A stretch of DNA of 64,000 nt, taken from positions 124,001 to 188,000 of the forward strand of contig NZ_JAESVB010000006.1 of assembly GCF_020618775.1 (NCBI RefSeq). The letters are read 5' to 3'. Each line of letters starts with the position of its first letter. The stretch's first letter is position 1. This stretch comes from Acidisoma silvae (GTDB lineage Bacteria > Pseudomonadota > Alphaproteobacteria > Acetobacterales > Acetobacteraceae). A model generated the notes under the pieces. That model was not told the origin of the DNA. It ran no database searches and was given only the letters and a program-made list of their open reading frames with translations. Below are positions 1 to 64,000 of the stretch, one piece after another. The translations under genes and the position numbers were made by a program.

Positions 1-857
1 AAGGGCTGGCGGCGAACGAGATCATCTCCGTCTCCGGCATTCTCAACGGCACCTGCAACTACATCCTGACGGTGATGCGCGAGCAGGGCCGCGACTTCGC
101 GGAAGTCCTGGCCGACGCCCAGGCCTTCGGCTATGCCGAGGCCGACCCCGCTTTCGATATCAATGGCGTCGACGCCGCCCATAAGCTCGCCATCCTCGGC
201 GCGCTGGCCTTCGGCCAACCGGTCGATTTTTCGGCGCTGCATGTCGAGGGTATTCGCCGCATCACCGCGCTGGATATCGCCTTCGCCCGCGAGCTCGGCT
301 TCCGCATCAAGCTGCTGGGCATCGCCCGCCGCACCGCCGACGGCGTTTCCATGCGCGTGCATCCGGCCATGGTGCCGGAAGCCGAGGAAATCGCGCAGGT
401 CGACGGGGTCTTCAACGCCGTGGTGGCCGAGGGCAATTTCGTCGGCCGCGTTATGCTGATGGGCCGCGGCGCCGGTGCCGGCCCCACCGCCTCGGCGGTA
501 GTGGCCGACCTTATCGATCTGGCGCGTGGCCGCCTGACGCCTATCTGGGGCGCGGAAGGCGATGCGCTGGGCCAACTGCCGGCGCTGCCGATGTCGGCGC
601 ATCAGGGCGCCTATTACCTGCGCCTGATGGTTCGTGACCGGCCGGGCGTGATGGCGGACGTCACCGCCGTGCTGCGCGATGCCGGCGTGTCCCTGCAATC
701 CATGCTGCAACATGGGCGCGCGCCCGGCGAATCGGTGCCGATCGTATTGGTAACGCATGAAACGACAGAGGGCGCGATGATGCAGGCGCTCGACGCCATC
801 GCCGGTCTCGACAGTGTGTTAGAACCGCCGGCGCTGATCCGCATCGGCGCGGCCTAA
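1..857 (+). CDS. hom: Homoserine dehydrogenase, C-terminal part (5' end outside window)
   Basis: Reduces aspartate semialdehyde to homoserine with NAD(P)H, the branch to threonine, methionine and isoleucine. The frame is open from base 3, so the start and the Rossmann nucleotide-binding domain lie upstream. The visible part opens with the family signature GILNGTCNYIL and continues with DPAFDINGVDAAHK, which carries the conserved Asp and catalytic Lys. The last ~80 residues form an ACT domain (YYLRLMVRDRPGVMADV), typical of the monofunctional long form that is feedback-regulated by threonine. It is followed on the same strand by glpX and recJ, a gene order common in Rhodospirillales. The stop codon lies in the first unit of a 15-bp tandem repeat. 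Confidence 0.95.
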   Translation, partial: GLAANEIISVSGILNGTCNYILTVMREQGRDFAEVLADAQAFGYAEADPAFDINGVDAAHKLAILGALAFGQPVDFSALHVEGIRRITALDIAFARELGFRIKLLGIARRTADGVSMRVHPAMVPEAEEIAQVDGVFNAVVAEGNFVGRVMLMGRGAGAGPTASAVVADLIDLARGRLTPIWGAEGDALGQLPALPMSAHQGAYYLRLMVRDRPGVMADVTAVLRDAGVSLQSMLQHGRAPGESVPIVLVTHETTEGAMMQALDAIAGLDSVLEPPALIRIGAA

Positions 858-902
858 CGCGGCCCGGCCTAACGCGGCCCGGCCTAACGCGCGGCCGCGT
901 TA
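851..902. repeat. 15-bp tandem repeat running through the hom stop codon, ending in a palindrome
   Basis: The unit GGCCTAACGCGGCCC occurs at 851-865 and 866-880, and a partial variant copy starts at 881. The hom stop TAA (855-857) is in unit one. The array ends in TAACGCG-CGGC-CGCGTTA (885-902), a 7-bp stem with a 4-base loop followed by TTTCCC. It could act as a weak terminator, but the T tract is short. Confidence 0.7.
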
Positions 903-969
903 TTTCCCGAATCGGCGTGGGCCGGGCTAGGCTCGGTCCCGCGCGAGCGAGATCTTGAAGGAGCACGCC

Positions 970-1953
970 ATGTCCCAACTTCCCCGGCAACATACGGATC
1001 GCAACCTGGCCTTGGAGCTGGTGCGGGTGACGGAGGCGGCGGGCATTGCCGCCGCCAAGTGGATCGGACGCGGCGATAAGAACGCGGCCGACGGCGCGGC
1101 CGTGGAAGCCATGCGCCACGCCTTCGACTCGGTCGCCATTTCCGGTACCGTCGTCATCGGCGAAGGCGAGATGGACGAAGCGCCGATGCTCTATATCGGC
1201 GAAAAGGTCGGCATGGGCGGCCCTGAGATGGACATCGCCGTCGATCCGCTGGAAGGCACGGAAATCGTCGCCAAGGGTGCCGCCAACGGCATGGCGGTGA
1301 TCGCGCTGGCCGATAAGGGCCGCTTCCTGCACGCCCCCGACATCTACATGCAAAAGATCGCCGTAGGCCCCGGCCTGCCCCAGGGCGTGGTCGATCTGGA
1401 CGCCCCGGCCGGCGCCAATCTGCGCAATCTGGCGCGCGCCAAGAAGGTTGATATTTCCGACCTCGTCGTCTGCATCCTGGATCGGCCGCGCCATGCCGAG
1501 ATCATCGCGGAATGCCGTGAAGCCGGTGCGCGCATCATGCTGATCGAAGCCGGTGACGTCGCCGGCTGCATCGCGACCGCCTTGCCGCAGAGCGGCGTCG
1601 ACATCTATCTCGGCTCCGGCGGCGCGCCCGAAGGCGTCATCGCGGCGGCCGCGCTCCGCTGCATGAACGGGCAGATGCAGTGCCGCCTGCTGTATGAGGA
1701 TGACGCCCAGATCGAACGCGCCCGCACCATGGGCGTGGTCGACCCCAATCGGAAATACAGCCTGCATGAGATTGCCGGCGGCGACGTGATGTTCGCGGCC
1801 ACCGGCGTCACCACCGGGCCGATGCTGCGCGGTATATTGCGCACCGAAAGCGGCGCCGTGACGCATTCCGTCGTCATGCGCAGCAAGTCCGGCACCGTCC
1901 GCTTCGTCGAAGCGCAGCACGACTTCGCCATCAAGCATTGGACCAACGCGTGA
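970..1953 (+). CDS. glpX: Fructose-1,6-bisphosphatase, class II (GlpX)
   Basis: Hydrolyses fructose 1,6-bisphosphate to fructose 6-phosphate in gluconeogenesis. In some bacteria GlpX also acts on sedoheptulose 1,7-bisphosphate. The metal-binding signatures of the class II fold are intact: GEGEMDEAPMLY near residue 60 and DIAVDPLEGTE near residue 85. Length (327 residues) is normal. The ATG at 970 is preferred over an in-frame ATG at 955 because AAGGAG at 958-963 sits 6 bases before it. It lies 112 bp downstream of hom, and recJ follows closely, so the three may be cotranscribed. Confidence 0.95.
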   Translation: MSQLPRQHTDRNLALELVRVTEAAGIAAAKWIGRGDKNAADGAAVEAMRHAFDSVAISGTVVIGEGEMDEAPMLYIGEKVGMGGPEMDIAVDPLEGTEIVAKGAANGMAVIALADKGRFLHAPDIYMQKIAVGPGLPQGVVDLDAPAGANLRNLARAKKVDISDLVVCILDRPRHAEIIAECREAGARIMLIEAGDVAGCIATALPQSGVDIYLGSGGAPEGVIAAAALRCMNGQMQCRLLYEDDAQIERARTMGVVDPNRKYSLHEIAGGDVMFAATGVTTGPMLRGILRTESGAVTHSVVMRSKSGTVRFVEAQHDFAIKHWTNA

Positions 1954-2026
1954 TGCCGCAAGCGTCACGGGGGATGCGGCGCTGAGCGCGCTCGTCTCCG
2001 CCCCCGCCACGACCGAGGCTGAGGCC

Positions 2027-3796
2027 GTGCTGGGGGTGGAGGCAAGCCTGAGCGGCCGCCGCTGGCTGTGGCGCGCGGGGGCGGAAACCTTGCCCCCGCA
2101 TCTCGGCCTCGGCATCGCGCAGAAACTGGACGTGCCGGAAATCGTCGGCCGCTTGCTGGCCATTCGCGGCATCGGCATCGAGGAAGCGGTTCATTACCTG
2201 ACACCGACGCTCCGCGCCCTGCTGCCCAACCCATCGACTTTGATCGATATGGACCACGCGGCGGCGCGGATCGCGGAAGCAGTGACGCGCGGCGAGACGA
2301 TCGGCATTTTCGGCGATTACGACGTCGACGGCGCCTGTTCCACCGCGCTGATGACCGAGTTGCTGCGCGGCATGGGCTGCATCGTCCATACCCATATTCC
2401 CGACCGCGCCAAGGAAGGCTACGGCCCGAACGTGACCGCACTGGGTGCGCTGGTCGATAAGGGTGCGACGCTTGTCATCTGCGTCGATTGCGGCACGGCG
2501 GCGCATGACGTGCTGACCTGCCTGACCGGCCGGGCGGATGCCATCGTGCTGGATCATCACAAGGCGGAAGGGCCGCCGCCCGCGATTTACGCCACCGTCA
2601 ATCCGAACCGGCTGGATTGCGGGTCCGGCCAAGGCTCGCTCTGCGCCACCGGCATTGCTTTCCTGACGGCCGTCGCCCTGCTGCGCCATCTGCGCCAGAG
2701 CGCGTTTTTCGACGCCACGCATCCCGAGCCGGACCTGATGGCGCTGCTGGACCTGGTAGCGCTGGCGACCGTCTGCGACGTGATGCCGCTGACCGGGCTC
2801 AACCGCGCCTTTGTGTCTCAGGGCCTGCGCATCATGGCGCGCGGCAACCGGCCGGGCGTCGCGGCTTTGCTGGAGGTTGCCGGCACGCGCGGCGTGCCGA
2901 CCACAACCTCCTGCGGTTTCGCCATCGGCCCGCGCATCAATGCCGGCGGGCGCGTCGCCGATTCCGGCCTCGGCCTGCGCCTGTTGCTGACCCAGGATCC
3001 GGAGGAAGGCCGCGAAATCGCGGAACTGCTCGACAGTATCAACCGCCAGCGCCAGCAGATTGAGCTTGGCGTCATGGAAGAGGCCTTTCGGCTGGCCGAG
3101 GCGCAGATCGCCGCCGGGCATTCCGCGCTGCTGGTGGGCGGCGAAGGCTGGCATGCCGGCGTCGTTGGCATCGTCGCCGGACGATTGAAGGAAAAATTCA
3201 ACAGGCCGGCGGCCGTCATGGCCTATGCCGAGGGCCGGGCGACAGGCTCGGCCCGCTCGGTGCCCGGCATCGATATCGGTGCCGCTATCCTGGCGGCACG
3301 GCAGAACGGGCTGCTGGAACGCGGCGGCGGCCATGCCATGGCGGCCGGCTTCTCGCTGCCCATCGAGGGCGTGCCGGCCCTGCACGGCTTCCTGAACGAG
3401 CGTCTGGCGGCGGCAAGCGCGATGCCGGCGGCAGCGGCGCTCGCCATCGAAGGCGTCATGACGCCGCGCGGGGCCACGGTGCAGGTGGCGGAATATCTGA
3501 CGCGGCTTGCCCCCTTCGGCCAAGGCAATGACGAGCCGCTGCTTATCATGACCCATGCGCGCGTTACCAAGGTGGACCGCATCGGCAAGGACGGCGGCAC
3601 CATTCGCGCGATTCTGGAAGGCGAAGGCGGGGGCCGGCTGAAAGCGCTGCTGTTCCGCGCCAAAACCGGGCCGCTGGCCGAGGCGCTGACTGATACCGGC
3701 CGCCGGCCGCTGCATCTGGCAGGCTATCTGCGGGCGGAGGAATGGAACGGCGTGGTTTCGGCGAGCTTCATCGTGCAGGACGGTGCCTGGGCTTAA
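2027..3796 (+). CDS. recJ: Single-stranded-DNA-specific exonuclease RecJ
   Basis: 5'-3' single-strand exonuclease used in RecF-pathway recombination, mismatch repair and base excision repair. DHH-family motifs are present: DYDVDGACSTALM (motif I, near residue 100), the VDCGTAAHD region, DHHKAEG (motif III) and the DHHA1 motif GPRINAGGR. A C-terminal OB-like domain covers the last ~120 residues. Length of 589 residues matches the family. The first available start is GTG at 2027, which has no clear Shine-Dalgarno. The frame stays open upstream without an ATG, so the true N-terminus is uncertain. Confidence 0.93.
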   Translation: MLGVEASLSGRRWLWRAGAETLPPHLGLGIAQKLDVPEIVGRLLAIRGIGIEEAVHYLTPTLRALLPNPSTLIDMDHAAARIAEAVTRGETIGIFGDYDVDGACSTALMTELLRGMGCIVHTHIPDRAKEGYGPNVTALGALVDKGATLVICVDCGTAAHDVLTCLTGRADAIVLDHHKAEGPPPAIYATVNPNRLDCGSGQGSLCATGIAFLTAVALLRHLRQSAFFDATHPEPDLMALLDLVALATVCDVMPLTGLNRAFVSQGLRIMARGNRPGVAALLEVAGTRGVPTTTSCGFAIGPRINAGGRVADSGLGLRLLLTQDPEEGREIAELLDSINRQRQQIELGVMEEAFRLAEAQIAAGHSALLVGGEGWHAGVVGIVAGRLKEKFNRPAAVMAYAEGRATGSARSVPGIDIGAAILAARQNGLLERGGGHAMAAGFSLPIEGVPALHGFLNERLAAASAMPAAAALAIEGVMTPRGATVQVAEYLTRLAPFGQGNDEPLLIMTHARVTKVDRIGKDGGTIRAILEGEGGGRLKALLFRAKTGPLAEALTDTGRRPLHLAGYLRAEEWNGVVSASFIVQDGAWA

Positions 3797-3948
3797 TTTG
3801 CCTTCCTCTGCACGCAGAGCGGGAGAGCCTTGTCATACATCTGACCAAAAATACCTGCCACGGGGGTTGATTCCGGGACGTCCCCCGGCTACTCAGCGGC
3901 ACGGCCTGATGAGGCGCCGCCAGGCACCGCATCATTGCAGAATGGTTC

Positions 3949-4024
3949 GTCCCGTTCGTCTAGAGGCCTAGGACACCGCCCTTTCACGGCGGTAACACGA
4001 GTTCGAATCTCGTACGGGACGCCA
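3949..4024 (+). tRNA. tRNA-Glu (TTC anticodon), CCA encoded
   Basis: The sequence folds as a cloverleaf. The acceptor arm is GTCCCGT/ACGGGAC, and the D-arm region includes TCTAGAGGCCTAGGA. The anticodon stem CCGCC/GGCGG encloses the loop CTTTCAC with anticodon TTC, and the T-arm is CGAGTTCGAATCTCG. The discriminator base is G and the CCA end is encoded (4022-4024). Confidence 0.97.
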
Positions 4025-4506
4025 ATTCACAATCGACAATTCAGCAGTTACGCGCCCGCCGTGAGGCCCCCATTGGGCCATTCTGGGGGGATGAAGACGC
4101 GCATCGCCGCTCAGACGGACAAGCACTCAACCCCGCGCGCAATCGAGAGGATGGCGTTTTTTGTCCGATCATCGCGCGGGTCTTTCCAGGCAGCGCGCAA
4201 GTTCGGTTTGACCGGCGCGGAAGCGACGAGATGCGCGGCTCAAACTGCCGCCACCCAAGTCTGCGCGTCATGATGGAGACAGGTCGTGCGCGCGCTTTCG
4301 CGCTTGCCAGGACGGTTTCAATCATAGCCCGACTGACGCTGCCGGACGCGGGATCGGTCAACACCGTTCTCAACTCACGTGTTTGTGTCACGATATAACC
4401 CTGTCACAGATCGGCCTATCCTTCAGCCTGCCCTAACGCTTTTAGCCGAATGCCGGATGCGCCTGACTGCCGCTATGGTTTATCGGACAATGCGAAGGTC
4501 TGTCCG
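4025..4506. other. Intergenic, no supported gene
   Basis: About 480 bp between tRNA-Glu and the acyltransferase. Open frames of 112 and 116 codons exist on the two strands, but they have no recognisable domains, overlap each other or the tRNA, and lack convincing ribosome binding sites. I see no further structured RNA here. Confidence 0.5.
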
Positions 4507-5586
4507 ATGCAGGTGACGACGACAAGAAAACATCAGTTCGCCGTTCTTGACGGTCTGCGCGGCTTCGGTGCGCTCACCGTCCTTGTCTTCCATCTTATCC
4601 AGCAGCATATCGTCGGCATCCTGCCTTTCGCCGGGCTGGCCGTTGATTTCTTCTATATGCTGAGCGGCTTCGTGATGGCTTTCGCCTACGAGCACAAGCT
4701 GCGCAGCGGCGCCATGGATTTCAAATCCTTTGCCGGGATCCGCATCCTTCGTCTGTATCCGTTGCTGTTTGTCGGGACAATGGCGGGCATTGTGCTGGGC
4801 CTGCTGGCGGCGCATGTAAAACATGACGTCACCTATACGCAGATCGCCATCAGCGGCGCGCTTGGGCTTGTTCTTCTGCCCTCCTACGTCTTTCCGCAAT
4901 GGGGCACGGCTTTTCCCTTCAACATGGCGCAATGGTCCCTGACCTTCGAGATTTTCGCCAATGCCGTCTTCGCGGCCATCGCACCGAAACTGACGACGCG
5001 CGTATTGCTTGGCACCCTAGCCGTCACCGCGCTTCTGCTGATCGCCTCGGCGCTGGTGCATGGCGACATCTACGGCGGTTATGACAAGGACAATTTCATC
5101 TACGGCTTCACGCGCGTGCTGTTTCCCTTCTTCGCGGGCGTGCTGGTCTTCCGGTTTCGACGCAGTCCCCGCCACGCGCCCTGGCTGGCGGCAGGACTGA
5201 TCATCGCGCTGATCGCTTTCCTCATGCTGCCGCCCTGGCATGCCGGCCTCTTCACGCTGCCTTATGTCATCCTGCTGTTCCCGGCTATCATCTTCCTGGG
5301 TGCCGCGGCGGAGGTGGGACCGCGCGTCTCGGCCTTCTTCCGTTTTCTGGGTGTGCTGTCCTATCCGCTCTATATCCTGCAAAGCCCGATTCTGCGCATC
5401 GGCGAGGAAGTGCTGAAGCGCAAGCATTTCGGCCTTGGCGGCTCGATTGCCTTCGGATTGGCGGAAGCCGCCGCCGCGCTGGTGATTTCGTATCTTGCGC
5501 TAACCTATTACGACGTGCCGCTGCGGCGCTTCATTCGTGCCCGCGCGGCGCGGCGCCGCCCGGCGCTGGCCAGCAGCAGCGTTTAA
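4507..5586 (+). CDS. Acyltransferase 3 family membrane protein (OafA/NodX-like)
   Basis: Integral membrane O-acyltransferase of the AT3 family, which moves acetyl or other acyl groups onto surface glycans or lipids. The substrate cannot be read from sequence. The N-terminus has the family opening LDGLRGFGALTVLVFHL with the conserved His at its end, followed by FFYMLSGFVMAF. About ten hydrophobic segments follow and the C-terminus is Arg-rich and cytoplasmic. The ATG at 4507 has GAAGG at 4494-4498, 8 bases upstream. An in-frame ATG at 4450 would add 19 polar residues and has no ribosome site. It is convergent with the ATP-grasp gene. Confidence 0.85.
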   Translation: MQVTTTRKHQFAVLDGLRGFGALTVLVFHLIQQHIVGILPFAGLAVDFFYMLSGFVMAFAYEHKLRSGAMDFKSFAGIRILRLYPLLFVGTMAGIVLGLLAAHVKHDVTYTQIAISGALGLVLLPSYVFPQWGTAFPFNMAQWSLTFEIFANAVFAAIAPKLTTRVLLGTLAVTALLLIASALVHGDIYGGYDKDNFIYGFTRVLFPFFAGVLVFRFRRSPRHAPWLAAGLIIALIAFLMLPPWHAGLFTLPYVILLFPAIIFLGAAAEVGPRVSAFFRFLGVLSYPLYILQSPILRIGEEVLKRKHFGLGGSIAFGLAEAAAALVISYLALTYYDVPLRRFIRARAARRRPALASSSV

Positions 5587-5601
5587 GAGGCGCTGTGCGC
5601 C

Positions 5602-6957
5602 TCAGGCGTGCCGCCGACCTTCCGCATAGGGCTGAGACGGCCCGCGCAGCCAGTCGAGCGCGGGCGCGTCCAGCGCCGGACGGCGGCCCGTGGCGGCACC
5701 ATAGGCATCGAAAATAGGCCCGAAATCCTGCGGATGGATGGCCTGCAGGCGCCGCAGATAGGCGGCCATCACACGCGGTTCGTCATAGGGCACGTCGTGA
5801 TAGAGGCATCGCGCCTCGAGACGCCCAAGGTCGCGCGGCGAGCGCTCGATCTCTTTCGGGAATAGCGCCACCAAAGGCGATGCCAATATCGGCGCCGGAC
5901 GCCAGGGGACCGGGCGGAAGCCGCTATCCAGGCAAGATAGCAGGCGCGCGCACAGGTCATGCCCGAACAACCGACCGAGATGCGTGGTGCCGATGGGGCG
6001 CGCGTTCAGCTCGATCAGCGATGCCTGGCGCGTTGCCGGATCAAACATGAAGTCGAAGCTGATGAAACCCGAGCATCCCATGGCCGCGACCAATTGCCGC
6101 GACGTCTCAGCCATCTCGGCATTCTCGACGTGACGCACCATGGTGCTTGGTCCCGTCGGGGTAGGATGGTTCTTCTCGGCCAGAAAGCTGACGCCTTCCA
6201 GCACTTCGCCCTGCCAGGCGAAGACCGTGCGCATGGCCGGGACACCGGCGACATAGGATTGCAGCACCGGTGGAGCATCGATCGCGGTACTGAACCCGGC
6301 CACGTCCCACATCTTCCGCCGCAACGCGCCGCGCAGCCGCCGCCAGGACGTGGCGCCACGCACCGCCGCCATGGCGCGCCGCAATTCGTCCGGGTTGCGG
6401 GCGATCGTGACGCCATGCCCGCCACAGGTATGCTCTGCCTTCAGCACCACGGGATAGCCCCAGTCCTGCGCGCGTTGCAGCATGGCATCGGGCTCAGCCG
6501 AAATGCAGACGCGCGGCGTCCGCAGCCCGAGTTCCGACGCCAGCCGCATCAGGCCGGCCCGGGTGCAAGCGGTGGTGTAGCCGCGCGGTGAGCCCAGGGA
6601 AATTTCCAGCAAGGCGCGCAGCGGTGCCGTCACCGTCGCGGCGGTGGCGATGACGCGCAGCGACAGAGCCGCCATATCGTCCAGCGGAATGACGAGATCG
6701 GCATCCCAGTCGCGGGTCGCCGCTTCCAGCCGGTTGCGAATGAAGGGGAGCGCCAGCCACAGGCCGCGCTGAGCGGGCAGCGGAAAGCGCCGCCCCATGA
6801 AGCGCGTTTCCGCGCAATAGAAGCCCGGCGGGCAAAGCACCGCGCAATCGGCGCCCAGCGCGCCCAGCGCCGCCGGCAGCCGGTCGCTGCCGACATCATT
6901 GGTCAGAGCGACGAACAGGATGCGGGCGCGACCGGTGCGCCGCGTGGCGCTACCCAT
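5602..6957 (-). CDS. ATP-grasp domain protein (carboxylate-amine/thiol ligase superfamily)
   Basis: A putative ligase activating a carboxylate as an acyl phosphate and joining it to an amine or other nucleophile; substrates unknown. The N-terminal ~110 residues form a Rossmann-like preATP-grasp domain (ARILFVALTNDVGSDRLPAALGALG). The central region has the nucleotide-binding strand PVVLKAEHTCGGHGV, and metal-ligand motifs follow (FDFMFD and LIELNARPIGTTHLG). The start at 6957 gives an 8-bp overlap with the flavoprotein gene upstream; an ATG at 6990 would overlap by 41 bp. Tight coupling to the monooxygenase-like gene suggests both act in one pathway. It has no amino-acid-specific or CPSase-specific features that I can name. 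Confidence 0.8.
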   Translation of the reverse strand: MGSATRRTGRARILFVALTNDVGSDRLPAALGALGADCAVLCPPGFYCAETRFMGRRFPLPAQRGLWLALPFIRNRLEAATRDWDADLVIPLDDMAALSLRVIATAATVTAPLRALLEISLGSPRGYTTACTRAGLMRLASELGLRTPRVCISAEPDAMLQRAQDWGYPVVLKAEHTCGGHGVTIARNPDELRRAMAAVRGATSWRRLRGALRRKMWDVAGFSTAIDAPPVLQSYVAGVPAMRTVFAWQGEVLEGVSFLAEKNHPTPTGPSTMVRHVENAEMAETSRQLVAAMGCSGFISFDFMFDPATRQASLIELNARPIGTTHLGRLFGHDLCARLLSCLDSGFRPVPWRPAPILASPLVALFPKEIERSPRDLGRLEARCLYHDVPYDEPRVMAAYLRRLQAIHPQDFGPIFDAYGAATGRRPALDAPALDWLRGPSQPYAEGRRHA

Positions 6958-8206
6958 CTGCGGAAACGGAGTTTGACAGGCTCGGCCCATATTGGGCTGC
7001 CGGCTGCCGGCGGCGCTGCCCTAGAATGCCGATGGGCGCCAGATGCCGTGACAGGCGCCGGGCGGTGAATTCCGCCCCGGCGGCAAAGCGCATGACCGGG
7101 CCGAAGCTATTCGCGGCGGCAGGCCCGATGAAATACAGACCCGGCAAAGAGGTCTCGAAATTGCGCGACAATTTCGGTGCGCCGCCAACGTCACGAATGG
7201 CACCCGCCATAGCCTCATTCAAAAAGGCGTTGCGGTTGACGGCAACCTTGTAGCCGGTGGCGCAGATCACATGGTCCACCACCACGGTGGCGGAGGCGCC
7301 GGCGGCGTCGCGTGTCGTCAATTGCACGCGCCCAGCCTCTTCACGCGCGCCTGCCACCACCGTGCCGGTCATGATCGCGACATGGCCCTCGACCTCGTCG
7401 CGCACGAACCAGGCCGGTGCCGGCCCCAGATAGCGGCGCACGATTTCGCTGCGAAAGCGGTCGGGCATGTGGTGAAACACCATTGGCGCACGGGTGCAGA
7501 GCACCGATTTCCAGCCTGGGCCGAGCGAGGTCATGGGCGCGCGGATCTTGTCGCGCAGCGAGCGCTGGCCGAGCGGCGTCTGAAAGCGGACGGATGCGCG
7601 CCGCGCGATCACCGTCGCATGGGCGCCGCGTCGCCGCAACGCGGCGGCGACATCCATGGCCGAGGATCCGCCGCCAATGACGGCGACAGCGCGGCCCGCG
7701 AAGCGGCCGAAATCATGATGGGCCGAGCTGTGGCTACAGAGCCTGGCCGGCAATTGCGACGCGAAATCAGGCAATTGCGAATAGCTGCCGACACCTGCGG
7801 CAACAACGACCTGGCGCGAGGCGATATGGCCGCCATCGGCAAAGCTTGTCAGATAGCCGTCGCGCGTGCGGGTGACGGCTGTGGCCATGCGATTTTCCAG
7901 ATGGGGCAGAAAGCGTTGTTGAAAGGCCGCGCCATAGCGGATGAAAACATCCTTGCTGACCGGAATTCCCGTATGGGCATAGGGAATGCCTTGCTCGGCA
8001 CAATAGGCCCCGAGCGTGAAGGCTCCACTCGGCTCGAACAGCGAGGACGCGAAACCCTCGGATTTCAGATACATGCCTTCCGGCATATTGTCCGTCCAGG
8101 CGCCCATCACGGATCCGGCAATCCTGAAGCTCAGACCACGGGCTTTGAGATGGGCACCAAGGGAAAGACCGTAAGGGCCGGCACCAATGATAAGGCAATC
8201 CGTCAA
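6950..8206 (-). CDS. FAD/NAD(P)-dependent monooxygenase-like oxidoreductase
   Basis: Two-dinucleotide-fold flavoprotein resembling class B flavin monooxygenases and N-hydroxylases. The N-terminal FAD fingerprint is LIIGAGPYGLSLG (residues 5-17). A second GxGxxS/A fingerprint, AVIGGGSSAMDVA, lies near residue 175 for NADPH. The late FATGY-type motif is CATGYKV, near residue 320. The substrate is unknown. Translation probably starts at TTG 8206: AGGAG at 8214-8218 lies 7 bases upstream and the FAD motif begins within five residues. It is first in a two-gene operon with the ATP-grasp gene. Confidence 0.85.
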   Translation of the reverse strand: MTDCLIIGAGPYGLSLGAHLKARGLSFRIAGSVMGAWTDNMPEGMYLKSEGFASSLFEPSGAFTLGAYCAEQGIPYAHTGIPVSKDVFIRYGAAFQQRFLPHLENRMATAVTRTRDGYLTSFADGGHIASRQVVVAAGVGSYSQLPDFASQLPARLCSHSSAHHDFGRFAGRAVAVIGGGSSAMDVAAALRRRGAHATVIARRASVRFQTPLGQRSLRDKIRAPMTSLGPGWKSVLCTRAPMVFHHMPDRFRSEIVRRYLGPAPAWFVRDEVEGHVAIMTGTVVAGAREEAGRVQLTTRDAAGASATVVVDHVICATGYKVAVNRNAFLNEAMAGAIRDVGGAPKLSRNFETSLPGLYFIGPAAANSFGPVMRFAAGAEFTARRLSRHLAPIGILGQRRRQPAAQYGPSLSNSVSADG

Positions 8207-8572
8207 ATTCGATCTCCTGGATTGGCTTTTTCGATCGCGCTAGCCGTTGATCGATGCAGGACTAGTTCTACGAGCATGTGGGACAGGTTGTCTGCTCACA
8301 CAAATTGCGCCCACCTCATCTTTTGTGGCTACTCCTTACATGCATTATGTAATTTTCAAAACTTCGTGATAAAATCTGAATTTGTGCGTTGCACACACAA
8401 AAGACTGGCGCCTAACGGCTGATTTCGGCGATGCCGCCGCATTGGCCTGACACAAGTTTGAGAATTGTCCCCGCGAAGCGGGGATCAAATGGCCAATGGC
8501 CATGCGGTCAGACGGCTAGCCGAAGGTGACGGATGGGGGACGAGCCTAGCCGGCGCCGATGGCATCCTTGCG
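8207..8572. other. Intergenic region with a REP-like hairpin at 8465-8488
   Basis: Contains an AT-richer stretch (8330-8400) that should hold the promoter of the monooxygenase operon. It also contains a palindrome with stem CCCCGC/GCGGGG (8469-8474 and 8478-8483) around GAA. The same kind of hairpin recurs at 23.36, 23.87, 23.93, 61.3 and 61.38 kb. No gene is supported. Confidence 0.5.
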
Positions 8573-10006
8573 CTACGCTGAGGCCGTTCTCAGATTTTCG
8601 ATGACCAGGGGAACATCGCCGAAGCCGCCGTCGGTACGCGTCACGCCGCGCACCAGCAGCATCTCGTCGAAATGTGCGAGGAAGATGGTCATCAGTTCCG
8701 GGTCGAAATGCTGGCCGGACTCGCGGGCCAGCAAGGCTTTCACCTCCACCGCCGACCACGCCGTTTTATAGGCCCGTGGCGAAAGTAGCGCATCGAAGAC
8801 GTCGGCGATGGCGACGATCCGGCCCGCCAGGGGTATTGCCTCCCCACGCAATCCACGCGGATAGCCGCTGCCGTCCCACTTCTCGTGATGGGTCAGCGCA
8901 ATCTCGGCCGCGAAATCGAGCAGCGGCAGGCCGCTGCCGGTGAGCAGCGTATGGCCGATATCGGTATGGCTGCGCATCCTGACGCGCTCGCCCTCCGTCA
9001 GGTTATCGGCCTTCAGCAAAATGCTGTCGGGAATGCCGATCTTGCCGATGTCATGCAAAGGCGCCGCTTCCATGATCAGCTTGGAGAAAGCAGGATCAGT
9101 ACCCGACAGTTCCGAGAGTCGGCTCGCAATGCGGGCCAGACGCAGGACGTGATGCCCGGTGTCATCGTCCCGGAATTCGCCGGCAGCGCACAAACGGCCA
9201 ACAATTTCCCGTGTCGAGGCGGCCAGGATATCGGTCTCCCGCTGGGCTGCCACCGCCTTGCCGCGATCAGCCGCGTTGCAGACTAAAGCGAGGCCAAGAA
9301 GTGCGATTGTGACACCGGCAATGGCCAAAGTCAGCGGGCTGCGCTCAAGACTGGCGCTGCCGACCGTCTCCGCACCGTAGTGGATGACGGTCGCCGCCAT
9401 GCCGGTATAGTGCATGCCGGCAATGGCGGCAGCCATGACAAGCGCCGCGACCGCCCTTTGCCAGTTGTGGCGGGTATTGCGCGACAGCCAGAAAGCAGCC
9501 GTCGCGGCACCGATGCCGATGACGACGGATAAGATGAAAAGGCCGGGCTGGTAAGACAGCGTGCCGGGCAGTTGCAGCGCCGCCATGCCGGTATAATGCA
9601 TGGCGGCAACGCCAATGCCCACGGTCACGCCCGCACCCGCATATTGCAGCCGGTTCGGCAGTTTGGCCCCACGGACCAGTTCCAGGCCGACCGCACAGGC
9701 CAGCACGGCAATGGCGAAGGAAATCGTGGTCAGCACGGGATCATAATTGAGCGGAAAGGTCGCACGGACTGCCAGAATGCCGATGAAATGCATCGACCAC
9801 ATGCTGCCGCCGAGCGTGAGGGCGCTGCCGGCGAGCCAAAGATACACGGCGGGCGCGCTGGCCTTGTTCAGCCGCTCGGTCATGTCGAGCGCGGCATAGC
9901 TGCCGATCACGGCAACAAAGTAGGACAGCACGACGATTCCCGGATCATGGACGAAATGCGGGCCGGTCGCAGTGCTGATGCACAGTCCGAGAAACGTCAG
10001 GCTCAT
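8573..10006 (-). CDS. MHYT sensor domain plus HD-GYP c-di-GMP phosphodiesterase
   Basis: Predicted inner-membrane signalling enzyme that hydrolyses cyclic di-GMP. Residues ~1-245 form a seven-helix MHYT domain with three motif copies (MHFIG, MHYTGM, MHYTGM), a module proposed to bind copper and sense O2, CO or NO. Residues ~270-470 form an HD-GYP domain with HDIGK, THHEKWDGSGYPRGL and AIADVFDAL motifs, all intact, so the enzyme is probably active. No GGDEF or EAL domain is attached. The ATG at 10006 has a weak GGTGA 7 bases upstream. It stands alone, divergent from efeUOB. Confidence 0.9.
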   Translation of the reverse strand: MSLTFLGLCISTATGPHFVHDPGIVVLSYFVAVIGSYAALDMTERLNKASAPAVYLWLAGSALTLGGSMWSMHFIGILAVRATFPLNYDPVLTTISFAIAVLACAVGLELVRGAKLPNRLQYAGAGVTVGIGVAAMHYTGMAALQLPGTLSYQPGLFILSVVIGIGAATAAFWLSRNTRHNWQRAVAALVMAAAIAGMHYTGMAATVIHYGAETVGSASLERSPLTLAIAGVTIALLGLALVCNAADRGKAVAAQRETDILAASTREIVGRLCAAGEFRDDDTGHHVLRLARIASRLSELSGTDPAFSKLIMEAAPLHDIGKIGIPDSILLKADNLTEGERVRMRSHTDIGHTLLTGSGLPLLDFAAEIALTHHEKWDGSGYPRGLRGEAIPLAGRIVAIADVFDALLSPRAYKTAWSAVEVKALLARESGQHFDPELMTIFLAHFDEMLLVRGVTRTDGGFGDVPLVIENLRTASA

Positions 10007-10128
10007 ACGGCGATCACCAATGCCTGCAAAAATGTCGGTTGGCGACGGTGCTCAGAAGGAATGAAACAAGATCAAGCGCTGAGCGGCGATGCCAAAAACT
10101 AACATAACTTCGCCCCTGATCATCCACA

Positions 10129-10142
10129 TTATTTGTAAATAA
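10129..10142. promoter_or_regulatory. AT-rich palindrome, possible operator for the HD-GYP gene
   Basis: TTATTT-GT-AAATAA, a perfect 6-bp inverted repeat about 120 bp upstream of the HD-GYP start. It sits in the only AT-rich block of the region. No regulator can be assigned. Confidence 0.3.
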
Positions 10143-10336
10143 CATATAATTACATGCAACCCGGCCGCCGATACTAGTTCTCCAGCGTCGAGCCTGACCT
10201 GATGACCTAGAGACTTGGGACCAAGCCTTCCGGCTTGAACTGCGGCCCGGGCTGCCAATCCCGGACCCGTCCGGGCCGGCTGGCGCGTCAGATGGCGACG
10301 CAACCCGCCCCTCCGTTTTTCGGTTGAGACCGCGAC

Positions 10337-10353
10337 TGCGAATGACTTGCAAT
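10337..10353. promoter_or_regulatory. Candidate Fur box upstream of efeUOB
   Basis: TGCGAATGACTTGCAAT resembles the alphaproteobacterial Fur motif, in which TGC(A/G)AAT and (T)TGCA half-sites flank GA. It lies about 200 bp before efeU, an iron-uptake operon expected to be iron-repressed. The assignment rests on motif memory and context, not on a matrix score. Confidence 0.5.
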
Positions 10354-10550
10354 CTCGTCAACAGGCGGATATTCCAGCTTCGCATTCAACAAGCCTGAGC
10401 GGGCGGAGGCTGCGGACCACGCGATGACAGTCTGACCACATTCTCAACGACGCTTTCGGGCAACCGCCCGGCAGTGGTTATGCGGCCGGCAAGGCCAATG
10501 ATCCCCTCATCCTGCGACAAGAGGCGGCGGACTTCCGCTGAACCCATGCG

Positions 10551-12152
10551 ATGCTCGCGACTTTCGTCATCGGCCTGCGTGAAGGTCTGGAAGCAGCGCT
10601 GATCGTCGGCATCATCGCCGCCTTCCTGCGCAATAACCGCCGCAGCCTGACCGCCATGTGGGCCGGCGTCGGCCTGGCCGTAATCCTGTCGATCCTCGTC
10701 GGCGTCGGGCTGGACCTCGTCGAGCAGGCCCTGCCCCAGGCAGCGCAGGAAGGGATGGAGAGCGTCATTGGCGCCATCGCCATCTTCTTCGTCACCGGCA
10801 TGATTGCCTGGATGAACAAGCATGCCCGCAGCATGAAGCGGGAGCTGGAAGCCCAGGCCGCCGAGGCTTTGAGCCAGACCAGTGCCTTCGCCCTCTCCGC
10901 CATGGCCTTCCTCGCGGTGCTGAAGGAAGGGTTCGAGACGGCTGTCTTCCTGCTCGCCACCTTCTCGGCCGCGCAATCGGCCGTCCTGGCCGCGACCGGC
11001 GCCATGCTGGGCGTGGCGCTGGCCGTCGTCATCGGCTGGGGGATTTATGTCGGTGGCGTGAAGATCAACCTGTCCCGTTTCTTCCGCATCACCGGCGCCT
11101 TCCTCATCCTGGTCGCGGCCGGGCTTGTCATCACCGCGCTCCGCACCAGCCACGAGGCCGGCTGGCTGAATGCCGGCCAGCAGATGACCGTCAACCTAGC
11201 CTGGCTGGTCGCCCCGGGGACCGTGCAATCGGCTTTGATCACCGGCGTGCTGGGCGTGCCGACCGATCCGCGACTGATCGAAGTCATCGGCTGGTTCGCC
11301 TATCTCATCCCCGTCTCACTCTACGTCTATTGGCCGCAATCCCGCCGCCCCTCGCCGCGCGGCGCCGTGCAGCTGCGCTTCACGATCGCGGTGGCCCTCC
11401 TCGTCGTCGCGACCGGCCTGGCACTGCTTTATCCGCAGGCGCGGCCCGGCCCGCTGCCGGCGGCAACGCTCGTCTCATCGGACAGCGACCAGAGCGCAAT
11501 CGGCACCGCAAAGATTACGTCCGACGGACTGGCGCTGGCGCTGTCGATCAAGGGGCAGGACAGCCGCATCGCCCTGCCCGCCTCTCAGGCGCAGGCTACC
11601 AGCCATGAAGGCCTGCCGGCCCGGCGCTGGCATCTGGCGACGAACACCGCGCCCGCCCAGGCACCCAAGACCCTGACCATCGACCAGGTCTTTGCGCTGA
11701 ATGGCGGCCGCGCGCCGGTCGGCCTCAATTTCCATATGCATCCCGGTCCCTATGACGCCGCGTGGAACGAGACCCGCACCACGGATGTCTGGACCACGAC
11801 CGACGGTGTGCTGCTCGACGCGGCGCAGTCGGATGTCACCATCGTGCAGATTTCCGGCAGCGGACTTTTCGCCCCACGCCCACTGACCGTCAGCGGCGAT
11901 GCCGCTGGCAACTGGCAGATTTCCAGCGGCTATGCGGCCGATGTCTCCGCGACCTTCGGCCGCTTGTCCGCCGATCAGCAGGAGCGCGGCTTCTGGGCGC
12001 TGATCCTGCCGGCGCTGCTCGCTTTGACCGCCCTTTTCCTTGCTTTGACCGCCAGCGCGAAAACCCGTGCGCTCAATCGCATGGCAGGCGCTGCGGGGCA
12101 GATCCCTACCGCTCATTCTTTGTCCAAAGGAAATACGCATGCCGCTGAATAG
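10551..12152 (+). CDS. efeU: EfeU, FTR1-family iron permease with long C-terminal extension
   Basis: Inner-membrane iron permease of the EfeUOB system, taking up ferrous iron that is handled by EfeO and EfeB. The FTR1 domain covers residues 1-~280 with about seven helices and two iron-coordinating REGLE-type motifs: LREGLEAAL (residue ~7) and LKEGFETAVFLL (residue ~123). The protein continues for another ~250 residues: a soluble, beta-rich, presumably periplasmic region (~300-480) and a final membrane helix (~485-510). E. coli EfeU has only ~276 residues, so the extension is notable. ATG 10551 is fixed by the family N-terminus; its ribosome site is poor. The gene overlaps efeO by 14 bp. Confidence 0.93.
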   Translation: MLATFVIGLREGLEAALIVGIIAAFLRNNRRSLTAMWAGVGLAVILSILVGVGLDLVEQALPQAAQEGMESVIGAIAIFFVTGMIAWMNKHARSMKRELEAQAAEALSQTSAFALSAMAFLAVLKEGFETAVFLLATFSAAQSAVLAATGAMLGVALAVVIGWGIYVGGVKINLSRFFRITGAFLILVAAGLVITALRTSHEAGWLNAGQQMTVNLAWLVAPGTVQSALITGVLGVPTDPRLIEVIGWFAYLIPVSLYVYWPQSRRPSPRGAVQLRFTIAVALLVVATGLALLYPQARPGPLPAATLVSSDSDQSAIGTAKITSDGLALALSIKGQDSRIALPASQAQATSHEGLPARRWHLATNTAPAQAPKTLTIDQVFALNGGRAPVGLNFHMHPGPYDAAWNETRTTDVWTTTDGVLLDAAQSDVTIVQISGSGLFAPRPLTVSGDAAGNWQISSGYAADVSATFGRLSADQQERGFWALILPALLALTALFLALTASAKTRALNRMAGAAGQIPTAHSLSKGNTHAAE

Positions 12153-13362
12153 TTTCGGCCGTCCGCTGCTGCTCGCAGCCGGCTTCGGCACCGTCCTGTC
12201 CATGACGACGGCGCTCTCCGGCGTCGCACGGGCTGCGGAGGACGCGCCCGTCGTCAATGGCGTCAGCCAGGTTCATATCACGCTGGTCGGTGACAATGGC
12301 GGCGCCTGCCTGATCGACTATGATCACATCAAGGCCGGTCCGATCACCTTCACGGTGACGAACAAGACCGCGACCGCCATCACGGAAGTGGAAATCCAGA
12401 GCGACAACCGCATCCTGGGCGAGAAAGAGAATCTGGCCCCCGGCCTGCCCGCCGTCGCGCTGACGCTGACGCTGGGTGGCGGCAGCTATCAGGTCTATTG
12501 CCCCGGCGCCGGCCAGGAACTGCAGACCTTCACCGTCACCGGCAAGGCCGCCGCCGCAGCGACGGGCACGACCGCCCAGCTACTGCAGGACGGTACCATC
12601 GGCTATGCCAAATATGTCGCGGGCGTCGCCGCCTCGATGGTCGATGCCGTGACGATCCTGAAAGCCGATATCGATGCCGGCGATCTGGCCAAGGCGAAAG
12701 CCGAATACCCGCTCGCCCGCCCCTTCTATGAGCGCATCGAATCCGACGTCGACAGCTTCGTGCTGCCGGGCTTCAAGGCCACCGACAACGCCGGCAGCCT
12801 GGATTATCTGATCGACATGCGCGCCTCCGCGCTGGACCCCAAGGTCGGCTGGCACGGCTTCCACGCGATCGAGCGCGATCTGTTCCAGAACAACGCGATC
12901 ACGGCCGAAACGAAGTCGCAGGCCGCTGAGCTTCTGACTCATGTCGAGATGCTGGCCAAGCTCACGCCCACGCTGACCTACAAGCCGGAAGACCTCGCCA
13001 ATGGCGCGGCCGACCTGCTGGAAGAAGTGCAGACCACCAAGGTGACAGGCGAGGAAGAAGACTTCAGCCATATCGACCTGCTCGATTTCGCGGGCAATGT
13101 CGAAGGCGCCCAGCAGGCTTTCGCCTTTCTCGAACCCGGCATGATGAAGATCGACCCCGACCTGACCGCGCGCGTGCAGGCCGAGTTCGCCAAGGTGAAT
13201 GCCATGCTCGATACCTATCGTGACAAGACCCAGCCGGGCGGTTACGAGCTGTATACGGCGCAGATCAAGGCCGCTGACGCAGCGAAGCTGAGCAAGGCGA
13301 TCCAGGCCCTGCAGGAGCCGCTGTCGAAGATCGGTGAAAAAGTTGCAACCGCGGAAAAATAA
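12139..13362 (+). CDS. efeO: EfeO, periplasmic iron-binding component (cupredoxin plus M75 domain)
   Basis: Periplasmic partner that binds iron and delivers it to EfeU. A signal peptide (LLLAAGFGTVLSMTTALSGV, cleaved near ARAAED) is followed by a cupredoxin-like domain (residues ~40-135) and an M75/imelysin-like helical domain (~150-405). The latter contains the HxxE motif HAIE (within WHGFHAIERD). Length of 407 residues matches full-length EfeO. The start at 12139 has AAAGGA at 12125-12130 and overlaps the efeU end by 14 bp, so translational coupling is likely. The stop TAA shares its last A with the efeB ATG. Confidence 0.95.
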   Translation: MPLNSFGRPLLLAAGFGTVLSMTTALSGVARAAEDAPVVNGVSQVHITLVGDNGGACLIDYDHIKAGPITFTVTNKTATAITEVEIQSDNRILGEKENLAPGLPAVALTLTLGGGSYQVYCPGAGQELQTFTVTGKAAAAATGTTAQLLQDGTIGYAKYVAGVAASMVDAVTILKADIDAGDLAKAKAEYPLARPFYERIESDVDSFVLPGFKATDNAGSLDYLIDMRASALDPKVGWHGFHAIERDLFQNNAITAETKSQAAELLTHVEMLAKLTPTLTYKPEDLANGAADLLEEVQTTKVTGEEEDFSHIDLLDFAGNVEGAQQAFAFLEPGMMKIDPDLTARVQAEFAKVNAMLDTYRDKTQPGGYELYTAQIKAADAAKLSKAIQALQEPLSKIGEKVATAEK

Positions 13363-14612
13363 TGGCTGACACATCAACTAAAGCTTCGTCTCTGTCCCGC
13401 CGCGGTATGCTCTTTGGAGCGACCGCGGGTGCTGTGGGGGTGGCCGCGCATGCGGCTGCCTTCGCGGCCAGTCCGGCGCAGAGCGGCGACGATATGGTGG
13501 ATCTGACCAAGAGCCACCCGTTCTACGGCGATGCGCAGCAGGCTGGCATCAGCACCGAGCCGCAGCGTCATTCGATGTTCATGACCTTCGACCTGACTAC
13601 CGCCAAAGTCGGCGACATCCAGGTGCTTCTCGCGCTCTGGTCGGCGGCCATCGCGCAGATGATGCAGGGCGCGACGATCGGCCAGGTGGAGCCGCCGCAG
13701 GATAGCGCGGTCGGGCTCGATACCGGCGAAGCGCTGAACCTTGGCCCCGCGTCATTGACCGTGACCATCGGCCTCGGCCCCAAGATTTTCACGGATATCT
13801 ACGGTCTCAGCCATCAGAGGCCGCCATTGCTGCGGGAACTGATCGCGCTGCCGAGCGATTCGCTTGTCCCGGGTCTCACGGGCGGCGATCTTTCGGTGCA
13901 GGCTTGCGCGGATGATCCGCAGGTCGCCTATCATGCCGTGCGCGATCTGGCCCGCATCGCCAAAAGCACCGGCAGCGCGCAGACGCGCTGGACCGTCATG
14001 GGTTTCGGCCGCGCCTCGGCCGGGCGTGGTCAGCAGACCCCCCGCAATCTGCTCGGTTTCAAGGACGGCACCCGCAATCTGAAAGAGGATGCCGAGTTCG
14101 AGAAATTCGTCTGGGTGAAGGACGGCCCGGCCTGGCAGCGCTACGGCTCCTATCAGGTGGTGCGCAAGATCCAGATGCATATCGAAAACTGGGACACCGA
14201 TCGCGTCAGCGACCAGAACAACGTCTTCGGCCGCCACAAGGTTTCAGGCGCGCCGCTGACCGGCAAAACCGAGTTCGATACGCCCGATTTCGCGAAGACC
14301 GATGCCAGCGGCAATACGGTTATTCTGCCGACCGCCCATATCGCCTTGGCAGCGCATGAGAACAACAACGGCATCCGCATCCTGCGGCGGTCCTACAACT
14401 ATACCGACGGGCTCAATCAGTTCGGGCAATTGGATGCGGGGCTTTTCTTCATGTCCTACCAGAACGACCCGGCGCATTTCGAAGCCTTGCAGACCCGTCT
14501 CGGGGCGTCGGACGCCCTGAACGAATATATCGCCCATATCGGATCGGGGATTTTCTTCGCGCCCCCCGCCCCGAAACAAGGCGAATATATCGGTCAGGCC
14601 ATTTTTAGCTGA
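13362..14612 (+). CDS. efeB: EfeB, Tat-exported Dyp-type haem peroxidase / deferrochelatase
   Basis: DyP-family peroxidase of the Efe system, proposed to oxidise ferrous iron for EfeU and reported to release iron from haem. The N-terminus has a Tat signal (SLSRRGMLFGATAGAVGVAA, residues ~7-30). The DyP motif GxxDG appears as GFKDGTRN, and the following MHIENWDTDR segment and a late haem pocket are as in EfeB. Length (416) is typical. It overlaps efeO by one base (TAATG) and is last in the operon, 22 bp before a strong terminator. Confidence 0.95.
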   Translation: MADTSTKASSLSRRGMLFGATAGAVGVAAHAAAFAASPAQSGDDMVDLTKSHPFYGDAQQAGISTEPQRHSMFMTFDLTTAKVGDIQVLLALWSAAIAQMMQGATIGQVEPPQDSAVGLDTGEALNLGPASLTVTIGLGPKIFTDIYGLSHQRPPLLRELIALPSDSLVPGLTGGDLSVQACADDPQVAYHAVRDLARIAKSTGSAQTRWTVMGFGRASAGRGQQTPRNLLGFKDGTRNLKEDAEFEKFVWVKDGPAWQRYGSYQVVRKIQMHIENWDTDRVSDQNNVFGRHKVSGAPLTGKTEFDTPDFAKTDASGNTVILPTAHIALAAHENNNGIRILRRSYNYTDGLNQFGQLDAGLFFMSYQNDPAHFEALQTRLGASDALNEYIAHIGSGIFFAPPAPKQGEYIGQAIFS

Positions 14613-14634
14613 TCGATCAACGATAGCTGGACTG

Positions 14635-14660
14635 AAAAAGGCGGCACCAGCCGCCTTTTT
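14635..14660 (+). terminator. Rho-independent terminator of efeUOB
   Basis: AAAAAGGCGGC-ACCA-GCCGCCTTTTT, an 11-bp perfect stem with a 4-base loop ending in a T5 run. The A/T symmetry means it could also terminate the convergent DUF5666 operon from the minus strand. Confidence 0.93.
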
Positions 14661-14676
14661 CATTGCTTGATCGCCA

Positions 14677-15834
14677 TCAAGGGCCGCCGCCGGGTCCGCC
14701 ACCTGGGCCGCCCGCATGACCGCCCCCCTCACCACGATTGACGCCCGCACCGCCGGACGGGCCTGGCCCATTGCCGTCGCCACTCGGCCCGGCCGCGCCG
14801 GCCGCTTTCCCCATTTCCGCCGGTGACACGCTGACCGATGTCGCGACCAGCCCCGTCGCCGCGCTCCGCACTAGCCCCAGCACGGCAGGTTCGTTCACAG
14901 ACGGCAGGGCCACGCCCGGCGGCAAGGCCATATGCACGGCGAAGGGCATGGCGCCGCGCGGCGCCGCACCGACCAGCGCCTGAATGGCATAGTGATTGAT
15001 GCCCGCGCCGAAAACGGAAGCCGGATTGGTCTGCAACAGATCAGGCGTCGCTTGCGTCACTTCCAGCCCGCCATCCACCAGCAGGCCAATCAGCCTAACG
15101 CGCTGACCGGAAAGCGCTGCCAGACCCGCACCCATGACCGGCAAGGTTCCGATGCGATAGCCCCGGCCCTGGCGCTGCAATTGCCCATGCAGCAGTGCTG
15201 TCCCTGTGGCTGCCGCATCGATGCGGCTTGCGAGCACGCCGCCATCCGGCTGCGGCAGGCCGCTGACGGCGACCCAGCGTCCTGGCGCTAATGCTACCGG
15301 CATCCAGGCGCCGGCCGCGATGCGGACGGTCTGGCCGGCGACGACGATTGATCCATCATCTGCCACGCTGTCAACAGGCCCGATGATTTCGTGGCGGATG
15401 GCGACCTTGGCCGTTTGCGGCCGCTGACCTGTCCAGGTCGCGATCAGCAGCGCGCGGTCACCGGCCGCAAGTGCGCTTGCCTCCGTTGCCACGCCGTCGG
15501 AGGTGACAGTCAGCGACGGCGCCAGATCAACCTCCAGCCCAGCGAGACAGACACTGCCGAAACCGGTGATGACGGCGGCAACACCGATCGGCGGCGGAAC
15601 GCTGTCCGGGTCCGGTTTGTCCGGCGGCTTGGTGATCGGCCCTGTCCCGCCGATGCCGCGCTCGGCCAATTGCATCCGCCCGTCGCCACCCGGCACACGA
15701 CAGGCGGTGCCGGGCATGGCGGGGCTGAGCCAATTCCTGCCCAGCTGGTCCACAGGGCCAGCCCTATCCAGCGACTGTCCGGTGCAGGCGGCCAGCAGCA
15801 CGGCCATCGATGTCAAAGCCAGACCGCGCCTCAT
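14677..15834 (-). CDS. DUF5666 domain lipoprotein
   Basis: Predicted exported lipoprotein of unknown function. The signal peptide ends in the lipobox LLAAC with acceptor Cys17, so it should be membrane-anchored. Residues ~85-290 contain successive short OB/beta-barrel-like units of the DUF5666 type (for example VITGFGSVCLAGLEVD and HEIIGPVDSVADDGSIVVAGQ). The C-terminal ~45 residues are low-complexity Gly/Pro (GGHAGGPGGGPGGGP). Its ATG overlaps the stop of the DUF6502 gene by 4 bp, a coupled operon. Family assignment is from the repeated beta pattern; no enzyme activity is claimed. Confidence 0.75.
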   Translation of the reverse strand: MRRGLALTSMAVLLAACTGQSLDRAGPVDQLGRNWLSPAMPGTACRVPGGDGRMQLAERGIGGTGPITKPPDKPDPDSVPPPIGVAAVITGFGSVCLAGLEVDLAPSLTVTSDGVATEASALAAGDRALLIATWTGQRPQTAKVAIRHEIIGPVDSVADDGSIVVAGQTVRIAAGAWMPVALAPGRWVAVSGLPQPDGGVLASRIDAAATGTALLHGQLQRQGRGYRIGTLPVMGAGLAALSGQRVRLIGLLVDGGLEVTQATPDLLQTNPASVFGAGINHYAIQALVGAAPRGAMPFAVHMALPPGVALPSVNEPAVLGLVRSAATGLVATSVSVSPAEMGKAAGAAGPSGDGNGPGPSGGAGVNRGEGGGHAGGPGGGPGGGP

Positions 15835-16679
15835 GACCCGCGCCCCTCGCCGGCATCATCCTCGGCATAAAGGTAGATGCCGAAATTAACACGCCGTGTC
15901 TGCCGCGTTTTTGGAGACTTGTCATCAAGCGAGGCAATGGCCGCAGCCTGCTGATTGATGTCCTGCAAGAGTTTCGTGGACGCCGCGCGCGCCGCCGCAT
16001 CCAGGGCCGCGGCCGCCTCCGCACTCAGCCGGTCGTAATGCACGCTGAGGTCGGGAAAGGGCGCATGGCCGGCGGACAGAACATTGGCAGCCGCCGCCGC
16101 GATATGATCGTGCAGATTGCGACCAAAATAGAAGAGCTGCGCCTCCGCGCCCGGCATGGGCACGAAAGCCAGAGTGTTGAGCCGCACCTGATCGCCCAGT
16201 TCCTGCGTCACGATGCCCTGGGCCAGAAGTTCATCCAGGACCGCGCGTGGCCGCACATCCGTGGTGATGGATCGTACCAGAGCATCGAAGGACGGCCCTT
16301 CCGCCGCGCTGCGCGGCAGAAGCCAGACATCGGCCGCCTTGTCCGTGCCGGGCGGCGTGGAAAGCCAGCGGGCGATCAGCGCGCTGGTGAAGGTCACGGA
16401 ACTCGGTTCCGGCAAAGGCGGCACCGGCGCACCGCCACCGGCTTCACGCAGCCGCCGGATTTCCTTGCGATGGATACCTGTGGCGAGGCTGAGCCGGCTG
16501 TCCGTGCGCGCCTTCTCCTGCTCCAGGCTCGCCGCCGCGACCTCCACGAAGAGCATGCGCAGGCGTTCGGCCAGGACCGGGAAGGTAATGCCGACGCGCA
16601 GCATCAGCCGCACCAGGGGGCGCAGCAAATGGGCGGAAGCGTTCAGGATCGCTTCAGTGGGAAGGGCATGCGGGTTCAT
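15831..16679 (-). CDS. DUF6502 family protein, possible transcriptional regulator
   Basis: A 282-residue protein of the DUF6502 family. The N-terminal half (AHLLRPLVRLMLRVGITFPVLAERL, then SRLSLATGIHRKEIRRLRE) reads like two helix-turn-helix-type bundles, which is why a DNA-binding role is plausible. The C-terminal half is mainly helical, with no catalytic motif. ATG 16679 is chosen because the upstream in-frame ATG at 16772 would place coding sequence across two palindromes. It is operonic with the DUF5666 lipoprotein (ATGA overlap). The two palindromes just upstream suggest autoregulation; this is inference. Confidence 0.75.
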   Translation of the reverse strand: MNPHALPTEAILNASAHLLRPLVRLMLRVGITFPVLAERLRMLFVEVAAASLEQEKARTDSRLSLATGIHRKEIRRLREAGGGAPVPPLPEPSSVTFTSALIARWLSTPPGTDKAADVWLLPRSAAEGPSFDALVRSITTDVRPRAVLDELLAQGIVTQELGDQVRLNTLAFVPMPGAEAQLFYFGRNLHDHIAAAAANVLSAGHAPFPDLSVHYDRLSAEAAAALDAAARAASTKLLQDINQQAAAIASLDDKSPKTRQTRRVNFGIYLYAEDDAGEGRGS

Positions 16680-16713
16680 GATCCGATACGAAGGGTAACA
16701 TGCGCGGCTAATC

Positions 16714-16730
16714 GTGGGAACATCTCCCAC
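16714..16730. promoter_or_regulatory. Operator-like palindrome, copy 1
   Basis: GTGGGA-ACATC-TCCCAC, a perfect 6-bp inverted repeat with 5-bp spacer, 35 bp upstream of the DUF6502 start. An identical pair of arms recurs 25 bp away. Confidence 0.7.
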
Positions 16731-16738
16731 ACCCTTGC

Positions 16739-16755
16739 GTGGGAATTTTTCCCAC
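16739..16755. promoter_or_regulatory. Operator-like palindrome, copy 2
   Basis: GTGGGA-ATTTT-TCCCAC. It has the same arms and spacer length as copy 1, with a centre-to-centre distance of 25 bp. It lies in the divergent region between the DUF6502 operon and the GT2 gene, next to the AT-rich CATTATAGATTTTC, and so could serve either promoter. Confidence 0.7.
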
Positions 16756-16837
16756 ATTATAGATTTTCTCATCTGCCCAGGCTCGGCGGCGGCCCATTCG
16801 GCCTGCCTTGCCCAAGATAGAAGATGGGATCTTGTTC

Positions 16838-17656
16838 ATGCTGCTCGGAAGACGCGTCACTGTCGTATTGCCGGCCTATAACGCGGAGCGGACCCTGCTG
16901 CGCACCATCGCCGAGATTCCGCGCCATATCGTCGACGACATCATCCTGACCGATGACGCGAGCCAGGACCGCACCGTCGACGTGGCCAAGGCACTGTCAC
17001 TGTTCACGCTCTGTCACGAGCAGAATTGCGGCTACGGCGCCAACCAGAAGACCTGCTACGCGGCGGCGCTGGCGCGCGGCGCGGATATCGTGGTCATGCT
17101 GCATCCTGACTATCAGTATTCGCCGAAACTGGTCAGCGCCATGGCATCCATGATCGCCTCCGACCATTACGATGTCGTGCTCGGCTCCCGCATGCTCGGC
17201 CGGGATGCGCTGAAAGGCGGCATGCCGCTGTACAAATACGTTGCCAACCGGGCGCTGACGCGGGCGCAGAATTTTCTCCTGGCGCAGAACCTGTCTGAAT
17301 ATCACACGGGCTATCGCGCCTGGAGCCGCCAGGTGCTGGAACGCCTGCCCCTGCTGCGCTGCTCGAATGATTTCGTCTTCGACAACCAGATGCTGGCCCT
17401 TTCCGTCGATGCCGGATACCGGATCGGTGAAATCTCCTGCCCGACGCGCTATTTCGGCGAAGCATCCAGCATCAATTTCCATCGCAGCGTCACCTATGGC
17501 CTGGGTGTTCTGGCAACCTCGATCGACTACCGGCTGTCGCGCATGGGCCTGCGTGGTTCCGGCCTGTTCGACAGCGATGACGATGACGGGCGTCTGGCGC
17601 CAGCACCGATCTACAACCGCGCCGTCGCAGGCCTCTCTCAAAAGGCCGCCATATGA
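16838..17656 (+). CDS. Glycosyltransferase family 2 (polyprenol-phosphate sugar or similar)
   Basis: GT-A fold glycosyltransferase, probably cytoplasmic and membrane-associated, transferring a sugar from a nucleotide donor. Motifs visible: [16 protein letters not shown] at the N-terminus, [12 protein letters not shown], an HPDYQYSP segment in place of a classical DxD, and VLGSRML. No C-terminal membrane helices are seen, unlike dolichol-phosphate mannose synthase fusions. ATG 16838 has GGGAT 7 bases upstream; a TTG at 16808 would extend it by 10 residues. Its stop overlaps the next gene (ATGA), a DUF2142 membrane protein. The pair may build and transfer a lipid-linked sugar. Confidence 0.85.
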
Positions 17657-19167
17657 GCAAGGCATTCGCTTTCCGCACCGTCAGTGAAGACCGGCCGCGC
17701 AGCCGCCAGCCTGCCGGCCAAGCGCCCAGCCTGCACCTGCCCGGTCAGATGTCGCAAATTTGCGTGGTCATCTTCCTCACGCTGGTAGTGCCGCTTGGCA
17801 TCATCCTGGCCTTCGTGACGCCGCTCGGGGGTGTCGCTGATGAGACCGCCCATGCCTTGCGCGCGGAAAGCCTGTCGCATGGCGACATCCTGGGCTTTCG
17901 CGCCCTCATCCATCTGCCGGACGGCAGCCCGCGCATAGCGGCGGGCGTGCTTGCCGACCCCGGCATCGCGGCGGCGGCCACGGTGCGCGGCCCCGGTGAC
18001 TGGGTGACGTCAGACAGGATGCGCGCGGCGCGGGCGGCGCAATGGCAGGGCCAGCGGAGCTTCGCGGAAATCACGCCCCTCGCCTTGTATATGCCGGTCT
18101 TCTACGTTCCGGCCGCCCTGACCATCGCAGGGATACGGCTGATCGACCTCAGACCGGCCGATGCCTTTCTGGCTGCCCGGCTGGTGAATTTTGCCATATT
18201 CGCCGTGATCGGCATGCTGGCCTTGACCGTGGCGCGGCGTGGCCATGCCATTCTGCTCTGCACGCTGGCCTTGCCGATGGAAGTGTCGCTCGCTGCCTCG
18301 CTCAACCAGGACGGGTTGCTGATCGCGGTGACGGTTTTGGCGGTGGCATTGCTGACGCGCCATGCCGATGAGCCGACCTCAAGCATGACCATCTCCCCGG
18401 CCTGGATTGCCGCTGCCGCCCTGCTCGGCCTCGTGGCGCTCGCCAAAATTCCCTATGCCGGGCTTCTGCTATTGCCGGTTTTTCCGCTTGCATGGAGCCG
18501 TGCCTGTAGGCTGCGGCTGATGCTGGCGGCGCTTTGCGCGGTCCCGGCGCTGGGCTGGGCGGCCTATGCCATGGCCCATATCGCGACACCCTGGCCGCCG
18601 CTGCCGCCCTATCACGCCGGTCCGCTCTGGCCCGGCGCGACCCACCCGATCTTCACCAGCCCTGATAGCGCCGCGCAAGTGAAGGTGCTGGCCGCCCGAC
18701 CGTGGCGTATTGTGACGCTGACTCTGCAGTCGCTCTGGGCCAAGAAAGCCATCCTGCTGGAATTCATCGGCATCCTGGGCTTTGTCTCGGTGCGCCTGCC
18801 GAGCTCCGTCTATGCGCTGTGGGGGCTGGCGCTGCTGTCGGCGGCGATTGCTGACCGCAAAGGCAGCCAGCCGTCCGGCTTCGGGACAAGGGATCAATGC
18901 GCCCTTGCGGTCATGCTCGGGCTGATCGTCATCGCCATTTATATGTCCCAGTATCTGAGCTGGACGCCGGTCGGCTTTCCCATCGTTATCGGACCCACCG
19001 GACGGTATTTTCTGCCCCTTCTGCCGGCGACTGTCGTCCTGATCCCGCGCCTGCCGCTGCCGGCCGTGCTGGGGCGCGGCATCTTCCTGCTGCCCCTGGT
19101 GATTGCTGCCATCGTCAGTCTGATCGTCACGCCGCTTTGCGTGCTGGATGCATTTTACGCACCGTGA
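17653..19167 (+). CDS. DUF2142 polytopic membrane protein, probable GT-C-like glycosyltransferase
   Basis: A 504-residue protein with about 11-12 membrane helices. After the first helix comes [19 protein letters not shown], the DUF2142 hallmark (an acidic DE and a His in the first periplasmic loop), similar in layout to GT-C glycosyltransferases. A long periplasmic loop (~70-150) follows. It overlaps the GT2 gene by 4 bp; together they suggest lipid-linked sugar synthesis followed by transfer onto an envelope glycan or protein. The acceptor is unknown. Confidence 0.8.
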
Positions 19168-19169
19168 AT

Positions 19170-19186
19170 ACTTGACTTAGTCAAGT
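19170..19186. promoter_or_regulatory. MarR-type operator overlapping the -35 of the MarR-GNAT gene
   Basis: ACTTGAC-TTA-GTCAAGT is a perfect 7-bp inverted repeat. It contains TTGACT (19172-19177), which fits a -35 element. With a 17-bp spacer, GATAGT at 19195-19200 could be the -10. MarR proteins typically bind such palindromes at their own promoters, so autorepression is likely. Confidence 0.65.
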
Positions 19187-19206
19187 TGTTTATCGATAGT
19201 CGGGCC

Positions 19207-20121
19207 ATGGAAAACGCCACCGCCCGCCTGCGCCGCTTCAATCGCTTCTTCACGCATTATGTCGGCGCGCTGGACCCCAAATTCCTCGGCACCGACATGT
19301 CTCTGGCCGAGGCGCGGCTTTTGTTCGAAATCGCGCAGCGTGACCGGCCGCTCGCGGCTGATTTGCAAACAGCTCTGAGCATGGATGGCGGTTTCGTCAG
19401 CCGGGTTCTCAGCCGGTTCGAAGCCCGGGGCTGGATCGAGCGGCTGCGCGGAGCGGAGGATGCGCGCCAGCGCCCTATCGCCCTGACTGAAGACGGGCGA
19501 CAGGTCGCGGCCGAATTGGACCGCCGCCAGCAGGAGGTGGTGGAGGCCAGCCTGGACCGCCTGAATGACGGCCAGCGCGTACAACTGGTGCAGGCACTGA
19601 CGACCCTGCAATCCCTGCTTGACCCCACCGCCGAACGCGGCTTCACGCTGCGCACCTTCCGCGCCGGTGATATGGGGCTGATCGCGTCCCGCCAGTCTGT
19701 CGTCTATCGCGAGGATTATGGCTGGGGGCCGGAGATCGAGGTCATCGAAGGCGAGGTCACCACCAATTTCCTGCGCAATTTCAAACCCGGCCGGGAACAA
19801 TGCTGGGTGGCCGAGGTGGACGGCGTCATCGCGGGTTCCGTCTTCCTGACCGATGAGGGTGATGGGCTGTGCCGGCTGCGCCTGCTTTACGTCGAATCCT
19901 TCGCGCGGGGCTTAGGCGTCGGCCGAGCGTTGGTCTCCGCCTGCGTCAGTTTTGCCCGCGAGACCGGCTACCGGGAAATCTCGCTCTGGACCCATTCCAT
20001 CCTGGAAACGGCCCGCCGCATCTATGCCGAACAGGGTTTCACGATCACCGAAACCGAAATGCATGAGCGATTCGGCATGCCCCTGATGGGCGAAACCTGG
20101 GTGCTGACCCTGCGCCCCTGA
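19207..20121 (+). CDS. MarR transcription factor fused to GNAT acetyltransferase
   Basis: Bifunctional regulator/enzyme. Residues ~1-145 form a MarR winged helix (ADLQTALSMDGGFVSRVLSRFEARGWIERLRGAEDARQR). Residues ~150-304 form a GNAT N-acetyltransferase with the acetyl-CoA loop region ARGLGVGRALVSACVSFARE and a C-terminal EQGFTITETE. This MarR-GNAT fusion is widespread; the acetylated substrate is unknown. ATG 19207 is preferred over TTG 19186. If the promoter proposed at 19172-19200 is right, the mRNA would begin at or near the ATG and be leaderless. Confidence 0.9.
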   Translation: MENATARLRRFNRFFTHYVGALDPKFLGTDMSLAEARLLFEIAQRDRPLAADLQTALSMDGGFVSRVLSRFEARGWIERLRGAEDARQRPIALTEDGRQVAAELDRRQQEVVEASLDRLNDGQRVQLVQALTTLQSLLDPTAERGFTLRTFRAGDMGLIASRQSVVYREDYGWGPEIEVIEGEVTTNFLRNFKPGREQCWVAEVDGVIAGSVFLTDEGDGLCRLRLLYVESFARGLGVGRALVSACVSFARETGYREISLWTHSILETARRIYAEQGFTITETEMHERFGMPLMGETWVLTLRP

Positions 20122-20127
20122 AGGATT

Positions 20128-20168
20128 TGATCACAAAATCCTTGCGTCCGGCAAAAAGGTGATCACAA
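20128..20168. promoter_or_regulatory. Two direct TGATCACAA repeats upstream of the aminotransferase
   Basis: TGATCACAA occurs at 20128-20136 and again at 20160-20168, 32 bp apart (about three helical turns), each with the palindromic core TGATCA. The spacing puts both on one DNA face, as expected for cooperative regulator binding. The last copy ends 56 bp before the start codon. The regulator is not identified. Confidence 0.5.
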
Positions 20169-20224
20169 TCCGCCCCGTCGCGTCAGAGGCGGCCCATAGG
20201 ACAATCGCTTAGGACGCGCTGACG

Positions 20225-21673
20225 ATGACAGTCTCCCTCTCTGCCGATGCTCGCCTCTCCAATGCCGGGGCGCGCGATTTCGCCCTTCCGGAGGATGAGG
20301 CCAAGGCCGCCTGGGAGGCTGACCGCCAGCACCTGCTGCACCCCTGGACGAATTTCGCGAGCTTCAAGGAGCGTGGCTCCTTCCTCGTCAGCGGCGCGCG
20401 CGGCGTGCATGTCTATGACACGACGGGCCGCCAGTATCTGGACGGCATGGCCGGGCTGTGGTGCGTCAATCTGGGCTATGGGCGCGAGGATATCGTAGAA
20501 GCCATTGCCGATCAGGCGCGGCGGATGCCCTATTTCACGCCCTTCGTGGATGTCGGCTCCCTGCCCGCCGCCGATCTGGCAAAGGAAATCGCCCGCATCG
20601 CGCCCGGCGACCTCAACCACGTGTTCTTCACCTGTGGCGGCTCGACCGCCAATGACAGCGCTGTCCGCCTGATTCACTTTTATCATGCGCTGCGCGGCAA
20701 GAAGGACAAGCGCCGCCTGCTGGTGCAGATGGACAGCTACCACGGCAGCACCTACCTGACGCATTCCATGTCCGGCCGTCACACGGCGCGCAGCCCGCTG
20801 CTCAATTTCGAAACCGAGATGGTGCAGACCCTGCGGTCCCCCAATACCTATCGCCGCCCTGAGGGCATGGATGAGGCTGGCTTCCTCGACCTGCTGATCA
20901 GCGAAATGGAAGAGCGCATCCTGTCGCTCGGCGCCGATACCATCGCCGCTTTCTTCGCCGAACCGCTGATGGGCGCCGGTGGCGTCATTGTGCCGCCGCG
21001 CGGCTATCATGCCCGCGTGCAGGGCCTCTGCCGCAAATACGATATCCTGTATGTCTCCGACGAGGTCGTGACCGGCTTCGGCCGCCTTGGCCATTTCTTC
21101 GCTTCGGCCGAGCATTTCGGGCTGGAGCCCGACATCATCATCTCCGCCAAGGGCATCACCTCGGGCTATCAGCCGCTGGGCGCCGTCATCTATTCCGACC
21201 GCATGCAGGCGGTGCTGAATGCCGCGCCGGAAGAGGCCTGGTTCACCAACGGCTTCACCTATTCCGGCCATCCCGTGGTCTGCGCGGCGGCACTCGCCAC
21301 CATCCGCGCCATGGAGGCCGAGGATATTTGCGGCCATGTGCGGGAGAACGGGCCGAAATTCGAGACGGCGCTGAAATCCCTGCTCGATATCGATATCGTG
21401 GGCGATGTGCGCGGCAGCCATTTCATGATGTGCGTGGAAGCGGTGGCCGACCAGAAGACCAAGGAGCTTTTCGCGCCCAAGGCCGATGTCGGCCATCGCA
21501 TCGCCGATCACGCCCATGAACTGGGGCTGATCGCGCGCTCCATCGGCAATCTGATTGTTCTGTCCCCGCCGCTGATCTTTACCGAGGATCATATCGCCGA
21601 GACGGCCGCGACCTTGCGCGAGGCGATTACGCGCACGCGGGCGGATTTGAAGGCGGACGGCTTTCTGGCGTAA
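20225..21673 (+). CDS. Class III pyridoxal-phosphate aminotransferase (omega-amino acid/amine type)
   Basis: Fold-type I PLP transaminase, probably using a diamine or omega-amino acid donor and pyruvate or 2-oxoglutarate. Visible motifs are HVFFTCGGSTANDSAVRL, YHGST, EPLMGAGGVIVPP, DEVVTGFGR with the PLP-ring Asp, and SAKGITSGYQPLGAV with the Schiff-base Lys. Length of 482 is slightly above the usual 450-460. The adjacent amidohydrolase, 12 bp downstream, probably forms an operon with it. The exact substrate cannot be decided from the sequence. Confidence 0.9.
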   Translation: MTVSLSADARLSNAGARDFALPEDEAKAAWEADRQHLLHPWTNFASFKERGSFLVSGARGVHVYDTTGRQYLDGMAGLWCVNLGYGREDIVEAIADQARRMPYFTPFVDVGSLPAADLAKEIARIAPGDLNHVFFTCGGSTANDSAVRLIHFYHALRGKKDKRRLLVQMDSYHGSTYLTHSMSGRHTARSPLLNFETEMVQTLRSPNTYRRPEGMDEAGFLDLLISEMEERILSLGADTIAAFFAEPLMGAGGVIVPPRGYHARVQGLCRKYDILYVSDEVVTGFGRLGHFFASAEHFGLEPDIIISAKGITSGYQPLGAVIYSDRMQAVLNAAPEEAWFTNGFTYSGHPVVCAAALATIRAMEAEDICGHVRENGPKFETALKSLLDIDIVGDVRGSHFMMCVEAVADQKTKELFAPKADVGHRIADHAHELGLIARSIGNLIVLSPPLIFTEDHIAETAATLREAITRTRADLKADGFLA

Positions 21674-21685
21674 GGCGACAGGACC

Positions 21686-23311
21686 ATGACGACACACATA
21701 GACAAAATCCTGTTCAACGCGCGGCTGCGGGATGCCACGGCGCCTGAGGGTATGCGCGAGGGCGACGCCATCGCCATCAGCGGCGGCGTGATCCTGGCCG
21801 TGGGCAGCGGCGAGGATATTCTCAAACTCCGCAGCAGCCGGACCGAGGTTTTCGATCTGGACGGCGCCTATCTCATGCCCGGCCTGGTGGACGGCCATGC
21901 GCACCCTGTCTCCGGCAGCGACCTGCAGGTCGGCGTCGATATGACGGGCGCGCGCACGGCGGAGGAAATGCTGGCGCGCCTGCGAGCGGAAGCGCAGCGT
22001 ACCCCGCCTGGCCAATGGGTGATGGGCTATAGCCAAGACCCAATCGCCTATGCCGATATTCCCCATATCGCGGATGCGATCGAGGAGGCAGTCGGCGGCC
22101 GCCCGGCCTTGGTGCATGTCTTCGATTATCACGGTGTCGCCGTCAGCCGCACGGCTTTGGCCATGGCCGGCGTCACCGGGCCGCGCAGCTTCATCGGCGC
22201 TTCCGTCATCGTCTGCGATGCCGATGGCAAGCCGACGGGCGTGCTGCTGGAGCCGGAGGCGATTGCGCTGGTCAAATCCCTGATCCCGGTGCCGAGCTTC
22301 GCCGAACGTGCCGCATCACTGCGCGCCACGCTGAACCGCATGGCGGCCCATGGGCTGACGGGCATTCATGTCATGGACGCCAATACCCGCAGCCTGGAGC
22401 TTTATGCCGCGCTGGAAGCCGAAGCCGACCTGCCGCTGCGCCTGCATGTGGCCCCTTGGGTCAATCCCGGTGCGACGCAATCCGATATCGATGAGGTTCT
22501 GGCCCAGCAAAGCCTGCATGGCCGCCACTGGCGCGTCTGCGCGGCGAAATTCTTCATCGACGGCACGATCGACGGCGGCACCGGCTGGCTGCATGAGCCT
22601 GACCGCTTCGGCGAGGGCCTGTCCGCCCTCTGGACCGACCCCACGACCTATCACTATGCCGCCCGCTTCTTTGCCGAACGCGGCGTGCAGACCATCACCC
22701 ATGCCATTGGCGACAAGGCTGTCCGCTACGTGCTGGATACGCTGAAAGAGGTGCCGGAGGATGTCCGCCGCGCCGCCCGGCATCGCGTCGAACATATCGA
22801 GACGCTGCCGGACGAGGATATCGGGCGCTTCGCGGCGGAAGGCATTGTCCCGTCCATGCAGCCGTCCCACGCCGTGCGCTATACGCGCGCGGACCATTCC
22901 GACAACTGGTCCAGCCGCCTTGGCACGGAGCGCGCCAATCGCGCCTGGCGCAGCCGGGACATCGCCGACACCGGCGCGCCGGTGGTGATGGGGTCTGACT
23001 GGCCGATCGCCCCTTTCGATCCGCGCGATATTCTGGTCTGCGCACGCTTCCGCCGTCTGGCCGAGCAGACGGAAGCCGCGGCCATCCAGCCGGCCCAGGC
23101 GCTGACGGGAGTGGAGGCGCTCGCCGGGCTGACCAGCGTCGCGGCCCATGCGGTGCATGAGGAAGCGATATCCGGCGCGCTGACGCCCGGCATGCGCGCC
23201 GATCTGACGGCAATGTCCGTCGACCCGATCACGGCGTCTGCCGATGCGCTGACATCCGCGCGCTTCATTTTCACGATGATGGATGGGCGCGTGACGCATA
23301 GCGCGCTTTAG
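21686..23311 (+). CDS. YtcJ-like metal-dependent amidohydrolase
   Basis: Amidohydrolase-3 superfamily TIM-barrel hydrolase. The metal ligands appear in order: GLVDGHAHP (HxH, residue ~70), IDGTIDGGTGWLHEP, HAIGDKAV, RVEHIET and GSDWPIAPFDP (catalytic Asp). Length (541) fits the YtcJ group, many of which have unknown substrates, though some hydrolyse N-acyl or formamide compounds. ATG 21686 has AGGA just upstream. It is translated downstream of the aminotransferase, suggesting joint breakdown of an amide or acyl-amine to an amine that is then transaminated; this is inference. Confidence 0.88.
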   Translation: MTTHIDKILFNARLRDATAPEGMREGDAIAISGGVILAVGSGEDILKLRSSRTEVFDLDGAYLMPGLVDGHAHPVSGSDLQVGVDMTGARTAEEMLARLRAEAQRTPPGQWVMGYSQDPIAYADIPHIADAIEEAVGGRPALVHVFDYHGVAVSRTALAMAGVTGPRSFIGASVIVCDADGKPTGVLLEPEAIALVKSLIPVPSFAERAASLRATLNRMAAHGLTGIHVMDANTRSLELYAALEAEADLPLRLHVAPWVNPGATQSDIDEVLAQQSLHGRHWRVCAAKFFIDGTIDGGTGWLHEPDRFGEGLSALWTDPTTYHYAARFFAERGVQTITHAIGDKAVRYVLDTLKEVPEDVRRAARHRVEHIETLPDEDIGRFAAEGIVPSMQPSHAVRYTRADHSDNWSSRLGTERANRAWRSRDIADTGAPVVMGSDWPIAPFDPRDILVCARFRRLAEQTEAAAIQPAQALTGVEALAGLTSVAAHAVHEEAISGALTPGMRADLTAMSVDPITASADALTSARFIFTMMDGRVTHSAL

Positions 23312-23587
23312 GACGCGGCCTGCTGTCGTCAAAGCGATTCGGCTATTTACACTGCGTCATCCCCGGCACAAGGCCGGGGATGACGACTCTCTTTAGGCTT
23401 AACCAGATGATCAGGCGGGCGTCCCTATCCGCGTCAACGGGATGAGAACAAAGACTTACCGGCCAGCCGGTTCGTAGTACCAACTGACTAACCGGCTGGA
23501 CAAGCCATCGCCTAAATGTCGGGATGTCCGCGCAACAAGCCCAGACCTATTAAATCCCGGCATTCAGGGATTTGGCGGGTAGCTGCT
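23312..23587. other. Intergenic with REP-like hairpin
   Basis: 276 bp after the amidohydrolase, with a perfect 13-bp inverted repeat (annotated separately) and no supported gene. GGCCAGCCGGTTCG and GACTAACCGGCTGG (about 23460-23502) form a second, looser inverted repeat. Confidence 0.45.
23355..23385. repeat. REP-like palindrome, 13-bp perfect stem
   Basis: CGTCATCCCCGGC-ACAAG-GCCGGGGATGACG. It has the TCATCCCCG/CGGGGATGA core typical of dispersed alphaproteobacterial palindromes. It is 44 bp after the amidohydrolase stop and could stabilise the mRNA end. No T tract follows, so it is not a classical terminator. Confidence 0.75.
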
Positions 23588-23824
23588 ATGGACTTCACCA
23601 GGGCCTTTATTCTTCGGTCGAACGAGGACCAGCTTTACACGCATGCGGCCGAGCAGCAGCGCCTTGACCGGCGCGCCAGCCGTCTGCGGACCCTCCTGTT
23701 TCCGCTCCTCAATCTCACGCTGCTGGTGGCCGTCTATTACGGCTATCGCGTATTCGACTATCAGAGCTGGCTGAGGCTGACGGACAATGCCTGGACCCTC
23801 TGCCAGAGCCTTATCGGCAACTGA
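23588..23824 (+). CDS. Small membrane protein of unknown function
   Basis: A 78-residue open frame starting at ATG 23588; an upstream in-frame start at 23516 gives an unlikely basic leader. The N-terminal half is charged (RSNEDQLYTHAAEQQRLDRR) and probably helical. One membrane helix follows (LLFPLLNLTLLVAVYYGYRV), then a short C-terminal tail. No family recognised. Codon use resembles its neighbours. It lies alone between REP-like elements. Confidence 0.5.
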   Translation: MDFTRAFILRSNEDQLYTHAAEQQRLDRRASRLRTLLFPLLNLTLLVAVYYGYRVFDYQSWLRLTDNAWTLCQSLIGN

Positions 23825-23873
23825 TCGCGCAGGCGCGATTTAAAATCTGCCAGGCTTAGACTGAAACAACGCC

Positions 23874-23946
23874 ATTCCCGCGAAAGCGGGAATCCTCTTA
23901 CTATGGCACGGCCCGAGCCGTAGAAGATGCCCGCTTTCGCGGGCAT
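23874..23946. repeat. BIME-like pair of REP-like hairpins in opposite orientation
   Basis: ATTCCCGCGAAAGCGGGAAT (23874-23893) and ATGCCCGCTTTCGCGGGCAT (23927-23946) are both palindromic. They carry the GAAA and TTTC versions of the same core, meaning two copies in inverted orientation 33 bp apart. They lie between convergent genes, a usual REP location. Confidence 0.75.
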
Positions 23947-23986
23947 GACGGCTTGGGAAGACGCTTTCGTACAAACCGGACAGACC

Positions 23987-24679
23987 CTAGCGCATGCGCG
24001 CGAGCGAGGCCTCGATCGCCATCACGACCAGGCTGATCGCGCCAACCAGCACGACATAGACGATGGCCGCGCCCGCCAAAGGCTCCAGCACCCGCAGGCT
24101 CTGGTAGCGAATGACGTCCGCCGTGCCCAGCACGTCGAAGATGGTGATGGTGGAGACCAGAACGGTCGATTTCAGCAGCAGGATAAGTTCGCTGCCGAAG
24201 GTCGGTAGCGTGATCATCAAGGCGCGCGGCAGCACGATGCGCCGGAAGGTGGTGAAGGGCGACAGGCCGAGTGCGGCCGCCGCCTCGCGCTCGCCGCGCG
24301 GCACGCCGTCCAAACCGCTGCGCAGGATGACGGCGACATAGGCGGTTTCGTTGATGATGAGCGCCACGACACCATACCAAAAGGCGTCGCGCAGATAGGG
24401 CGAGGCCCAGCTATGGCGCATCCAGCGGCCAGGGATCAGCGAGCCCAGGCCGTAATAGATGAAATAGATCTGCACCAGCATCGGCGTGCCGCGCATGAGC
24501 AGGCTATAGGCCTGGGCCGGCCAGCGGAACCAGGCGCGCCCCCCCAGGGCCAAGGCCAGCGGAATGCCGAAGACAGCGCTGCCGATAGCGGCGATGGCCG
24601 TCAGTTCCAGCGTGATGGGGATGGCCGCGATCAATTGCGGCATCACCTGCGTCAGAAAGAAATGGCCGTCGAAATTCAT
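23987..24679 (-). CDS. Polar amino-acid ABC transporter permease (HisM/GltK type)
   Basis: Inner-membrane permease with about five helices. The HisM-like opening is LIAAIPITLELTAIAA, and the EAA loop is EREAAAALGLSPFTTFRRIVLP. ATG 24679 overlaps the stop of the companion permease by 4 bp; the upstream in-frame start at 24760 would overlap it by 85 bp. Third gene of the transporter block. It should heterodimerise with the product of 24676-25383 and be driven by the ATPase at 25380-26132. Confidence 0.9.
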   Translation of the reverse strand: MNFDGHFFLTQVMPQLIAAIPITLELTAIAAIGSAVFGIPLALALGGRAWFRWPAQAYSLLMRGTPMLVQIYFIYYGLGSLIPGRWMRHSWASPYLRDAFWYGVVALIINETAYVAVILRSGLDGVPRGEREAAAALGLSPFTTFRRIVLPRALMITLPTFGSELILLLKSTVLVSTITIFDVLGTADVIRYQSLRVLEPLAGAAIVYVVLVGAISLVVMAIEASLARMR

Positions 24680-25383
24680 GCGATATGCAGTCCGCGCCGG
24701 CTGCGGATATGGAGCGCATTCAGTATCCACATGGAAACGACGCTGATCAGCAGGAAGCATAGCGCGGCCAGCGCATAGAACAGAATGTATTGCTTGGTGG
24801 CGGCGGCGGCCAGGCTGCTGACCTTCAGCACATCGGCGAAAGCGCCGACGATGCTGATGAGGGAGGAATCCTTCGTCGCATTCAGCCAGACATTGCCCAG
24901 CGCCGGCAGCGCATGGCGCAGCACCTGCGGCCCCAAAACCCGGCCCCAGCGCACCGGAAAGGACAGGCCCAGCGCCAGCGCCGCGTCACTCTGCCCACGC
25001 GGCAGCGCCAGCACGCCGGCGCGCAGAATCTCGGTCACATAGGCGCCCTGGATGAAACCGAGTGCGATGACCGCGACCAGGAAGGGACTGAAGGAAAAGT
25101 CCGACTTGACCAGTCCGACGGAAGCCGCGAGGCCCGAAAGCGCGCCCGCCAGCACATAGAAGGCAATCAGCAGCAGCAGCAGTTCCGGCAGCGCCCGCAC
25201 GATGATGGTATAGAGATTGCCGAGCACCCGCAGCACCCGCCAGGGCGCAAGCTTGGCCGCCGCCCCCAGGACGCCGAAGATCAGCCCGATCAAATAGGAG
25301 CAGACGGAGATTTCCAGCGTCAGCAGAATGCCGGCCAGGAATTGACCGCCGTAACCGCCCATCATGCTGCCGAGCCCGCTCAA
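24676..25383 (-). CDS. Polar amino-acid ABC transporter permease (HisQ type)
   Basis: Permease subunit of 235 residues with about five helices. It starts with [21 protein letters not shown], has the [19 protein letters not shown] segment typical of the HisQ/GlnP family, and carries the EAA motif around [22 protein letters not shown]. It overlaps the ATPase gene by 4 bp upstream and the second permease by 4 bp downstream, so expression is tightly coupled. Confidence 0.9.
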
Positions 25384-26132
25384 TGACTGCGCAATATTTG
25401 GGCCAGGAAGCGCTGCAAGCGCTCGGTCTTGGGCGCCGCGAACAGCGTATCGGGCGCGCCCTGCTCCACGATCTCGCCGCCGTCCATGAAGATGACACGA
25501 TCCGCCACCTGTCGCGCGAAACCCATTTCATGCGTCACGCAGAGCATGGTCATGCCTGAACCCGCGAGTTCGACCATGGTATCCAACACTTCGCGGACCA
25601 TTTCCGGGTCCAGCGCCGAGGTCGGCTCATCGAACAGCATGACGCGCGGCTGCATGCAGAGCGCGCGCGCAATCGCCACACGCTGCTGCTGGCCGCCGGA
25701 AAGCTGATTCGGATATTTCCTGGCCTGTTCAGGAATCTTGACGCGGCCGAGATAATCCATGGCCAGCGCTTTCGCCTCTGCCCGCTTCATGCCGCGCACC
25801 GACATCGGCGCCAGCACGCAATTCTCCAGCACGGTCAGATGCGGAAAGAGGTTGAAGGACTGAAAGACCATGCCGACATCGCGGCGAATGCGCTTGAGCG
25901 ACGTGGCATCGCGCGTCAGCGCAATGCCATCGACGGTGATATGGCCGGACTGGTAGCGCTCCAACCCGTTGATGCAGCGGATCATGGTCGATTTGCCCGA
26001 GCCCGACGGCCCGCAGATCACCACGCGCTCCCCTTGGGCCACGGTCAGCGAGATGTCGCGCAGGACGTGGTTGCTGCCGAAGCTTGTATTGACGCCTTGC
26101 AGGGTGACGGCAGCCTGCGCGCCTGCCGTCAC
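25380..26132 (-). CDS. Polar amino-acid ABC transporter ATP-binding protein (GlnQ/HisP type)
   Basis: Cytoplasmic ATPase of 250 residues. Walker [10 protein letters not shown], the Q loop [12 protein letters not shown], signature [15 protein letters not shown], Walker [14 protein letters not shown] and the switch His (CVTHEMGF) are all intact. It overlaps the oxidase gene (26129-27460) by 4 bp upstream and the permease by 4 bp downstream. No substrate-binding protein is encoded in this operon. Confidence 0.93.
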
Positions 26133-27460
26133 AGTTCTGCGCCCAGGACGATGGGCGACCCATCGCGGAAGCGCGTCAGACGGAAATCCGTGGGATCCAC
26201 GAAGGGCGTATCCCCCATCGCGATATCGGCAGCCAGTTTGCCCGCGCCGGGACCGATGCCGAAACCATGGCCGGAAAAGCCGGTCGCGACGACCAGTCCG
26301 GGCAGTTCATCCGCCGCGCCGATATAGGGAACGATATCGGGCGTCACATCGATATAGCCGCCCCATTCCTGCACCACCGGCACATCGCGGAAAGCGGGAT
26401 AGAGCTTGCGCATCGCTTCCATCGCAATGCCGTTCAGGCGCTTGTTGGGGGCCGGGTCCAGCACGCGCACCTGCTCAAAGGGGCTTTCGCGGTCCAGCGA
26501 CCACGTGCGTGGTGTTGTAAACTCAAACCGGGATAGCGCGTTGAAGCGCGGACGGATGCCGCCTATCCCCTCGCGCTTGATATTGGGCCAGAATTCTTTC
26601 AGGTAGCGGAAGGAATCCGGCACGATGGGCGTCACATGGCCGGTGCCATGGGCGATGGTATAGCCACCGTCGGCGCGCTTGCGATAGCCGATCTCCCCCA
26701 TCCAGGTGCAAGGCCCGGGTCCGTTATCGACCGGCCCCGTCCGCAGGACCGAGGACAGAACCTTCAATTGCGGCAGCCGGATGCCAAGGCTGGCGCAGAA
26801 CAGACCGGACCAGGCGCCGCCGGCCAGAATGACGGCGTCGCAGGCGATGCGACCGCGCTCCGTCACCACGGCGCTGACGCGCCCGCCCGTCCGTTCCAAG
26901 CCGCGCACGGCGCAATGGCCGTGAATGGTGGCGCCCTTCTCCTGCGCGGCGCGGGCAATGGCCGGGGCCGCCTTCTGGGGCTCGGCGCGGCCGTCGCTCG
27001 GCACATGCAAACCGCTGCGGAATTTCTGCGACGCACCCGGCATCAGCGCATCCATCTCGGCCCCCCGCACCAGACGCGCGCCGATCTGGAAGGGGGCGGC
27101 CATGTCCATCCAATCGGAGAAGCCGCGCTCGTCGCCCTCGTCCTCAGCGACATAGAGGACTCCGCATTCGCGGAAGCCGGTCTCGGCGCCGATCTGCCGG
27201 TCCAGCCCGCGCCACAGACGCAGGCTTTCCACGATCAGCGGCATTTCGCGCGGGTCGCGCCCCGCCTGGCGCACCCAGCCCCAGTTGCGGCTGGATTGCT
27301 CGCCCGCGATATGGCCCTTTTCGCAGAGGGCGACGGAGACGCCGCGACTGGCGAGGGTATAGGCGGCGGAAGTCCCGATGATGCCGCCGCCGATGACGAC
27401 GACGCTGGCCCGGCCGGGGAGAACCTCATCATAGGTTATCGAATCAACATAAGGACCCAT
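26129..27460 (-). CDS. FAD-dependent oxidoreductase of the DAO family
   Basis: Glycine/D-amino-acid oxidase-like flavoenzyme that oxidises a secondary or alpha amine. The N-terminal FAD motif is [19 protein letters not shown] (residues ~20-38) with the ribose-binding Glu in [23 protein letters not shown] follows, and a late [19 protein letters not shown] motif is typical of sarcosine/DadA-like enzymes. ATG 27460 has AAGGG 5-6 bases upstream; GTG 27463 is directly in front. It is cotranscribed with an amino-acid importer, so the substrate is probably imported by it. Confidence 0.9.
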
Positions 27461-27518
27461 CACTCACCCTTCATCACCCGCTAGGCAGACGCATCAAAGA
27501 CCGGAACGCGGCCGCCCG

Positions 27519-28442
27519 CTACGGGGCAGAGACCGCATCCGCCCGCAGGCGCCGCGACAGGTCATGGATATGACGCACACCGATGCCGCAGCAACCGCCA
27601 ATGATGGAGGCGCCGGCAGCCACCCATTCATCCGCCCATTCGCCGTAGCGCGTGCCGTCCAGATCCTGGCGGACGTCCGCCAGTGTCTCGTTCGCTTTCT
27701 CATCCGCCTGCGGCTCGAAAGCATTGGCATAGACGCCTATGGGCGTCTTGGCGCCATGGGCCGCGAAGACGGCCGCTGCCACCCGCACAGCCGGCGTCAT
27801 CACCTCGGGCTGGCTGCAATTGAACAGCAGCGTGTCGATGCCGGATCCGGCCGCCCAGGCGGCTGCCTCGGAGACCGGCTCCCCCGACCGCAGGCGGGGT
27901 TCCGCGCCGCGCGCCTCGGGCGCATCGTCAAGCGTGAAGGACATCCACACCGGGCGGCCGTCGCCGGAAACGGCGTCCATCACCGCGCGCGCCTCGGCGA
28001 TGCTGGACAGCGTCTCGCCCAGCCACAGATCAACCCTAGGCCGCAGGCCGGTGACCAGCACCGAGAGATAGTCCTGCACGCGCGCCGGATCGAACAATTC
28101 CGGCTGGTAGGAGCCGAAGATCGGCGGCAGGGAGCCGGCGACGCGCACCGTGCGGCCGGGCTGCGCCGCCGTCACGGCATCCGCCGCCTGACGCGCCACC
28201 TGGCCGGCACAGGCCGCCAGCATCGGGCCATCCGCGCGGAAGCGGTCTTCACCGATATGGAAAGGCACCAGCGCGTAGCTATTGGTGGTGATGACATCGG
28301 CGCCGGCAGAGGCGAAATCGCGATGCACCTGCTCGACCAGCGCCGGAGTTTCCATCAATGCCAGGGCTGACCATTCGGGCTGGCGGAAAGGTGCGCCGAT
28401 CCGCTGCAATTCCCGGCTCATGCCGCCGTCTAGGATAATCAT
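27519..28442 (-). CDS. Homocysteine S-methyltransferase family protein
   Basis: Zinc-dependent TIM-barrel methyltransferase of the MmuM/BHMT class. The opening MIILDGGMSREL, the first zinc Cys in LLFNCSQPE and the Cys pair in IIGGCCGIG are all present. MmuM-type enzymes move methyl from S-methylmethionine to homocysteine. Length (307) is normal. ATG 28442 has AAGGA at 28453-28457; an ATG at 28481 lacks one. First gene of the minus-strand cluster, 58 bp before the DAO gene, divergent from the Lrp regulator. Confidence 0.87.
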   Translation of the reverse strand: MIILDGGMSRELQRIGAPFRQPEWSALALMETPALVEQVHRDFASAGADVITTNSYALVPFHIGEDRFRADGPMLAACAGQVARQAADAVTAAQPGRTVRVAGSLPPIFGSYQPELFDPARVQDYLSVLVTGLRPRVDLWLGETLSSIAEARAVMDAVSGDGRPVWMSFTLDDAPEARGAEPRLRSGEPVSEAAAWAAGSGIDTLLFNCSQPEVMTPAVRVAAAVFAAHGAKTPIGVYANAFEPQADEKANETLADVRQDLDGTRYGEWADEWVAAGASIIGGCCGIGVRHIHDLSRRLRADAVSAP

Positions 28443-28601
28443 GCCACTCAATCCTTGAGCGAGACGTTTCCGGGTGAACAACCGGCCCCCCTCATTCTCG
28501 AACCATCAATTTAGAAACCGATTCAGACTCTGGGCCGGATCGGCCTTGAATCATCGGACTCTCGAACGGCCGATGACGCTACAGGCGACATCCGATGCGA
28601 A

Positions 28602-28630
28602 ATCGGCAAAATTTGATCAAATTCGCCGAT
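28602..28630. promoter_or_regulatory. Lrp-type operator candidate between divergent genes
   Basis: A 14-bp perfect palindrome, AATTTGATCAAATT (28610-28623), is nested in a larger imperfect one with arms ATCGGC (28602-28607) and GCCGAT (28625-28630). It lies between the methyltransferase/DAO/ABC operon and the Lrp gene, where an Lrp/AsnC dimer would control both. Additional ATCGGC-like half sites occur at 28530-28700. Confidence 0.6.
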
Positions 28631-28808
28631 AAAGGGCGATACGCGACAGCTCGGCGCCAAAATTAACCAAAAAAGCACGATTTTTTATCGGCCAATGCAT
28701 CACAGATACTGCCCGCAAGCGTGTGATTGTGCTACAGACGTGGTTCATGCTTCGTCGAGACGCGGGTGCGGCCGTCTCTCACGGAAACGCCGCGACGTCG
28801 GAGACGAG

Positions 28809-29285
28809 ATGAGCGAGCCGCTGGATTCTTTCGACTGCAAAATCCTGAATATTCTGCAGGAAGACTGCCAGTTAAAGGCCGAGCAGATTGCCGAACAGGT
28901 CAGCCTATCGACCTCCGCCGTGCAAAGGCGGATCAAACGCCTGCGGCAGGATAAAATCATTACGGCCGAAATCGCAGTGGTGGACCGCAAGGCCGCCGGC
29001 AAGCTGATGACCTTCGTGGTCGGTCTGGAGATCGAGCGGGAAAATTATACCGCCCTCGCGCGGTTTCGGGTCTGGGCCGAAAAGCAGACGGAAATCCAGC
29101 AGGCCTATTACGTGACCGGTTCGGTCGATGTCATCCTCATCATCGTCGCCGAGGATGTCGAGGCTTTCGACGCCGTTTCGGCCCGCATCATGGCCCATAA
29201 CCCGCAGGTGCGGCGGATGAACACCAATGTGGTGCTGAACATCCTCAAGCTGGGCCTGACCGTGCCGGTGGAAGCCACGCGGTGA
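28809..29285 (+). CDS. Lrp/AsnC family transcriptional regulator
   Basis: 158-residue feast/famine regulator. The N-terminal winged helix is DCKILNILQEDCQLKAEQIA followed by VSLSTSAVQRRIKRLRQDKII. The C-terminal RAM ligand domain includes YYVTGSVDVILIIVAED. The ATG at 28809 (MSEPLDSFDCK) follows GGAGACGAG; the frame runs further upstream but without family sequence. Its divergent position next to the transporter/DAO cluster and the palindrome between them make it the likely local regulator, probably responding to an amino acid. Confidence 0.92.
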   Translation: MSEPLDSFDCKILNILQEDCQLKAEQIAEQVSLSTSAVQRRIKRLRQDKIITAEIAVVDRKAAGKLMTFVVGLEIERENYTALARFRVWAEKQTEIQQAYYVTGSVDVILIIVAEDVEAFDAVSARIMAHNPQVRRMNTNVVLNILKLGLTVPVEATR

Positions 29286-29297
29286 AGCCGTCACAAA

Positions 29298-29321
29298 AAA
29301 GGGCGCCCTGCGGCGCCCTTT
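29298..29321 (+). terminator. Rho-independent terminator of the Lrp gene
   Basis: AAAGGGCGCC-CTGC-GGCGCCCTTT, a 10-bp stem with a 4-base loop, 13 bp after the lrp stop. The symmetric A and T tails let it also serve the convergent micropeptide gene. Confidence 0.88.
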
Positions 29322-29342
29322 CCTGCGATCCCTTAGACGGGA

Positions 29343-29522
29343 TCAATCGTAGCGATAATAGCCATGCGGATGAGCATGATCGTGGTAGTAGTGACGATGA
29401 TGGTAATGATGATGGTTGTAGTAGTAATCGGCATGGGCTGCCGAAACGCTGACCGCCGCCGCGCCGGAAAGACCAAGAACCATAAGCACCGGTCGCAAAT
29501 TTCGCACGATGAATTTCATCAT
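29343..29522 (-). CDS. Exported His/Tyr-rich micropeptide
   Basis: A 59-residue protein. Residues 1-31 form a clear signal peptide (basic MMKFIVRNLR, hydrophobic VLMVLGLSGAAAV, cleavage site AHA). The predicted mature peptide of 28 residues has 10 His and 9 Tyr (begins DYYYNHHHYHHRHYYHDHAH), with no Cys. Such composition suggests periplasmic metal binding (Zn, Ni or Cu), but this is inference. AGGAG at 29526-29530 lies 6 bases from ATG 29522. A second ATG follows immediately. The gene ends 21 bp from the convergent lrp terminator. Confidence 0.8.
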   Translation of the reverse strand: MMKFIVRNLRPVLMVLGLSGAAAVSVSAAHADYYYNHHHYHHRHYYHDHAHPHGYYRYD

Positions 29523-29689
29523 CTATCTCCTGCTCAGTTCTGAGAACCACGTTGAAATTTGTGTTCGTCAGTTGGAACGATAGGTGAGACCGGTTCGGCA
29601 TTCCTTCAAGCCTGACATCTTTGCGAGCAACACTGCGTCACGCAATGCCTCGCTCTCGCCACAACAGCACGGCGATACCAAGGCCGAGC

Positions 29690-30886
29690 CTAGATGCGCG
29701 CAGTCTCACGCTCTGAGACAACCGCTGGAGCCGTGTCCGACGTCAGAATGATGACGCGGTCGCGGCCGCCACGCTTGGCCTCGTACAGCGCATCATCGGC
29801 AGCAGCCAGAAGTCGCGCGGGATCGAAGCCGGCCGAAGGCTCAGCCATGGCGACGCCCATGCTGATGGTGACGATGCCGCTCCCCTGCCCCTCATGCGGC
29901 AAACGCAGATCCCTGACCGATTGACGCAGGCTTTCGGCTAAAGCGGCAATCTCGTCCCGGCTCGGCAAGGATACCAAAGCCACGAACTCTTCCCCGCCAT
30001 AGCGGAACACGCTGCCGTCCACGCCGGACAGCCCGGCCTTGAGCCCCTGGGCAATCCGGCGCAGGCAGCGATCGCCATGCAGATGGCCGTAGCGGTCATT
30101 ATAGGATTTGAAGTGGTCGGCATCCATCATGATGATGCCCAGCGCCAGGCGGTGGCGCGCGGCCCCGGCGGTCGCCATCGGCAGGCGCTCTTCAAAAGCA
30201 CGCCGATTTTCGATCCCCGTCACCACATCCGTCAGCGCGGCCTGACGATAGAGGCGGAGCGTCTTGTCCCGCGCCAGACCGATGAGCCCGATGGCCAGCA
30301 GCAGGGTGACGACGAGGGAGACAAGATCGGTCAGCACCAGGCCGCGCAAGGTCAGCAGATGCGCTTGAGCGGCCGGCGGCGACACAAGATTGACCATGGC
30401 CCAGACCAGATAGACGCCTGCCTGAAGTCCCAGCAGGCCGATCATATAGAGCCGCAATGCCGGTGTTGTGCGCGCGAAGGCCAAGACCTCCCGCGCGGCC
30501 AGCAGAAAGAACAGCGCCAGCACGAGATTGGCCAGAACGATGCGCGGGCCGATTGCGCCAAAAAGCGGCCATGCGGGCAAGCCGCACCATAGCAGCGGCG
30601 GCAAGGCCAGCGCCCAAGGCCAGACCCGCACTTCGCGCAGCCGTCGGCAGGCGAACCACAGGCAACAGCTCGCGGCTTCGATCAGGCCGTTCGACAGGAT
30701 GAGCGATGCCGGCGCCGGCACCGAGAAGCGGAGAATGATGCCGATGCCCGCACCGAGCGTTCCGCCGAACATCCAGAGCAGTGCGGTTTCCCGGCGCGCA
30801 TCCAGCCAGGCGACGGCATAGCTGACGCCGACCAGCAGGATGATAAGGAGATGGATGACGAGGATCGTGACCGGATCAAGCACCAT
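29690..30886 (-). CDS. Membrane-bound diguanylate cyclase (GGDEF)
   Basis: Makes cyclic di-GMP from two GTP. Residues ~1-210 hold about six membrane helices without a recognisable extracellular sensor domain. The GGDEF domain (~225-385) has the TGIENRRAFEE variant of the usual TGLxNR motif, a metal-binding MMDADHFKSYND segment and the active-site FRYGGEEFVAL. An RxxD inhibitory site is not evident before GGEEF. The catalytic site looks active. It is monocistronic, facing away from the porin, which starts 1.3 kb away on the same strand. Confidence 0.9.
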   Translation of the reverse strand: MVLDPVTILVIHLLIILLVGVSYAVAWLDARRETALLWMFGGTLGAGIGIILRFSVPAPASLILSNGLIEAASCCLWFACRRLREVRVWPWALALPPLLWCGLPAWPLFGAIGPRIVLANLVLALFFLLAAREVLAFARTTPALRLYMIGLLGLQAGVYLVWAMVNLVSPPAAQAHLLTLRGLVLTDLVSLVVTLLLAIGLIGLARDKTLRLYRQAALTDVVTGIENRRAFEERLPMATAGAARHRLALGIIMMDADHFKSYNDRYGHLHGDRCLRRIAQGLKAGLSGVDGSVFRYGGEEFVALVSLPSRDEIAALAESLRQSVRDLRLPHEGQGSGIVTISMGVAMAEPSAGFDPARLLAAADDALYEAKRGGRDRVIILTSDTAPAVVSERETARI

Positions 30887-30972
30887 CGGTAAGGCGTTAT
30901 CCCTGCCCTGCGAAGACGCTGTATGATGCCCGGCCGCCAGTCACTGTCGTGCGGGATCGAGCCCGCACGCCG

Positions 30973-32250
30973 TTACCACTGAATTTGCGTGCCCAAACCG
31001 AAGAGCTGAGACTGGACATTGTTATGCGCGTCACCGGCGTCGCCGGTTGCGAAATCATAGCCGCCCTGCTGGCGCGTGCCAAAGAGATAATCGGCGAAGA
31101 GATTCACGCCCGGCACCAGGGTATAGGTGATGCCGGCGGCAACGCCGTTATTCTGCTGCTGCCCGGTCGTCAGACCGGAACTGGTGATGGTCGCGCCCGA
31201 GCCCGCATCCGTGCCGCCCGGCAGATCGCCGGTCTGGGTGAAGCGATAGAAGCTGGCGCCCAGCACGATCGGACCGAGCGCGTATTGCGCGCCAGCCATC
31301 CAACCGATGGCCTTGGTGCCGCCGTCGGGTTCCAGCTGGAAGGTGAAGCCGTCGGCCATATTGAAGGCGCCGGTCACGGCATTGCCGCCGACGGTGAGGC
31401 CGCCATAGGTCAGCGTTGCGCCACCGGTGAAGATGCTCATGTCCTTGTAGCCGGTGACGCCTTGCGGGTCGCCGGTATTCGCCACCTGCCCGGCCGTCGT
31501 GTAGTCCAGCCCGACCTGCAATCCGACCGGCCCGAAGGCCTGGGTATATTGGCCGCCGATATCGAGCATATTGCGCGGCATGCCGCCCGAAATCGGCGTC
31601 GCCGAGGTGGTGACGGCCGGGGCATAGTTCGACGCCGTCTGGTTCGGCGTGAATCCGGCCGAGAACTGGAATCCTGCCAGCGCGGGCGACAGATAGACGA
31701 TCTTGTCGGAGGCCTGATCATAGGCCGCGCCGCTGTCCGGGAAGGGATAGACCGGATTGGCGCCGACCGGGATCATGCCCTCGATATCGCCATTCCAGCC
31801 ACCGTCATTGAAGCCTTCGAAGAAGCCGGTCTCGGTCAGGACGGAGGGACCGTTCTGCTGACCGAAGCTGATCTGGCCCAGTTGCGGCAGGCCGAGATAG
31901 CCATAGGCCTGGAAGACATACAGCGTCTCACCGCCGGCGGAGGCGCTGCTATTGGTGCGGATTTCAGCCGAACTGCCGTAGTGCAGCCCATTGGCCGCAA
32001 CGCCCTGGAAATTGGGATAGAGACGCAGATAGCCGAGGAAGCTGCTGGTCGAGGTCTTGGTGCCGCCGATATTGTCGAGCGAGGATCCTTCAACGCCAGC
32101 GTACCAGTTCACGCGGCCATTGAGATGGACCGCAGACTGGCCGGGCGCGAGGTTGGTGTCGGGCGTCGCCTGCGCCATGGCCGGAAGCGCATAGCCCAGC
32201 CCGGACAGCATGATGACGGTAGCGGCGCTACCAAGCCAAAAGCCACGCAT
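30973..32250 (-). CDS. Outer-membrane porin
   Basis: General or specific 16-strand-type porin of 425 residues. A signal peptide (WLGSAATVIMLSGLGYALPA, cut near MAQA) is followed by amphipathic strands with porin-like patterns (FLGYLRLYPNFQGVAANGLH; YVFQAYGYLGLPQLGQISFG). The C-terminus is LFGLGTQIQW, ending in an aromatic residue recognised by the Bam machinery, here Trp rather than the usual Phe. GGAGAGG precedes the ATG. A TTAACCGGGTTAA palindrome lies 77 bp upstream. Confidence 0.88.
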   Translation of the reverse strand: MRGFWLGSAATVIMLSGLGYALPAMAQATPDTNLAPGQSAVHLNGRVNWYAGVEGSSLDNIGGTKTSTSSFLGYLRLYPNFQGVAANGLHYGSSAEIRTNSSASAGGETLYVFQAYGYLGLPQLGQISFGQQNGPSVLTETGFFEGFNDGGWNGDIEGMIPVGANPVYPFPDSGAAYDQASDKIVYLSPALAGFQFSAGFTPNQTASNYAPAVTTSATPISGGMPRNMLDIGGQYTQAFGPVGLQVGLDYTTAGQVANTGDPQGVTGYKDMSIFTGGATLTYGGLTVGGNAVTGAFNMADGFTFQLEPDGGTKAIGWMAGAQYALGPIVLGASFYRFTQTGDLPGGTDAGSGATITSSGLTTGQQQNNGVAAGITYTLVPGVNLFADYLFGTRQQGGYDFATGDAGDAHNNVQSQLFGLGTQIQW

Positions 32251-32326
32251 AACCTCTCCTTTTCCGCCACCGACAGTGTCTTACGTCCCGGCAGAACGAG
32301 TCGCGCCATGACAATTCAGGGTAGGC

Positions 32327-32339
32327 TTAACCGGGTTAA
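32327..32339. promoter_or_regulatory. Palindrome upstream of the porin
   Basis: TTAACC-G-GGTTAA, a perfect 6-bp inverted repeat 77 bp before the porin start, in the position of an operator. No regulator assigned. Confidence 0.35.
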
Positions 32340-32425
32340 ATCCCAGTGCATGGGGGAGCACAATGGGAACCTCTGCTCAGGACACCGGCTTGGAACGCAG
32401 AGCTCATACAGGGTGCCAAGGCAGC

Positions 32426-33100
32426 CTAAAGCAGCCCGGCCGCGATATTGACGGTCAGCGCCAAAATCACCGTATTGAAGGTGAAGCCGACGAAACCGTG
32501 CAGGGTCGCCAGCCGCCGGATTTTGCGGGCAGTGATGTCGACGTCGGAGACCTGGAAGGTCATGCCGAGCACCATCGCGAAATACAGAAAGTCGAAATAG
32601 TCCGGCTCCGGCTCATGCGGAAAATCCAGCCCGCCGTCCATCTGCTCGCTGCCGTCCGAATAGGCGTAGAATTCGTGCGCGTAGCGCAGCGCGAAGATGA
32701 GTTGCATGGTCAGCCAGGACAGCACCAGGGTCAGGATGACCAGAGCCAGATGGAAGGCCTTGGTCTCCCCCTTCAGGCTGCTGATATTCTTGAATTCGAT
32801 CACCACGACCAGGACGCTGGCGACGATCGCGGCGAGCGAGATGGCGAAAACCGTCCATTCTCCCGCCTCCTGTGCCTTGGCGCGCGCCGGCATGTCGACC
32901 GGCGCTGTGCGGACCATGGTGACACCCCACCCGATCAGCAGGACCAGGGCGCCGACGTCCCAGCTCAGCACCACATGCCCCAGGCCGCCGGCCTCGGCCT
33001 TCAAGGCGGCACGCGGCAGCAGAAGGGCGGCCAGCAGGCCCGCCAGCACGGCCGCGCCCAGCTGAAGGCGGCTGGTCAGAAAAGGAGGCAGTCGCTGCAT
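32426..33100 (-). CDS. DUF1345 membrane protein
   Basis: A 224-residue protein with five to six hydrophobic segments. Family features include LRYAHEFYAY and the FPHEPEPDYFDFLYFAMVLG segment (residues ~160-180), with DVDITARKIRRLATLHG near the end, both typical of DUF1345. Function unknown. ATG 33100 is chosen: the frame extends to 33175 but with a polar leader. It is divergent from the AGE epimerase, 126 bp apart. Confidence 0.85.
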   Translation of the reverse strand: MQRLPPFLTSRLQLGAAVLAGLLAALLLPRAALKAEAGGLGHVVLSWDVGALVLLIGWGVTMVRTAPVDMPARAKAQEAGEWTVFAISLAAIVASVLVVVIEFKNISSLKGETKAFHLALVILTLVLSWLTMQLIFALRYAHEFYAYSDGSEQMDGGLDFPHEPEPDYFDFLYFAMVLGMTFQVSDVDITARKIRRLATLHGFVGFTFNTVILALTVNIAAGLL

Positions 33101-33226
33101 GTCATTCCCGCCGCTTGGCCATAGTTTCTGGTCATAAGTGCCATCGCCCGGCCGCCACACAAGGTGTGCTTGCACGCGACGCCGCAGTCTGCGAGTGCAA
33201 TTGCATAAACGATCCGGGAGAAAACA

Positions 33227-34465
33227 ATGTCGCCGTCACAAGACGCCACAGCCATCGACACCCTAGGCTGGACCCAGCGGCCCACCCATCGGCGCTGGCT
33301 GCAAGCGCAGGCCGATGCGCTTCTGCGGCAATTCCAGTTCGTCTCCACCGATCCGGCCGGCGGGTTCTTCGACCTCGATATCGCCGGGCAGCCGCGACGG
33401 GAGACCCAAATTCGGGAACTGGTGACGACGACGCGCGTCACCCACTGTTTCGCGGTCGCGCATATGCAGGGCTGGCCGGGTGCCGCTGCCCTGGTGCGGC
33501 ATGGCCTTGCCGCTTTGTGGGATCTGCACCGCGACACCACCCATGGCGGCTATCGCTGGCAGGCCGGTCCGGGCGCGGATCAGAGCAAGCAGGCCTATGG
33601 CCATGCCTTCGTCCTGCTGGCGGCGAGCACTGCGAAAATGGCAGGTTTTGCCGAAGCCGAGCCGATCCTGGCCGACGTCACCCGTGTGCTGAACGAGCGC
33701 TTTTGGGAAAGCGCGCATGGCGCCACGGCGGAGGAATTCGCGGTCGACTGGTCGCCGATCAGCACCTATCGCGGCCAAAACGCCAATATGCATCTAACGG
33801 AAGCGCTGATGGCCGCCTTCGAGGCGACCGGCGAACGCGACTATCTGACCAAGGCCGAGAGCATTGCCGACCTCGTCATCAACCGGCTGGCGCGCGCCCA
33901 TGCCTGGCATGTGATCGAGCATTTCAACAGTGCCTGGCGGCCTGATTTCAACTATCGCGGGTCGGACATGTTCCGGCCCCAGGGCACGACACCGGGCCAT
34001 GCCCTGGAATGGTCACGGCTGATCGCGCAGCTGCATATCCTGGGCGGCGGTCATAAAAGCTGGATGCCGGAGGCGGCGGCCGGCCTGTTCCGGCAGGCGG
34101 TGACGGACGGCTGGGACAAGGAAACCGGCGGTTTCTACTACACGCTGGACTATGCGAGCGCGCCGCTGATCAGGGACCGGCTATGGTGGCCCTGCTGCGA
34201 GGGCGTGGCTGCGGCCGCCTTCCTGGGCCAGATCACCGGAGACGCATTCTACGAGGCTTGGTATCGCCAGATCTGGGACTGGTCAGCGCAACGCCTGGCG
34301 GATCCGGTGCATGGCGGCTGGCACCCCGAGCTGGATGACAACCTGACCCCGCGTCCGCGCTTCTTCACCGGCAAGCCCGATATCTATCATCTTCTGCAAA
34401 GCTTTTTGATTCCGCTTTATCCTGCCGAGGGAAGTCTGGGTGAGATGGCCCGCCGCCTGGGCTGA
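33227..34465 (+). CDS. AGE-family sugar isomerase/epimerase (mannose isomerase-like)
   Basis: (alpha/alpha)6-barrel enzyme of the N-acylglucosamine 2-epimerase family. Motifs include THCFAVAHMQG, QAYGHAFVLLA, NANMHLTEALMAAFEATG (with the active-site His) and PGHALEWSRL (second catalytic His region). The lack of an N-acetyl-pocket signature makes an aldose-ketose isomerase such as mannose/fructose isomerase more likely than GlcNAc epimerase. GGGAG at 33216-33220 precedes ATG 33227. 412 residues, normal length. Confidence 0.88.
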   Translation: MSPSQDATAIDTLGWTQRPTHRRWLQAQADALLRQFQFVSTDPAGGFFDLDIAGQPRRETQIRELVTTTRVTHCFAVAHMQGWPGAAALVRHGLAALWDLHRDTTHGGYRWQAGPGADQSKQAYGHAFVLLAASTAKMAGFAEAEPILADVTRVLNERFWESAHGATAEEFAVDWSPISTYRGQNANMHLTEALMAAFEATGERDYLTKAESIADLVINRLARAHAWHVIEHFNSAWRPDFNYRGSDMFRPQGTTPGHALEWSRLIAQLHILGGGHKSWMPEAAAGLFRQAVTDGWDKETGGFYYTLDYASAPLIRDRLWWPCCEGVAAAAFLGQITGDAFYEAWYRQIWDWSAQRLADPVHGGWHPELDDNLTPRPRFFTGKPDIYHLLQSFLIPLYPAEGSLGEMARRLG

Positions 34466-34964
34466 CATCCAGCGGCGCGGACAGGGAGCGATCATCACAC
34501 CCTCTGTCCGCGCCGCGCCGGTCACGCAAACGATGATCACTCAACATTTTTGCCATCGCAACGGCGCGATGGTGATGTGTTTTCTCTCTCCCCGACTTAG
34601 CCGCGAAGAACGCCTGACAGATTGACGGCTTGCTCCTCAGGCGCAATCCAGCAAGCAGAGCCGAATGCCGTTCAACTCATGACTTTCCCGACGGCATCAC
34701 ACATCAGCACAAATAGGGATAGGCCATACGCGCATTTGCACTAAGTTTGACACCAAAGGGCATTGTGCAAAATGATGATCCATGCAGCCGGCGCAGAAAT
34801 ACTTCCCGACGCTAAGGCAATCCGGGCAAGGCTCGCGGAAAGTTGCCATGATCTTTTATTGAAATCGCTTGCATTACAGCCTGCAACGCGACAGTAGAGG
34901 AGCGCCGCGAAACTCAACCGGCCGTCGCTTCCTTACTCTCAGCAGTCATAACGGCCGGACAATA
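34466..34964. other. Intergenic, 500 bp, with an inverted repeat and a 41-codon frame
   Basis: TTTGCAC (34735-34741) and GTGCAAA (34765-34771) form a perfect inverted repeat around a TTGACA at 34747-34752. Immediately after, ATG 34772 opens a 41-codon frame ending at 34897 (MMIHAAGAEILPDAKAIR...). It has no visible ribosome site, so it is not called as a gene. The first half of the region holds nothing recognisable. Confidence 0.4.
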
Positions 34965-35324
34965 ATGAGTGTTCTCCTCGTCGAAGATGAATGGCTTATC
35001 CGGACTATCATGTCCGAGGAACTGGTCGAGGCCGGCTTCGAGGTTAAATCCTTTGAGACGGGTGACGACGCGATGTCAGAACTGTCGAGCGATGTGCCGG
35101 CTTTCGATGTCCTGGTGACGGACATCCATATGCCAGGCCAAACCGACGGCATCGCGCTGGCCAAATCCGTGCGCGCCCGCTACCCGGATGTGCCGATCAT
35201 CTACACGACAGGGCGGCCGGACGCGCTGTCCCGCGCGCATCTGCCGGGCGGCAATGTGGTGACTTTGGTAAAACCCTATAAGCCCAGCCGACTGATCGAA
35301 GCCATTCGCCACGTCCTCAATTGA
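34965..35324 (+). CDS. Single-domain response regulator (CheY-like receiver)
   Basis: 119-residue receiver domain without an output domain. VLLVEDEWLIRTIM carries the acidic pair, VTDIHMPGQTDG the phospho-acceptor Asp (residue ~53), YTTGRP the switch Thr and VKPYKPSRL the conserved Lys. ATG 34965 (MSVLLVEDE) begins directly at the fold; the frame opens earlier at 34869 without domain sequence. No kinase gene is adjacent, so the partner is encoded elsewhere. Confidence 0.92.
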   Translation: MSVLLVEDEWLIRTIMSEELVEAGFEVKSFETGDDAMSELSSDVPAFDVLVTDIHMPGQTDGIALAKSVRARYPDVPIIYTTGRPDALSRAHLPGGNVVTLVKPYKPSRLIEAIRHVLN

Positions 35325-35344
35325 CGATGGCGTGGCGCTTGCCG

Positions 35345-36034
35345 TCAGAGCGCCGCGAGCAAGGCCTGTGATGTGGCAACCCAGCCGAAGATGCCGCCCT
35401 GGGCCTTGATCATGGCCAAGGCCGCCTCGTGGAATTCCGGAAAATACGAGCCGGTACAATCCGACAGAACCAAACAGTCGAAACCGCGATCATTAGCCTC
35501 GCGCACGGTTGTGTGAACGCAGACTTCCGTCGTGACGCCCGCGACGATCAGTCTGTCTATGCCGCGCCCACGCAGAATCGCCTCCAGATCGGTCGCGAAA
35601 AAGGCGCCCTTGCCGGGCTTGTCGATGACCGGCTCGCCGGCGATCGGTGCCAGTTCCGCGATGATGCCGTGACCCGGCTCACCGCGCACCAGGATGCGTC
35701 CCATGGGTCCGGCATCGCCGATCTTGGTTTGAAAATTACCGCGGCGATGCTTGGCGGGGGAGAGGTCGGACAGGTCCGGCCGGTGACCTTCGCGGGTATG
35801 AACCACAACCATGCCGGCCGCGCGGGCCGCCGCGAGCACGGAAGCCGTAGGCGCGATCGTGGTTCGCAGAAGCCCGACATCATTGCCCAGGGCATCCCCA
35901 AAGCCGCCGGTTTCCAAAAAATCGCGCTGCATATCGATGATGACAAGGGCGGTCCTGGCCGGCACCATGGCAAAATCATAAGGCTCGGCGGCGACCGAGA
36001 CTGTCATGGGCTTAGGTTCGGGTGCGGTGCTCAC
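35345..36034 (-). CDS. Isochorismatase-like cysteine hydrolase
   Basis: Cysteine hydrolase of the isochorismatase superfamily, which cleaves amides such as ureidoacrylate, biuret or nicotinamide. The catalytic triad is visible: Asp in IIDMQRDF, Lys in DKPGKGAFF and Cys in [10 protein letters not shown]. Length (229) and the preceding GVTTEVCV loop fit the amidase group; the exact substrate is open. GTG 36034 has GAAGG about 6 bases upstream; ATG at residue 10 is an alternative. Confidence 0.87.
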
Positions 36035-36215
36035 AGGGCGCCTTCTACCTTGTCGACAAGATGAAACTAGCGATGCCCCTGGGGCGATGCAATCCTGAAG
36101 TCAGCGGAAGGCGGGGCTCGGCGTCCCGAGCCGCCCCCGAATACTGGAACGGCGCGGTAAATTATTACGATATCAAAAACATATGAAGCGCCACATGATA
36201 TGGCAATGGAAGACA

Positions 36216-37376
36216 TCAGAATGCTTCGCGATAGAGCGCCAAAGCATCCACTTCCGTCACCGTAACCGGATTATTGACGAGGAGGCGAGACTGCTTCATC
36301 GCGTCGGATGCCAGCAGGGCCAGGGAATTGTCTGTGACGCCGACATCGCGCAGCCTGCGGGGCGCGCCGCTGTCATTCATCAGCCGCTCCATCTCGGCGA
36401 CGAAATCCTGGCTGCGTTCGGCGATGTCGCGCCCAGGGGCTGAGCCCAGAACAATGTCGGCAAGCTCGGCATAAAGCGGCGCCGCCGCTGCCATATTGAA
36501 GCGCAGCACCGGCCCCAGCATCAGCGCGTTCGATAGGCCATGCGGGACATGGTAATGCCCGCCCAGCGGATAGGCGAGCGCATGCACGGCCGCGACCGGC
36601 GCATTGGAAAAGGCCTGCCCGGCCAGGGTCGCGCCCAGCAGCATCGCCTCCCGCGCCGCGCGGTCCGCACCATTCCGGCAGGCGGCGATCAGATTGCCGC
36701 TCAGAAGCCGCAGCGCCTCGCGCGCCAGCGCATCCGACAGCGGATTCTTTTTGATCCTGCTGGTATAAGCCTCGATCGCATGGACCATGGCGTCGATCCC
36801 CGTCGCCGCCGTATGCAGCACGGGCAGCCCGACGGTCAGTTCCGCATCGAGAAGCGCCAGATCGGCATAGAGCTGCGGAGCGACGACGCCCATCTTGGTC
36901 GTCTCACCCGTGGTGATGATGGAGATATTGGTGACTTCGGACCCCGTGCCGGCCGTGGTCGGGATCAGCACCAGCGGCAGGCGGCTGCCCGTCACCTTGC
37001 CGATGCCGTAGATCTCGGCCAGCGGCTGATCGCTCGCCACCAGAACGGCGCAGAGCTTGGCGATGTCGAGGGAAGAGCCGCCGCCGAATCCGACGACAAG
37101 TTGAACACCGGCCGCCCTTGCCTGTTCGGCGCAGGCCAGCACGATGGCGTCCGGCGGGTCCGCCACCACGTCATCGAAGACCGTGACGGTAAAACCGGCT
37201 TCCGTCAGGCTTGCCAGGGCCGGTTCGGCCAGGCCCGCCCGGCGCACACCCTTATCGGTCACGACCATAACGCGCCGCGCGGCAAAGCGCGCCGCCAGCA
37301 GCGCACCCAGACGCCGCGCGCCCGACCATTCCACCAGGATGGCCGGGACGGTGCGAAATTCAAAAGAGTCGATCAT
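36216..37376 (-). CDS. Iron-containing alcohol dehydrogenase
   Basis: Group III (Fe-ADH) oxidoreductase of 386 residues acting on an alcohol or aldehyde with NAD(P). The nucleotide loop GFGGGSSLDIAKL is near residue 100, PTTAGTGSEVTNISI near 140, and the iron ligands lie in GIDAMVHAIEAYTS (Asp, His) and VHALAYPLGGHYHVPHG (two His). All ligands are intact. Specific substrate unknown. Next to it on the same strand is cysK, but the ~80-bp gap and unrelated function argue against a shared pathway. Confidence 0.92.
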   Translation of the reverse strand: MIDSFEFRTVPAILVEWSGARRLGALLAARFAARRVMVVTDKGVRRAGLAEPALASLTEAGFTVTVFDDVVADPPDAIVLACAEQARAAGVQLVVGFGGGSSLDIAKLCAVLVASDQPLAEIYGIGKVTGSRLPLVLIPTTAGTGSEVTNISIITTGETTKMGVVAPQLYADLALLDAELTVGLPVLHTAATGIDAMVHAIEAYTSRIKKNPLSDALAREALRLLSGNLIAACRNGADRAAREAMLLGATLAGQAFSNAPVAAVHALAYPLGGHYHVPHGLSNALMLGPVLRFNMAAAAPLYAELADIVLGSAPGRDIAERSQDFVAEMERLMNDSGAPRRLRDVGVTDNSLALLASDAMKQSRLLVNNPVTVTEVDALALYREAF

Positions 37377-37457
37377 CGCCGCCGCCTCGCCGATCCTGGA
37401 TATCCTATCCTGTCCTGTCCTGCTGACGGATCACCCGCCAGCCGGAGGCCAGGCCTG

Positions 37458-38390
37458 TCAGTCCACCAGGTCGGCATAGAGGGCGGTGCTGAGATAGCGC
37501 TCGCCATAGGACGGGATGATGGTGACGATCAGCTTGCCCGCATTTTCGGGCCGCTTGGCGATTTCGATCGCCGCCCAGAGGGCCGCGCCGGAGGAGATGC
37601 CAACCAGCAGGCCTTCCTCGCGTGCCGCACGGCGCGCCATGTCGAAAGCGTCCTGCGCGGTGACGCGGACGATTTCATCATAGGAGGCGGTGTCGAGCAC
37701 GTCCGGCACGAAGCCGGCGCCGATGCCCTGCAAGGGATGCGGGCCCTTCTTGCCGCCCGACAGGATGGGAGAGGCATCGGGCTCGACCGCAATCGCCTTG
37801 AAGGACGGCTTCCGCGCTTTCAAAACTTCGGACGTGCCGGTGATGGTGCCGCCGGTGCCGATGCCGGCGACCAGGAAATCAACCTCGCCGTCGGTGTCGC
37901 GCCAGATTTCCTCAGCCGTCGTATTGCGATGCACTTCCGGGTTCGCCGGGTTCTTGAACTGCTGCGGCATGAAATATTCAGGCCCGGAGGAGGCGATCTG
38001 CTCGGCGCGGGCGATGGCGCCGCCCATGCCGTCCGGACCCGGCGTCAGCACGATTTCGGCGCCATAGGCGCGGAGCAGCATGCGGCGTTCCTTGCTCATG
38101 GTCTCAGGCATGGTCAGGATGCAGCGATAGCCGCGTGCGGCGCAGACCATGGCCAGCGCGATGCCGGTATTGCCCGATGTCGGCTCGACGATGATGGAAC
38201 TGGGGCCGATCAGCCCGGCCTTCTCGGCCGCCTCGATCATGGCGACGCCGATACGGTCTTTCACGCTATGGCCGGGGTTGAAATATTCCAGCTTGGCGAC
38301 CACGCGGCCGGGCGCATCGCCCACCAGGCGCCGGATGGAGACCAGCGGCGTATTGCCGACCAGCGCGGTGACGTCATTGGCGATCTTCAT
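37458..38390 (-). CDS. cysK: Cysteine synthase A (O-acetylserine sulfhydrylase)
   Basis: PLP enzyme making cysteine from O-acetylserine and sulfide. Motifs are VGNTPLVSI at the N-terminus, the PLP Lys in [31 protein letters not shown] (phosphate loop) and [11 protein letters not shown]. 310 residues, normal. GGAGAAGAG precedes the ATG. It lies 108 bp downstream of cysE on the same strand, so serine acetyltransferase and cysteine synthase are probably coexpressed and form the cysteine synthase complex. The CysE tail ends in Ile, as required for that interaction. Confidence 0.95.
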
Positions 38391-38498
38391 GAAACTCTTC
38401 TCCGGGTAATCTCTGATAGGAGCTTACACGCCTGCGTTACTTCCCAAAACCGAGATGATTTTTCTCTTTTTGGCGGAAGCTGCGTCAGGCGCTTTCTC

Positions 38499-39362
38499 TC
38501 AAATGGCCCAGTCGAAGGAATCATACGCCAGGCTGGCCAGAACCTCATCAACACCGCCGAGCGAGGGGCCGGCGGAATTCATGCGCACCAGCTTCGCCGG
38601 CACGCCGGCGACGACGCCATTGGGCGGCACCGCGCGCAGCACGACGGAACCGGCGGCGATGCGCGAATTCTCACCGATTTCGATATTGCCCAGCACCTTG
38701 GCGCCGGCGCCGATCATGACGCCGCGCCGCACCTTGGGGTGACGGTCACCCGCCTGCTTGCCGGTGCCACCCAGGGTGACGCCCTGCAACAAAGACACGT
38801 CATCCTCGATCACCGCCGTCTCGCCCACCACAAGCCCGGTCGCGTGATCCAGAAAGATGCCTTTGCCCATGCGAACGGCGGGATGGATATCGGTCTGGAA
38901 GACTTCGGACGCGCGGCTTTGCAGGTAAAGCGCGAAATCGCGCTCGCCATTATTCCACAGGTAATGCGTCACGCGCTGCGCCTGGATGGCGTGGAAGCCC
39001 TTGAAATAGAGGAAGGGCTCGATGAAACGCTCGCAGGCCGGGTCACGATCGTAGACCGCCGCGATATCGGCCTTGAAAGCGGCGCTGATCGAAGGGTCGG
39101 CCGAAAGCGCGCGATGGAAGGCCTGCACGATCAACGGCAGGGAAATGACGTCGTTCTTCAGGCGGGAGGAGACGCGATGGCAGATCGCCGCCTCGAAGGA
39201 CGGCTGGTTGATGATCGATTCCAGAAACAGCGTCGCCAGCGCCGGTGCCTTTTCATAGGCGACCTCCGCCTCGCGCCGCAGGCGCTCCCAGATCAGGTCG
39301 GTCGGATGATCGGCCGCGGTGCGGGGCACCACAGCCAGACCATTGCTTTTGGAACCACTCAA
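38499..39362 (-). CDS. cysE: Serine O-acetyltransferase
   Basis: Acetylates L-serine with acetyl-CoA, the first step of cysteine synthesis. The N-terminal helical SATase domain (ERLRREAEVAYEKAPALATL) is followed by hexapeptide left-handed beta-helix repeats from DIHPAVRMGKGIFLDHATG through GAGAKVLGNIEIGENSRIAAGSVV. It ends in Ile (YDSFDWAI), the residue that inserts into the CysK active site. Start is TTG 39362, with AGGAG at 39371-39375, 8 bases away. 287 residues, normal for the CysE (not EpsC) class. Confidence 0.95.
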   Translation of the reverse strand: MSGSKSNGLAVVPRTAADHPTDLIWERLRREAEVAYEKAPALATLFLESIINQPSFEAAICHRVSSRLKNDVISLPLIVQAFHRALSADPSISAAFKADIAAVYDRDPACERFIEPFLYFKGFHAIQAQRVTHYLWNNGERDFALYLQSRASEVFQTDIHPAVRMGKGIFLDHATGLVVGETAVIEDDVSLLQGVTLGGTGKQAGDRHPKVRRGVMIGAGAKVLGNIEIGENSRIAAGSVVLRAVPPNGVVAGVPAKLVRMNSAGPSLGGVDEVLASLAYDSFDWAI

Positions 39363-39551
39363 GGCGGTTTCTCCTGCGTCTTCGTCCTTGGGGCCAGTCG
39401 GCCAGGTTCGCTCATTTATACGGTAATCGAAGCGAGAACCATGTGAGGCCAGCGCATGCCGCCTCTTCGGCGCTGGTAGGTGCCCCGTCCCCTTCCATAT
39501 TTATGTCAGGCCCTTACTCGACGGGTCCATCGCAGCCTTTAAGGTAGGGTC

Positions 39552-40238
39552 ATGAAATTGATCAGCTGGAATCTGCTGCACCGGGAAGGCGCGGCCGTGG
39601 GCGAAGTCGCCCATCTTATCGAGACGGAGCAACCGGATGCCGTGCTGATGCAGGAGGTGACGGCGGAATTCGACGCCCTGCCGCGCCTGGTCGGCGGCAG
39701 CTACAGCCGCACCCCCCTGCCCGGCCGCCGTCATGGGCTGGCGATCTGGACGCGAAAGGCGACCTCAAGCCCACCCAATATCGTGACGCTGCCGGCCGGC
39801 GCCGTCGTGCGCCGTATCGCGCTCATCGCCGATCTGGGCCCCTTCAGCGTCGGCAATGTCCATCTGTCGCATTCGCAACTGCTCAACCGGAAGCAGTTGC
39901 GCCATGTGGCCGAGCACTTGCCCGCCCATGCCGCCGTGCTGGGCGACTATAATCTGGTCGGGCCGCCGCTGCTGCCGGGCTTTCAGGATGTGGGCCCGCG
40001 CGCGCCGACCCATCGGATGAGCGATATCCTGCCGCTGCGGCTGGACCGTTGCGTCATCCGCGGGTTGATCTGTCAGGAAACGGCGGTGCTGGACCGCGCC
40101 GGGTCAGACCACCACCCGATCATGGTGCGACTGACCCGTGCCGCCGATCCGCAACCCAGGGCGCGCGGCGCGCGCCCCTTTATCGCAAAAGCGGTGTTAC
40201 TGGCGCGCCAGAACGCGGGGCGATTCCGGCGCCCATGA
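39552..40238 (+). CDS. Endonuclease/exonuclease/phosphatase (EEP) family protein
   Basis: 228-residue EEP-fold hydrolase. It opens directly with MKLISWNLLHREG (metal-binding Asn), then PDAVLMQEV (metal Glu), FSVGNVHLSHSQ (His) and VLGDYNLVGPP (Asp/Asn), ending in AGSDHHPIMV with the catalytic Asp-His. All signature residues are present; a phosphodiester or phospholipid substrate cannot be chosen. Its last 42 bp overlap the end of the convergent ABC ATPase gene (40197-41291). Confidence 0.88.
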   Translation: MKLISWNLLHREGAAVGEVAHLIETEQPDAVLMQEVTAEFDALPRLVGGSYSRTPLPGRRHGLAIWTRKATSSPPNIVTLPAGAVVRRIALIADLGPFSVGNVHLSHSQLLNRKQLRHVAEHLPAHAAVLGDYNLVGPPLLPGFQDVGPRAPTHRMSDILPLRLDRCVIRGLICQETAVLDRAGSDHHPIMVRLTRAADPQPRARGARPFIAKAVLLARQNAGRFRRP

Positions 40239-41291
40239 CGCCCAGACCGGCATGCCGAGCGCGTAATGCCCGGCATGGTCGGAGGGCAGATCGGCCCAGA
40301 TTTCGCCGGCATCGCCGTCATGCAGGCCAAGCTTGATGCGCGTCAGCGAGCCGAAGAAGGTCACTTCCTGCACGGTCGCGGGAACCGCGCCGGCCGGGGC
40401 GGCGACGTCGCGCTGGTTCAGCGTGACATGCTCGGGCCGCAGGAACAGTTCCACCGCGCTGCCGGCCGGATGCTGGCTGGCCGCATAGGCTAACAGATAG
40501 GCGTCACCCACCCGCACGCCGGCGCCATCCGTGGTGCCGGCCAGCACGCCGCCGGCACCGATGAAGCGCGCGACGAACCCGTCCGCCGGGGTGCGGTAGA
40601 TTTCGGTCGGCGAGGCCATCTGCAGCACATGGCCTTCGCTCATCACCGCGACACGGTCGGAGATGGAGAGCGCCTCTTCCTGGTCATGCGTCACGAAGAC
40701 GGTGGTGATGCCCGTCTCCTGCTGGATGCGGCGGATTTCGGAGCGGAGCTGCGCACGAACCTTCGCGTCCAGCGCCGAGAGCGGTTCGTCGAGCAGAAGA
40801 ATATCCGGCTTCACGGCCAGCGCGCGGGCCAGGGCCACGCGCTGCTGCTGGCCGCCCGACATCTGATGCGGGAATTTATGGATATGGGCGCCCAAGCCCA
40901 CCATGCCGAGCAGACGCTCGGCTTCGGAAAGCTGCGACTTGGTATCGCCCAGCCCGCGCACGCGCGGCCCGAAGCGCACGTTCTGCAAGGCCGTCATATT
41001 CGGGAAAAGACTATAGGCCTGGAAGACCATGCCCATGCGCCGCTTGTTCGGCGGCAGATGGGTCACGTCCTGCCCATTGAGCATGACCTGGCCATGATCG
41101 GGGGTTTCGAACCCAGCCAGGATGCGCAGCAGGGTTGTCTTGCCGCAGCCCGACGGCCCGAGCAGACAGACCAGCTCGCCCTGGGCCAGCTCCATGTCGA
41201 TCTGCTTGAGCACGGTGCGGACACCGTAGGTTTTGCGGATGCCGGAAAGCGAGACGCCCGACATTGCGATATGCGCGGTGCTGTCCATCAA
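40197..41291 (-). CDS. ABC importer ATP-binding protein (PotA/FbpC-like)
   Basis: Cytoplasmic ATPase (364 residues). Walker A GPSGCGKTT, signature [16 protein letters not shown], Walker B ILLLDEPLSALDAKV and the switch VFVTHDQEEA are intact. The C-terminal ~115 residues form a TOBE/MOI-like regulatory domain (LFLRPEHVTLNQRDV). It overlaps the upstream permease by 4 bp (ATGA). Last gene of a four-gene importer. The family includes polyamine, ferric iron, 2-aminoethylphosphonate and sulfate ATPases. Confidence 0.93.
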   Translation of the reverse strand: MMDSTAHIAMSGVSLSGIRKTYGVRTVLKQIDMELAQGELVCLLGPSGCGKTTLLRILAGFETPDHGQVMLNGQDVTHLPPNKRRMGMVFQAYSLFPNMTALQNVRFGPRVRGLGDTKSQLSEAERLLGMVGLGAHIHKFPHQMSGGQQQRVALARALAVKPDILLLDEPLSALDAKVRAQLRSEIRRIQQETGITTVFVTHDQEEALSISDRVAVMSEGHVLQMASPTEIYRTPADGFVARFIGAGGVLAGTTDGAGVRVGDAYLLAYAASQHPAGSAVELFLRPEHVTLNQRDVAAPAGAVPATVQEVTFFGSLTRIKLGLHDGDAGEIWADLPSDHAGHYALGMPVWASWAPESPRVLARQ

Positions 41292-42130
41292 TGCGCCCCT
41301 CCGACTGTCGCCGCGCCACGGCGGCTGGTTATTAAGACGCCAAGCATGAAGACCCAGGTCAGCAGGAAGGCAAACAGCGAGAGCGCGGCGGCCTCGGTGA
41401 TCGCATTCTGACCGGTATCGTTGATGAAGACTGCGAAGTTATGGAAGAGCAGCACGCTGGCAAAGGTGAATTCACCGATGACGGTGGTCATGATCAGCAG
41501 CACGGCGCCGACCAGCGCGGAGCGCAGATTGGGCAGGATGACGAGGAAGATGATCTGTCCCCAGCCGCCGCCAAGCGACTGTCCCGCTTCCGTCAGCGTC
41601 CGCACGTCCAGCGTGCCGAGCCCGACTTCCAGAGACCGGAAGGTGTAAGGCAGGCACAGGAAGAAATAGGGAATGACGAGATAATTCGGCGTGCTGATGA
41701 GCCAGGCCGGGCCGGTATAGACCGTGGTCAGACCGGCGATGAGTGCCACGGCCGGAATGACGAAAGGCAGGTTCGAGATGAATTCGAACAGGGGCTTCAG
41801 CTTCGGTGCCTTGAGATGGACGAAGATCATCGCCGGCACCAGCAGCACGAAGGTGAGGATCATCGTCTCCACACCCAGGCGCAGCGACAGGAACAGGCTG
41901 GCCCAGAAGCCGGGGGCTTCGAACATCAGGACATAGGCGGACCAGCCGTATTTGCTGCCGCCTTCCCAGAAGCTGAAGATGCCGGTCATGACCAGCGGCG
42001 TGATGAAGAATATCGCGCCAAGCGCAATGATGATCCAATTGCCTGTGCTCAGCGTGCGGCGCGCGCCATAGGCTTTGCGCGCGCTGGGCTTGGGCAGAGG
42101 GGCTTCGACTTCGGAAGCGGTCACGCTCAT
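41288..42130 (-). CDS. ABC importer permease 2 (PotC-like)
   Basis: 280-residue permease with six helices. The N-terminus is cytoplasmic (MSVTASEVEAPLPKP), and the first helix is WIIIALGAIFFITPLVMTGI. The EAA-type loop is TLTEAGQSLGGGWGQIIFLVILP. Start is ATG 42130, with AAGGGGA about 6 bases upstream; the longer open frame to 42421 is only overlap with the preceding gene. It is followed directly by the ATPase gene with a 4-bp overlap. Confidence 0.9.
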   Translation of the reverse strand: MSVTASEVEAPLPKPSARKAYGARRTLSTGNWIIIALGAIFFITPLVMTGIFSFWEGGSKYGWSAYVLMFEAPGFWASLFLSLRLGVETMILTFVLLVPAMIFVHLKAPKLKPLFEFISNLPFVIPAVALIAGLTTVYTGPAWLISTPNYLVIPYFFLCLPYTFRSLEVGLGTLDVRTLTEAGQSLGGGWGQIIFLVILPNLRSALVGAVLLIMTTVIGEFTFASVLLFHNFAVFINDTGQNAITEAAALSLFAFLLTWVFMLGVLITSRRGAATVGGAH

Positions 42131-42144
42131 GATCTGTCCCCTTC

Positions 42145-43089
42145 CTATCGGCGCCAGCGCGCCGCGTAGCGCGACACGAACGAATAGATGACGAGCACGA
42201 CGGCCATGACGAGGATCATGCCGGTGGAGAGCGCGGCACCCACCTGCGGATCGGACATCACATTGCCCGACAGCACATTGCTGATATCGATGGTGACGAG
42301 CGCGATATTGCCGTCCGTCAGCGCATAGGGCGTCGCATAGGCCGAAAAGGCGCTGCCAAACAACAGCAGGAAGCCACCGAGCAGCGAAGGCGTGAGGATC
42401 GGCAGGCCGACGAGGCGCCAATATTGCCAGCTGGTGGCCCCCAGGCCGTCAGAGGCCTCGCGCCATTGCGCGCGCAACCCTTGGATCGCCGGGGTGATGA
42501 TGATCAGCATCAGCGGGATCTGGAAATAGGCGAAGGTGATGGTCATGCCGGTCAGCGAATAGAGCGAGAAGCCCATGCCGTAGATATTGATGCCGAGATG
42601 CTTCAGGAAAATGGTGACGAAGCCCAGGCTGCCCAGCGTGCTGATAAAGGCGAAGGCCAGCGGCACGCCGGCGAAATTGGCGGCGACGGCCGAGAAACTG
42701 GTGACGATGGTGCGCAGGATCGACGGCGCACCGGGTTGCAGGCTGGCATAGGCCAGCAGAAAGCCGCCGATCAGGCCGGTGATGGCCGAGGCAACGCCGA
42801 GGATGAGGGAATTCTCAAAGGCGATGCGGTACTGATAGTCCCACAGGCCGAAGAAATAGGAGAGCGTGAAGCCCTTCTCGCCGATGAAGGTCTGCACGAT
42901 CAGCACGACTGTCGGCGCGACCAGGAAGGCCAGCGTGAACAGCAGGAAGAGGCCGACGAAAATCCACGGAATGGCGCGCCCGAGCATGGCGCCCAGGCCG
43001 CCGGTTCCCGCGGATGCGGCAATCCGGGGGGCGCTTGGCCCCCCGAAAGACGCGGGTTGAGGTGCGATCGTATTGCCTGTCTGGCTCAC
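42145..43089 (-). CDS. ABC importer permease 1 (PotB-like)
   Basis: A permease of ~314 residues with six helices. A Pro/Ala/Gly-rich cytoplasmic N-terminus precedes IPWIFVGLFLLFTLAFLVAP. The EAA loop is WREASDGLGATSWQYWRLVGLP. GTG 43089 is preceded by GGGGG-CTTCA and is preferred over TTG 43101. It lies between the binding-protein gene and permease 2 (14-bp gap). Confidence 0.9.
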   Translation of the reverse strand: MSQTGNTIAPQPASFGGPSAPRIAASAGTGGLGAMLGRAIPWIFVGLFLLFTLAFLVAPTVVLIVQTFIGEKGFTLSYFFGLWDYQYRIAFENSLILGVASAITGLIGGFLLAYASLQPGAPSILRTIVTSFSAVAANFAGVPLAFAFISTLGSLGFVTIFLKHLGINIYGMGFSLYSLTGMTITFAYFQIPLMLIIITPAIQGLRAQWREASDGLGATSWQYWRLVGLPILTPSLLGGFLLLFGSAFSAYATPYALTDGNIALVTIDISNVLSGNVMSDPQVGAALSTGMILVMAVVLVIYSFVSRYAARWRR

Positions 43090-43131
43090 TGAAGCCCCCA
43101 ATCCTTTCGTCGTCCGATTTCAGAAGACGGC

Positions 43132-44259
43132 TTAGATGTGAACCAGCTGCGGCCAGAGCGTCGCCAGCACCTTCTGGGCCTTGGCAACCTGGTCCTGGGT
43201 CGCGAACGTGATGTTCGCATAAGGCGCCGCCGGCGGCAGCTTGGCCGAGAGGCTGGCCGAGATCAGGTTGCGCTTGGCGAGGTCAGCGTAGCGCGCCGGA
43301 TGGGCATAGCCCGCCAGGAACAGCAGCTGGCCTTCGTCGGAATAGAGCCATTCCTGCCACAGCTTGGCGGCATTCGGGTGGGCGGCGTCAGCCGGGATCG
43401 CCTGGCAATAGAAGCTGCCATAGGGCTGGCTGCCTTCCGGCACGACCACTTCGATGGCGGCTTTGCCGACGGCGGCATCGCGATAGCCGAGCGACAGGTA
43501 GTCCCAGTTGATGACGATCGGTGCCTGACCGCTGACGAGCAGTGCCGGACCGGTGGCAGCCGCCGGGTTGAGGTTGCCGAGCTTCGCGAGTTCGGCGAAA
43601 TACTTCACGCCCGGCGCGATGTCATCGAGCGAACCGCCATTGCCGAGAGCGGCCGCGAAGACGGCCGCGAAAGCGGCACCGGCGCCCAGCGGGCTGCCGT
43701 TGAGCGCGATCATGCCCTTGTATTCCGGCTTCTTCAGATCGGCCCAGCTGCGGGGCGCATTCTTCGCGACATTGGTATTGGTCGCGATGGAAACGACACC
43801 GAAATAGTCAGCAACCCAAAGACCGTTCGGGTCTTTCATGCCGTCCGGGATGCTGTCCCAGGTGGCGACCTTGTAGGGAGCAAAAAGGTTCTGCTTGACG
43901 CCGATGGCGGCGAAGGACGGGCCGATGTCGAGCGCATCCGGGGCGCGATCCTGGCCCTTCAGGGTGCGAACGGCCTGCAGTTCCTGGGCGGAGGAGCCGT
44001 CCGGATTGGCGTCGTCGATGGCGATGCCGTATTTCGCGGTGAACTGGTCCATGATGGCGCCGTAATTGGCCCAGTCACGCGGCAGGGTGATGACGTTGAG
44101 CTTGCCTTCCTTCTTGGCGGCAGCAATCAGGGCATCCATCTCGCTGGCGGCAAGAGCCGGGCGCAGACCAGGCACGGAGGCAAGCGCAGCACCGGCGGCG
44201 GCGGCAAAGCCAAGCTTCGCGTAGTCGCGGCGGCCGAAAAGCGGCTTTTCGATCGACAT
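43132..44259 (-). CDS. ABC importer substrate-binding protein, Tat-exported
   Basis: Periplasmic solute receptor of 375 residues, first gene of the importer. The N-terminus has a Tat-like signal (FGRRDYAKLGFAAAAGAALA) cut near ALAAS. The mature domain (AAKKEGKLNVITLPRDWANYGAIMDQFTAKYG) belongs to the class D/F family of Fe3+, thiamine, 2-aminoethylphosphonate and polyamine binders. No iron-ligand tyrosine pair is evident, so the cargo is open. ATG 44259 begins the signal peptide; the frame extends to 44355 without one. Confidence 0.88.
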   Translation of the reverse strand: MSIEKPLFGRRDYAKLGFAAAAGAALASVPGLRPALAASEMDALIAAAKKEGKLNVITLPRDWANYGAIMDQFTAKYGIAIDDANPDGSSAQELQAVRTLKGQDRAPDALDIGPSFAAIGVKQNLFAPYKVATWDSIPDGMKDPNGLWVADYFGVVSIATNTNVAKNAPRSWADLKKPEYKGMIALNGSPLGAGAAFAAVFAAALGNGGSLDDIAPGVKYFAELAKLGNLNPAAATGPALLVSGQAPIVINWDYLSLGYRDAAVGKAAIEVVVPEGSQPYGSFYCQAIPADAAHPNAAKLWQEWLYSDEGQLLFLAGYAHPARYADLAKRNLISASLSAKLPPAAPYANITFATQDQVAKAQKVLATLWPQLVHI

Positions 44260-44663
44260 TAAAGGCTCCTGATACAAATCTGTGAAGAGAGCGATGCAAA
44301 AACCAGACGAGGCAAGCACGAGCTCTGACGAGAAACGACAGAGGAGGAGATCCATCCACCCGACGAGTGAGGCCGATACAGCCGGAAGACAGGGCGAACA
44401 ATGCCAGTTTTATGACAGTTACCAGACAAGCATCTGGTCCGTGACTCATTCTAAGCGATCAGGCTGTGCCGATTGAATACAGCCGCCGCAAGAATGGGCC
44501 GAATGCGACAACCGGGTAGATCAATCTACTCTTTACGCTTTGAAAAACAATATTTTTTCCGAACGAATTCAATAGCGATTCGATACCTCGGAGCGATGTT
44601 CCTATTTTGTTCTTGACTTGCCGGACAGCAGGCGCGACCCTTCGGCTCAAGAAGGAGGACCCG
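44260..44663. other. Divergent intergenic region between ABC importer and radical SAM gene
   Basis: 404 bp holding both promoters. It has an AT-rich block (44525-44600) and a palindrome GTAGAT-CA-ATCTAC (44516-44529), about 135 bp from the radical SAM start. I looked for a TPP or other riboswitch in the leader of the importer and saw none. The short open frames here are not supported. Confidence 0.45.
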
Positions 44664-45878
44664 ATGCCTCAGATCGAAAAGACAGCGACGGCTGCCCCGC
44701 ATCACCGGGCAACCGGCCCCGCGCGTCTGCGCCTGACCCGCAACCGGGCGGGCGATGCCGCGTCCGCTCCGGCGACACCGACCCTCGCCCGCTCCGGGCG
44801 CGGCGCCACCACCAATCCCGGCGTGCGCTTCGAGACGCAGCAGGCCGTGGCCGTGGATGACGGCTGGGGATCGCTCGACGCCTGTTTCGGTGACCTGCCA
44901 CCGCTGGAAACGACGCTGATCCGGGACAGTTCGCGCACCGCCATCGCCCGCAACAGCAGCCCCGATTTGGGATTTGACCGGTCAATCAACCCCTATCGCG
45001 GCTGTGAGCATGGCTGCATCTATTGCTTCGCCCGGCCCAGCCACGCCTATCTGGGCTATTCACCCGGTCTCGATTTCGAAACGAAACTGCTGTTCAAGCC
45101 GGAGATCGCGAGCCTGCTGGCGAAGGAACTGTGCCGGCCGTCCTATGAGGCGAAGCCCATCACGCTCGGCGCCAATACCGACCCGTATCAGCCGATCGAG
45201 CGGCGGCTGCAACTGACGCGGCAGGTGCTGGAGGTGCTGCGCGATTTCGGCCACCCGGTCAGCATCGTCACCAAATCCGCGCTGGTGCTGCGCGACCTCG
45301 ACATCCTGCGCGACATGGCGGCGCGCGGACTGGCGCATGTCTATCTGTCCATTACCACGCTGGACCCGGCTCTGGCACGCGTGATGGAGCCCCGCGCCTC
45401 GGCGCCGCATCTGCGGCTGCGGGCGGTGGCCGCATTGAAACAGGCCGGCGTGCCGGTGGGCGTTCTGTCGGCGCCGATGATCCCCGGCCTGAACGATGTC
45501 GAGCTGGAAGCGATCATCGCGGCCTCGGCCGAAGCGGGCGCCAGCCGGGCCGGCTATGTCATGCTGCGCCTGCCGCTGGAATTGCGGGAGATGTTCGAGG
45601 CCTGGCTGCACCAGCATGTACCGGCCCGCGCCGCGCATGTGCTGAGCCTGGTGCGGCAGGTGCGCGGCGGCGCGCTGTATGACGCGCGTTTCGGCCAGCG
45701 CTTTACCGGCACCGGCGCCTATGCCGATCTGATCGCCCAGCGCTTTCAGATGGCAAGCCGCCGCCACGGCCTGAACGGCGGCATGGCGAAGCTGGACGTG
45801 TCGCAGTTCCACGTGCCGGAGCGGTTTCGCGCGACGCCTGCGTCGGCCAAGCCAGAAAAGCAGATGTCGCTGTTCTGA
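44664..45878 (+). CDS. PA0069-family radical SAM protein (SplB-related) with C-terminal clamp-like motif
   Basis: Radical SAM enzyme of 404 residues. The iron-sulfur motif CxxxCxxC is CEHGCIYC (residue ~117), in NPYRGCEHGCIYCFARPSHAYLG; the SPL-like region continues with ITLGANTDPYQPIE and VSIVTKSALVLRDLD. Related proteins include spore photoproduct lyase, which repairs DNA, but the substrate of this family is not known. The last residues, KQMSLF, match the sliding-clamp-binding pattern Q-x-(S/D)-L-F. AGGAGG lies just upstream of ATG 44664. Confidence 0.88.
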   Translation: MPQIEKTATAAPHHRATGPARLRLTRNRAGDAASAPATPTLARSGRGATTNPGVRFETQQAVAVDDGWGSLDACFGDLPPLETTLIRDSSRTAIARNSSPDLGFDRSINPYRGCEHGCIYCFARPSHAYLGYSPGLDFETKLLFKPEIASLLAKELCRPSYEAKPITLGANTDPYQPIERRLQLTRQVLEVLRDFGHPVSIVTKSALVLRDLDILRDMAARGLAHVYLSITTLDPALARVMEPRASAPHLRLRAVAALKQAGVPVGVLSAPMIPGLNDVELEAIIAASAEAGASRAGYVMLRLPLELREMFEAWLHQHVPARAAHVLSLVRQVRGGALYDARFGQRFTGTGAYADLIAQRFQMASRRHGLNGGMAKLDVSQFHVPERFRATPASAKPEKQMSLF

Positions 45879-45932
45879 CCGGACAGGACTAGATTGCCGC
45901 TGCGGTTTTTCGACATCTCAGGGAGACGTGCC

Positions 45933-46313
45933 TTGACCGAGAAGACGATCAAAATACCCGGCCCCGACCATCCGATCAGCGTCGAGGCCAATCCGAAACG
46001 CATCGTCGTCACGCTTGGCGGCAAAGTCATCGCGGATAGCAAATCCGCCCTGACCCTGCGTGAAGCGAATTATCCGGCGGTGCAGTATATTCCGCGCGCC
46101 GATGTGGCGATGGACCTGCTGCAACGCTCGGCGACCGCAAGCTATTGCCCCTATAAGGGCGAGGCGTCCTATTTCAGCATCAAGGCCGGCGAAACGGCAT
46201 CCGCCGGCGCGATCTGGACCTATGAAGCGCCCTACCCGTCCGTCGCCGGGATTAAGGATCACCTCGCCTTCTATCCCAGCCGCGTCGACGCCATCACCGA
46301 ACAGGCGGACTGA
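45933..46313 (+). CDS. DUF427 family protein
   Basis: Small single-domain protein of ~126 residues. The family pattern is clear: IPGPDHPISVEANPKRIVVT, VYIPR-type VQYIPRADV, and ATASYCPYKGEASYFSI with the conserved Cys-Pro-Tyr-Lys-Gly, then WTYEAPYPSV and HLAFYPSRVD. Function unknown. TTG 45933 has GGGAGA at 45921-45926, 6 bases away. It starts 55 bp after the radical SAM stop and may be cotranscribed. Confidence 0.85.
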   Translation: MTEKTIKIPGPDHPISVEANPKRIVVTLGGKVIADSKSALTLREANYPAVQYIPRADVAMDLLQRSATASYCPYKGEASYFSIKAGETASAGAIWTYEAPYPSVAGIKDHLAFYPSRVDAITEQAD

Positions 46314-46323
46314 CGGCCGGAGT

Positions 46324-46902
46324 TCAGGCAGCGGCGCTTCCGTCCAACGGCGCGGGCGGCACAACGACCTCCACGCGACCGGTCGCGACGCCATAGACCA
46401 GACCCGCGACCCAGGCGCCGGTCTTCTTCGGATTGCGTTTAAGGGCAGCGACATCCATGGCGACCGAGGCATAAGGGTCAGTGATCGCCATCTCCGCGAG
46501 GCCCGCGACTGTCGTGCCCAAATGCTTGGCCAGCAGATCCGGCGCCTGGGCCATGCAATGGCGAATGCCGCAATCGGTGTGATGCAGCACGACGAAGGTC
46601 CATTCGGGCCCCATATCGCCGTCCATCGCGCGCACGACCGCGCGCAGCAGCGCCATGGTCTGCAATGTTCCCGGATCGGTGCGGCCGCCGACATTGCGGA
46701 TGATGGCGGCCTCCCCCGGCGTCAGGTTGAAAATGTCGAAAGGATCGACGCGCGGATCGGCGCAGGTAAGGATGGTCGTCTTGCGTGACGGCATCATCCT
46801 CAATCCGGCGACAAAGCCCTCGGCCACGTAATCATCGTTACGGCAAGTCAATCCGCTTATGATGTCAGACGTCACGCGCGCCTCCTGATTCTGATAAGAC
46901 AT
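46324..46902 (-). CDS. Beta-class carbonic anhydrase
   Basis: Interconverts CO2 and bicarbonate. The zinc ligands are present: TCADPRVDP (Cys plus the Asp-Arg dyad) and LHHTDCGIRH (His and Cys), with RNVGGRTD between. 192 residues, short type. ATG 46902 (MSYQNQEARV) is chosen over the earlier in-frame 46977, whose added residues are not family-like. Divergent from the GlxA regulator. Confidence 0.88.
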   Translation of the reverse strand: MSYQNQEARVTSDIISGLTCRNDDYVAEGFVAGLRMMPSRKTTILTCADPRVDPFDIFNLTPGEAAIIRNVGGRTDPGTLQTMALLRAVVRAMDGDMGPEWTFVVLHHTDCGIRHCMAQAPDLLAKHLGTTVAGLAEMAITDPYASVAMDVAALKRNPKKTGAWVAGLVYGVATGRVEVVVPPAPLDGSAAA

Positions 46903-47111
46903 GCTATCGATTGTCGCATCGCCAGTATCGACATAACGGAATACAATCTGTCTGGACCGCATGTTCATGAAGCCCAATTCAGATTGGTGGACTGGATTGA
47001 TGCTTTACTGACCTGATTGATAAGAACGGCATTTATTATTTCTCTGATAGCAAGCTTTACCCTCGCACCAAATGTCATATACCCCTCGTTTCGGGTCACA
47101 AAGGTATCGCC

Positions 47112-48059
47112 ATGCTCACGGTCGGCTTTGTCGTCTCCCCCGGCTTTCCGATCATGAGCCTGGCCGCGCTCTCGGTCTTCGAATTCGCCAATGTCAGCAC
47201 GGGGCGGGATTGCTATGACATCCATATCCTGTCCGAAACAGGCGGTCCCATTCGCACCGCCATGGGCACAAGCCTGGAAACGGCAGCATGGGGCGAGCGG
47301 CATTTCGACACGCTGATCATCGGCGGCAATACGGCCGTGCACCCGACCTCCGCTGGCCTGCAAAGCTTCATCACGGCGGCCGCCCGCACCTCCCGCCGTC
47401 TTTCCTCCATCTGTACCGGCGTCTTCGCCTTGGCCGATACCGGCGTGCTGGGACAGCGGCGTGTGACCACGCACTGGCTGTTTACCGAAGACTTCGCAAA
47501 CCGCTTCCCCGATCTGCGCCTAGACAGGGATCGCATCTTCATCGTCGACGGCCCGATCTGGACAGCGGCCGGCAATAGCGCCGGCATCGACCTGACGCTG
47601 GCCATGCTCGAGATGGATTACGGCGCGGCGCTTGCGCATGACGTCGCGCGGATCATGGTCGTCGACCATCTGCGTCCCGGTGCCGGGTCCCAGCATTCGG
47701 CCATGCTGGCCATGAAACCCCGATCGGACCGCATCCAGGCGGCACTGGCCCATGCGCGGCAGAATTTGCAGGCGGTCCTGTCGGTGGAGGTGCTGGCCCA
47801 GGTCGCGGGGCTCAGCCCCCGACAGTTCAGCCGCGCCTTTCAGGCGGAAACCGGCACCTCACCCGCCAAGGCGATCGAGACCCTGCGCATCGAGGCCGCG
47901 CAATTGATGATCGCGCAAAGCTGCCACCCTATCGAAATCATTGCGGCAGAAAGCGGTTTCGGAGACCAGGAGCGGATGCGCCGCGCCTTCCTCCGCGGTC
48001 TCGGGCGGCCGCCGCAGGCAGTCCGCGCCCAGGCGAAAGCGCGGAGCGCACGGGGCTAG
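47112..48059 (+). CDS. GlxA-family AraC transcriptional regulator (DJ-1/PfpI plus HTH)
   Basis: 315 residues. N-terminal DJ-1/PfpI-like sensing domain (residues 1-~190), with the nucleophile elbow SSICTGVFALADTGVLGQRR. The C-terminal AraC-type double HTH (~220-305) is VEVLAQVAGLSPRQFSRAFQAETG and IIAAESGFGDQERMRRAFLRGLG. GlxA-type regulators often control catabolism of quaternary amines or arginine; the target here is unknown. Confidence 0.92.
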   Translation: MLTVGFVVSPGFPIMSLAALSVFEFANVSTGRDCYDIHILSETGGPIRTAMGTSLETAAWGERHFDTLIIGGNTAVHPTSAGLQSFITAAARTSRRLSSICTGVFALADTGVLGQRRVTTHWLFTEDFANRFPDLRLDRDRIFIVDGPIWTAAGNSAGIDLTLAMLEMDYGAALAHDVARIMVVDHLRPGAGSQHSAMLAMKPRSDRIQAALAHARQNLQAVLSVEVLAQVAGLSPRQFSRAFQAETGTSPAKAIETLRIEAAQLMIAQSCHPIEIIAAESGFGDQERMRRAFLRGLGRPPQAVRAQAKARSARG

Positions 48060-48180
48060 ACGGCGCCCTGAATGATGGCAACGCCCAAGTCGCGGAAAGG
48101 GGCCAGCCGAGCGGGCGCGGCATTGCCTCCGCATGATATTGCACGTTTTGTCGCGCAATCACCGCTGGCTGGAGACTGAC

Positions 48181-48762
48181 ATGAGCATTGCCGACCGCGT
48201 TCAGGTGCATGAGGTGCAGACACTTTCAGCCGATTGGTATGTGCTGAAAAAGACCCGTTTCAGCTTCCGCCGCAGCGACGGCGCCTGGCAGGAGCAATGG
48301 CGGGAGACCTATGATCGCGGCAATGGCGCGACCATCCTGCTCTATAATCGCGACCGGCGGACGGTCATCCTCACCCGCCAGTTCCGCTATCCGGCCTTCG
48401 TCAACGGCCATGACGATCTGATGATCGAAACGCCCGCCGGTCTGCTGGATGCGGCCGAGCCCGAGGCCCGCATCCGCGCCGAGGTGGAGGAGGAAACCGG
48501 CTTCCGTGTCGGCACCGTCGAGCCGATTTTCGATGCCTTCATGAGCCCCGGCTCGGTGACCGAAAAGCTGCATTTCTTCGTCGCGCCCTATGAACCGCAG
48601 GACAAGGTCGGCGCCGGCGGCGGCAATATCGAGGAAGGCGAGGATATCGGCCTGCTGGAGATGGATATCGATGCGGCGCTCGTCGCCATCCGTAGCGGCA
48701 TGATCTGCGACGCCAAGACCATCATGCTGCTGCAATACGCGGCGCTTCACATCTTCCGCTGA
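48181..48762 (+). CDS. nudK: GDP-mannose pyrophosphatase NudK (Nudix hydrolase)
   Basis: Hydrolyses GDP-mannose to GMP and mannose 1-phosphate. The sequence ETYDRGNGATILLYN, the Nudix box AGLLDAAEPEARIRAEVEEETGFRV and the late NIEEGEDI match the NudK subgroup. The residue before the first metal Glu in the box is Ala. 193 residues, normal. ATG 48181 starts the domain (MSIADRVQVHE), although the frame is open from 48133. Confidence 0.88.
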   Translation: MSIADRVQVHEVQTLSADWYVLKKTRFSFRRSDGAWQEQWRETYDRGNGATILLYNRDRRTVILTRQFRYPAFVNGHDDLMIETPAGLLDAAEPEARIRAEVEEETGFRVGTVEPIFDAFMSPGSVTEKLHFFVAPYEPQDKVGAGGGNIEEGEDIGLLEMDIDAALVAIRSGMICDAKTIMLLQYAALHIFR

Positions 48763-48820
48763 AGGGTCTCTTTCCAGAAAGCCGCGCCTATCTCATTGTC
48801 GTCGTGAGATGAGGCAGCAG

Positions 48821-50278
48821 ATGGCGCGCGTGACGAAAAGCAAGACGAAACAGGCACCGGTCCTGCTGTGGTTCCGGCGCGATCTGCGGCTGACCGACCA
48901 GGATGCCGTGGCGGCGGCGGCGGAATCCGGCGCGCCGGTTATCCCTGTCTTCATCCTCGATGACAGCGACCGCAAACCGCAGCGCGCCATCGGCGGGGCC
49001 GCCCGCTGGTGGCTGCATCACAGCCTGGAAAGCCTGGCCGGCAGCCTGGACAAGCTGGGCAGCCCGCTGATCCTGCGCCGAGGCGACGCGGTCGAGACCA
49101 TCCTGGCGCTGGTGCAGGAAACCGGGGCTGAGGCCATCCATACCGGTTTCATGCCCGACCCCGGTGATCGCGCGACGGATAAGGCCATTGCCGAAGCCCT
49201 GGAACGGCAGGATTGCCGTCTGCATCGCCATCGCACCGCGCTGCTGCACGATCCGCACAAGATCAAAACCCAGACGGGCAATCCGTTCCGCGTCTTCACG
49301 CCCTTTTCCAAGGCTTTCGAGGCGCAGGTGCATGTGCGTCCGCCCGCTCCCGCGCCGAAACATCTCATCCCCAGCACCCAGACGAAATCGGACAAGCTCG
49401 CGGATTGGGAACTGCTGCCGACCATCCCCTGGGACAAGGGCATGGCCGAGGAATGGACGCCCGGTGAGGCGGGCGCTGGGGTGCGGCTGGCCGATTTCGT
49501 GGCCGATGCCGTGAACGATTACGAAAAGGGCCGCGATATTCCGGGCGATGCCGGCACGTCCCGCCTATCGCCGCATCTGCATTGGGGCGAGATTTCGCCC
49601 TGGCAGGTTTGGGAAGTGGTGGGCGAGGCCAAGGGCCATGGCGGTGTCGCGACCTACCGGCGCGAATTGATCTGGCGGGAATTCGCGGCCCATCTGCTGT
49701 GGCATTTTCCGCAAATCACCGACCAGCCTTTACGCCCGGAATTTGCCGAATTTCCCTGGCGGGAGGACCATGCCGGCGAGACGGCCTGGCAGCGCGGCCA
49801 GACCGGCATTCCCATCGTCGATGCCGGCATGCGGGAACTGTGGGCGCTGGGCTGGATGCATAACCGCGTCCGCATGATCGTCGCCTCGCTATTGGTGAAG
49901 CACCTCCTCATTCCCTGGAAGGACGGAGAAAACTGGTTCTGGGATACGCTGGTCGATGCCGACCTCGCCGCCAATTGCGTGAACTGGCAATGGGTCGCGG
50001 GCTGCGGGGCGGATGCCGCGCCCTTTTTCCGCATCTTCAATCCCGTGTTGCAAGGCAAGAAGTTCGACCCCAGCGGCCGCTATGTGCGGGACTGGGTGCC
50101 GGAACTGGCGAAACTGCCCGACGCCTATATCCATGAACCCTGGACGGCGCCGGAGGCCGTGCTGCGCGCCGCCGGGGTGAGGTTGGGCGTAACCTACCCG
50201 ATGCCGGTGGTGGACTTGGCCGCTGGCCGCGCAAGGGCGCTGGCTGCGCTGAAACAGGCGACAGGACGCGGCAGCTGA
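48821..50278 (+). CDS. phrB: Deoxyribodipyrimidine photolyase (class I CPD type)
   Basis: Light-driven DNA repair enzyme reversing cyclobutane pyrimidine dimers with FADH-. The N-terminal antenna domain starts LLWFRRDLRLTDQDAV. The C-terminal FAD domain has TSRLSPHLHWGEISP, TYRRELIWREFAAHLLWHFP, GMRELWALGWMHNRVRM and DADLAANCVNWQWVAGCGADAAPFFRIFNP. The tryptophan-rich electron-transfer pattern of photolyases is preserved. ATG 48821 has GAGG at 48811-48814; an ATG at 48809 is possible. The stop overlaps the next gene by one base. Confidence 0.93.
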   Translation: MARVTKSKTKQAPVLLWFRRDLRLTDQDAVAAAAESGAPVIPVFILDDSDRKPQRAIGGAARWWLHHSLESLAGSLDKLGSPLILRRGDAVETILALVQETGAEAIHTGFMPDPGDRATDKAIAEALERQDCRLHRHRTALLHDPHKIKTQTGNPFRVFTPFSKAFEAQVHVRPPAPAPKHLIPSTQTKSDKLADWELLPTIPWDKGMAEEWTPGEAGAGVRLADFVADAVNDYEKGRDIPGDAGTSRLSPHLHWGEISPWQVWEVVGEAKGHGGVATYRRELIWREFAAHLLWHFPQITDQPLRPEFAEFPWREDHAGETAWQRGQTGIPIVDAGMRELWALGWMHNRVRMIVASLLVKHLLIPWKDGENWFWDTLVDADLAANCVNWQWVAGCGADAAPFFRIFNPVLQGKKFDPSGRYVRDWVPELAKLPDAYIHEPWTAPEAVLRAAGVRLGVTYPMPVVDLAAGRARALAALKQATGRGS

Positions 50279-50739
50279 TGGACCCTGCCGCCGCCGCCCC
50301 GCCCGTCTCGCCGCTTGAATGGGCCATGCTGGCCATCGGCCTGGTACTGGCGCTGCTGGTTCTGGTGCTGCGGCGAGGACCGGCACCGTCACGCCGCCGG
50401 CGCTGGCTGACAACCGCCTTGCTGACGCTGAGCTGCCTGCTGACCACCGTCGGGCTTGGCGCGATCCTGACCAGCCATAGCCTTGCCCTGGCCGAACTGA
50501 CCAACCAGACCTGGTTCATCCTGCCAATGATCGCTTTGGCGATCCTGGCCTTCATCGCGAAACAGACCGTGGGCATCTTCTACGGCGTGGTGGAGATCAT
50601 CGTCGCACTGCTGATGTTCTGGTTTTCGGTGCGCGCCCATAATGACAGCCTGCTGGTCAAGGGGCTGACACTCTCCTCCGGCGTTTACGTTTTTGTGCGC
50701 GGGATGGAGACCGTGCGGAACGGGTTGCGGCGCCGCTGA
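50278..50739 (+). CDS. Small multi-span membrane protein, function unknown
   Basis: 153 residues with about four hydrophobic helices: MLAIGLVLALLVLVLRRG, LLTLSCLLTTVGLGAIL, FILPMIALAILAFIA, and GVVEIIVALLMFWFSV. Basic Arg runs follow the first helix. No family recognised. It starts at the TGATG junction with phr, so it is translated in the same mRNA, which may be significant or may only reflect compact packing. Confidence 0.65.
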   Translation: MDPAAAAPPVSPLEWAMLAIGLVLALLVLVLRRGPAPSRRRRWLTTALLTLSCLLTTVGLGAILTSHSLALAELTNQTWFILPMIALAILAFIAKQTVGIFYGVVEIIVALLMFWFSVRAHNDSLLVKGLTLSSGVYVFVRGMETVRNGLRRR

Positions 50740-50803
50740 GACGGCTTGCAACTTCGCCCTGCCGACCTATCTCCTGGTCATAACAAGCTTGGGGACAACT
50801 GCC

Positions 50804-51040
50804 ATGGGCCGCAGCACTTTCTCTTCCTCCGCCCGCGACACCGCGGGCCGCATTCAGGACGCCGTCGGCGATTTCGCGGATGACGCGCAGGACGAAGCCC
50901 GCCGCCGTTACCGCAGCGCGCGTGGGCAGGCCGAGGGCTATGTCGAGGAAGCCACCGACCGTATCCGCGAACAGCCGCTGGTCGCCGGCCTTGCCATTCT
51001 CGCCATCGGCTATCTGCTCGGCCGCCTTCGCATTCTGTAA
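50804..51040 (+). CDS. ElaB/YqjD (DUF883)-like tail-anchored protein
   Basis: 78-residue protein. An amphipathic helical, charged region (AGRIQDAVGDFADDAQDEAR) is followed by a C-terminal membrane helix (PLVAGLAILAIGYLLGRL). This matches the layout of DUF883 inner-membrane proteins that associate with ribosomes in E. coli, and the first half also looks like CsbD stress proteins. Assignment is by architecture. ATG 50804 opens the conserved part; the frame runs from 50693 without ribosome site. Confidence 0.65.
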   Translation: MGRSTFSSSARDTAGRIQDAVGDFADDAQDEARRRYRSARGQAEGYVEEATDRIREQPLVAGLAILAIGYLLGRLRIL

Positions 51041-51078
51041 ATCTTGATGCGCGAGGCTCGCTGGCCGAGACTGCCGGC

Positions 51079-51747
51079 ATGAGCATCGACACGACATCCG
51101 AGCAAGCCCGGAGGCCAGCCTCCGGGCTTTTGCTTGCCCGCCTGGCGCTGGAATTCGCCGCCATCTTCATCGGCGGCCCCCTGGCCATCCTGGCCATTCA
51201 TCGCGGCGGCATTCTGTTTCTGGTGCTGTGGCTGGGCGCGCTGATCGCCTGGGCCGGCACGCGCGGCCGTCCGGCCTTGCCCAAACCTGCCCTGCGGCGT
51301 GAGATCAGAGGCATTCTGATCCGCTTCGCCGTGCTGGCGCCGGCGATCACGCTGGTGACCTGGGCCGCCTTCCCGCATCTGTTCCTCAGCCTGCCGCGCC
51401 AGCGCCCGTTATTCTGGGCGCTGATCATGGTGCTGTATCCGCTGCTGTCGGTCTGGCCGCAGGAAATGCTGTATCGCAGCCTGCTGTTTCACCGCTATCG
51501 CGCGCTGTTTCGCAGCGATGTCGCGCTGATCGTGGCGAGCGCCATCGCCTTCGGCTTCGCGCATATTATCTTCTTGAACTGGATCGCCATCGCCATGACG
51601 GCGGCCGGCGGATTGCTGTTCGCGCGGGACTATGCGCGGCACCGGTCATTGCCGCTGACCTGCCTGGAACATAGTCTTTACGGTTGCCTGATCTTCACCG
51701 TGGGCCTGGGCCGGTTTTTCTATACGGGCGCGGCCTGGCATCATTAA
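51079..51747 (+). CDS. CPBP-family intramembrane protease
   Basis: Probable glutamic membrane peptidase of the CPBP/ABI family, 222 residues with about six helices. The catalytic helix reads WPQEMLYRSLLFHRY, with Gln-Glu in place of the more common Glu-Glu, and the second motif is GFAHIIFLNW (His, Asn). The PQE(x)3R variant is common in proteobacterial members. ATG 51079 is the only ATG; a TTG at 51130 is possible. A strong terminator hairpin lies across codons 9-18. Confidence 0.78.
   Translation: MSIDTTSEQARRPASGLLLARLALEFAAIFIGGPLAILAIHRGGILFLVLWLGALIAWAGTRGRPALPKPALRREIRGILIRFAVLAPAITLVTWAAFPHLFLSLPRQRPLFWALIMVLYPLLSVWPQEMLYRSLLFHRYRALFRSDVALIVASAIAFGFAHIIFLNWIAIAMTAAGGLLFARDYARHRSLPLTCLEHSLYGCLIFTVGLGRFFYTGAAWHH
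51104..51131 (+). terminator. Rho-independent terminator inside the 5' end of the CPBP gene
   Basis: AAGCCCGGAGGC-CA-GCCTCCGGGCTT (51104-51129), a 12-bp perfect stem running into TTTT. It lies 64 bp after the DUF883-like gene stop and within the first ~18 codons of the CPBP reading frame. It therefore either ends upstream transcription or attenuates the CPBP gene. Confidence 0.8.
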
Positions 51748-51780
51748 CTTGCACAAGCAACCGCATCGTCATGGAAGAGT

Positions 51781-54700
51781 TTAAATCTCCTCCACCGCCG
51801 AAATGCCCGGCATCACCTTCAAAGCCGCCGCCAGACGTGGTGACACATTGAAGCGGCCCGGCAGCCGGATTTCCGCCTCGCGCGCCGCATCCAGGCGGGG
51901 ATGCAGAATAACCTCGCCGCGCCCGGTGCCTTCCTGCATCAGCAGGGCACGAATATGGTCGACCGCCGAGGTTTCCGACAGCCAGACGCGCATGCCGACG
52001 CCCGCGCCCGCCGCCGCCTTTTCCAGCGATGTCACGTCCTGGGCCGTGATGCGCAGCGCGTCACCGTCCATCCGCAGGTCGACCGTCACCAGCAGCGCCA
52101 TGCCTTCGCGCAGGAATTCCTGAGAGCGCGACAGCACTTCCGAGAACATCGTCACCTCGAAACTGCCGCCGCCGTCGGACAGGCGCAGCCAGGCCATGCG
52201 TCCACCGGTCTTGGTCGGCCGCACCTTGGGTGACCCGACAACAATACCCGCGACCTTGACGCGGCCGACGCCGCTTTCGGCCGCCGTCTGCAAGCGCGCG
52301 CTGATCGTGACGCCCAGGCGCTTCAGCGTCGATCCGAAACTATCCAGCGGATGACTGGTGAGATGAAAGCCGATCGCCTCGGCCTCGAATCCCAGCCTAT
52401 CCAGCATCGGCCAGTCCAGCAGATCCGGCAGGCGCAGCGGCTCGGGCTTGGCATCCGCGCCACCGAAAAGGCCGATCTGCCCGCTGCCGCGATCCTCGGC
52501 GGTGGCCTGCGCGCGCTTGAGCAGGATTTCCGCCCCCGCGAACAACCGCGCGCGATTATTGTCGATATGGTCGAAGGCCCCAGCCTTGATGAGATTTTCC
52601 AGCTGCATCTTGTTGAGCAGCTTGGGGTCCACACGTTCGGAAAACTCGGCCAGACTGTCGAAGGCCTTTTTGCCGCGCGCGGCCGTTACCGCCTCCATCG
52701 CTGCCTGGCCCACGCGCTTGACGGCGGCCAAAGCGTAACGGATGGCCAGCTTGCCGTCCGGCAGACGCTCCACCGTAAAATCGGCACCCGACTTATTGAT
52801 ATCGGGCGGCAGAATGGTGATGCCCATGCGGTTCGCTTCCTGCCGGAAGGCCGCCAGCTTGTCGGTATTGCTGATGGCAAGACTCATACAGGCGGCGATA
52901 AAGGGCACCGGATGGTTGGCCTTCATCCAGGCCGTCTGATAGGCGACCAGGGCGTAAGCGGCGGCGTGAGATTTGTTGAAGCCGTAATCGGCGAATTTCG
53001 CCATAAGGTCGAAAATCTCGCCGGCTTTGGCATCGTCGATACCCTGCGCCAGCGCGCCGGTGGTGAAAATCTCGCGCTGCTTTTCCATCTCCGCGCGGAT
53101 CTTCTTGCCCATGGCGCGGCGCAGCAGGTCGGCGCCGCCCAGGCTGTAGCCGCCCAGCTTCTGAGCGATCTGCATGACCTGTTCCTGATAGACCATGATG
53201 CCATAGGTCTCAGACAGGACGTCATGAATGTCCGGGTGCGGCGGTTCCCAGGCCTCGCCATGCTTGCGCTGGCAATAGGCCGGGATATTGGCCATCGGCC
53301 CCGGGCGATACAGCGCCACCGCCGCGATCAGATCCTCGAAGCGGTCAGGACGCATTTGGCGCAACACGTCGCGCATGCCCTGGCTTTCAAACTGGAAGAC
53401 GCCGCCCGCGTCACCCCGCGCCAGCATCTCGTAGGTCGGCGCGTCATCCAGCGGCAGCGCGTCGATATCGACCTCGATATCCAGCCCCTTCAGGAAGGTG
53501 ATGGCGCGACGAATGATGGTCAGCGTCGTCAGGCCCAGGAAGTCGAACTTCACCAGGCCGGCCTGTTCGACATGCTTCATGGAATATTGCGTGACCAGGA
53601 AGTCCGAACGCGGATCCTTGTAGAGCGGCACAAGCTCCGTCAGCGGACGGTCACCGATGACGACGCCGGCGGCATGGGTCGAGGCGTGACGATACAAGCC
53701 TTCCAGCTGTAGCGCGATTTCCAGCAGCCGGCGCACGCTTTCATCCTCGTCGCGCATCTGCTGCAACTTGGGCTCGCCGTCCACCGCCTCTTTCAGCGTC
53801 ACGGGCTTGGCCGGATTGTTCGGGATCAGCTCAGCGACGCGGTTGACCTGGCCGAAGGGCAGGCCCAACACGCGGCCGACGTCGCGCACCGCCGCGCGGG
53901 CCTGCAATTTACCATAGGTGATGATCTGCGCGACACGGTCCGACCCGTATTCGCCGCGCACATAGGAAATCACCTCATCGCGGCGATCCTGGCAGAAGTC
54001 GATGTCGAAGTCAGGCATCGAGACGCGTTCAGGATTGAGGAAGCGTTCAAACAGCAGGCTGAAGCGCAAAGGATCGAGCGCGGTAATGGACAGGGCGAAA
54101 GCGACCAGCGAACCGGCGCCCGACCCACGGCCCGGCCCCACCGGAATGTCCCGCGCCTTGGCCCATTGAATGAAGTCGGCGACGATCATGAAATAGCCGG
54201 GGAAGCCCATGCGCGCGATGACGCCAAGCTCAAAGTCCAGCCGTTCCTTGTAGATGTTGGCCTTGTCGTCATCCATCTTTTCGCGCGCGATATACTGGTC
54301 GAGGCCGGTATGGGCCATGGCGCGCACCGTCTCCTCCTCCGTCATGCCTTCCTGCACCTTGGGGCAGACGGGCAGCAGCGGCTTGCGGCTCTCAGCCATG
54401 ACAGCGCAACGCCGTGCTATGGCCAGCGTATTGTCGCAGGCTTCCGGCAGATCCGCGAAGAGTTCGCGCATCACGGCGGCGGGCTTGAACCAATGTTCCG
54501 GCGTGACATGGCGACGGTCGGCTTCCGACAGCACGCGGCCTTCGGCGATGCAAAGCAGCGCGTCATGGGCCTGATGCATGCTGGCATTGGCGAAGTAGCA
54601 GTCATTGGCGGCGACGATGGGCAGGCCGATTTCATCCGCCAGCGCCAGAATGCCGGGCTCGATGGCTTTTTCGATGGAAAGCCCGTGGCGGTGCAGTTCC

Positions 54701-55206
54701 ACCGCCATGCGGTCCGGAAAGAGTTCCGCAAATTGCGCCAGCAGGCGCGCGGCCTCGGCCCGCTGGCCTTCCGCCAGCAGGCGGTTGATCGGCCCAAAGG
54801 TGCCACCCGTGAGCAGGAACAGGCCTTCCGACAATTCCGCCAGCCGCTCGAAACTCACCTGCGGCTTCAGCCCGGTCTCGGTTTCCAGATAGGTGACGGA
54901 ACTCAGGCGCTGAAGATTGGCGAATCCCGCCTCGGTCTGGGCCAGGACGACGATCGGGTCGGGCGGCAGACGCGGCAGGTCTGCCCGCGCCAGGCCGATC
55001 TGGCAGCCCATGATGGGCTGCAAGCCCTTGCCGGTGGCGTATTGGGCGAATTCCAGAGCGCCGAACATATTGCTGCTGTCCGTCAGCGCCAGCGCCGGCA
55101 TGCCGTCGCCGGCGGCCAGGGCGATCAGCTTATCGACCTTGATCGCCCCCTCGCTGAGCGAATAGGCGGAATGGGCGTGCAGATGGACGAAGCTTTTGGC
55201 GGTCAT
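51781..55206 (-). CDS. dnaE: DNA polymerase III subunit alpha
   Basis: Replicative DNA polymerase catalytic subunit, 1141 residues, full length. PHP domain at the N-terminus (VHLHAHSAYSLSEGA, ALTDSSNMFGALEF). The polymerase core has GPGRGSGAGSLVAFAL and MPDFDIDFCQDRRDEV with the catalytic Asp residues. The helix-hairpin-helix and OB regions follow. QIGLF at residues ~910-914 matches the sliding-clamp-binding pentapeptide. ATG 55206 opens the PHP domain. Confidence 0.97.
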   Translation of the reverse strand: MTAKSFVHLHAHSAYSLSEGAIKVDKLIALAAGDGMPALALTDSSNMFGALEFAQYATGKGLQPIMGCQIGLARADLPRLPPDPIVVLAQTEAGFANLQRLSSVTYLETETGLKPQVSFERLAELSEGLFLLTGGTFGPINRLLAEGQRAEAARLLAQFAELFPDRMAVELHRHGLSIEKAIEPGILALADEIGLPIVAANDCYFANASMHQAHDALLCIAEGRVLSEADRRHVTPEHWFKPAAVMRELFADLPEACDNTLAIARRCAVMAESRKPLLPVCPKVQEGMTEEETVRAMAHTGLDQYIAREKMDDDKANIYKERLDFELGVIARMGFPGYFMIVADFIQWAKARDIPVGPGRGSGAGSLVAFALSITALDPLRFSLLFERFLNPERVSMPDFDIDFCQDRRDEVISYVRGEYGSDRVAQIITYGKLQARAAVRDVGRVLGLPFGQVNRVAELIPNNPAKPVTLKEAVDGEPKLQQMRDEDESVRRLLEIALQLEGLYRHASTHAAGVVIGDRPLTELVPLYKDPRSDFLVTQYSMKHVEQAGLVKFDFLGLTTLTIIRRAITFLKGLDIEVDIDALPLDDAPTYEMLARGDAGGVFQFESQGMRDVLRQMRPDRFEDLIAAVALYRPGPMANIPAYCQRKHGEAWEPPHPDIHDVLSETYGIMVYQEQVMQIAQKLGGYSLGGADLLRRAMGKKIRAEMEKQREIFTTGALAQGIDDAKAGEIFDLMAKFADYGFNKSHAAAYALVAYQTAWMKANHPVPFIAACMSLAISNTDKLAAFRQEANRMGITILPPDINKSGADFTVERLPDGKLAIRYALAAVKRVGQAAMEAVTAARGKKAFDSLAEFSERVDPKLLNKMQLENLIKAGAFDHIDNNRARLFAGAEILLKRAQATAEDRGSGQIGLFGGADAKPEPLRLPDLLDWPMLDRLGFEAEAIGFHLTSHPLDSFGSTLKRLGVTISARLQTAAESGVGRVKVAGIVVGSPKVRPTKTGGRMAWLRLSDGGGSFEVTMFSEVLSRSQEFLREGMALLVTVDLRMDGDALRITAQDVTSLEKAAAGAGVGMRVWLSETSAVDHIRALLMQEGTGRGEVILHPRLDAAREAEIRLPGRFNVSPRLAAALKVMPGISAVEEI

Positions 55207-55350
55207 GGGCCGACCCTAATCCATCGGCCCCGAGTCGGGCAGCGATGTCTGCGCAGGGCTCCGCACGTCAAAAAAAGCTGGAAAACTTCGCGGCGTTTTT
55301 CCGAATAAGACCCGACCGCAACCGCCAACCGCCACTTTGTCGAGGGACAG

Positions 55351-55674
55351 ATGAGCGCCAATCTGACCGGGATGCCACCCGCCGCCAGTGCCGACCTAGC
55401 CCCGCCTGCCCCACCAGCAGCCGCCCCGCTGCCGCCGATCGCCGTGGGTGCCAGCGCCAATTCGGCGGCGCAGATGATCGTCAGCACCACCGTCACCGAA
55501 GTTTCGCCACCCGGCTATACGCAGACGGTGACGACCCAGGCCGATGGCGTGACGACGACGGTGATCACCAACACGGCCGGCGCCGTGGTCAGCACCGCCA
55601 CCGCGCGCACAGCAGCCGTTGGCACGGATTCAGGCGTCTCTGCCGCCGATGGCGCGATCAGCGTCTGGGCGTGA
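55351..55674 (+). CDS. Hypothetical Ala/Thr/Val-rich protein
   Basis: 107 residues. GAGGGACAG precedes ATG 55351. The N-terminal ~45 residues are Pro/Ala-rich (PPAAAPLPPIAVG is typical). The rest is a beta-rich Thr/Val stretch (TTVTEVSPPGYTQTVTTQAD) without Cys. No signal peptide and no family recognised. It is divergent from dnaE across a 144-bp gap. Real gene status rests on the ribosome site and codon use. Confidence 0.5.
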   Translation: MSANLTGMPPAASADLAPPAPPAAAPLPPIAVGASANSAAQMIVSTTVTEVSPPGYTQTVTTQADGVTTTVITNTAGAVVSTATARTAAVGTDSGVSAADGAISVWA

Positions 55675-55711
55675 CAAGCCGGCCAAGGTTTACCGCAGAT
55701 ATCGCAGGCAA

Positions 55712-56047
55712 TCAGGCAGCATCGGACTGCGGTTTGGAGCCCTCTTTCGGCAGATAGGGCTCGACCTTGATATCGGCTTCTCGCGTGCGCGCCTGGGCGA
55801 TATCGAAGCTGTTCTGCATGCGCATCAAGGTTTCCATCGATACTCCGAAGGCTTTCTCCACGCGGATCGCCATGTCCGGGGAGAGCGACGCACGTTCATT
55901 TAGAAACGCCGACAGTGCTGCCCTGGTTATGCCCAGCACTTCGGCGGCGCGTGTCACGGTCAAGCATAGGGGTTCGATGATCTCGGTTTTGACGAACCCT
56001 CCGGGATGGGCCGGGTTCTTCAGGCGGATGCCACGCGGCTGCGCCAT
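55712..56047 (-). CDS. higA: HigA antitoxin (XRE-family)
   Basis: 111-residue antitoxin. RGIRLKNPAHPGGFVKTEIIEPL is the HigA signature opening. The HTH is LTVTRAAEVLGITRAALSAFLNERASLSPDMAIRVEKAFG. It binds the HigB RNase and represses the operon. ATG 56047 has AGGAG 9 bases upstream; an ATG at 56056 abuts the same site too closely. It follows higB after a 12-bp gap, the toxin-first order typical of higBA. Confidence 0.93.
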   Translation of the reverse strand: MAQPRGIRLKNPAHPGGFVKTEIIEPLCLTVTRAAEVLGITRAALSAFLNERASLSPDMAIRVEKAFGVSMETLMRMQNSFDIAQARTREADIKVEPYLPKEGSKPQSDAA

Positions 56048-56059
56048 TTGCTCCATCTC

Positions 56060-56350
56060 CTAGTGGTAGTCCTCATAATCAAGGTCGATGATCTCAATCT
56101 CAGCCTGATCAACGACGAAGGTCAGCCGCCAGTTTTTTGTTACGAATAGGCTCCAGGTGCCTTTGCGACCGCCAGCCAACTGATGGGCTTTCCAACTCGG
56201 AACGCTGCGCAACTCGGTCTCAGCCTCCATGTCCTGGAGAAAGGAGACGATCTTGCGCAGCTTAGGAATGACCGCCGCTTGCAGGCCGGAGGGATCATCC
56301 TCCTCGATGAAGCGGCGCAATCCTTTATGGATTACGTTCCGAATTTTCAC
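56060..56350 (-). CDS. higB: HigB toxin (RelE-family mRNA interferase)
   Basis: 96-residue ribosome-dependent endoribonuclease that cuts mRNA. Visible: HKGLRRFIEEDDPSGLQ near the N-terminus, KLRKIVSFLQDM, HQLAGGRKGTWSLFVTKNWRLTF with the RelE-fold basic residues, and the ending IDLDYEDYH. GTG 56350 is preferred over TTG 56356, because the latter falls inside the proposed -10 element; initiation at GTG would be leaderless or nearly so. First gene of the pair. Confidence 0.93.
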   Translation of the reverse strand: MKIRNVIHKGLRRFIEEDDPSGLQAAVIPKLRKIVSFLQDMEAETELRSVPSWKAHQLAGGRKGTWSLFVTKNWRLTFVVDQAEIEIIDLDYEDYH

Positions 56351-56355
56351 GCGCA

Positions 56356-56385
56356 ATCATAGCGCCAATTGGCGACGCCTGTAAA
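56356..56385 (-). promoter_or_regulatory. higBA promoter with palindromic operator in the spacer
   Basis: On the minus strand: -35 TTTACA (56380-56385), 18-bp spacer, -10 TATGAT (56356-56361). The spacer holds CGCCAATTGGCG (56363-56374), a perfect 12-bp palindrome where HigA should bind to block RNA polymerase. The expected start point is close to the GTG at 56350. Confidence 0.7.
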
Positions 56386-56418
56386 GCGACGCTATACAGG
56401 CACTCATGCGCCAGACCG

Positions 56419-57114
56419 CTACGGCAGATCGATCAGCCTGCCGCCTTCCAGCGTCACGCGGCGGTCCATGCGGGCCGCCAGATCGGGGTTATGGGTCGCG
56501 ATCAGCGCCGCCACGCGCTGGCCGCGCACGGCGCTCAACAACTCGTTAAAGACGATATCGGCGGTCTTGGTGTCCAGATTGCCGGTCGGCTCGTCGGCCA
56601 GCAGCACGCCCGGCTTGTTGGCGAGCGCACGGGCAATGGCGACGCGCTGCTGCTCGCCGCCCGACAGCTTGCCCGGCAGATGCTTCACCCGATGGCCGAG
56701 GCCGAAAGCCGCCAGCAGATCCTGGCCGCGCGCCTCGGCGGCGCGCCGGGACACACCCGCGATCATCTGCGGCAGCACGATGTTTTCCAGCGCCGTGAAT
56801 TCCGCCAGCAGATGATGGAACTGATAGACGAAGCCGACGCGGTCGCGGCGGATGGCCGTGCGCGCATTGTCGGGCAGCGCGCCCGCATCGCGCCCGTCCA
56901 TCATGACGCGGCCGCCGTCCGGCCTGTCCAGCAGCCCGGCCAGATGCAGCAGGGTCGATTTGCCGGAGCCGGAAGGTGCGACGAGGGCGACAATCTCCCC
57001 CGCCCGCAGCGTCAAATCGATGGCGGTCAGCACATCCAGGCTGCCGGCATCCGTCCGGTAGCTGCGCCGCACCGCTTCCATGACCAGCGGCGTATCGCTT
57101 CCCGTATTACTCAT
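56419..57114 (-). CDS. lolD: Lipoprotein-releasing system ATP-binding protein LolD
   Basis: 231-residue ATPase powering release of lipoproteins from the inner membrane to LolA. Walker [12 protein letters not shown], the [19 protein letters not shown] loop, the LolD hallmark [16 protein letters not shown] and Walker [13 protein letters not shown] are intact. Overlaps the lolC/E gene by 8 bp. Partner of the membrane subunit encoded directly upstream. Confidence 0.93.
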
Positions 57115-58360
57115 GACGCAGCGCCTCCACCGGATCGGTTCGCGCCGCGCGCCAGGACGGATAGAGGGTCGCGAGCAGAGACAGCACCAGCGCCATCACC
57201 AGCACGGTCGTCACTTCGCTCCAATCCAGCACCGCCGGCAGCTGTTCCAGAAAATAGACGGTCGGATCGAACAAGGTCGTGCCCGTGATATGTTCCAGCG
57301 CCTGGCGGATGCGCTCGATATTGGCGCAGAAGACGACGCCAAGGACGAAGCCGATCAGCGTGCCGGTGACGCCGATGGAGGCACCGGCCATCAGGAAGAT
57401 GCGCATGATGGCGCCCCGGCTGGCGCCCAGCGTGCGCAGCACCGCGATATCCCGCGTCTTGTCCTTCACCATCATGATCATGGACGAGATGACGTTGAAG
57501 GCGGCGACCACGATGATGAGCGTCAGGATCAGGAACATGACGTTCCGCTCCACCGTCACGGCCGCGAAGAAACTGTCATTGGACTGCTGCCAGTCCACGA
57601 CCGAAATCGGCTTGCCCGGCAGGGCCGCGCGAATGGCCCGGTTCACCCCGCCGACGGCGTCATGGTCCTTGACCGTCACCTCGATCTGGGTGGCCTTGCC
57701 CGGAGCGTCGAAGAAGGTCTGCGCCGCGTCGATGGGCATGAAAACGAAAGTACTGTCGTATTCCTGCATGCCGACATTGAAGATGCCGACCACCTTATAG
57801 GCGCGGATGCGCGGAATGGTGCCGATGGCCGTCGCATTGCCCTGCGGGCTGACGAAGGTGATGTCGCTGCCGACGGTCAGGCCCAGAGACTGGGCCAGAC
57901 CCGAGCCGATGATGACGGCATTGTCGCCGGCCATGGCGTCGATGGACCCGGCCAGCATATGGTTGGACACCGAGGTCTGCGCTTCCAGATCCGTCCGGCT
58001 GATGCCGCGCACGACACCGCCGGTGGCCCCGCCATGCGCGCCGGTCAGCAGGATTTCCCCCTGATACACCGACGCCGCGTTGGTGACCCCCGGAATGCCG
58101 CTAATGGCCCGCGCGGTCGCGTCATAATCCGTGATCTGCGTGCCGCCCGCGCCATAGACGCCGAGATCGCCGTTCAGGCCCAGAATGCGCGACAGCAAAT
58201 CCTGCCGGAAACCGTTCATCACGCTCATGACGATGATCAGCGTGGCCACGCCCAGCGCGATGCCGATCAGCGAAAAGATGGCGATGACGGAGACGAATCT
58301 CTCGCCCTTCCGGGCGCGCAGATAGCGCCCGGCGACGGCACGTTCGAAAGAACCGAACAT
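57107..58360 (-). CDS. lolC: Lipoprotein-releasing system transmembrane subunit LolC/LolE
   Basis: 417 residues, four membrane helices with a large periplasmic domain between helices 1 and 2. It opens [20 protein letters not shown] and [23 protein letters not shown], the LolC/E signature, and ends in a FtsX-type three-helix block ([21 protein letters not shown]). A single LolC/E gene as in other alphaproteobacteria suggests a homodimer (LolF type). Its stop overlaps the lolD start; its own start overlaps the proS stop by one base. Confidence 0.92.
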
Positions 58361-59682
58361 CAGCTGGCGTTCAGGCCGATTTTGGCGAGAGCGGCGTCGA
58401 GGCTGAGTTCTTCACGCTCCCCGGTCGCCCGGCGCTTCAGCTCCACCAGACCATTGGCGGCGCCACGCGGCCCGATGATGATCTGCCAGGGATGGCCCAT
58501 GAGATCGGCATCGGCGAATTTCACGCCCGCGCGCTCGCTGCGGTCGTCATAGAGGGCGACCTTCCGCAGCTTGCCGTAGAGGTCTTCGCACAAAGCGTCG
58601 GTGGTCGGGTCGCCCTGCTTCAGGTTGAGGATGGCCGCCTTGAAGGGCGCCACGCTATCCGGCCAGATGATGCCGGCCTCGTCATGGCTCGCTTCGATCA
58701 GGGCGCCGGCCATGCGGCTGACGCCGATGCCGTAGCTGCCCATTTCGGGGAAGAGCTTCTGACCGTCCGGGCCGGTAACGGCGAAGTTCATCGCCTTGGA
58801 ATACTTGGTGCCGAAATAGAAGATATGGCCGATCTCGATGCCACGGCCTTCACGCTTGCGGCTGTCGTCGATTTTGCCCCAGACGTCGAGGTCATGCTTT
58901 TCCTCGGTGGCCGCATAATTGTCGGTCATGATGCCGAAGAAACGACCCAGGTCATCCGGCTTGGCGCTATCGAAATTGGCCGCGCCGTAATCGACATCCT
59001 CGAAGGCCGCGTCATAGAAGACCTGGCTTTCGCCGGTCGGCGCGAGAATGATGAATTCATGGCTGAGGTCGCCGCCGATGGGGCCGGTATCGGCGACCAT
59101 GGGAATGGCCTTCACGCCCAGGCGCTGGAAGGTGCGCATATAGGCCAGCATCATGCGGCGATAGGTGACAAACGCGCCCTCATAGTCGATGTCGAAACTA
59201 TAGGCGTCCTTCATGTAGAATTCGCGGCCGCGCATGACGCCGAAGCGCGGACGCACCTCGTCGCGGAACTTCCACTGAATCTGATAGGCGACCTGGGGCA
59301 GTTCCTTGTAGCTCTTGACCGACTGGCGATAGAGATCGGTGATCATCTCCTCGTTCGTCGGGCCGTAAAGCATGTCGCGCTCATGCCGGTCCTTGATGCG
59401 CAGCATTTCCTTGCCGTAATCCTCGTACCGGCCGCTTTCCTGCCACAGCGTGGCGGGCTGGATGGTCGGCATCAGCACTTCCTGGGCGCCTGCCGCATCC
59501 TGCTCCTCGCGGACGATATCCGCGATATTGTTGAGCAGCCGCAGACCGGCCGGCAGCCAGGCATAGATGCCGGCTGAGGTCTGACGCACGAGGCCGGCCC
59601 GCAGCATGAGGCGGTGCGAGGCGATCTGCGCCTCGGAAGGCACTTCCTTGATGGTCGGGATCAGGCTTTGGGACAGGCGCAT
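58360..59682 (-). CDS. proS: Prolyl-tRNA synthetase, short alphaproteobacterial type
   Basis: Charges tRNA-Pro. 440 residues and no editing insertion, as in the ProRS type of alphaproteobacteria. Class II motifs: RASGI-like [14 protein letters not shown] (motif 1 region), [26 protein letters not shown] (motif 2) and [20 protein letters not shown] (motif 3), plus [12 protein letters not shown] 59682 (MRLSQSL) is the family start; the frame continues to 59829 without homology. The gene abuts lolC by one base, so proS-lolC-lolD likely form an operon. Confidence 0.96.
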
Positions 59683-59720
59683 CGGCGTTGCATTCTTTCT
59701 CGGCTTGAGCTGGGCGGACC

Positions 59721-60815
59721 CTAGCGGTCCAGGCGCTGGCCCGCCAGATGGCGCAGCGCAGGCCGCTCTATAGAAAGCGCCGTGATCCAGGCAAGAGCGA
59801 GATTGGCCAGGAACACGATCACCAGCCACAGATAGGGGTGTCGCGCCGGATCGCTATGGGTTGCCTGCCAGAAGCGGGTGAAGACGACCTCGACCGGCGC
59901 ATAGGCCATGTAGAAAGGATAGGTGAGCGCGCCGAGGCGGATCAGCCCCGGCAGCCGCGCAAGGACGTGCCGCTGGCCGGCGGCCAGCGCCCAGAGCAGA
60001 CACCAGAGCGCATAAACGACTGCCGCATCGCCGAGGGTTGTGGATCGGCGCAGCCAGAGGCCAGCAGCCAGAAGAAGAAGCCCGCCGATGGCGATCATCA
60101 CAGGCTTGTGCCATGGCCGCCGGTCCAGACGCAGCAGCCGCGCCAGCAGAATGCCGCCGATGAATTCCGGCAAAAAGCGCGGCAGCGCGCCCTGATAGCT
60201 GAGATTGAGCCCGCTTCGCGACAGGCCGCTGACCAGAAGCAGCAGCGCGGCCGAGACGACGAGGCCCCAGCCGGTCCCGCGCCACCCCAAGCGGCCGACG
60301 CCAATGGCCAGCGCAGGAAAAAGCAGATAGCCAGCCCATTCCGTGCTGATGGACCAAGAGGGGTAGTTCCAGGCCCAGCCCTGGCTGAACCCGAATCCGT
60401 TGAGCAGAAACACTTGCAGCAGGAATTCCCGGCCGCTGGCGCGCGACGCCTCATGCGGCGGCACCCCCGCGAGGCGCGCGAAGAGAAAAAGCACGCCAAG
60501 CAGCAGAAGCATGGCGAGCGCCGTCGGATAGAGCCGGATGAAGCGGCGCCACCAGAAACGTGCCGCGGCTGAAACCGTACGGGCAGGCTGCGGATAGCGG
60601 TGGGCAAGAACGAGACCGGACAGGATGAAGAATCCATCAACGCCCAGATAGCCGCGTCCGATCAGATTATCCTGACCGGCAAAGAGAAGATGCAGATTGG
60701 CGTGATAGGCGAAAACCCACAGCGCCAGCAGACCGCGCATGGCCGTGAGGTCCGGCAGATCGGCCTTCGGATCATCCCATGCGGCCAAGGAGCCCCTCAT
60801 TGCGCTACAAGACAT
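59721..60815 (-). CDS. Acyltransferase 3 family membrane protein
   Basis: 364-residue O-acyltransferase, about ten helices. [22 protein letters not shown] with the conserved His, then [32 protein letters not shown] with the Arg cluster, and [15 protein letters not shown] with the Trp-Ser...Glu motif are all present. Acceptor unknown. ATG 60815 or 60800 are possible starts. It lies 38 bp upstream of proS on the same strand. Confidence 0.85.
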
Positions 60816-60904
60816 TTCGCCATTTCAGAAATTCCTGAAAAGTCGAGATGCGGTCTTCATTTTTTTGAAAATATCGCGTGACAGCGCGCGCTTGCATAGC
60901 TAAA

Positions 60905-60997
60905 GAAAAGGCCCGCGCGCTAAAGCGCTGCGGGCCAAGTTTAGGGAGGAAACGCCAGTCACACGGCAGAACGAGGATCAACCTCATCCGTGACTGG
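60905..60997 (-). ncRNA. Candidate sRNA 1 with CCUCCC loop, minus strand
   Basis: No protein frame is supported. In order on the minus strand: a 43-nt hairpin with 8-bp stem CCAGTCAC/GTGACTGG (60990-60997 with 60955-60962) and an inner GAGG/CCTC stem; a mini-hairpin GTTT-CCTCCCT-AAAC (60939-60953); then a near-perfect terminator stem GGCCCGC(A)GCGC/GCGCGCGGGCC (60910-60936) followed by TTTTCTTT. This three-hairpin layout with an exposed CCTCCC matches alphaproteobacterial anti-Shine-Dalgarno sRNAs. A possible promoter is TTGGAC, an 18-bp spacer, then CATTAT at about 60998-61030. Ends approximate. Confidence 0.55.
60910..60936 (-). terminator. Rho-independent terminator, minus strand
   Basis: An 11-bp stem with one bulge and a TTTA loop; on the minus strand it is followed by TTTTCTTTA. 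It ends the putative sRNA, or possibly long rne transcripts. It lies 95 bp before the downstream acyltransferase start. Confidence 0.8.
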
Positions 60998-61132
60998 ATA
61001 ATGAAATCCGAGCACCGCTACGTCCAATAAAAACGGCTCGATAAATCGACGAAAATCGCTCGCTCAGACAATTTTCGCCTCAAAAATAGTCAAAATCAAA
61101 AAAATGTTCGGTTTCTAGGCAATAATGCCAGC

Positions 61133-61233
61133 CGCGACTGCCCAATTGCTGGTCTTCCCGGCACTACCTCCCCAATTTTTAGAATGCCCCGAATCACATC
61201 GGGCGGGAGCTTGGCGCTCCCGCCCGATTTTTT
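61133..61233 (+). ncRNA. Candidate sRNA 2 with CCUCCCC loop, plus strand
   Basis: A strong plus-strand terminator (61198-61233) has no protein gene in front of it on that strand. The ~100 bases before it contain a hairpin CCAGC/GCTGG (61128-61132 with 61148-61152), a GGCA/TGCC loop (61160-61163 with 61185-61188) exposing ACCTCCCC, and the terminator. AATAAT at 61121-61126 could be a -10, but the -35 is poor. Ends approximate. Diverges from candidate sRNA 1. Confidence 0.5.
61198..61233 (+). terminator. Rho-independent terminator, plus strand
   Basis: ATCGGGCGGGAGC-TTGGC-GCTCCCGCCCGAT, a 13-bp perfect stem with a 5-base loop, continuing into a T6 run. The 5' side has no A tract, so it acts for the plus strand only. 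The segment just before it (GCCCCGA) can pair with TCGGGC of the stem, an alternative fold. Confidence 0.9.
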
Positions 61234-61291
61234 GCGTGCCTTCGATCCCTCAGTTTGAGACTGAAGCAAGTCCTATCACTGTCATCCCCGC

Positions 61292-61340
61292 GCTTGGCCA
61301 GCGGCGCTTAGCCAGCGGCGCTTAGCCAGCGGCGCTTGGC
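61292..61340. repeat. 14-bp tandem repeat inside a REP-like element
   Basis: Units of GCTT(A/G)GCCAGCGGC at 61292, 61306 and 61320, with a truncated copy at 61334. The array sits between GTCATCCCCGC and CCGGGGATCA, the arms of a REP-like palindrome, so it looks like expansion of the loop. Confidence 0.7.
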
Positions 61341-61376
61341 CCGGGGATCAACGCGGTGTAGCGCTCAAAGGCCTGG

Positions 61377-61400
61377 ATGCCCGGCACGGCGGCCGGGCAT
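61377..61400. repeat. REP-like palindrome 3' of rne
   Basis: ATGCCCGGC-ACGGCG-GCCGGGCAT, a 9-bp perfect stem followed by GACG, of the same family as the elements at 23.36-23.95 kb. It lies 57 bp after the rne stop on the far side of its coding strand. Confidence 0.65.
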
Positions 61401-61456
61401 GACGAGGACAGGCGTTTCTGACCTAATGCGAAACGCCCGGCGGACAGAGTGGAAGC

Positions 61457-64000
61457 TCAGCGCTTCCACCAACCCCGGCGCTTCTCGGCGACCGGCGTCT
61501 CTGATCCGATGACGACCGGCTTGATGACCGGAGCGGCCGGTTCAGCTTCGGCGGCAACCAGTTCAGGCTCCGCTGCCACCGGTTCGGCGATGGCCGGTTC
61601 AGCCACGACATCCACGGCAGCCACCTTGGCGCGGCTGGTGCGACGACGCGCCGGCTTGGCCGGTGCCACTTCGGCGGCCGGTTCAGCCGCTGCCTCGACC
61701 ACAGCCGCTGCCGCTTCGACCGGCACCTCGGCCTCGACCGCCGCCACCTTCGGTTTGCGAGCACGGGACGCGCGCGGCTTCTTCGCCGGCGCTTCGGTGG
61801 GCGCGACGTCGACCGCGACGACCTCGGCGACAGGCGCCTCGACCCGGACGAGTTCCACCGGCGCCTCGTCGGTCTTCTCCATGGGCGCGCTCAGCAGGCT
61901 TTCCGCCAAAGCGACCGTGGACACAGGGTCACCCGCGACCGGCGCATCGACCACCGCGACGTCCAAAGCCTCCTGGATTTTGGCGGGTTTGGCCGCGACC
62001 GGCCGCGCCGGCTCCATGTCGGGCTCGACCACCGCGAACAGCGCCTCGATCGAGTCATAGGTGAAGGGATCGGCCGGGGTCGGGCCGCGATAGCCGGCCG
62101 GCGCCGGAGCCGACGGCGTTTCCGCCTGCCCAGCGGGGCGACGGTCGCGTCCACGACCACCACGGCGACCGCGACGGCTGCGCCGTGCCTCCCCATCCTC
62201 GCCCGCCGACAGCGGCGGCGTCATGTCAGGGCTTGGCTCGGCCGGCGGCACGATTTCAGGCGCATCCTCACCCGGCGGCGGCAGTTCCGGCGCCTGGCCC
62301 GGCTCATAGGGGCCCGGCGTAGGCACAGGGATCGGGAACGGCGGCACGGCGGGTTCCTGCGGCGCGGGACCGGGCTCGGGAGCGGTTGCGACCGCGTCAT
62401 CCTCGCCGTCGAAATCCTCACCGTCATCGCCTTCGGCGTCAGCCTGACCGTTCTCGGCCTGAACGCCATTTTCCCCATTCTCGCGACGGCCACGGCGGCG
62501 ACGGCGGCGACGGCGACGGCGTTCACCGCTATCATCGCCACGCGCTTCCTCGGTCACGGCAGAAACCGCCGTGCCGGCACCGGCCACAGCATCAGCGGCC
62601 GGAGCATCGGCGACCAGCGCCGCGTTGCGCACGGCGCCGCGATCCTCGTCATCCGCATTATCGTCCCGCGCCGCATAATCCATGGCGATGGGCGAGGAGC
62701 CGTTGGCGACCGGCGCTTCCGACGCCACATAGGGCCGCACCTTCTCGATCCGCACCTGCGGCGGCACCAGCTTATCGTCAGCCGCCAGCATAACCTGAAT
62801 GCCATGCGTGCGCTCGATCGCCATCAGGCGGTCGCGCTTCTGGTTGAGGATATACATGGCGACCGTGCCGGCGACATGGACCAGAATCTCGGCCGAACGA
62901 CGCCGCGCCGCCTCGTCCTCAATGGCGCGCAGCACATGAATGGCCGCGCTTTCGACGCTGCGGACGGTCCCGGTGCCCATGCAATGCGGGCAGGTGATGA
63001 AGGCGGTTTCGGCCAGCGACGGGCGCAGGCGCTGACGGCTCATCTCCAGCAGGCCGAAATGGCTGATGGACCCGACCTGGATGCGCGCACGGTCGTTCTT
63101 CAGCGCGTTTTTCAGACGCGCCTCGACCATGGCGTTATGCTTGCGGCTCTCCATGTCAATGAAATCGATGACGATGAGACCGGCAAGGTCACGCAGGCGC
63201 AGCTGGCGGGCGGCTTCGTCGGCGGCCTCCAGATTGGTGCGAAGCGCCGTTTCCTCGATATTACGCTCACGCGTCGACCGACCGGAATTGACGTCGATCG
63301 CGACCAGCGCCTCGGCCTGGTTGATGACCAGATAGCCGCCGGATTTGAGCTGAACCGTGGGGTTCATCATCGCGTCCAGCTGCATTTCCACCTGGTTCTT
63401 GTGGAAGAGCGAGGTGTCATGACCGCGCCACAGCTGCACCTTGGCGGCATGCTGCGGGGTCAACATGCGCATGAAGTCACGCGCGGCCTTCCAGCCGGCC
63501 TCGCCGTCGACCAGCACTTCCTCGATATCGCGGGTATAGCCGTCGCGGATGGCGCGTTTGATGAGGCTTGCTTCCTCATAGACCAGCGCCGGGGCAACCG
63601 ATTTCAGGGTCAGCTCGCGGATATCGTCCCACAGGCGCAACAGATATTCACAGTCGCGGCGGATTTCCGGCTTCGGCCGGTTGGCGCCGGCGGTGCGGAC
63701 GATCAGCCCCATGCCGGCCGGCATGTCCACTTCCTTGATAACTTCGCGCAGGCGCTTGCGGTCGGCGACCGACGTGATCTTGCGGGACACGCCACCGCCG
63801 CGCGGCGAGTTGGGCATCAGTACGCAATAGCGGCCGGCCAGCGACAGATAGGTGGTCAGTGCCGCGCCCTTGGTGCCGCGCTCTTCCTTGACCACCTGGA
63901 TCAGCAGGATCTGGCGGCGATGGATGACTTCCTGAATCTTGTAGTTGCGGACGAAACGCGGCGGGGACCGGCGTTCGCCGTTCTCTTCCGTCGAGTCATT
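61457..64000 (-). CDS. rne: Ribonuclease E, C-terminal ~847 residues (5' end outside window)
   Basis: Endoribonuclease scaffolding the RNA degradosome. The frame stays open through base 64000 (NDSTEENGERRSPPRFVRNY...), so the S1 N-terminal part lies beyond the window. Visible: the end of the S1 domain, 5' sensor and DNase I-like catalytic domain (VAIDVNSGRSTRERNIEETALRTN; LIVIDFIDM), and the zinc link TCPHCMGTGT. A long disordered tail follows, rich in Ala, Pro, Glu and Val, with Arg-rich patches (GERRRRRRRRRRGRRE; RRSRRGRRGGRGRDRR) likely to bind RNA. It ends EKRRGWWKR; in Caulobacter a C-terminal GWW motif recruits PNPase. Confidence 0.95.
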   Translation of the reverse strand, partial: NDSTEENGERRSPPRFVRNYKIQEVIHRRQILLIQVVKEERGTKGAALTTYLSLAGRYCVLMPNSPRGGGVSRKITSVADRKRLREVIKEVDMPAGMGLIVRTAGANRPKPEIRRDCEYLLRLWDDIRELTLKSVAPALVYEEASLIKRAIRDGYTRDIEEVLVDGEAGWKAARDFMRMLTPQHAAKVQLWRGHDTSLFHKNQVEMQLDAMMNPTVQLKSGGYLVINQAEALVAIDVNSGRSTRERNIEETALRTNLEAADEAARQLRLRDLAGLIVIDFIDMESRKHNAMVEARLKNALKNDRARIQVGSISHFGLLEMSRQRLRPSLAETAFITCPHCMGTGTVRSVESAAIHVLRAIEDEAARRRSAEILVHVAGTVAMYILNQKRDRLMAIERTHGIQVMLAADDKLVPPQVRIEKVRPYVASEAPVANGSSPIAMDYAARDDNADDEDRGAVRNAALVADAPAADAVAGAGTAVSAVTEEARGDDSGERRRRRRRRRRGRRENGENGVQAENGQADAEGDDGEDFDGEDDAVATAPEPGPAPQEPAVPPFPIPVPTPGPYEPGQAPELPPPGEDAPEIVPPAEPSPDMTPPLSAGEDGEARRSRRGRRGGRGRDRRPAGQAETPSAPAPAGYRGPTPADPFTYDSIEALFAVVEPDMEPARPVAAKPAKIQEALDVAVVDAPVAGDPVSTVALAESLLSAPMEKTDEAPVELVRVEAPVAEVVAVDVAPTEAPAKKPRASRARKPKVAAVEAEVPVEAAAAVVEAAAEPAAEVAPAKPARRRTSRAKVAAVDVVAEPAIAEPVAAEPELVAAEAEPAAPVIKPVVIGSETPVAEKRRGWWKR

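Follow-up and report, generated by a model that had tools for sequence, protein, structure and literature searches.

The 64,000-nucleotide stretch of the Acidisoma silvae genome analysed here (hereafter the window) contains a gap of 641 bp (60816-61456) which separates an acyltransferase gene (Acyl_transf_3) from the RNase E/G gene (rne), both on the minus strand. A first-pass annotation of the letters, which had described this gap correctly, proposed that it holds two divergent small RNAs (sRNAs) with exposed CCUCCC motifs. The question is how many RNAs are encoded here and to which family they belong. Our analysis makes it highly probable that the minus strand of 60905-60991 encodes one trans-acting sRNA of the alpha-r8 (MmgR/SisA) family and that the plus-strand element is a lone terminator hairpin with a chance motif.

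Identification of the minus-strand sRNA

Search of the whole window against Rfam using cmscan gave only two matches above the gathering score, one tRNA and RF00519, the latter at 60895-60974 on the minus strand with 44.3 bits (gathering score, 41). RF00519 is named suhB or 'Makes More Granules Regulator RNA, mmgR', and the MmgR family is also called alpha-r8. The alignment spans the entire model, with both the GGCGUUUCCUCCCUA core and the terminator covered, and the minus-strand RNA is therefore a member of the alpha-r8 family. Other Rfam families matched in the gap 60816-61456 (P31, a betaproteobacterial sRNA, NmsRb and others) all remained under their own gathering scores.

Both outward-facing terminators expected in the gap are present, the plus-strand one (with its T run) by terminator scan and the minus-strand one by Rfam alignment and fold; the simple scan listed the plus-strand one only. 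CCTCCC also occurs on both strands, at 60944-60949 (minus) and 61167-61172 (plus). The 87-nt RNA beginning at the predicted start, which we place near 60991 from the promoter position, folds into a 5' hairpin, a weak hairpin, an open seed and the terminator, with a z score of -4.11. The alpha-r8 arrangement of a single-stranded UUUCCUCCCU after a weak hairpin is thus present in the sequence and in this fold, with a Rho-independent terminator directly downstream of the RNA. A GTTT-CCTCCCT-AAAC mini-hairpin, noted earlier, can be read in the letters, but CCUCCC is unpaired in the minimum-free-energy fold. In this genus a more upstream start would let CCAGUCAC base-pair with GUGACUGG, and the start site therefore matters. 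The suggestion of an exposed CCUCCC resembling an anti-Shine-Dalgarno seed, a theme of alphaproteobacterial sRNAs, was right for the minus-strand RNA, where the motif gains its meaning from the family match and the conservation and not from the hexamer alone.

The RNA had been likened to Cuckoo/CcsR-type families, which it resembles only generally in having a C-rich, anti-Shine-Dalgarno-like loop; it belongs to alpha-r8/MmgR (RF00519) instead. Rfam, which may hold no Cuckoo model, gave no Cuckoo-type match up to E = 5. The motif CCUCCUCCC, which we take to be the Cuckoo/CcsR loop motif as named in the first-pass annotation, is found on neither strand: the minus strand carries UUUCCUCCCU with CCUCCC and the plus strand ACCTCCCC. 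Cuckoo/CcsR RNAs are described as associated with DUF1127 genes (CIN1 locus) in PMC10253847, whereas no DUF1127 was found among the three neighbouring genes scanned with Pfam. Coordinates of the features are collected in Table 1.

Table 1. Features of the gap between rne and the acyltransferase gene, in window coordinates
Feature	Position	Strand	Basis
Predicted alpha-r8/MmgR-family sRNA gene (about 87 nt, ends inferred)	60905-60991	-	RF00519 match; fold z -4.11; R1 match 113.5 bits
Seed UUUCCUCCCU, predicted single-stranded	60943-60952	-	Sequence; fold from predicted start
Nearly invariant 17-nt stretch CUGCCGUGUGACUGGCG, directly 5' of seed; contains the weak hairpin of the family	60953-60969	-	Identical in 39/43 distinct subclass copies
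5' hairpin, 8-bp stem, covarying in the subclass	60969-60989	-	6/8 pairs changed on both sides; 91.1% of cells paired; fold
Rho-independent terminator hairpin, then UUUUCUUU	60910-60936	-	Rfam alignment; fold; covariation alignment
Predicted -10 element CATTAT	60998-61003	-	Promoter pattern at fixed place in 29/43 subclass copies
Predicted -35 element TTGGAC, 18-nt spacer	61022-61027	-	Same promoter pattern
CCTCCCC, probably chance	61167-61173	+	Absent in 4/4 congener loci; shuffle probability 0.058
Intrinsic terminator, 13-bp stem, T run; no identified gene upstream	61198-61233 (hairpin 61198-61228)	+	Terminator scan

Copies in A. silvae and across the Acetobacteraceae

The A. silvae genome contains six RF00519 matches, all over the cut-off, of which the window copy is the lowest-scoring. 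All six share the seed UUUCCUCCCU followed by TAAACTTG, and TTTCCTCCCTAAACTTG is common to six out of six. Five of them are of one type, having a 5' stem followed by UUGGACG-UUUCC, while the window copy belongs to a second type with GUGUGACUGGCG-UUUCC. Two of the five canonical copies (3-kb loci L001 and L004) lie near tRNA genes, one about 0.3 kb from tRNA-Ser and the other about 1 kb from a tRNA-Ile/tRNA-Pro pair.

Among 200 genomes of the family Acetobacteraceae, 167 match RF00519 at E <= 0.001 and 163 over the cut-off. The 33 genomes without a match, of which the 20 listed are 1.9-3.7 Mb in size, may point to a loss in one lineage. A single genome (G126, locus L048) carries three alpha-r8 copies in tandem, about 250-270 bp apart. 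An RF00519 search also gave a match in Thermus composti, one of 14 control genomes, so isolated RF00519 matches need context. The alpha-r8 family itself is already known, and the Acetobacteraceae copy adds a member to it. Our literature search returned no paper on alpha-r8 RNAs of Acetobacteraceae; the family survey of Lagares et al. 2016 (Mol Phylogenet Evol 99:182), which lay outside this search, may already list these copies in its phylogenetic treatment.

Conservation and covariation of a proS-linked subclass

A DNA search with the gap matched 32 of 60 genomes (A. silvae counted), and the matches read outside the genus fall on the minus-strand RNA, which is conserved in place in each of the five genus members studied. 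For the analysis of structure, 24 subclass copies were aligned (alignment A2), omitting three displaced or divergent copies (L023, L032, L033) and three from other families (L034-L036); another alignment (A3) was dropped because it placed the 5' stem less well. In the predicted subclass structure, the 5' stem (8 bp) is followed by a weak hairpin of 5 bp and then by the terminator. In the 24 sequences 93.5% of the cells of this structure are paired, against a shuffle mean of 86.5, and 10 of 23 pairs are changed on both sides, against a shuffle mean of 5.8. None of 500 shuffles reaches any of the five covariation measures, and versions of the structure slid along the alignment are only 44-54% paired. 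Covariation was not seen in helix 2, the weak hairpin, in this alignment, as it hardly varies.

A covariance model of the subclass (R1) matches 170 of the 200 family genomes at E <= 0.001. At 62.2 bits or more it matches 124 of the 200 (126 rows in total), of which 23 supplied sequences to the model and 101 are independent of it. The next scores are 56.5, 55.1, 53.4 bits and lower, a range which also holds canonical copies. Across the class, 289 genomes were drawn (A. silvae included, and at least four of the same family); 99 of them match at E <= 1e-9, and the best score among the 288 other genomes is 55.6 bits. The subclass of the window copy is marked by the covarying 5' hairpin, the near-invariant 17-nt stretch and a predicted promoter of its own. 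We conclude that, within Acetobacteraceae, the window RNA is in a proS-linked subclass which differs from the canonical siblings in its 5' half and its promoter.

Gene neighbourhood

Pfam scanning of the window identified three neighbours of the RNA, namely RNase E/G, Acyl_transf_3 and a class II tRNA synthetase; the window rne shares 81% identity with its counterpart in Acidisoma cellulosilyticum. In a synteny sample of 48 loci from 39 genomes, proS is present downstream of the RNA on the same strand in 36/39 genomes, and the RNase J gene (rnj; Pfam RNase_J_b_CASP) upstream on the same strand in 33/39. The six genomes without an upstream RNase J are A. silvae itself, two congeners and three whose upstream sequence extends for no more than about 0.6 to 1.6 kb. 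In the genus Acidisoma (the window, L037, L038, L039 and L074) rne is located upstream instead and the acyltransferase gene lies between the RNA and proS; in the A. silvae draft genome the RNase J gene is on another contig. Judging from identical BLAST statistics, L037, L038 and L039 are probably the genomes G003, G001 and G002, respectively. Because adjacency to rne is limited to this genus, while elsewhere in the family the RNA is flanked by RNase J and proS, its position beside rne is a local rearrangement, and the idea of a new locus type beside RNase E fails.

A dispersed repeat occupies 61235-61425, between the plus-strand terminator and rne, with 10 further partial matches in the A. silvae genome, the longer of which are up to 86% identical over 65-75 bp. 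It is adjoined by a 14-bp tandem repeat (61290-61345).

The plus-strand element

The plus-strand terminator is strong, and its hairpin and T run are kept in A. cellulosilyticum. However, the two short stems reported before it could not be substantiated, since the stretch 61125-61197, which excludes the terminator, folds no better than shuffles (z -0.27; 69/200 at least as good). The low z of longer plus-strand pieces is due to the terminator. Nor were conserved stem-loops with the motif borne out in relatives: CCTCCC is absent from the plus strand of the same gap in four of four congeners (L037, L038, L039 and L074), including the one which keeps the terminator. Over the whole window CCTCCC is rarer than chance (12 matches vs 43 expected), and mononucleotide shuffles give a chance of 0.058 for its presence in 61090-61197. 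A search for paralogues of the element in the A. silvae genome gave weak matches to the terminator hairpin only. The congener comparison covered CCTCCC and sequence similarity, so that a dissimilar RNA could be present. The likeliest reading, held at modest certainty because a lineage-specific RNA is possible, is a lone hairpin of terminator or insulator type that lies between the sRNA gene and rne and is preceded by a CCTCCCC occurring by chance.

Alternative explanations

As the plus-strand CCTCCCC is not kept in congeners, evidence for a divergent pair is lacking, and of the two proposed sRNAs only the minus-strand one (RF00519) stands. Two sRNAs with anti-Shine-Dalgarno loops lying back to back and expressed from a shared region would explain why a strong terminator stands on the plus strand although no gene on that strand precedes it, and why its hairpin is preserved in A. 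cellulosilyticum, the nearest relative. This arrangement is nevertheless very improbable, given the motif's absence in all four congener loci (chance probability about 0.06), the lack of excess structure before the terminator, and the finding that among 60 genomes searched (A. silvae included) only G003 matched at the plus-strand terminator in the syntenic place, beyond the minus-strand RNA. A scan of 60600-61500 showed no sigma-70-type promoter on either strand, which counts little because it misses the minus-strand promoter too. For the hairpin itself, we consider the chances even that it belongs to rne, as an insulating terminator or a processed 3' end, and does not mark the end of an independent plus-strand RNA; this would be compatible with a single minus-strand sRNA. 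By eye, a G+C-rich hairpin lies between the sRNA promoter and rne in three other congener gaps (L038, L039 and L074), but these hairpins are different sequences. Moreover, the T run in the window is on the plus-strand side only, so the hairpin would not by itself terminate rne transcripts.

The minus-strand RNA could also be imagined as a cis-acting leader (attenuator) of the downstream acyltransferase-proS genes, as its terminator precedes a gene, it is on the proS strand in 36/36 genomes with proS, and the proS match usually starts 130-450 nt downstream of the seed. We regard this as a slim prospect, however, since identical core and seed are present in five further copies in the same genome, where the downstream genes scanned are unrelated (DUF347, DUF2721, a histone-deacetylase fold and a porin). 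In addition, two loci (L082 and L090) keep the RNA with no proS within the 7.5 kb taken, and members of the family elsewhere act in trans (PMC12559287). A trans-acting alpha-r8 sRNA remains our preferred reading of the minus strand.

Promoters and PhaR-like motifs

The subclass promoter pattern, formulated after the sequences had been looked at, is present in 29/43 copies, always equally far upstream of the seed. It consists of (A/G/C/T)TGGAC or TTGTCC, a spacer of 17-19 nt and a (C/A)AT(C/T)(A/T)T- or CACCAT-like element. Upstream regions were also compared for a PhaR core, YGCRNYGCR, derived from the Sinorhizobium meliloti PhaR motif and counted in 140 nt upstream; the counts exclude loci L037-L044, any upstream region under 140 nt and duplicates of an identical region. 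The core occurs in 33/36 canonical copies (dinucleotide-shuffle mean 9.1, maximum 15), the canonical set being the highest-scoring RF00519 loci plus the five A. silvae copies and not a random sample. Since it also occurs in 9/43 proS-type copies (shuffle mean 3.3, maximum 10), the difference between the classes rests on number and position together. Within the canonical clusters at -99 to -86 and -49 to -41 from the seed, windows which were chosen after seeing the counts, the core is found in 33/36 canonical vs 2/43 subclass copies. The narrower form CTGCN3GCA gives 27/36 vs 2/43, while an A/T-armed version of the S. meliloti motif, as formulated here, is not enriched (1/36 canonical, 0/43 proS-type). 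Unclassified copies, counted apart, have the core in 12/16.

In A. silvae, which encodes a PhaR-type regulator (PF07879), the core is present upstream of four of the five canonical siblings, and L001 and the window copy are without it. In loci L045-L073, positioned PhaR-like motifs flank the canonical alpha-r8 promoters and are similar to the site that PhaR binds in the mmgR promoter of S. meliloti. Judged from these motifs, the canonical siblings look wired to PHB status, like mmgR, whereas the window copy does not, which suggests that the window subclass may be a copy uncoupled from PHB control.

Comparison with known alpha-r8 RNAs

Like the window RNA, MmgR of S. meliloti matches RF00519 and has the UUUCCUCCCU 10-mer with a weak hairpin before and a terminator after it. 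MmgR lowers PHB and phasins (PMC8401924), and PhaR (AniA) acts as a repressor of mmgR, whose promoter it binds in EMSA (PMC12542648), whereas the window copy and its subclass are without such motifs at the sibling positions. MmgR is also single-copy (PMC12559287), in contrast to the six copies of A. silvae. Each of the four alpha-r8 RNAs of Caulobacter crescentus, SisA-D, has a weak hairpin followed by single-stranded UUUCCUCCCU, together with a terminator; the 10-mer is the same in SisA-D and MmgR, and in SisA it represses mRNAs by pairing upstream of start codons, while the sponge CrfA titrates the SisA-D siblings (PMC12559287). MmgR and SisA-D are reported to be Hfq-associated and trans-acting (PMC12559287, PMC8401924). 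Several same-seed siblings at dispersed loci in one genome are common to C. crescentus and A. silvae. However, SisA-D are described in PMC12559287 as having no shared upstream motif, whereas the canonical siblings of Acetobacteraceae share positioned PhaR-like motifs, and SisA adjoins an FGase gene (PMC12559287) while the window copy adjoins proS.

Proposed function and implications

Family match, structure, conservation, covariation, synteny and the absence of the plus-strand motif were computed, and we infer transcription, start, Hfq dependence, targets and the direction of regulation. The sRNA would be transcribed from its own promoter and is predicted to fold into the 5' hairpin, the weak hairpin, the exposed UUUCCUCCCUAAACUU and the Rho-independent terminator. 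By analogy with its family, together with Hfq it would most likely base-pair to purine-rich Shine-Dalgarno regions of mRNAs, and pairing there would lower their translation. The 11-mer complementary to the seed has 8 matches in the A. silvae genome (reversed control 1), six of which are the antisense of the sRNA genes. The two others, tried as targets, precede short ORFs without sign of being genes and are at chance level. The complement of the 17-nt extension gave fewer matches than its reversed control (20 vs 42, at up to 2 mismatches). No target is named from these genome-wide searches.

It is possible, though we advance it only tentatively and with more doubt than confidence, that Acetobacteraceae have two functionally split alpha-r8 classes with the same seed: PhaR-wired canonical siblings, and a proS/rnj-linked class, that of the window RNA, in which the PhaR sites have been lost and which has a fixed promoter of its own and a nearly invariant 17-nt seed extension. 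The latter would be a housekeeping regulator whose long extension would pair with a specific partner RNA, either mRNA or sponge, out of reach of the canonical ones.

Our analysis removes a claimed new sRNA pair and places one half of it in a studied family. It also provides a ready comparative test, spanning a whole bacterial family which includes PHB producers, for how duplicated sRNAs with the same seed diverge in their 5' extensions and in whether their promoters are wired to PhaR.
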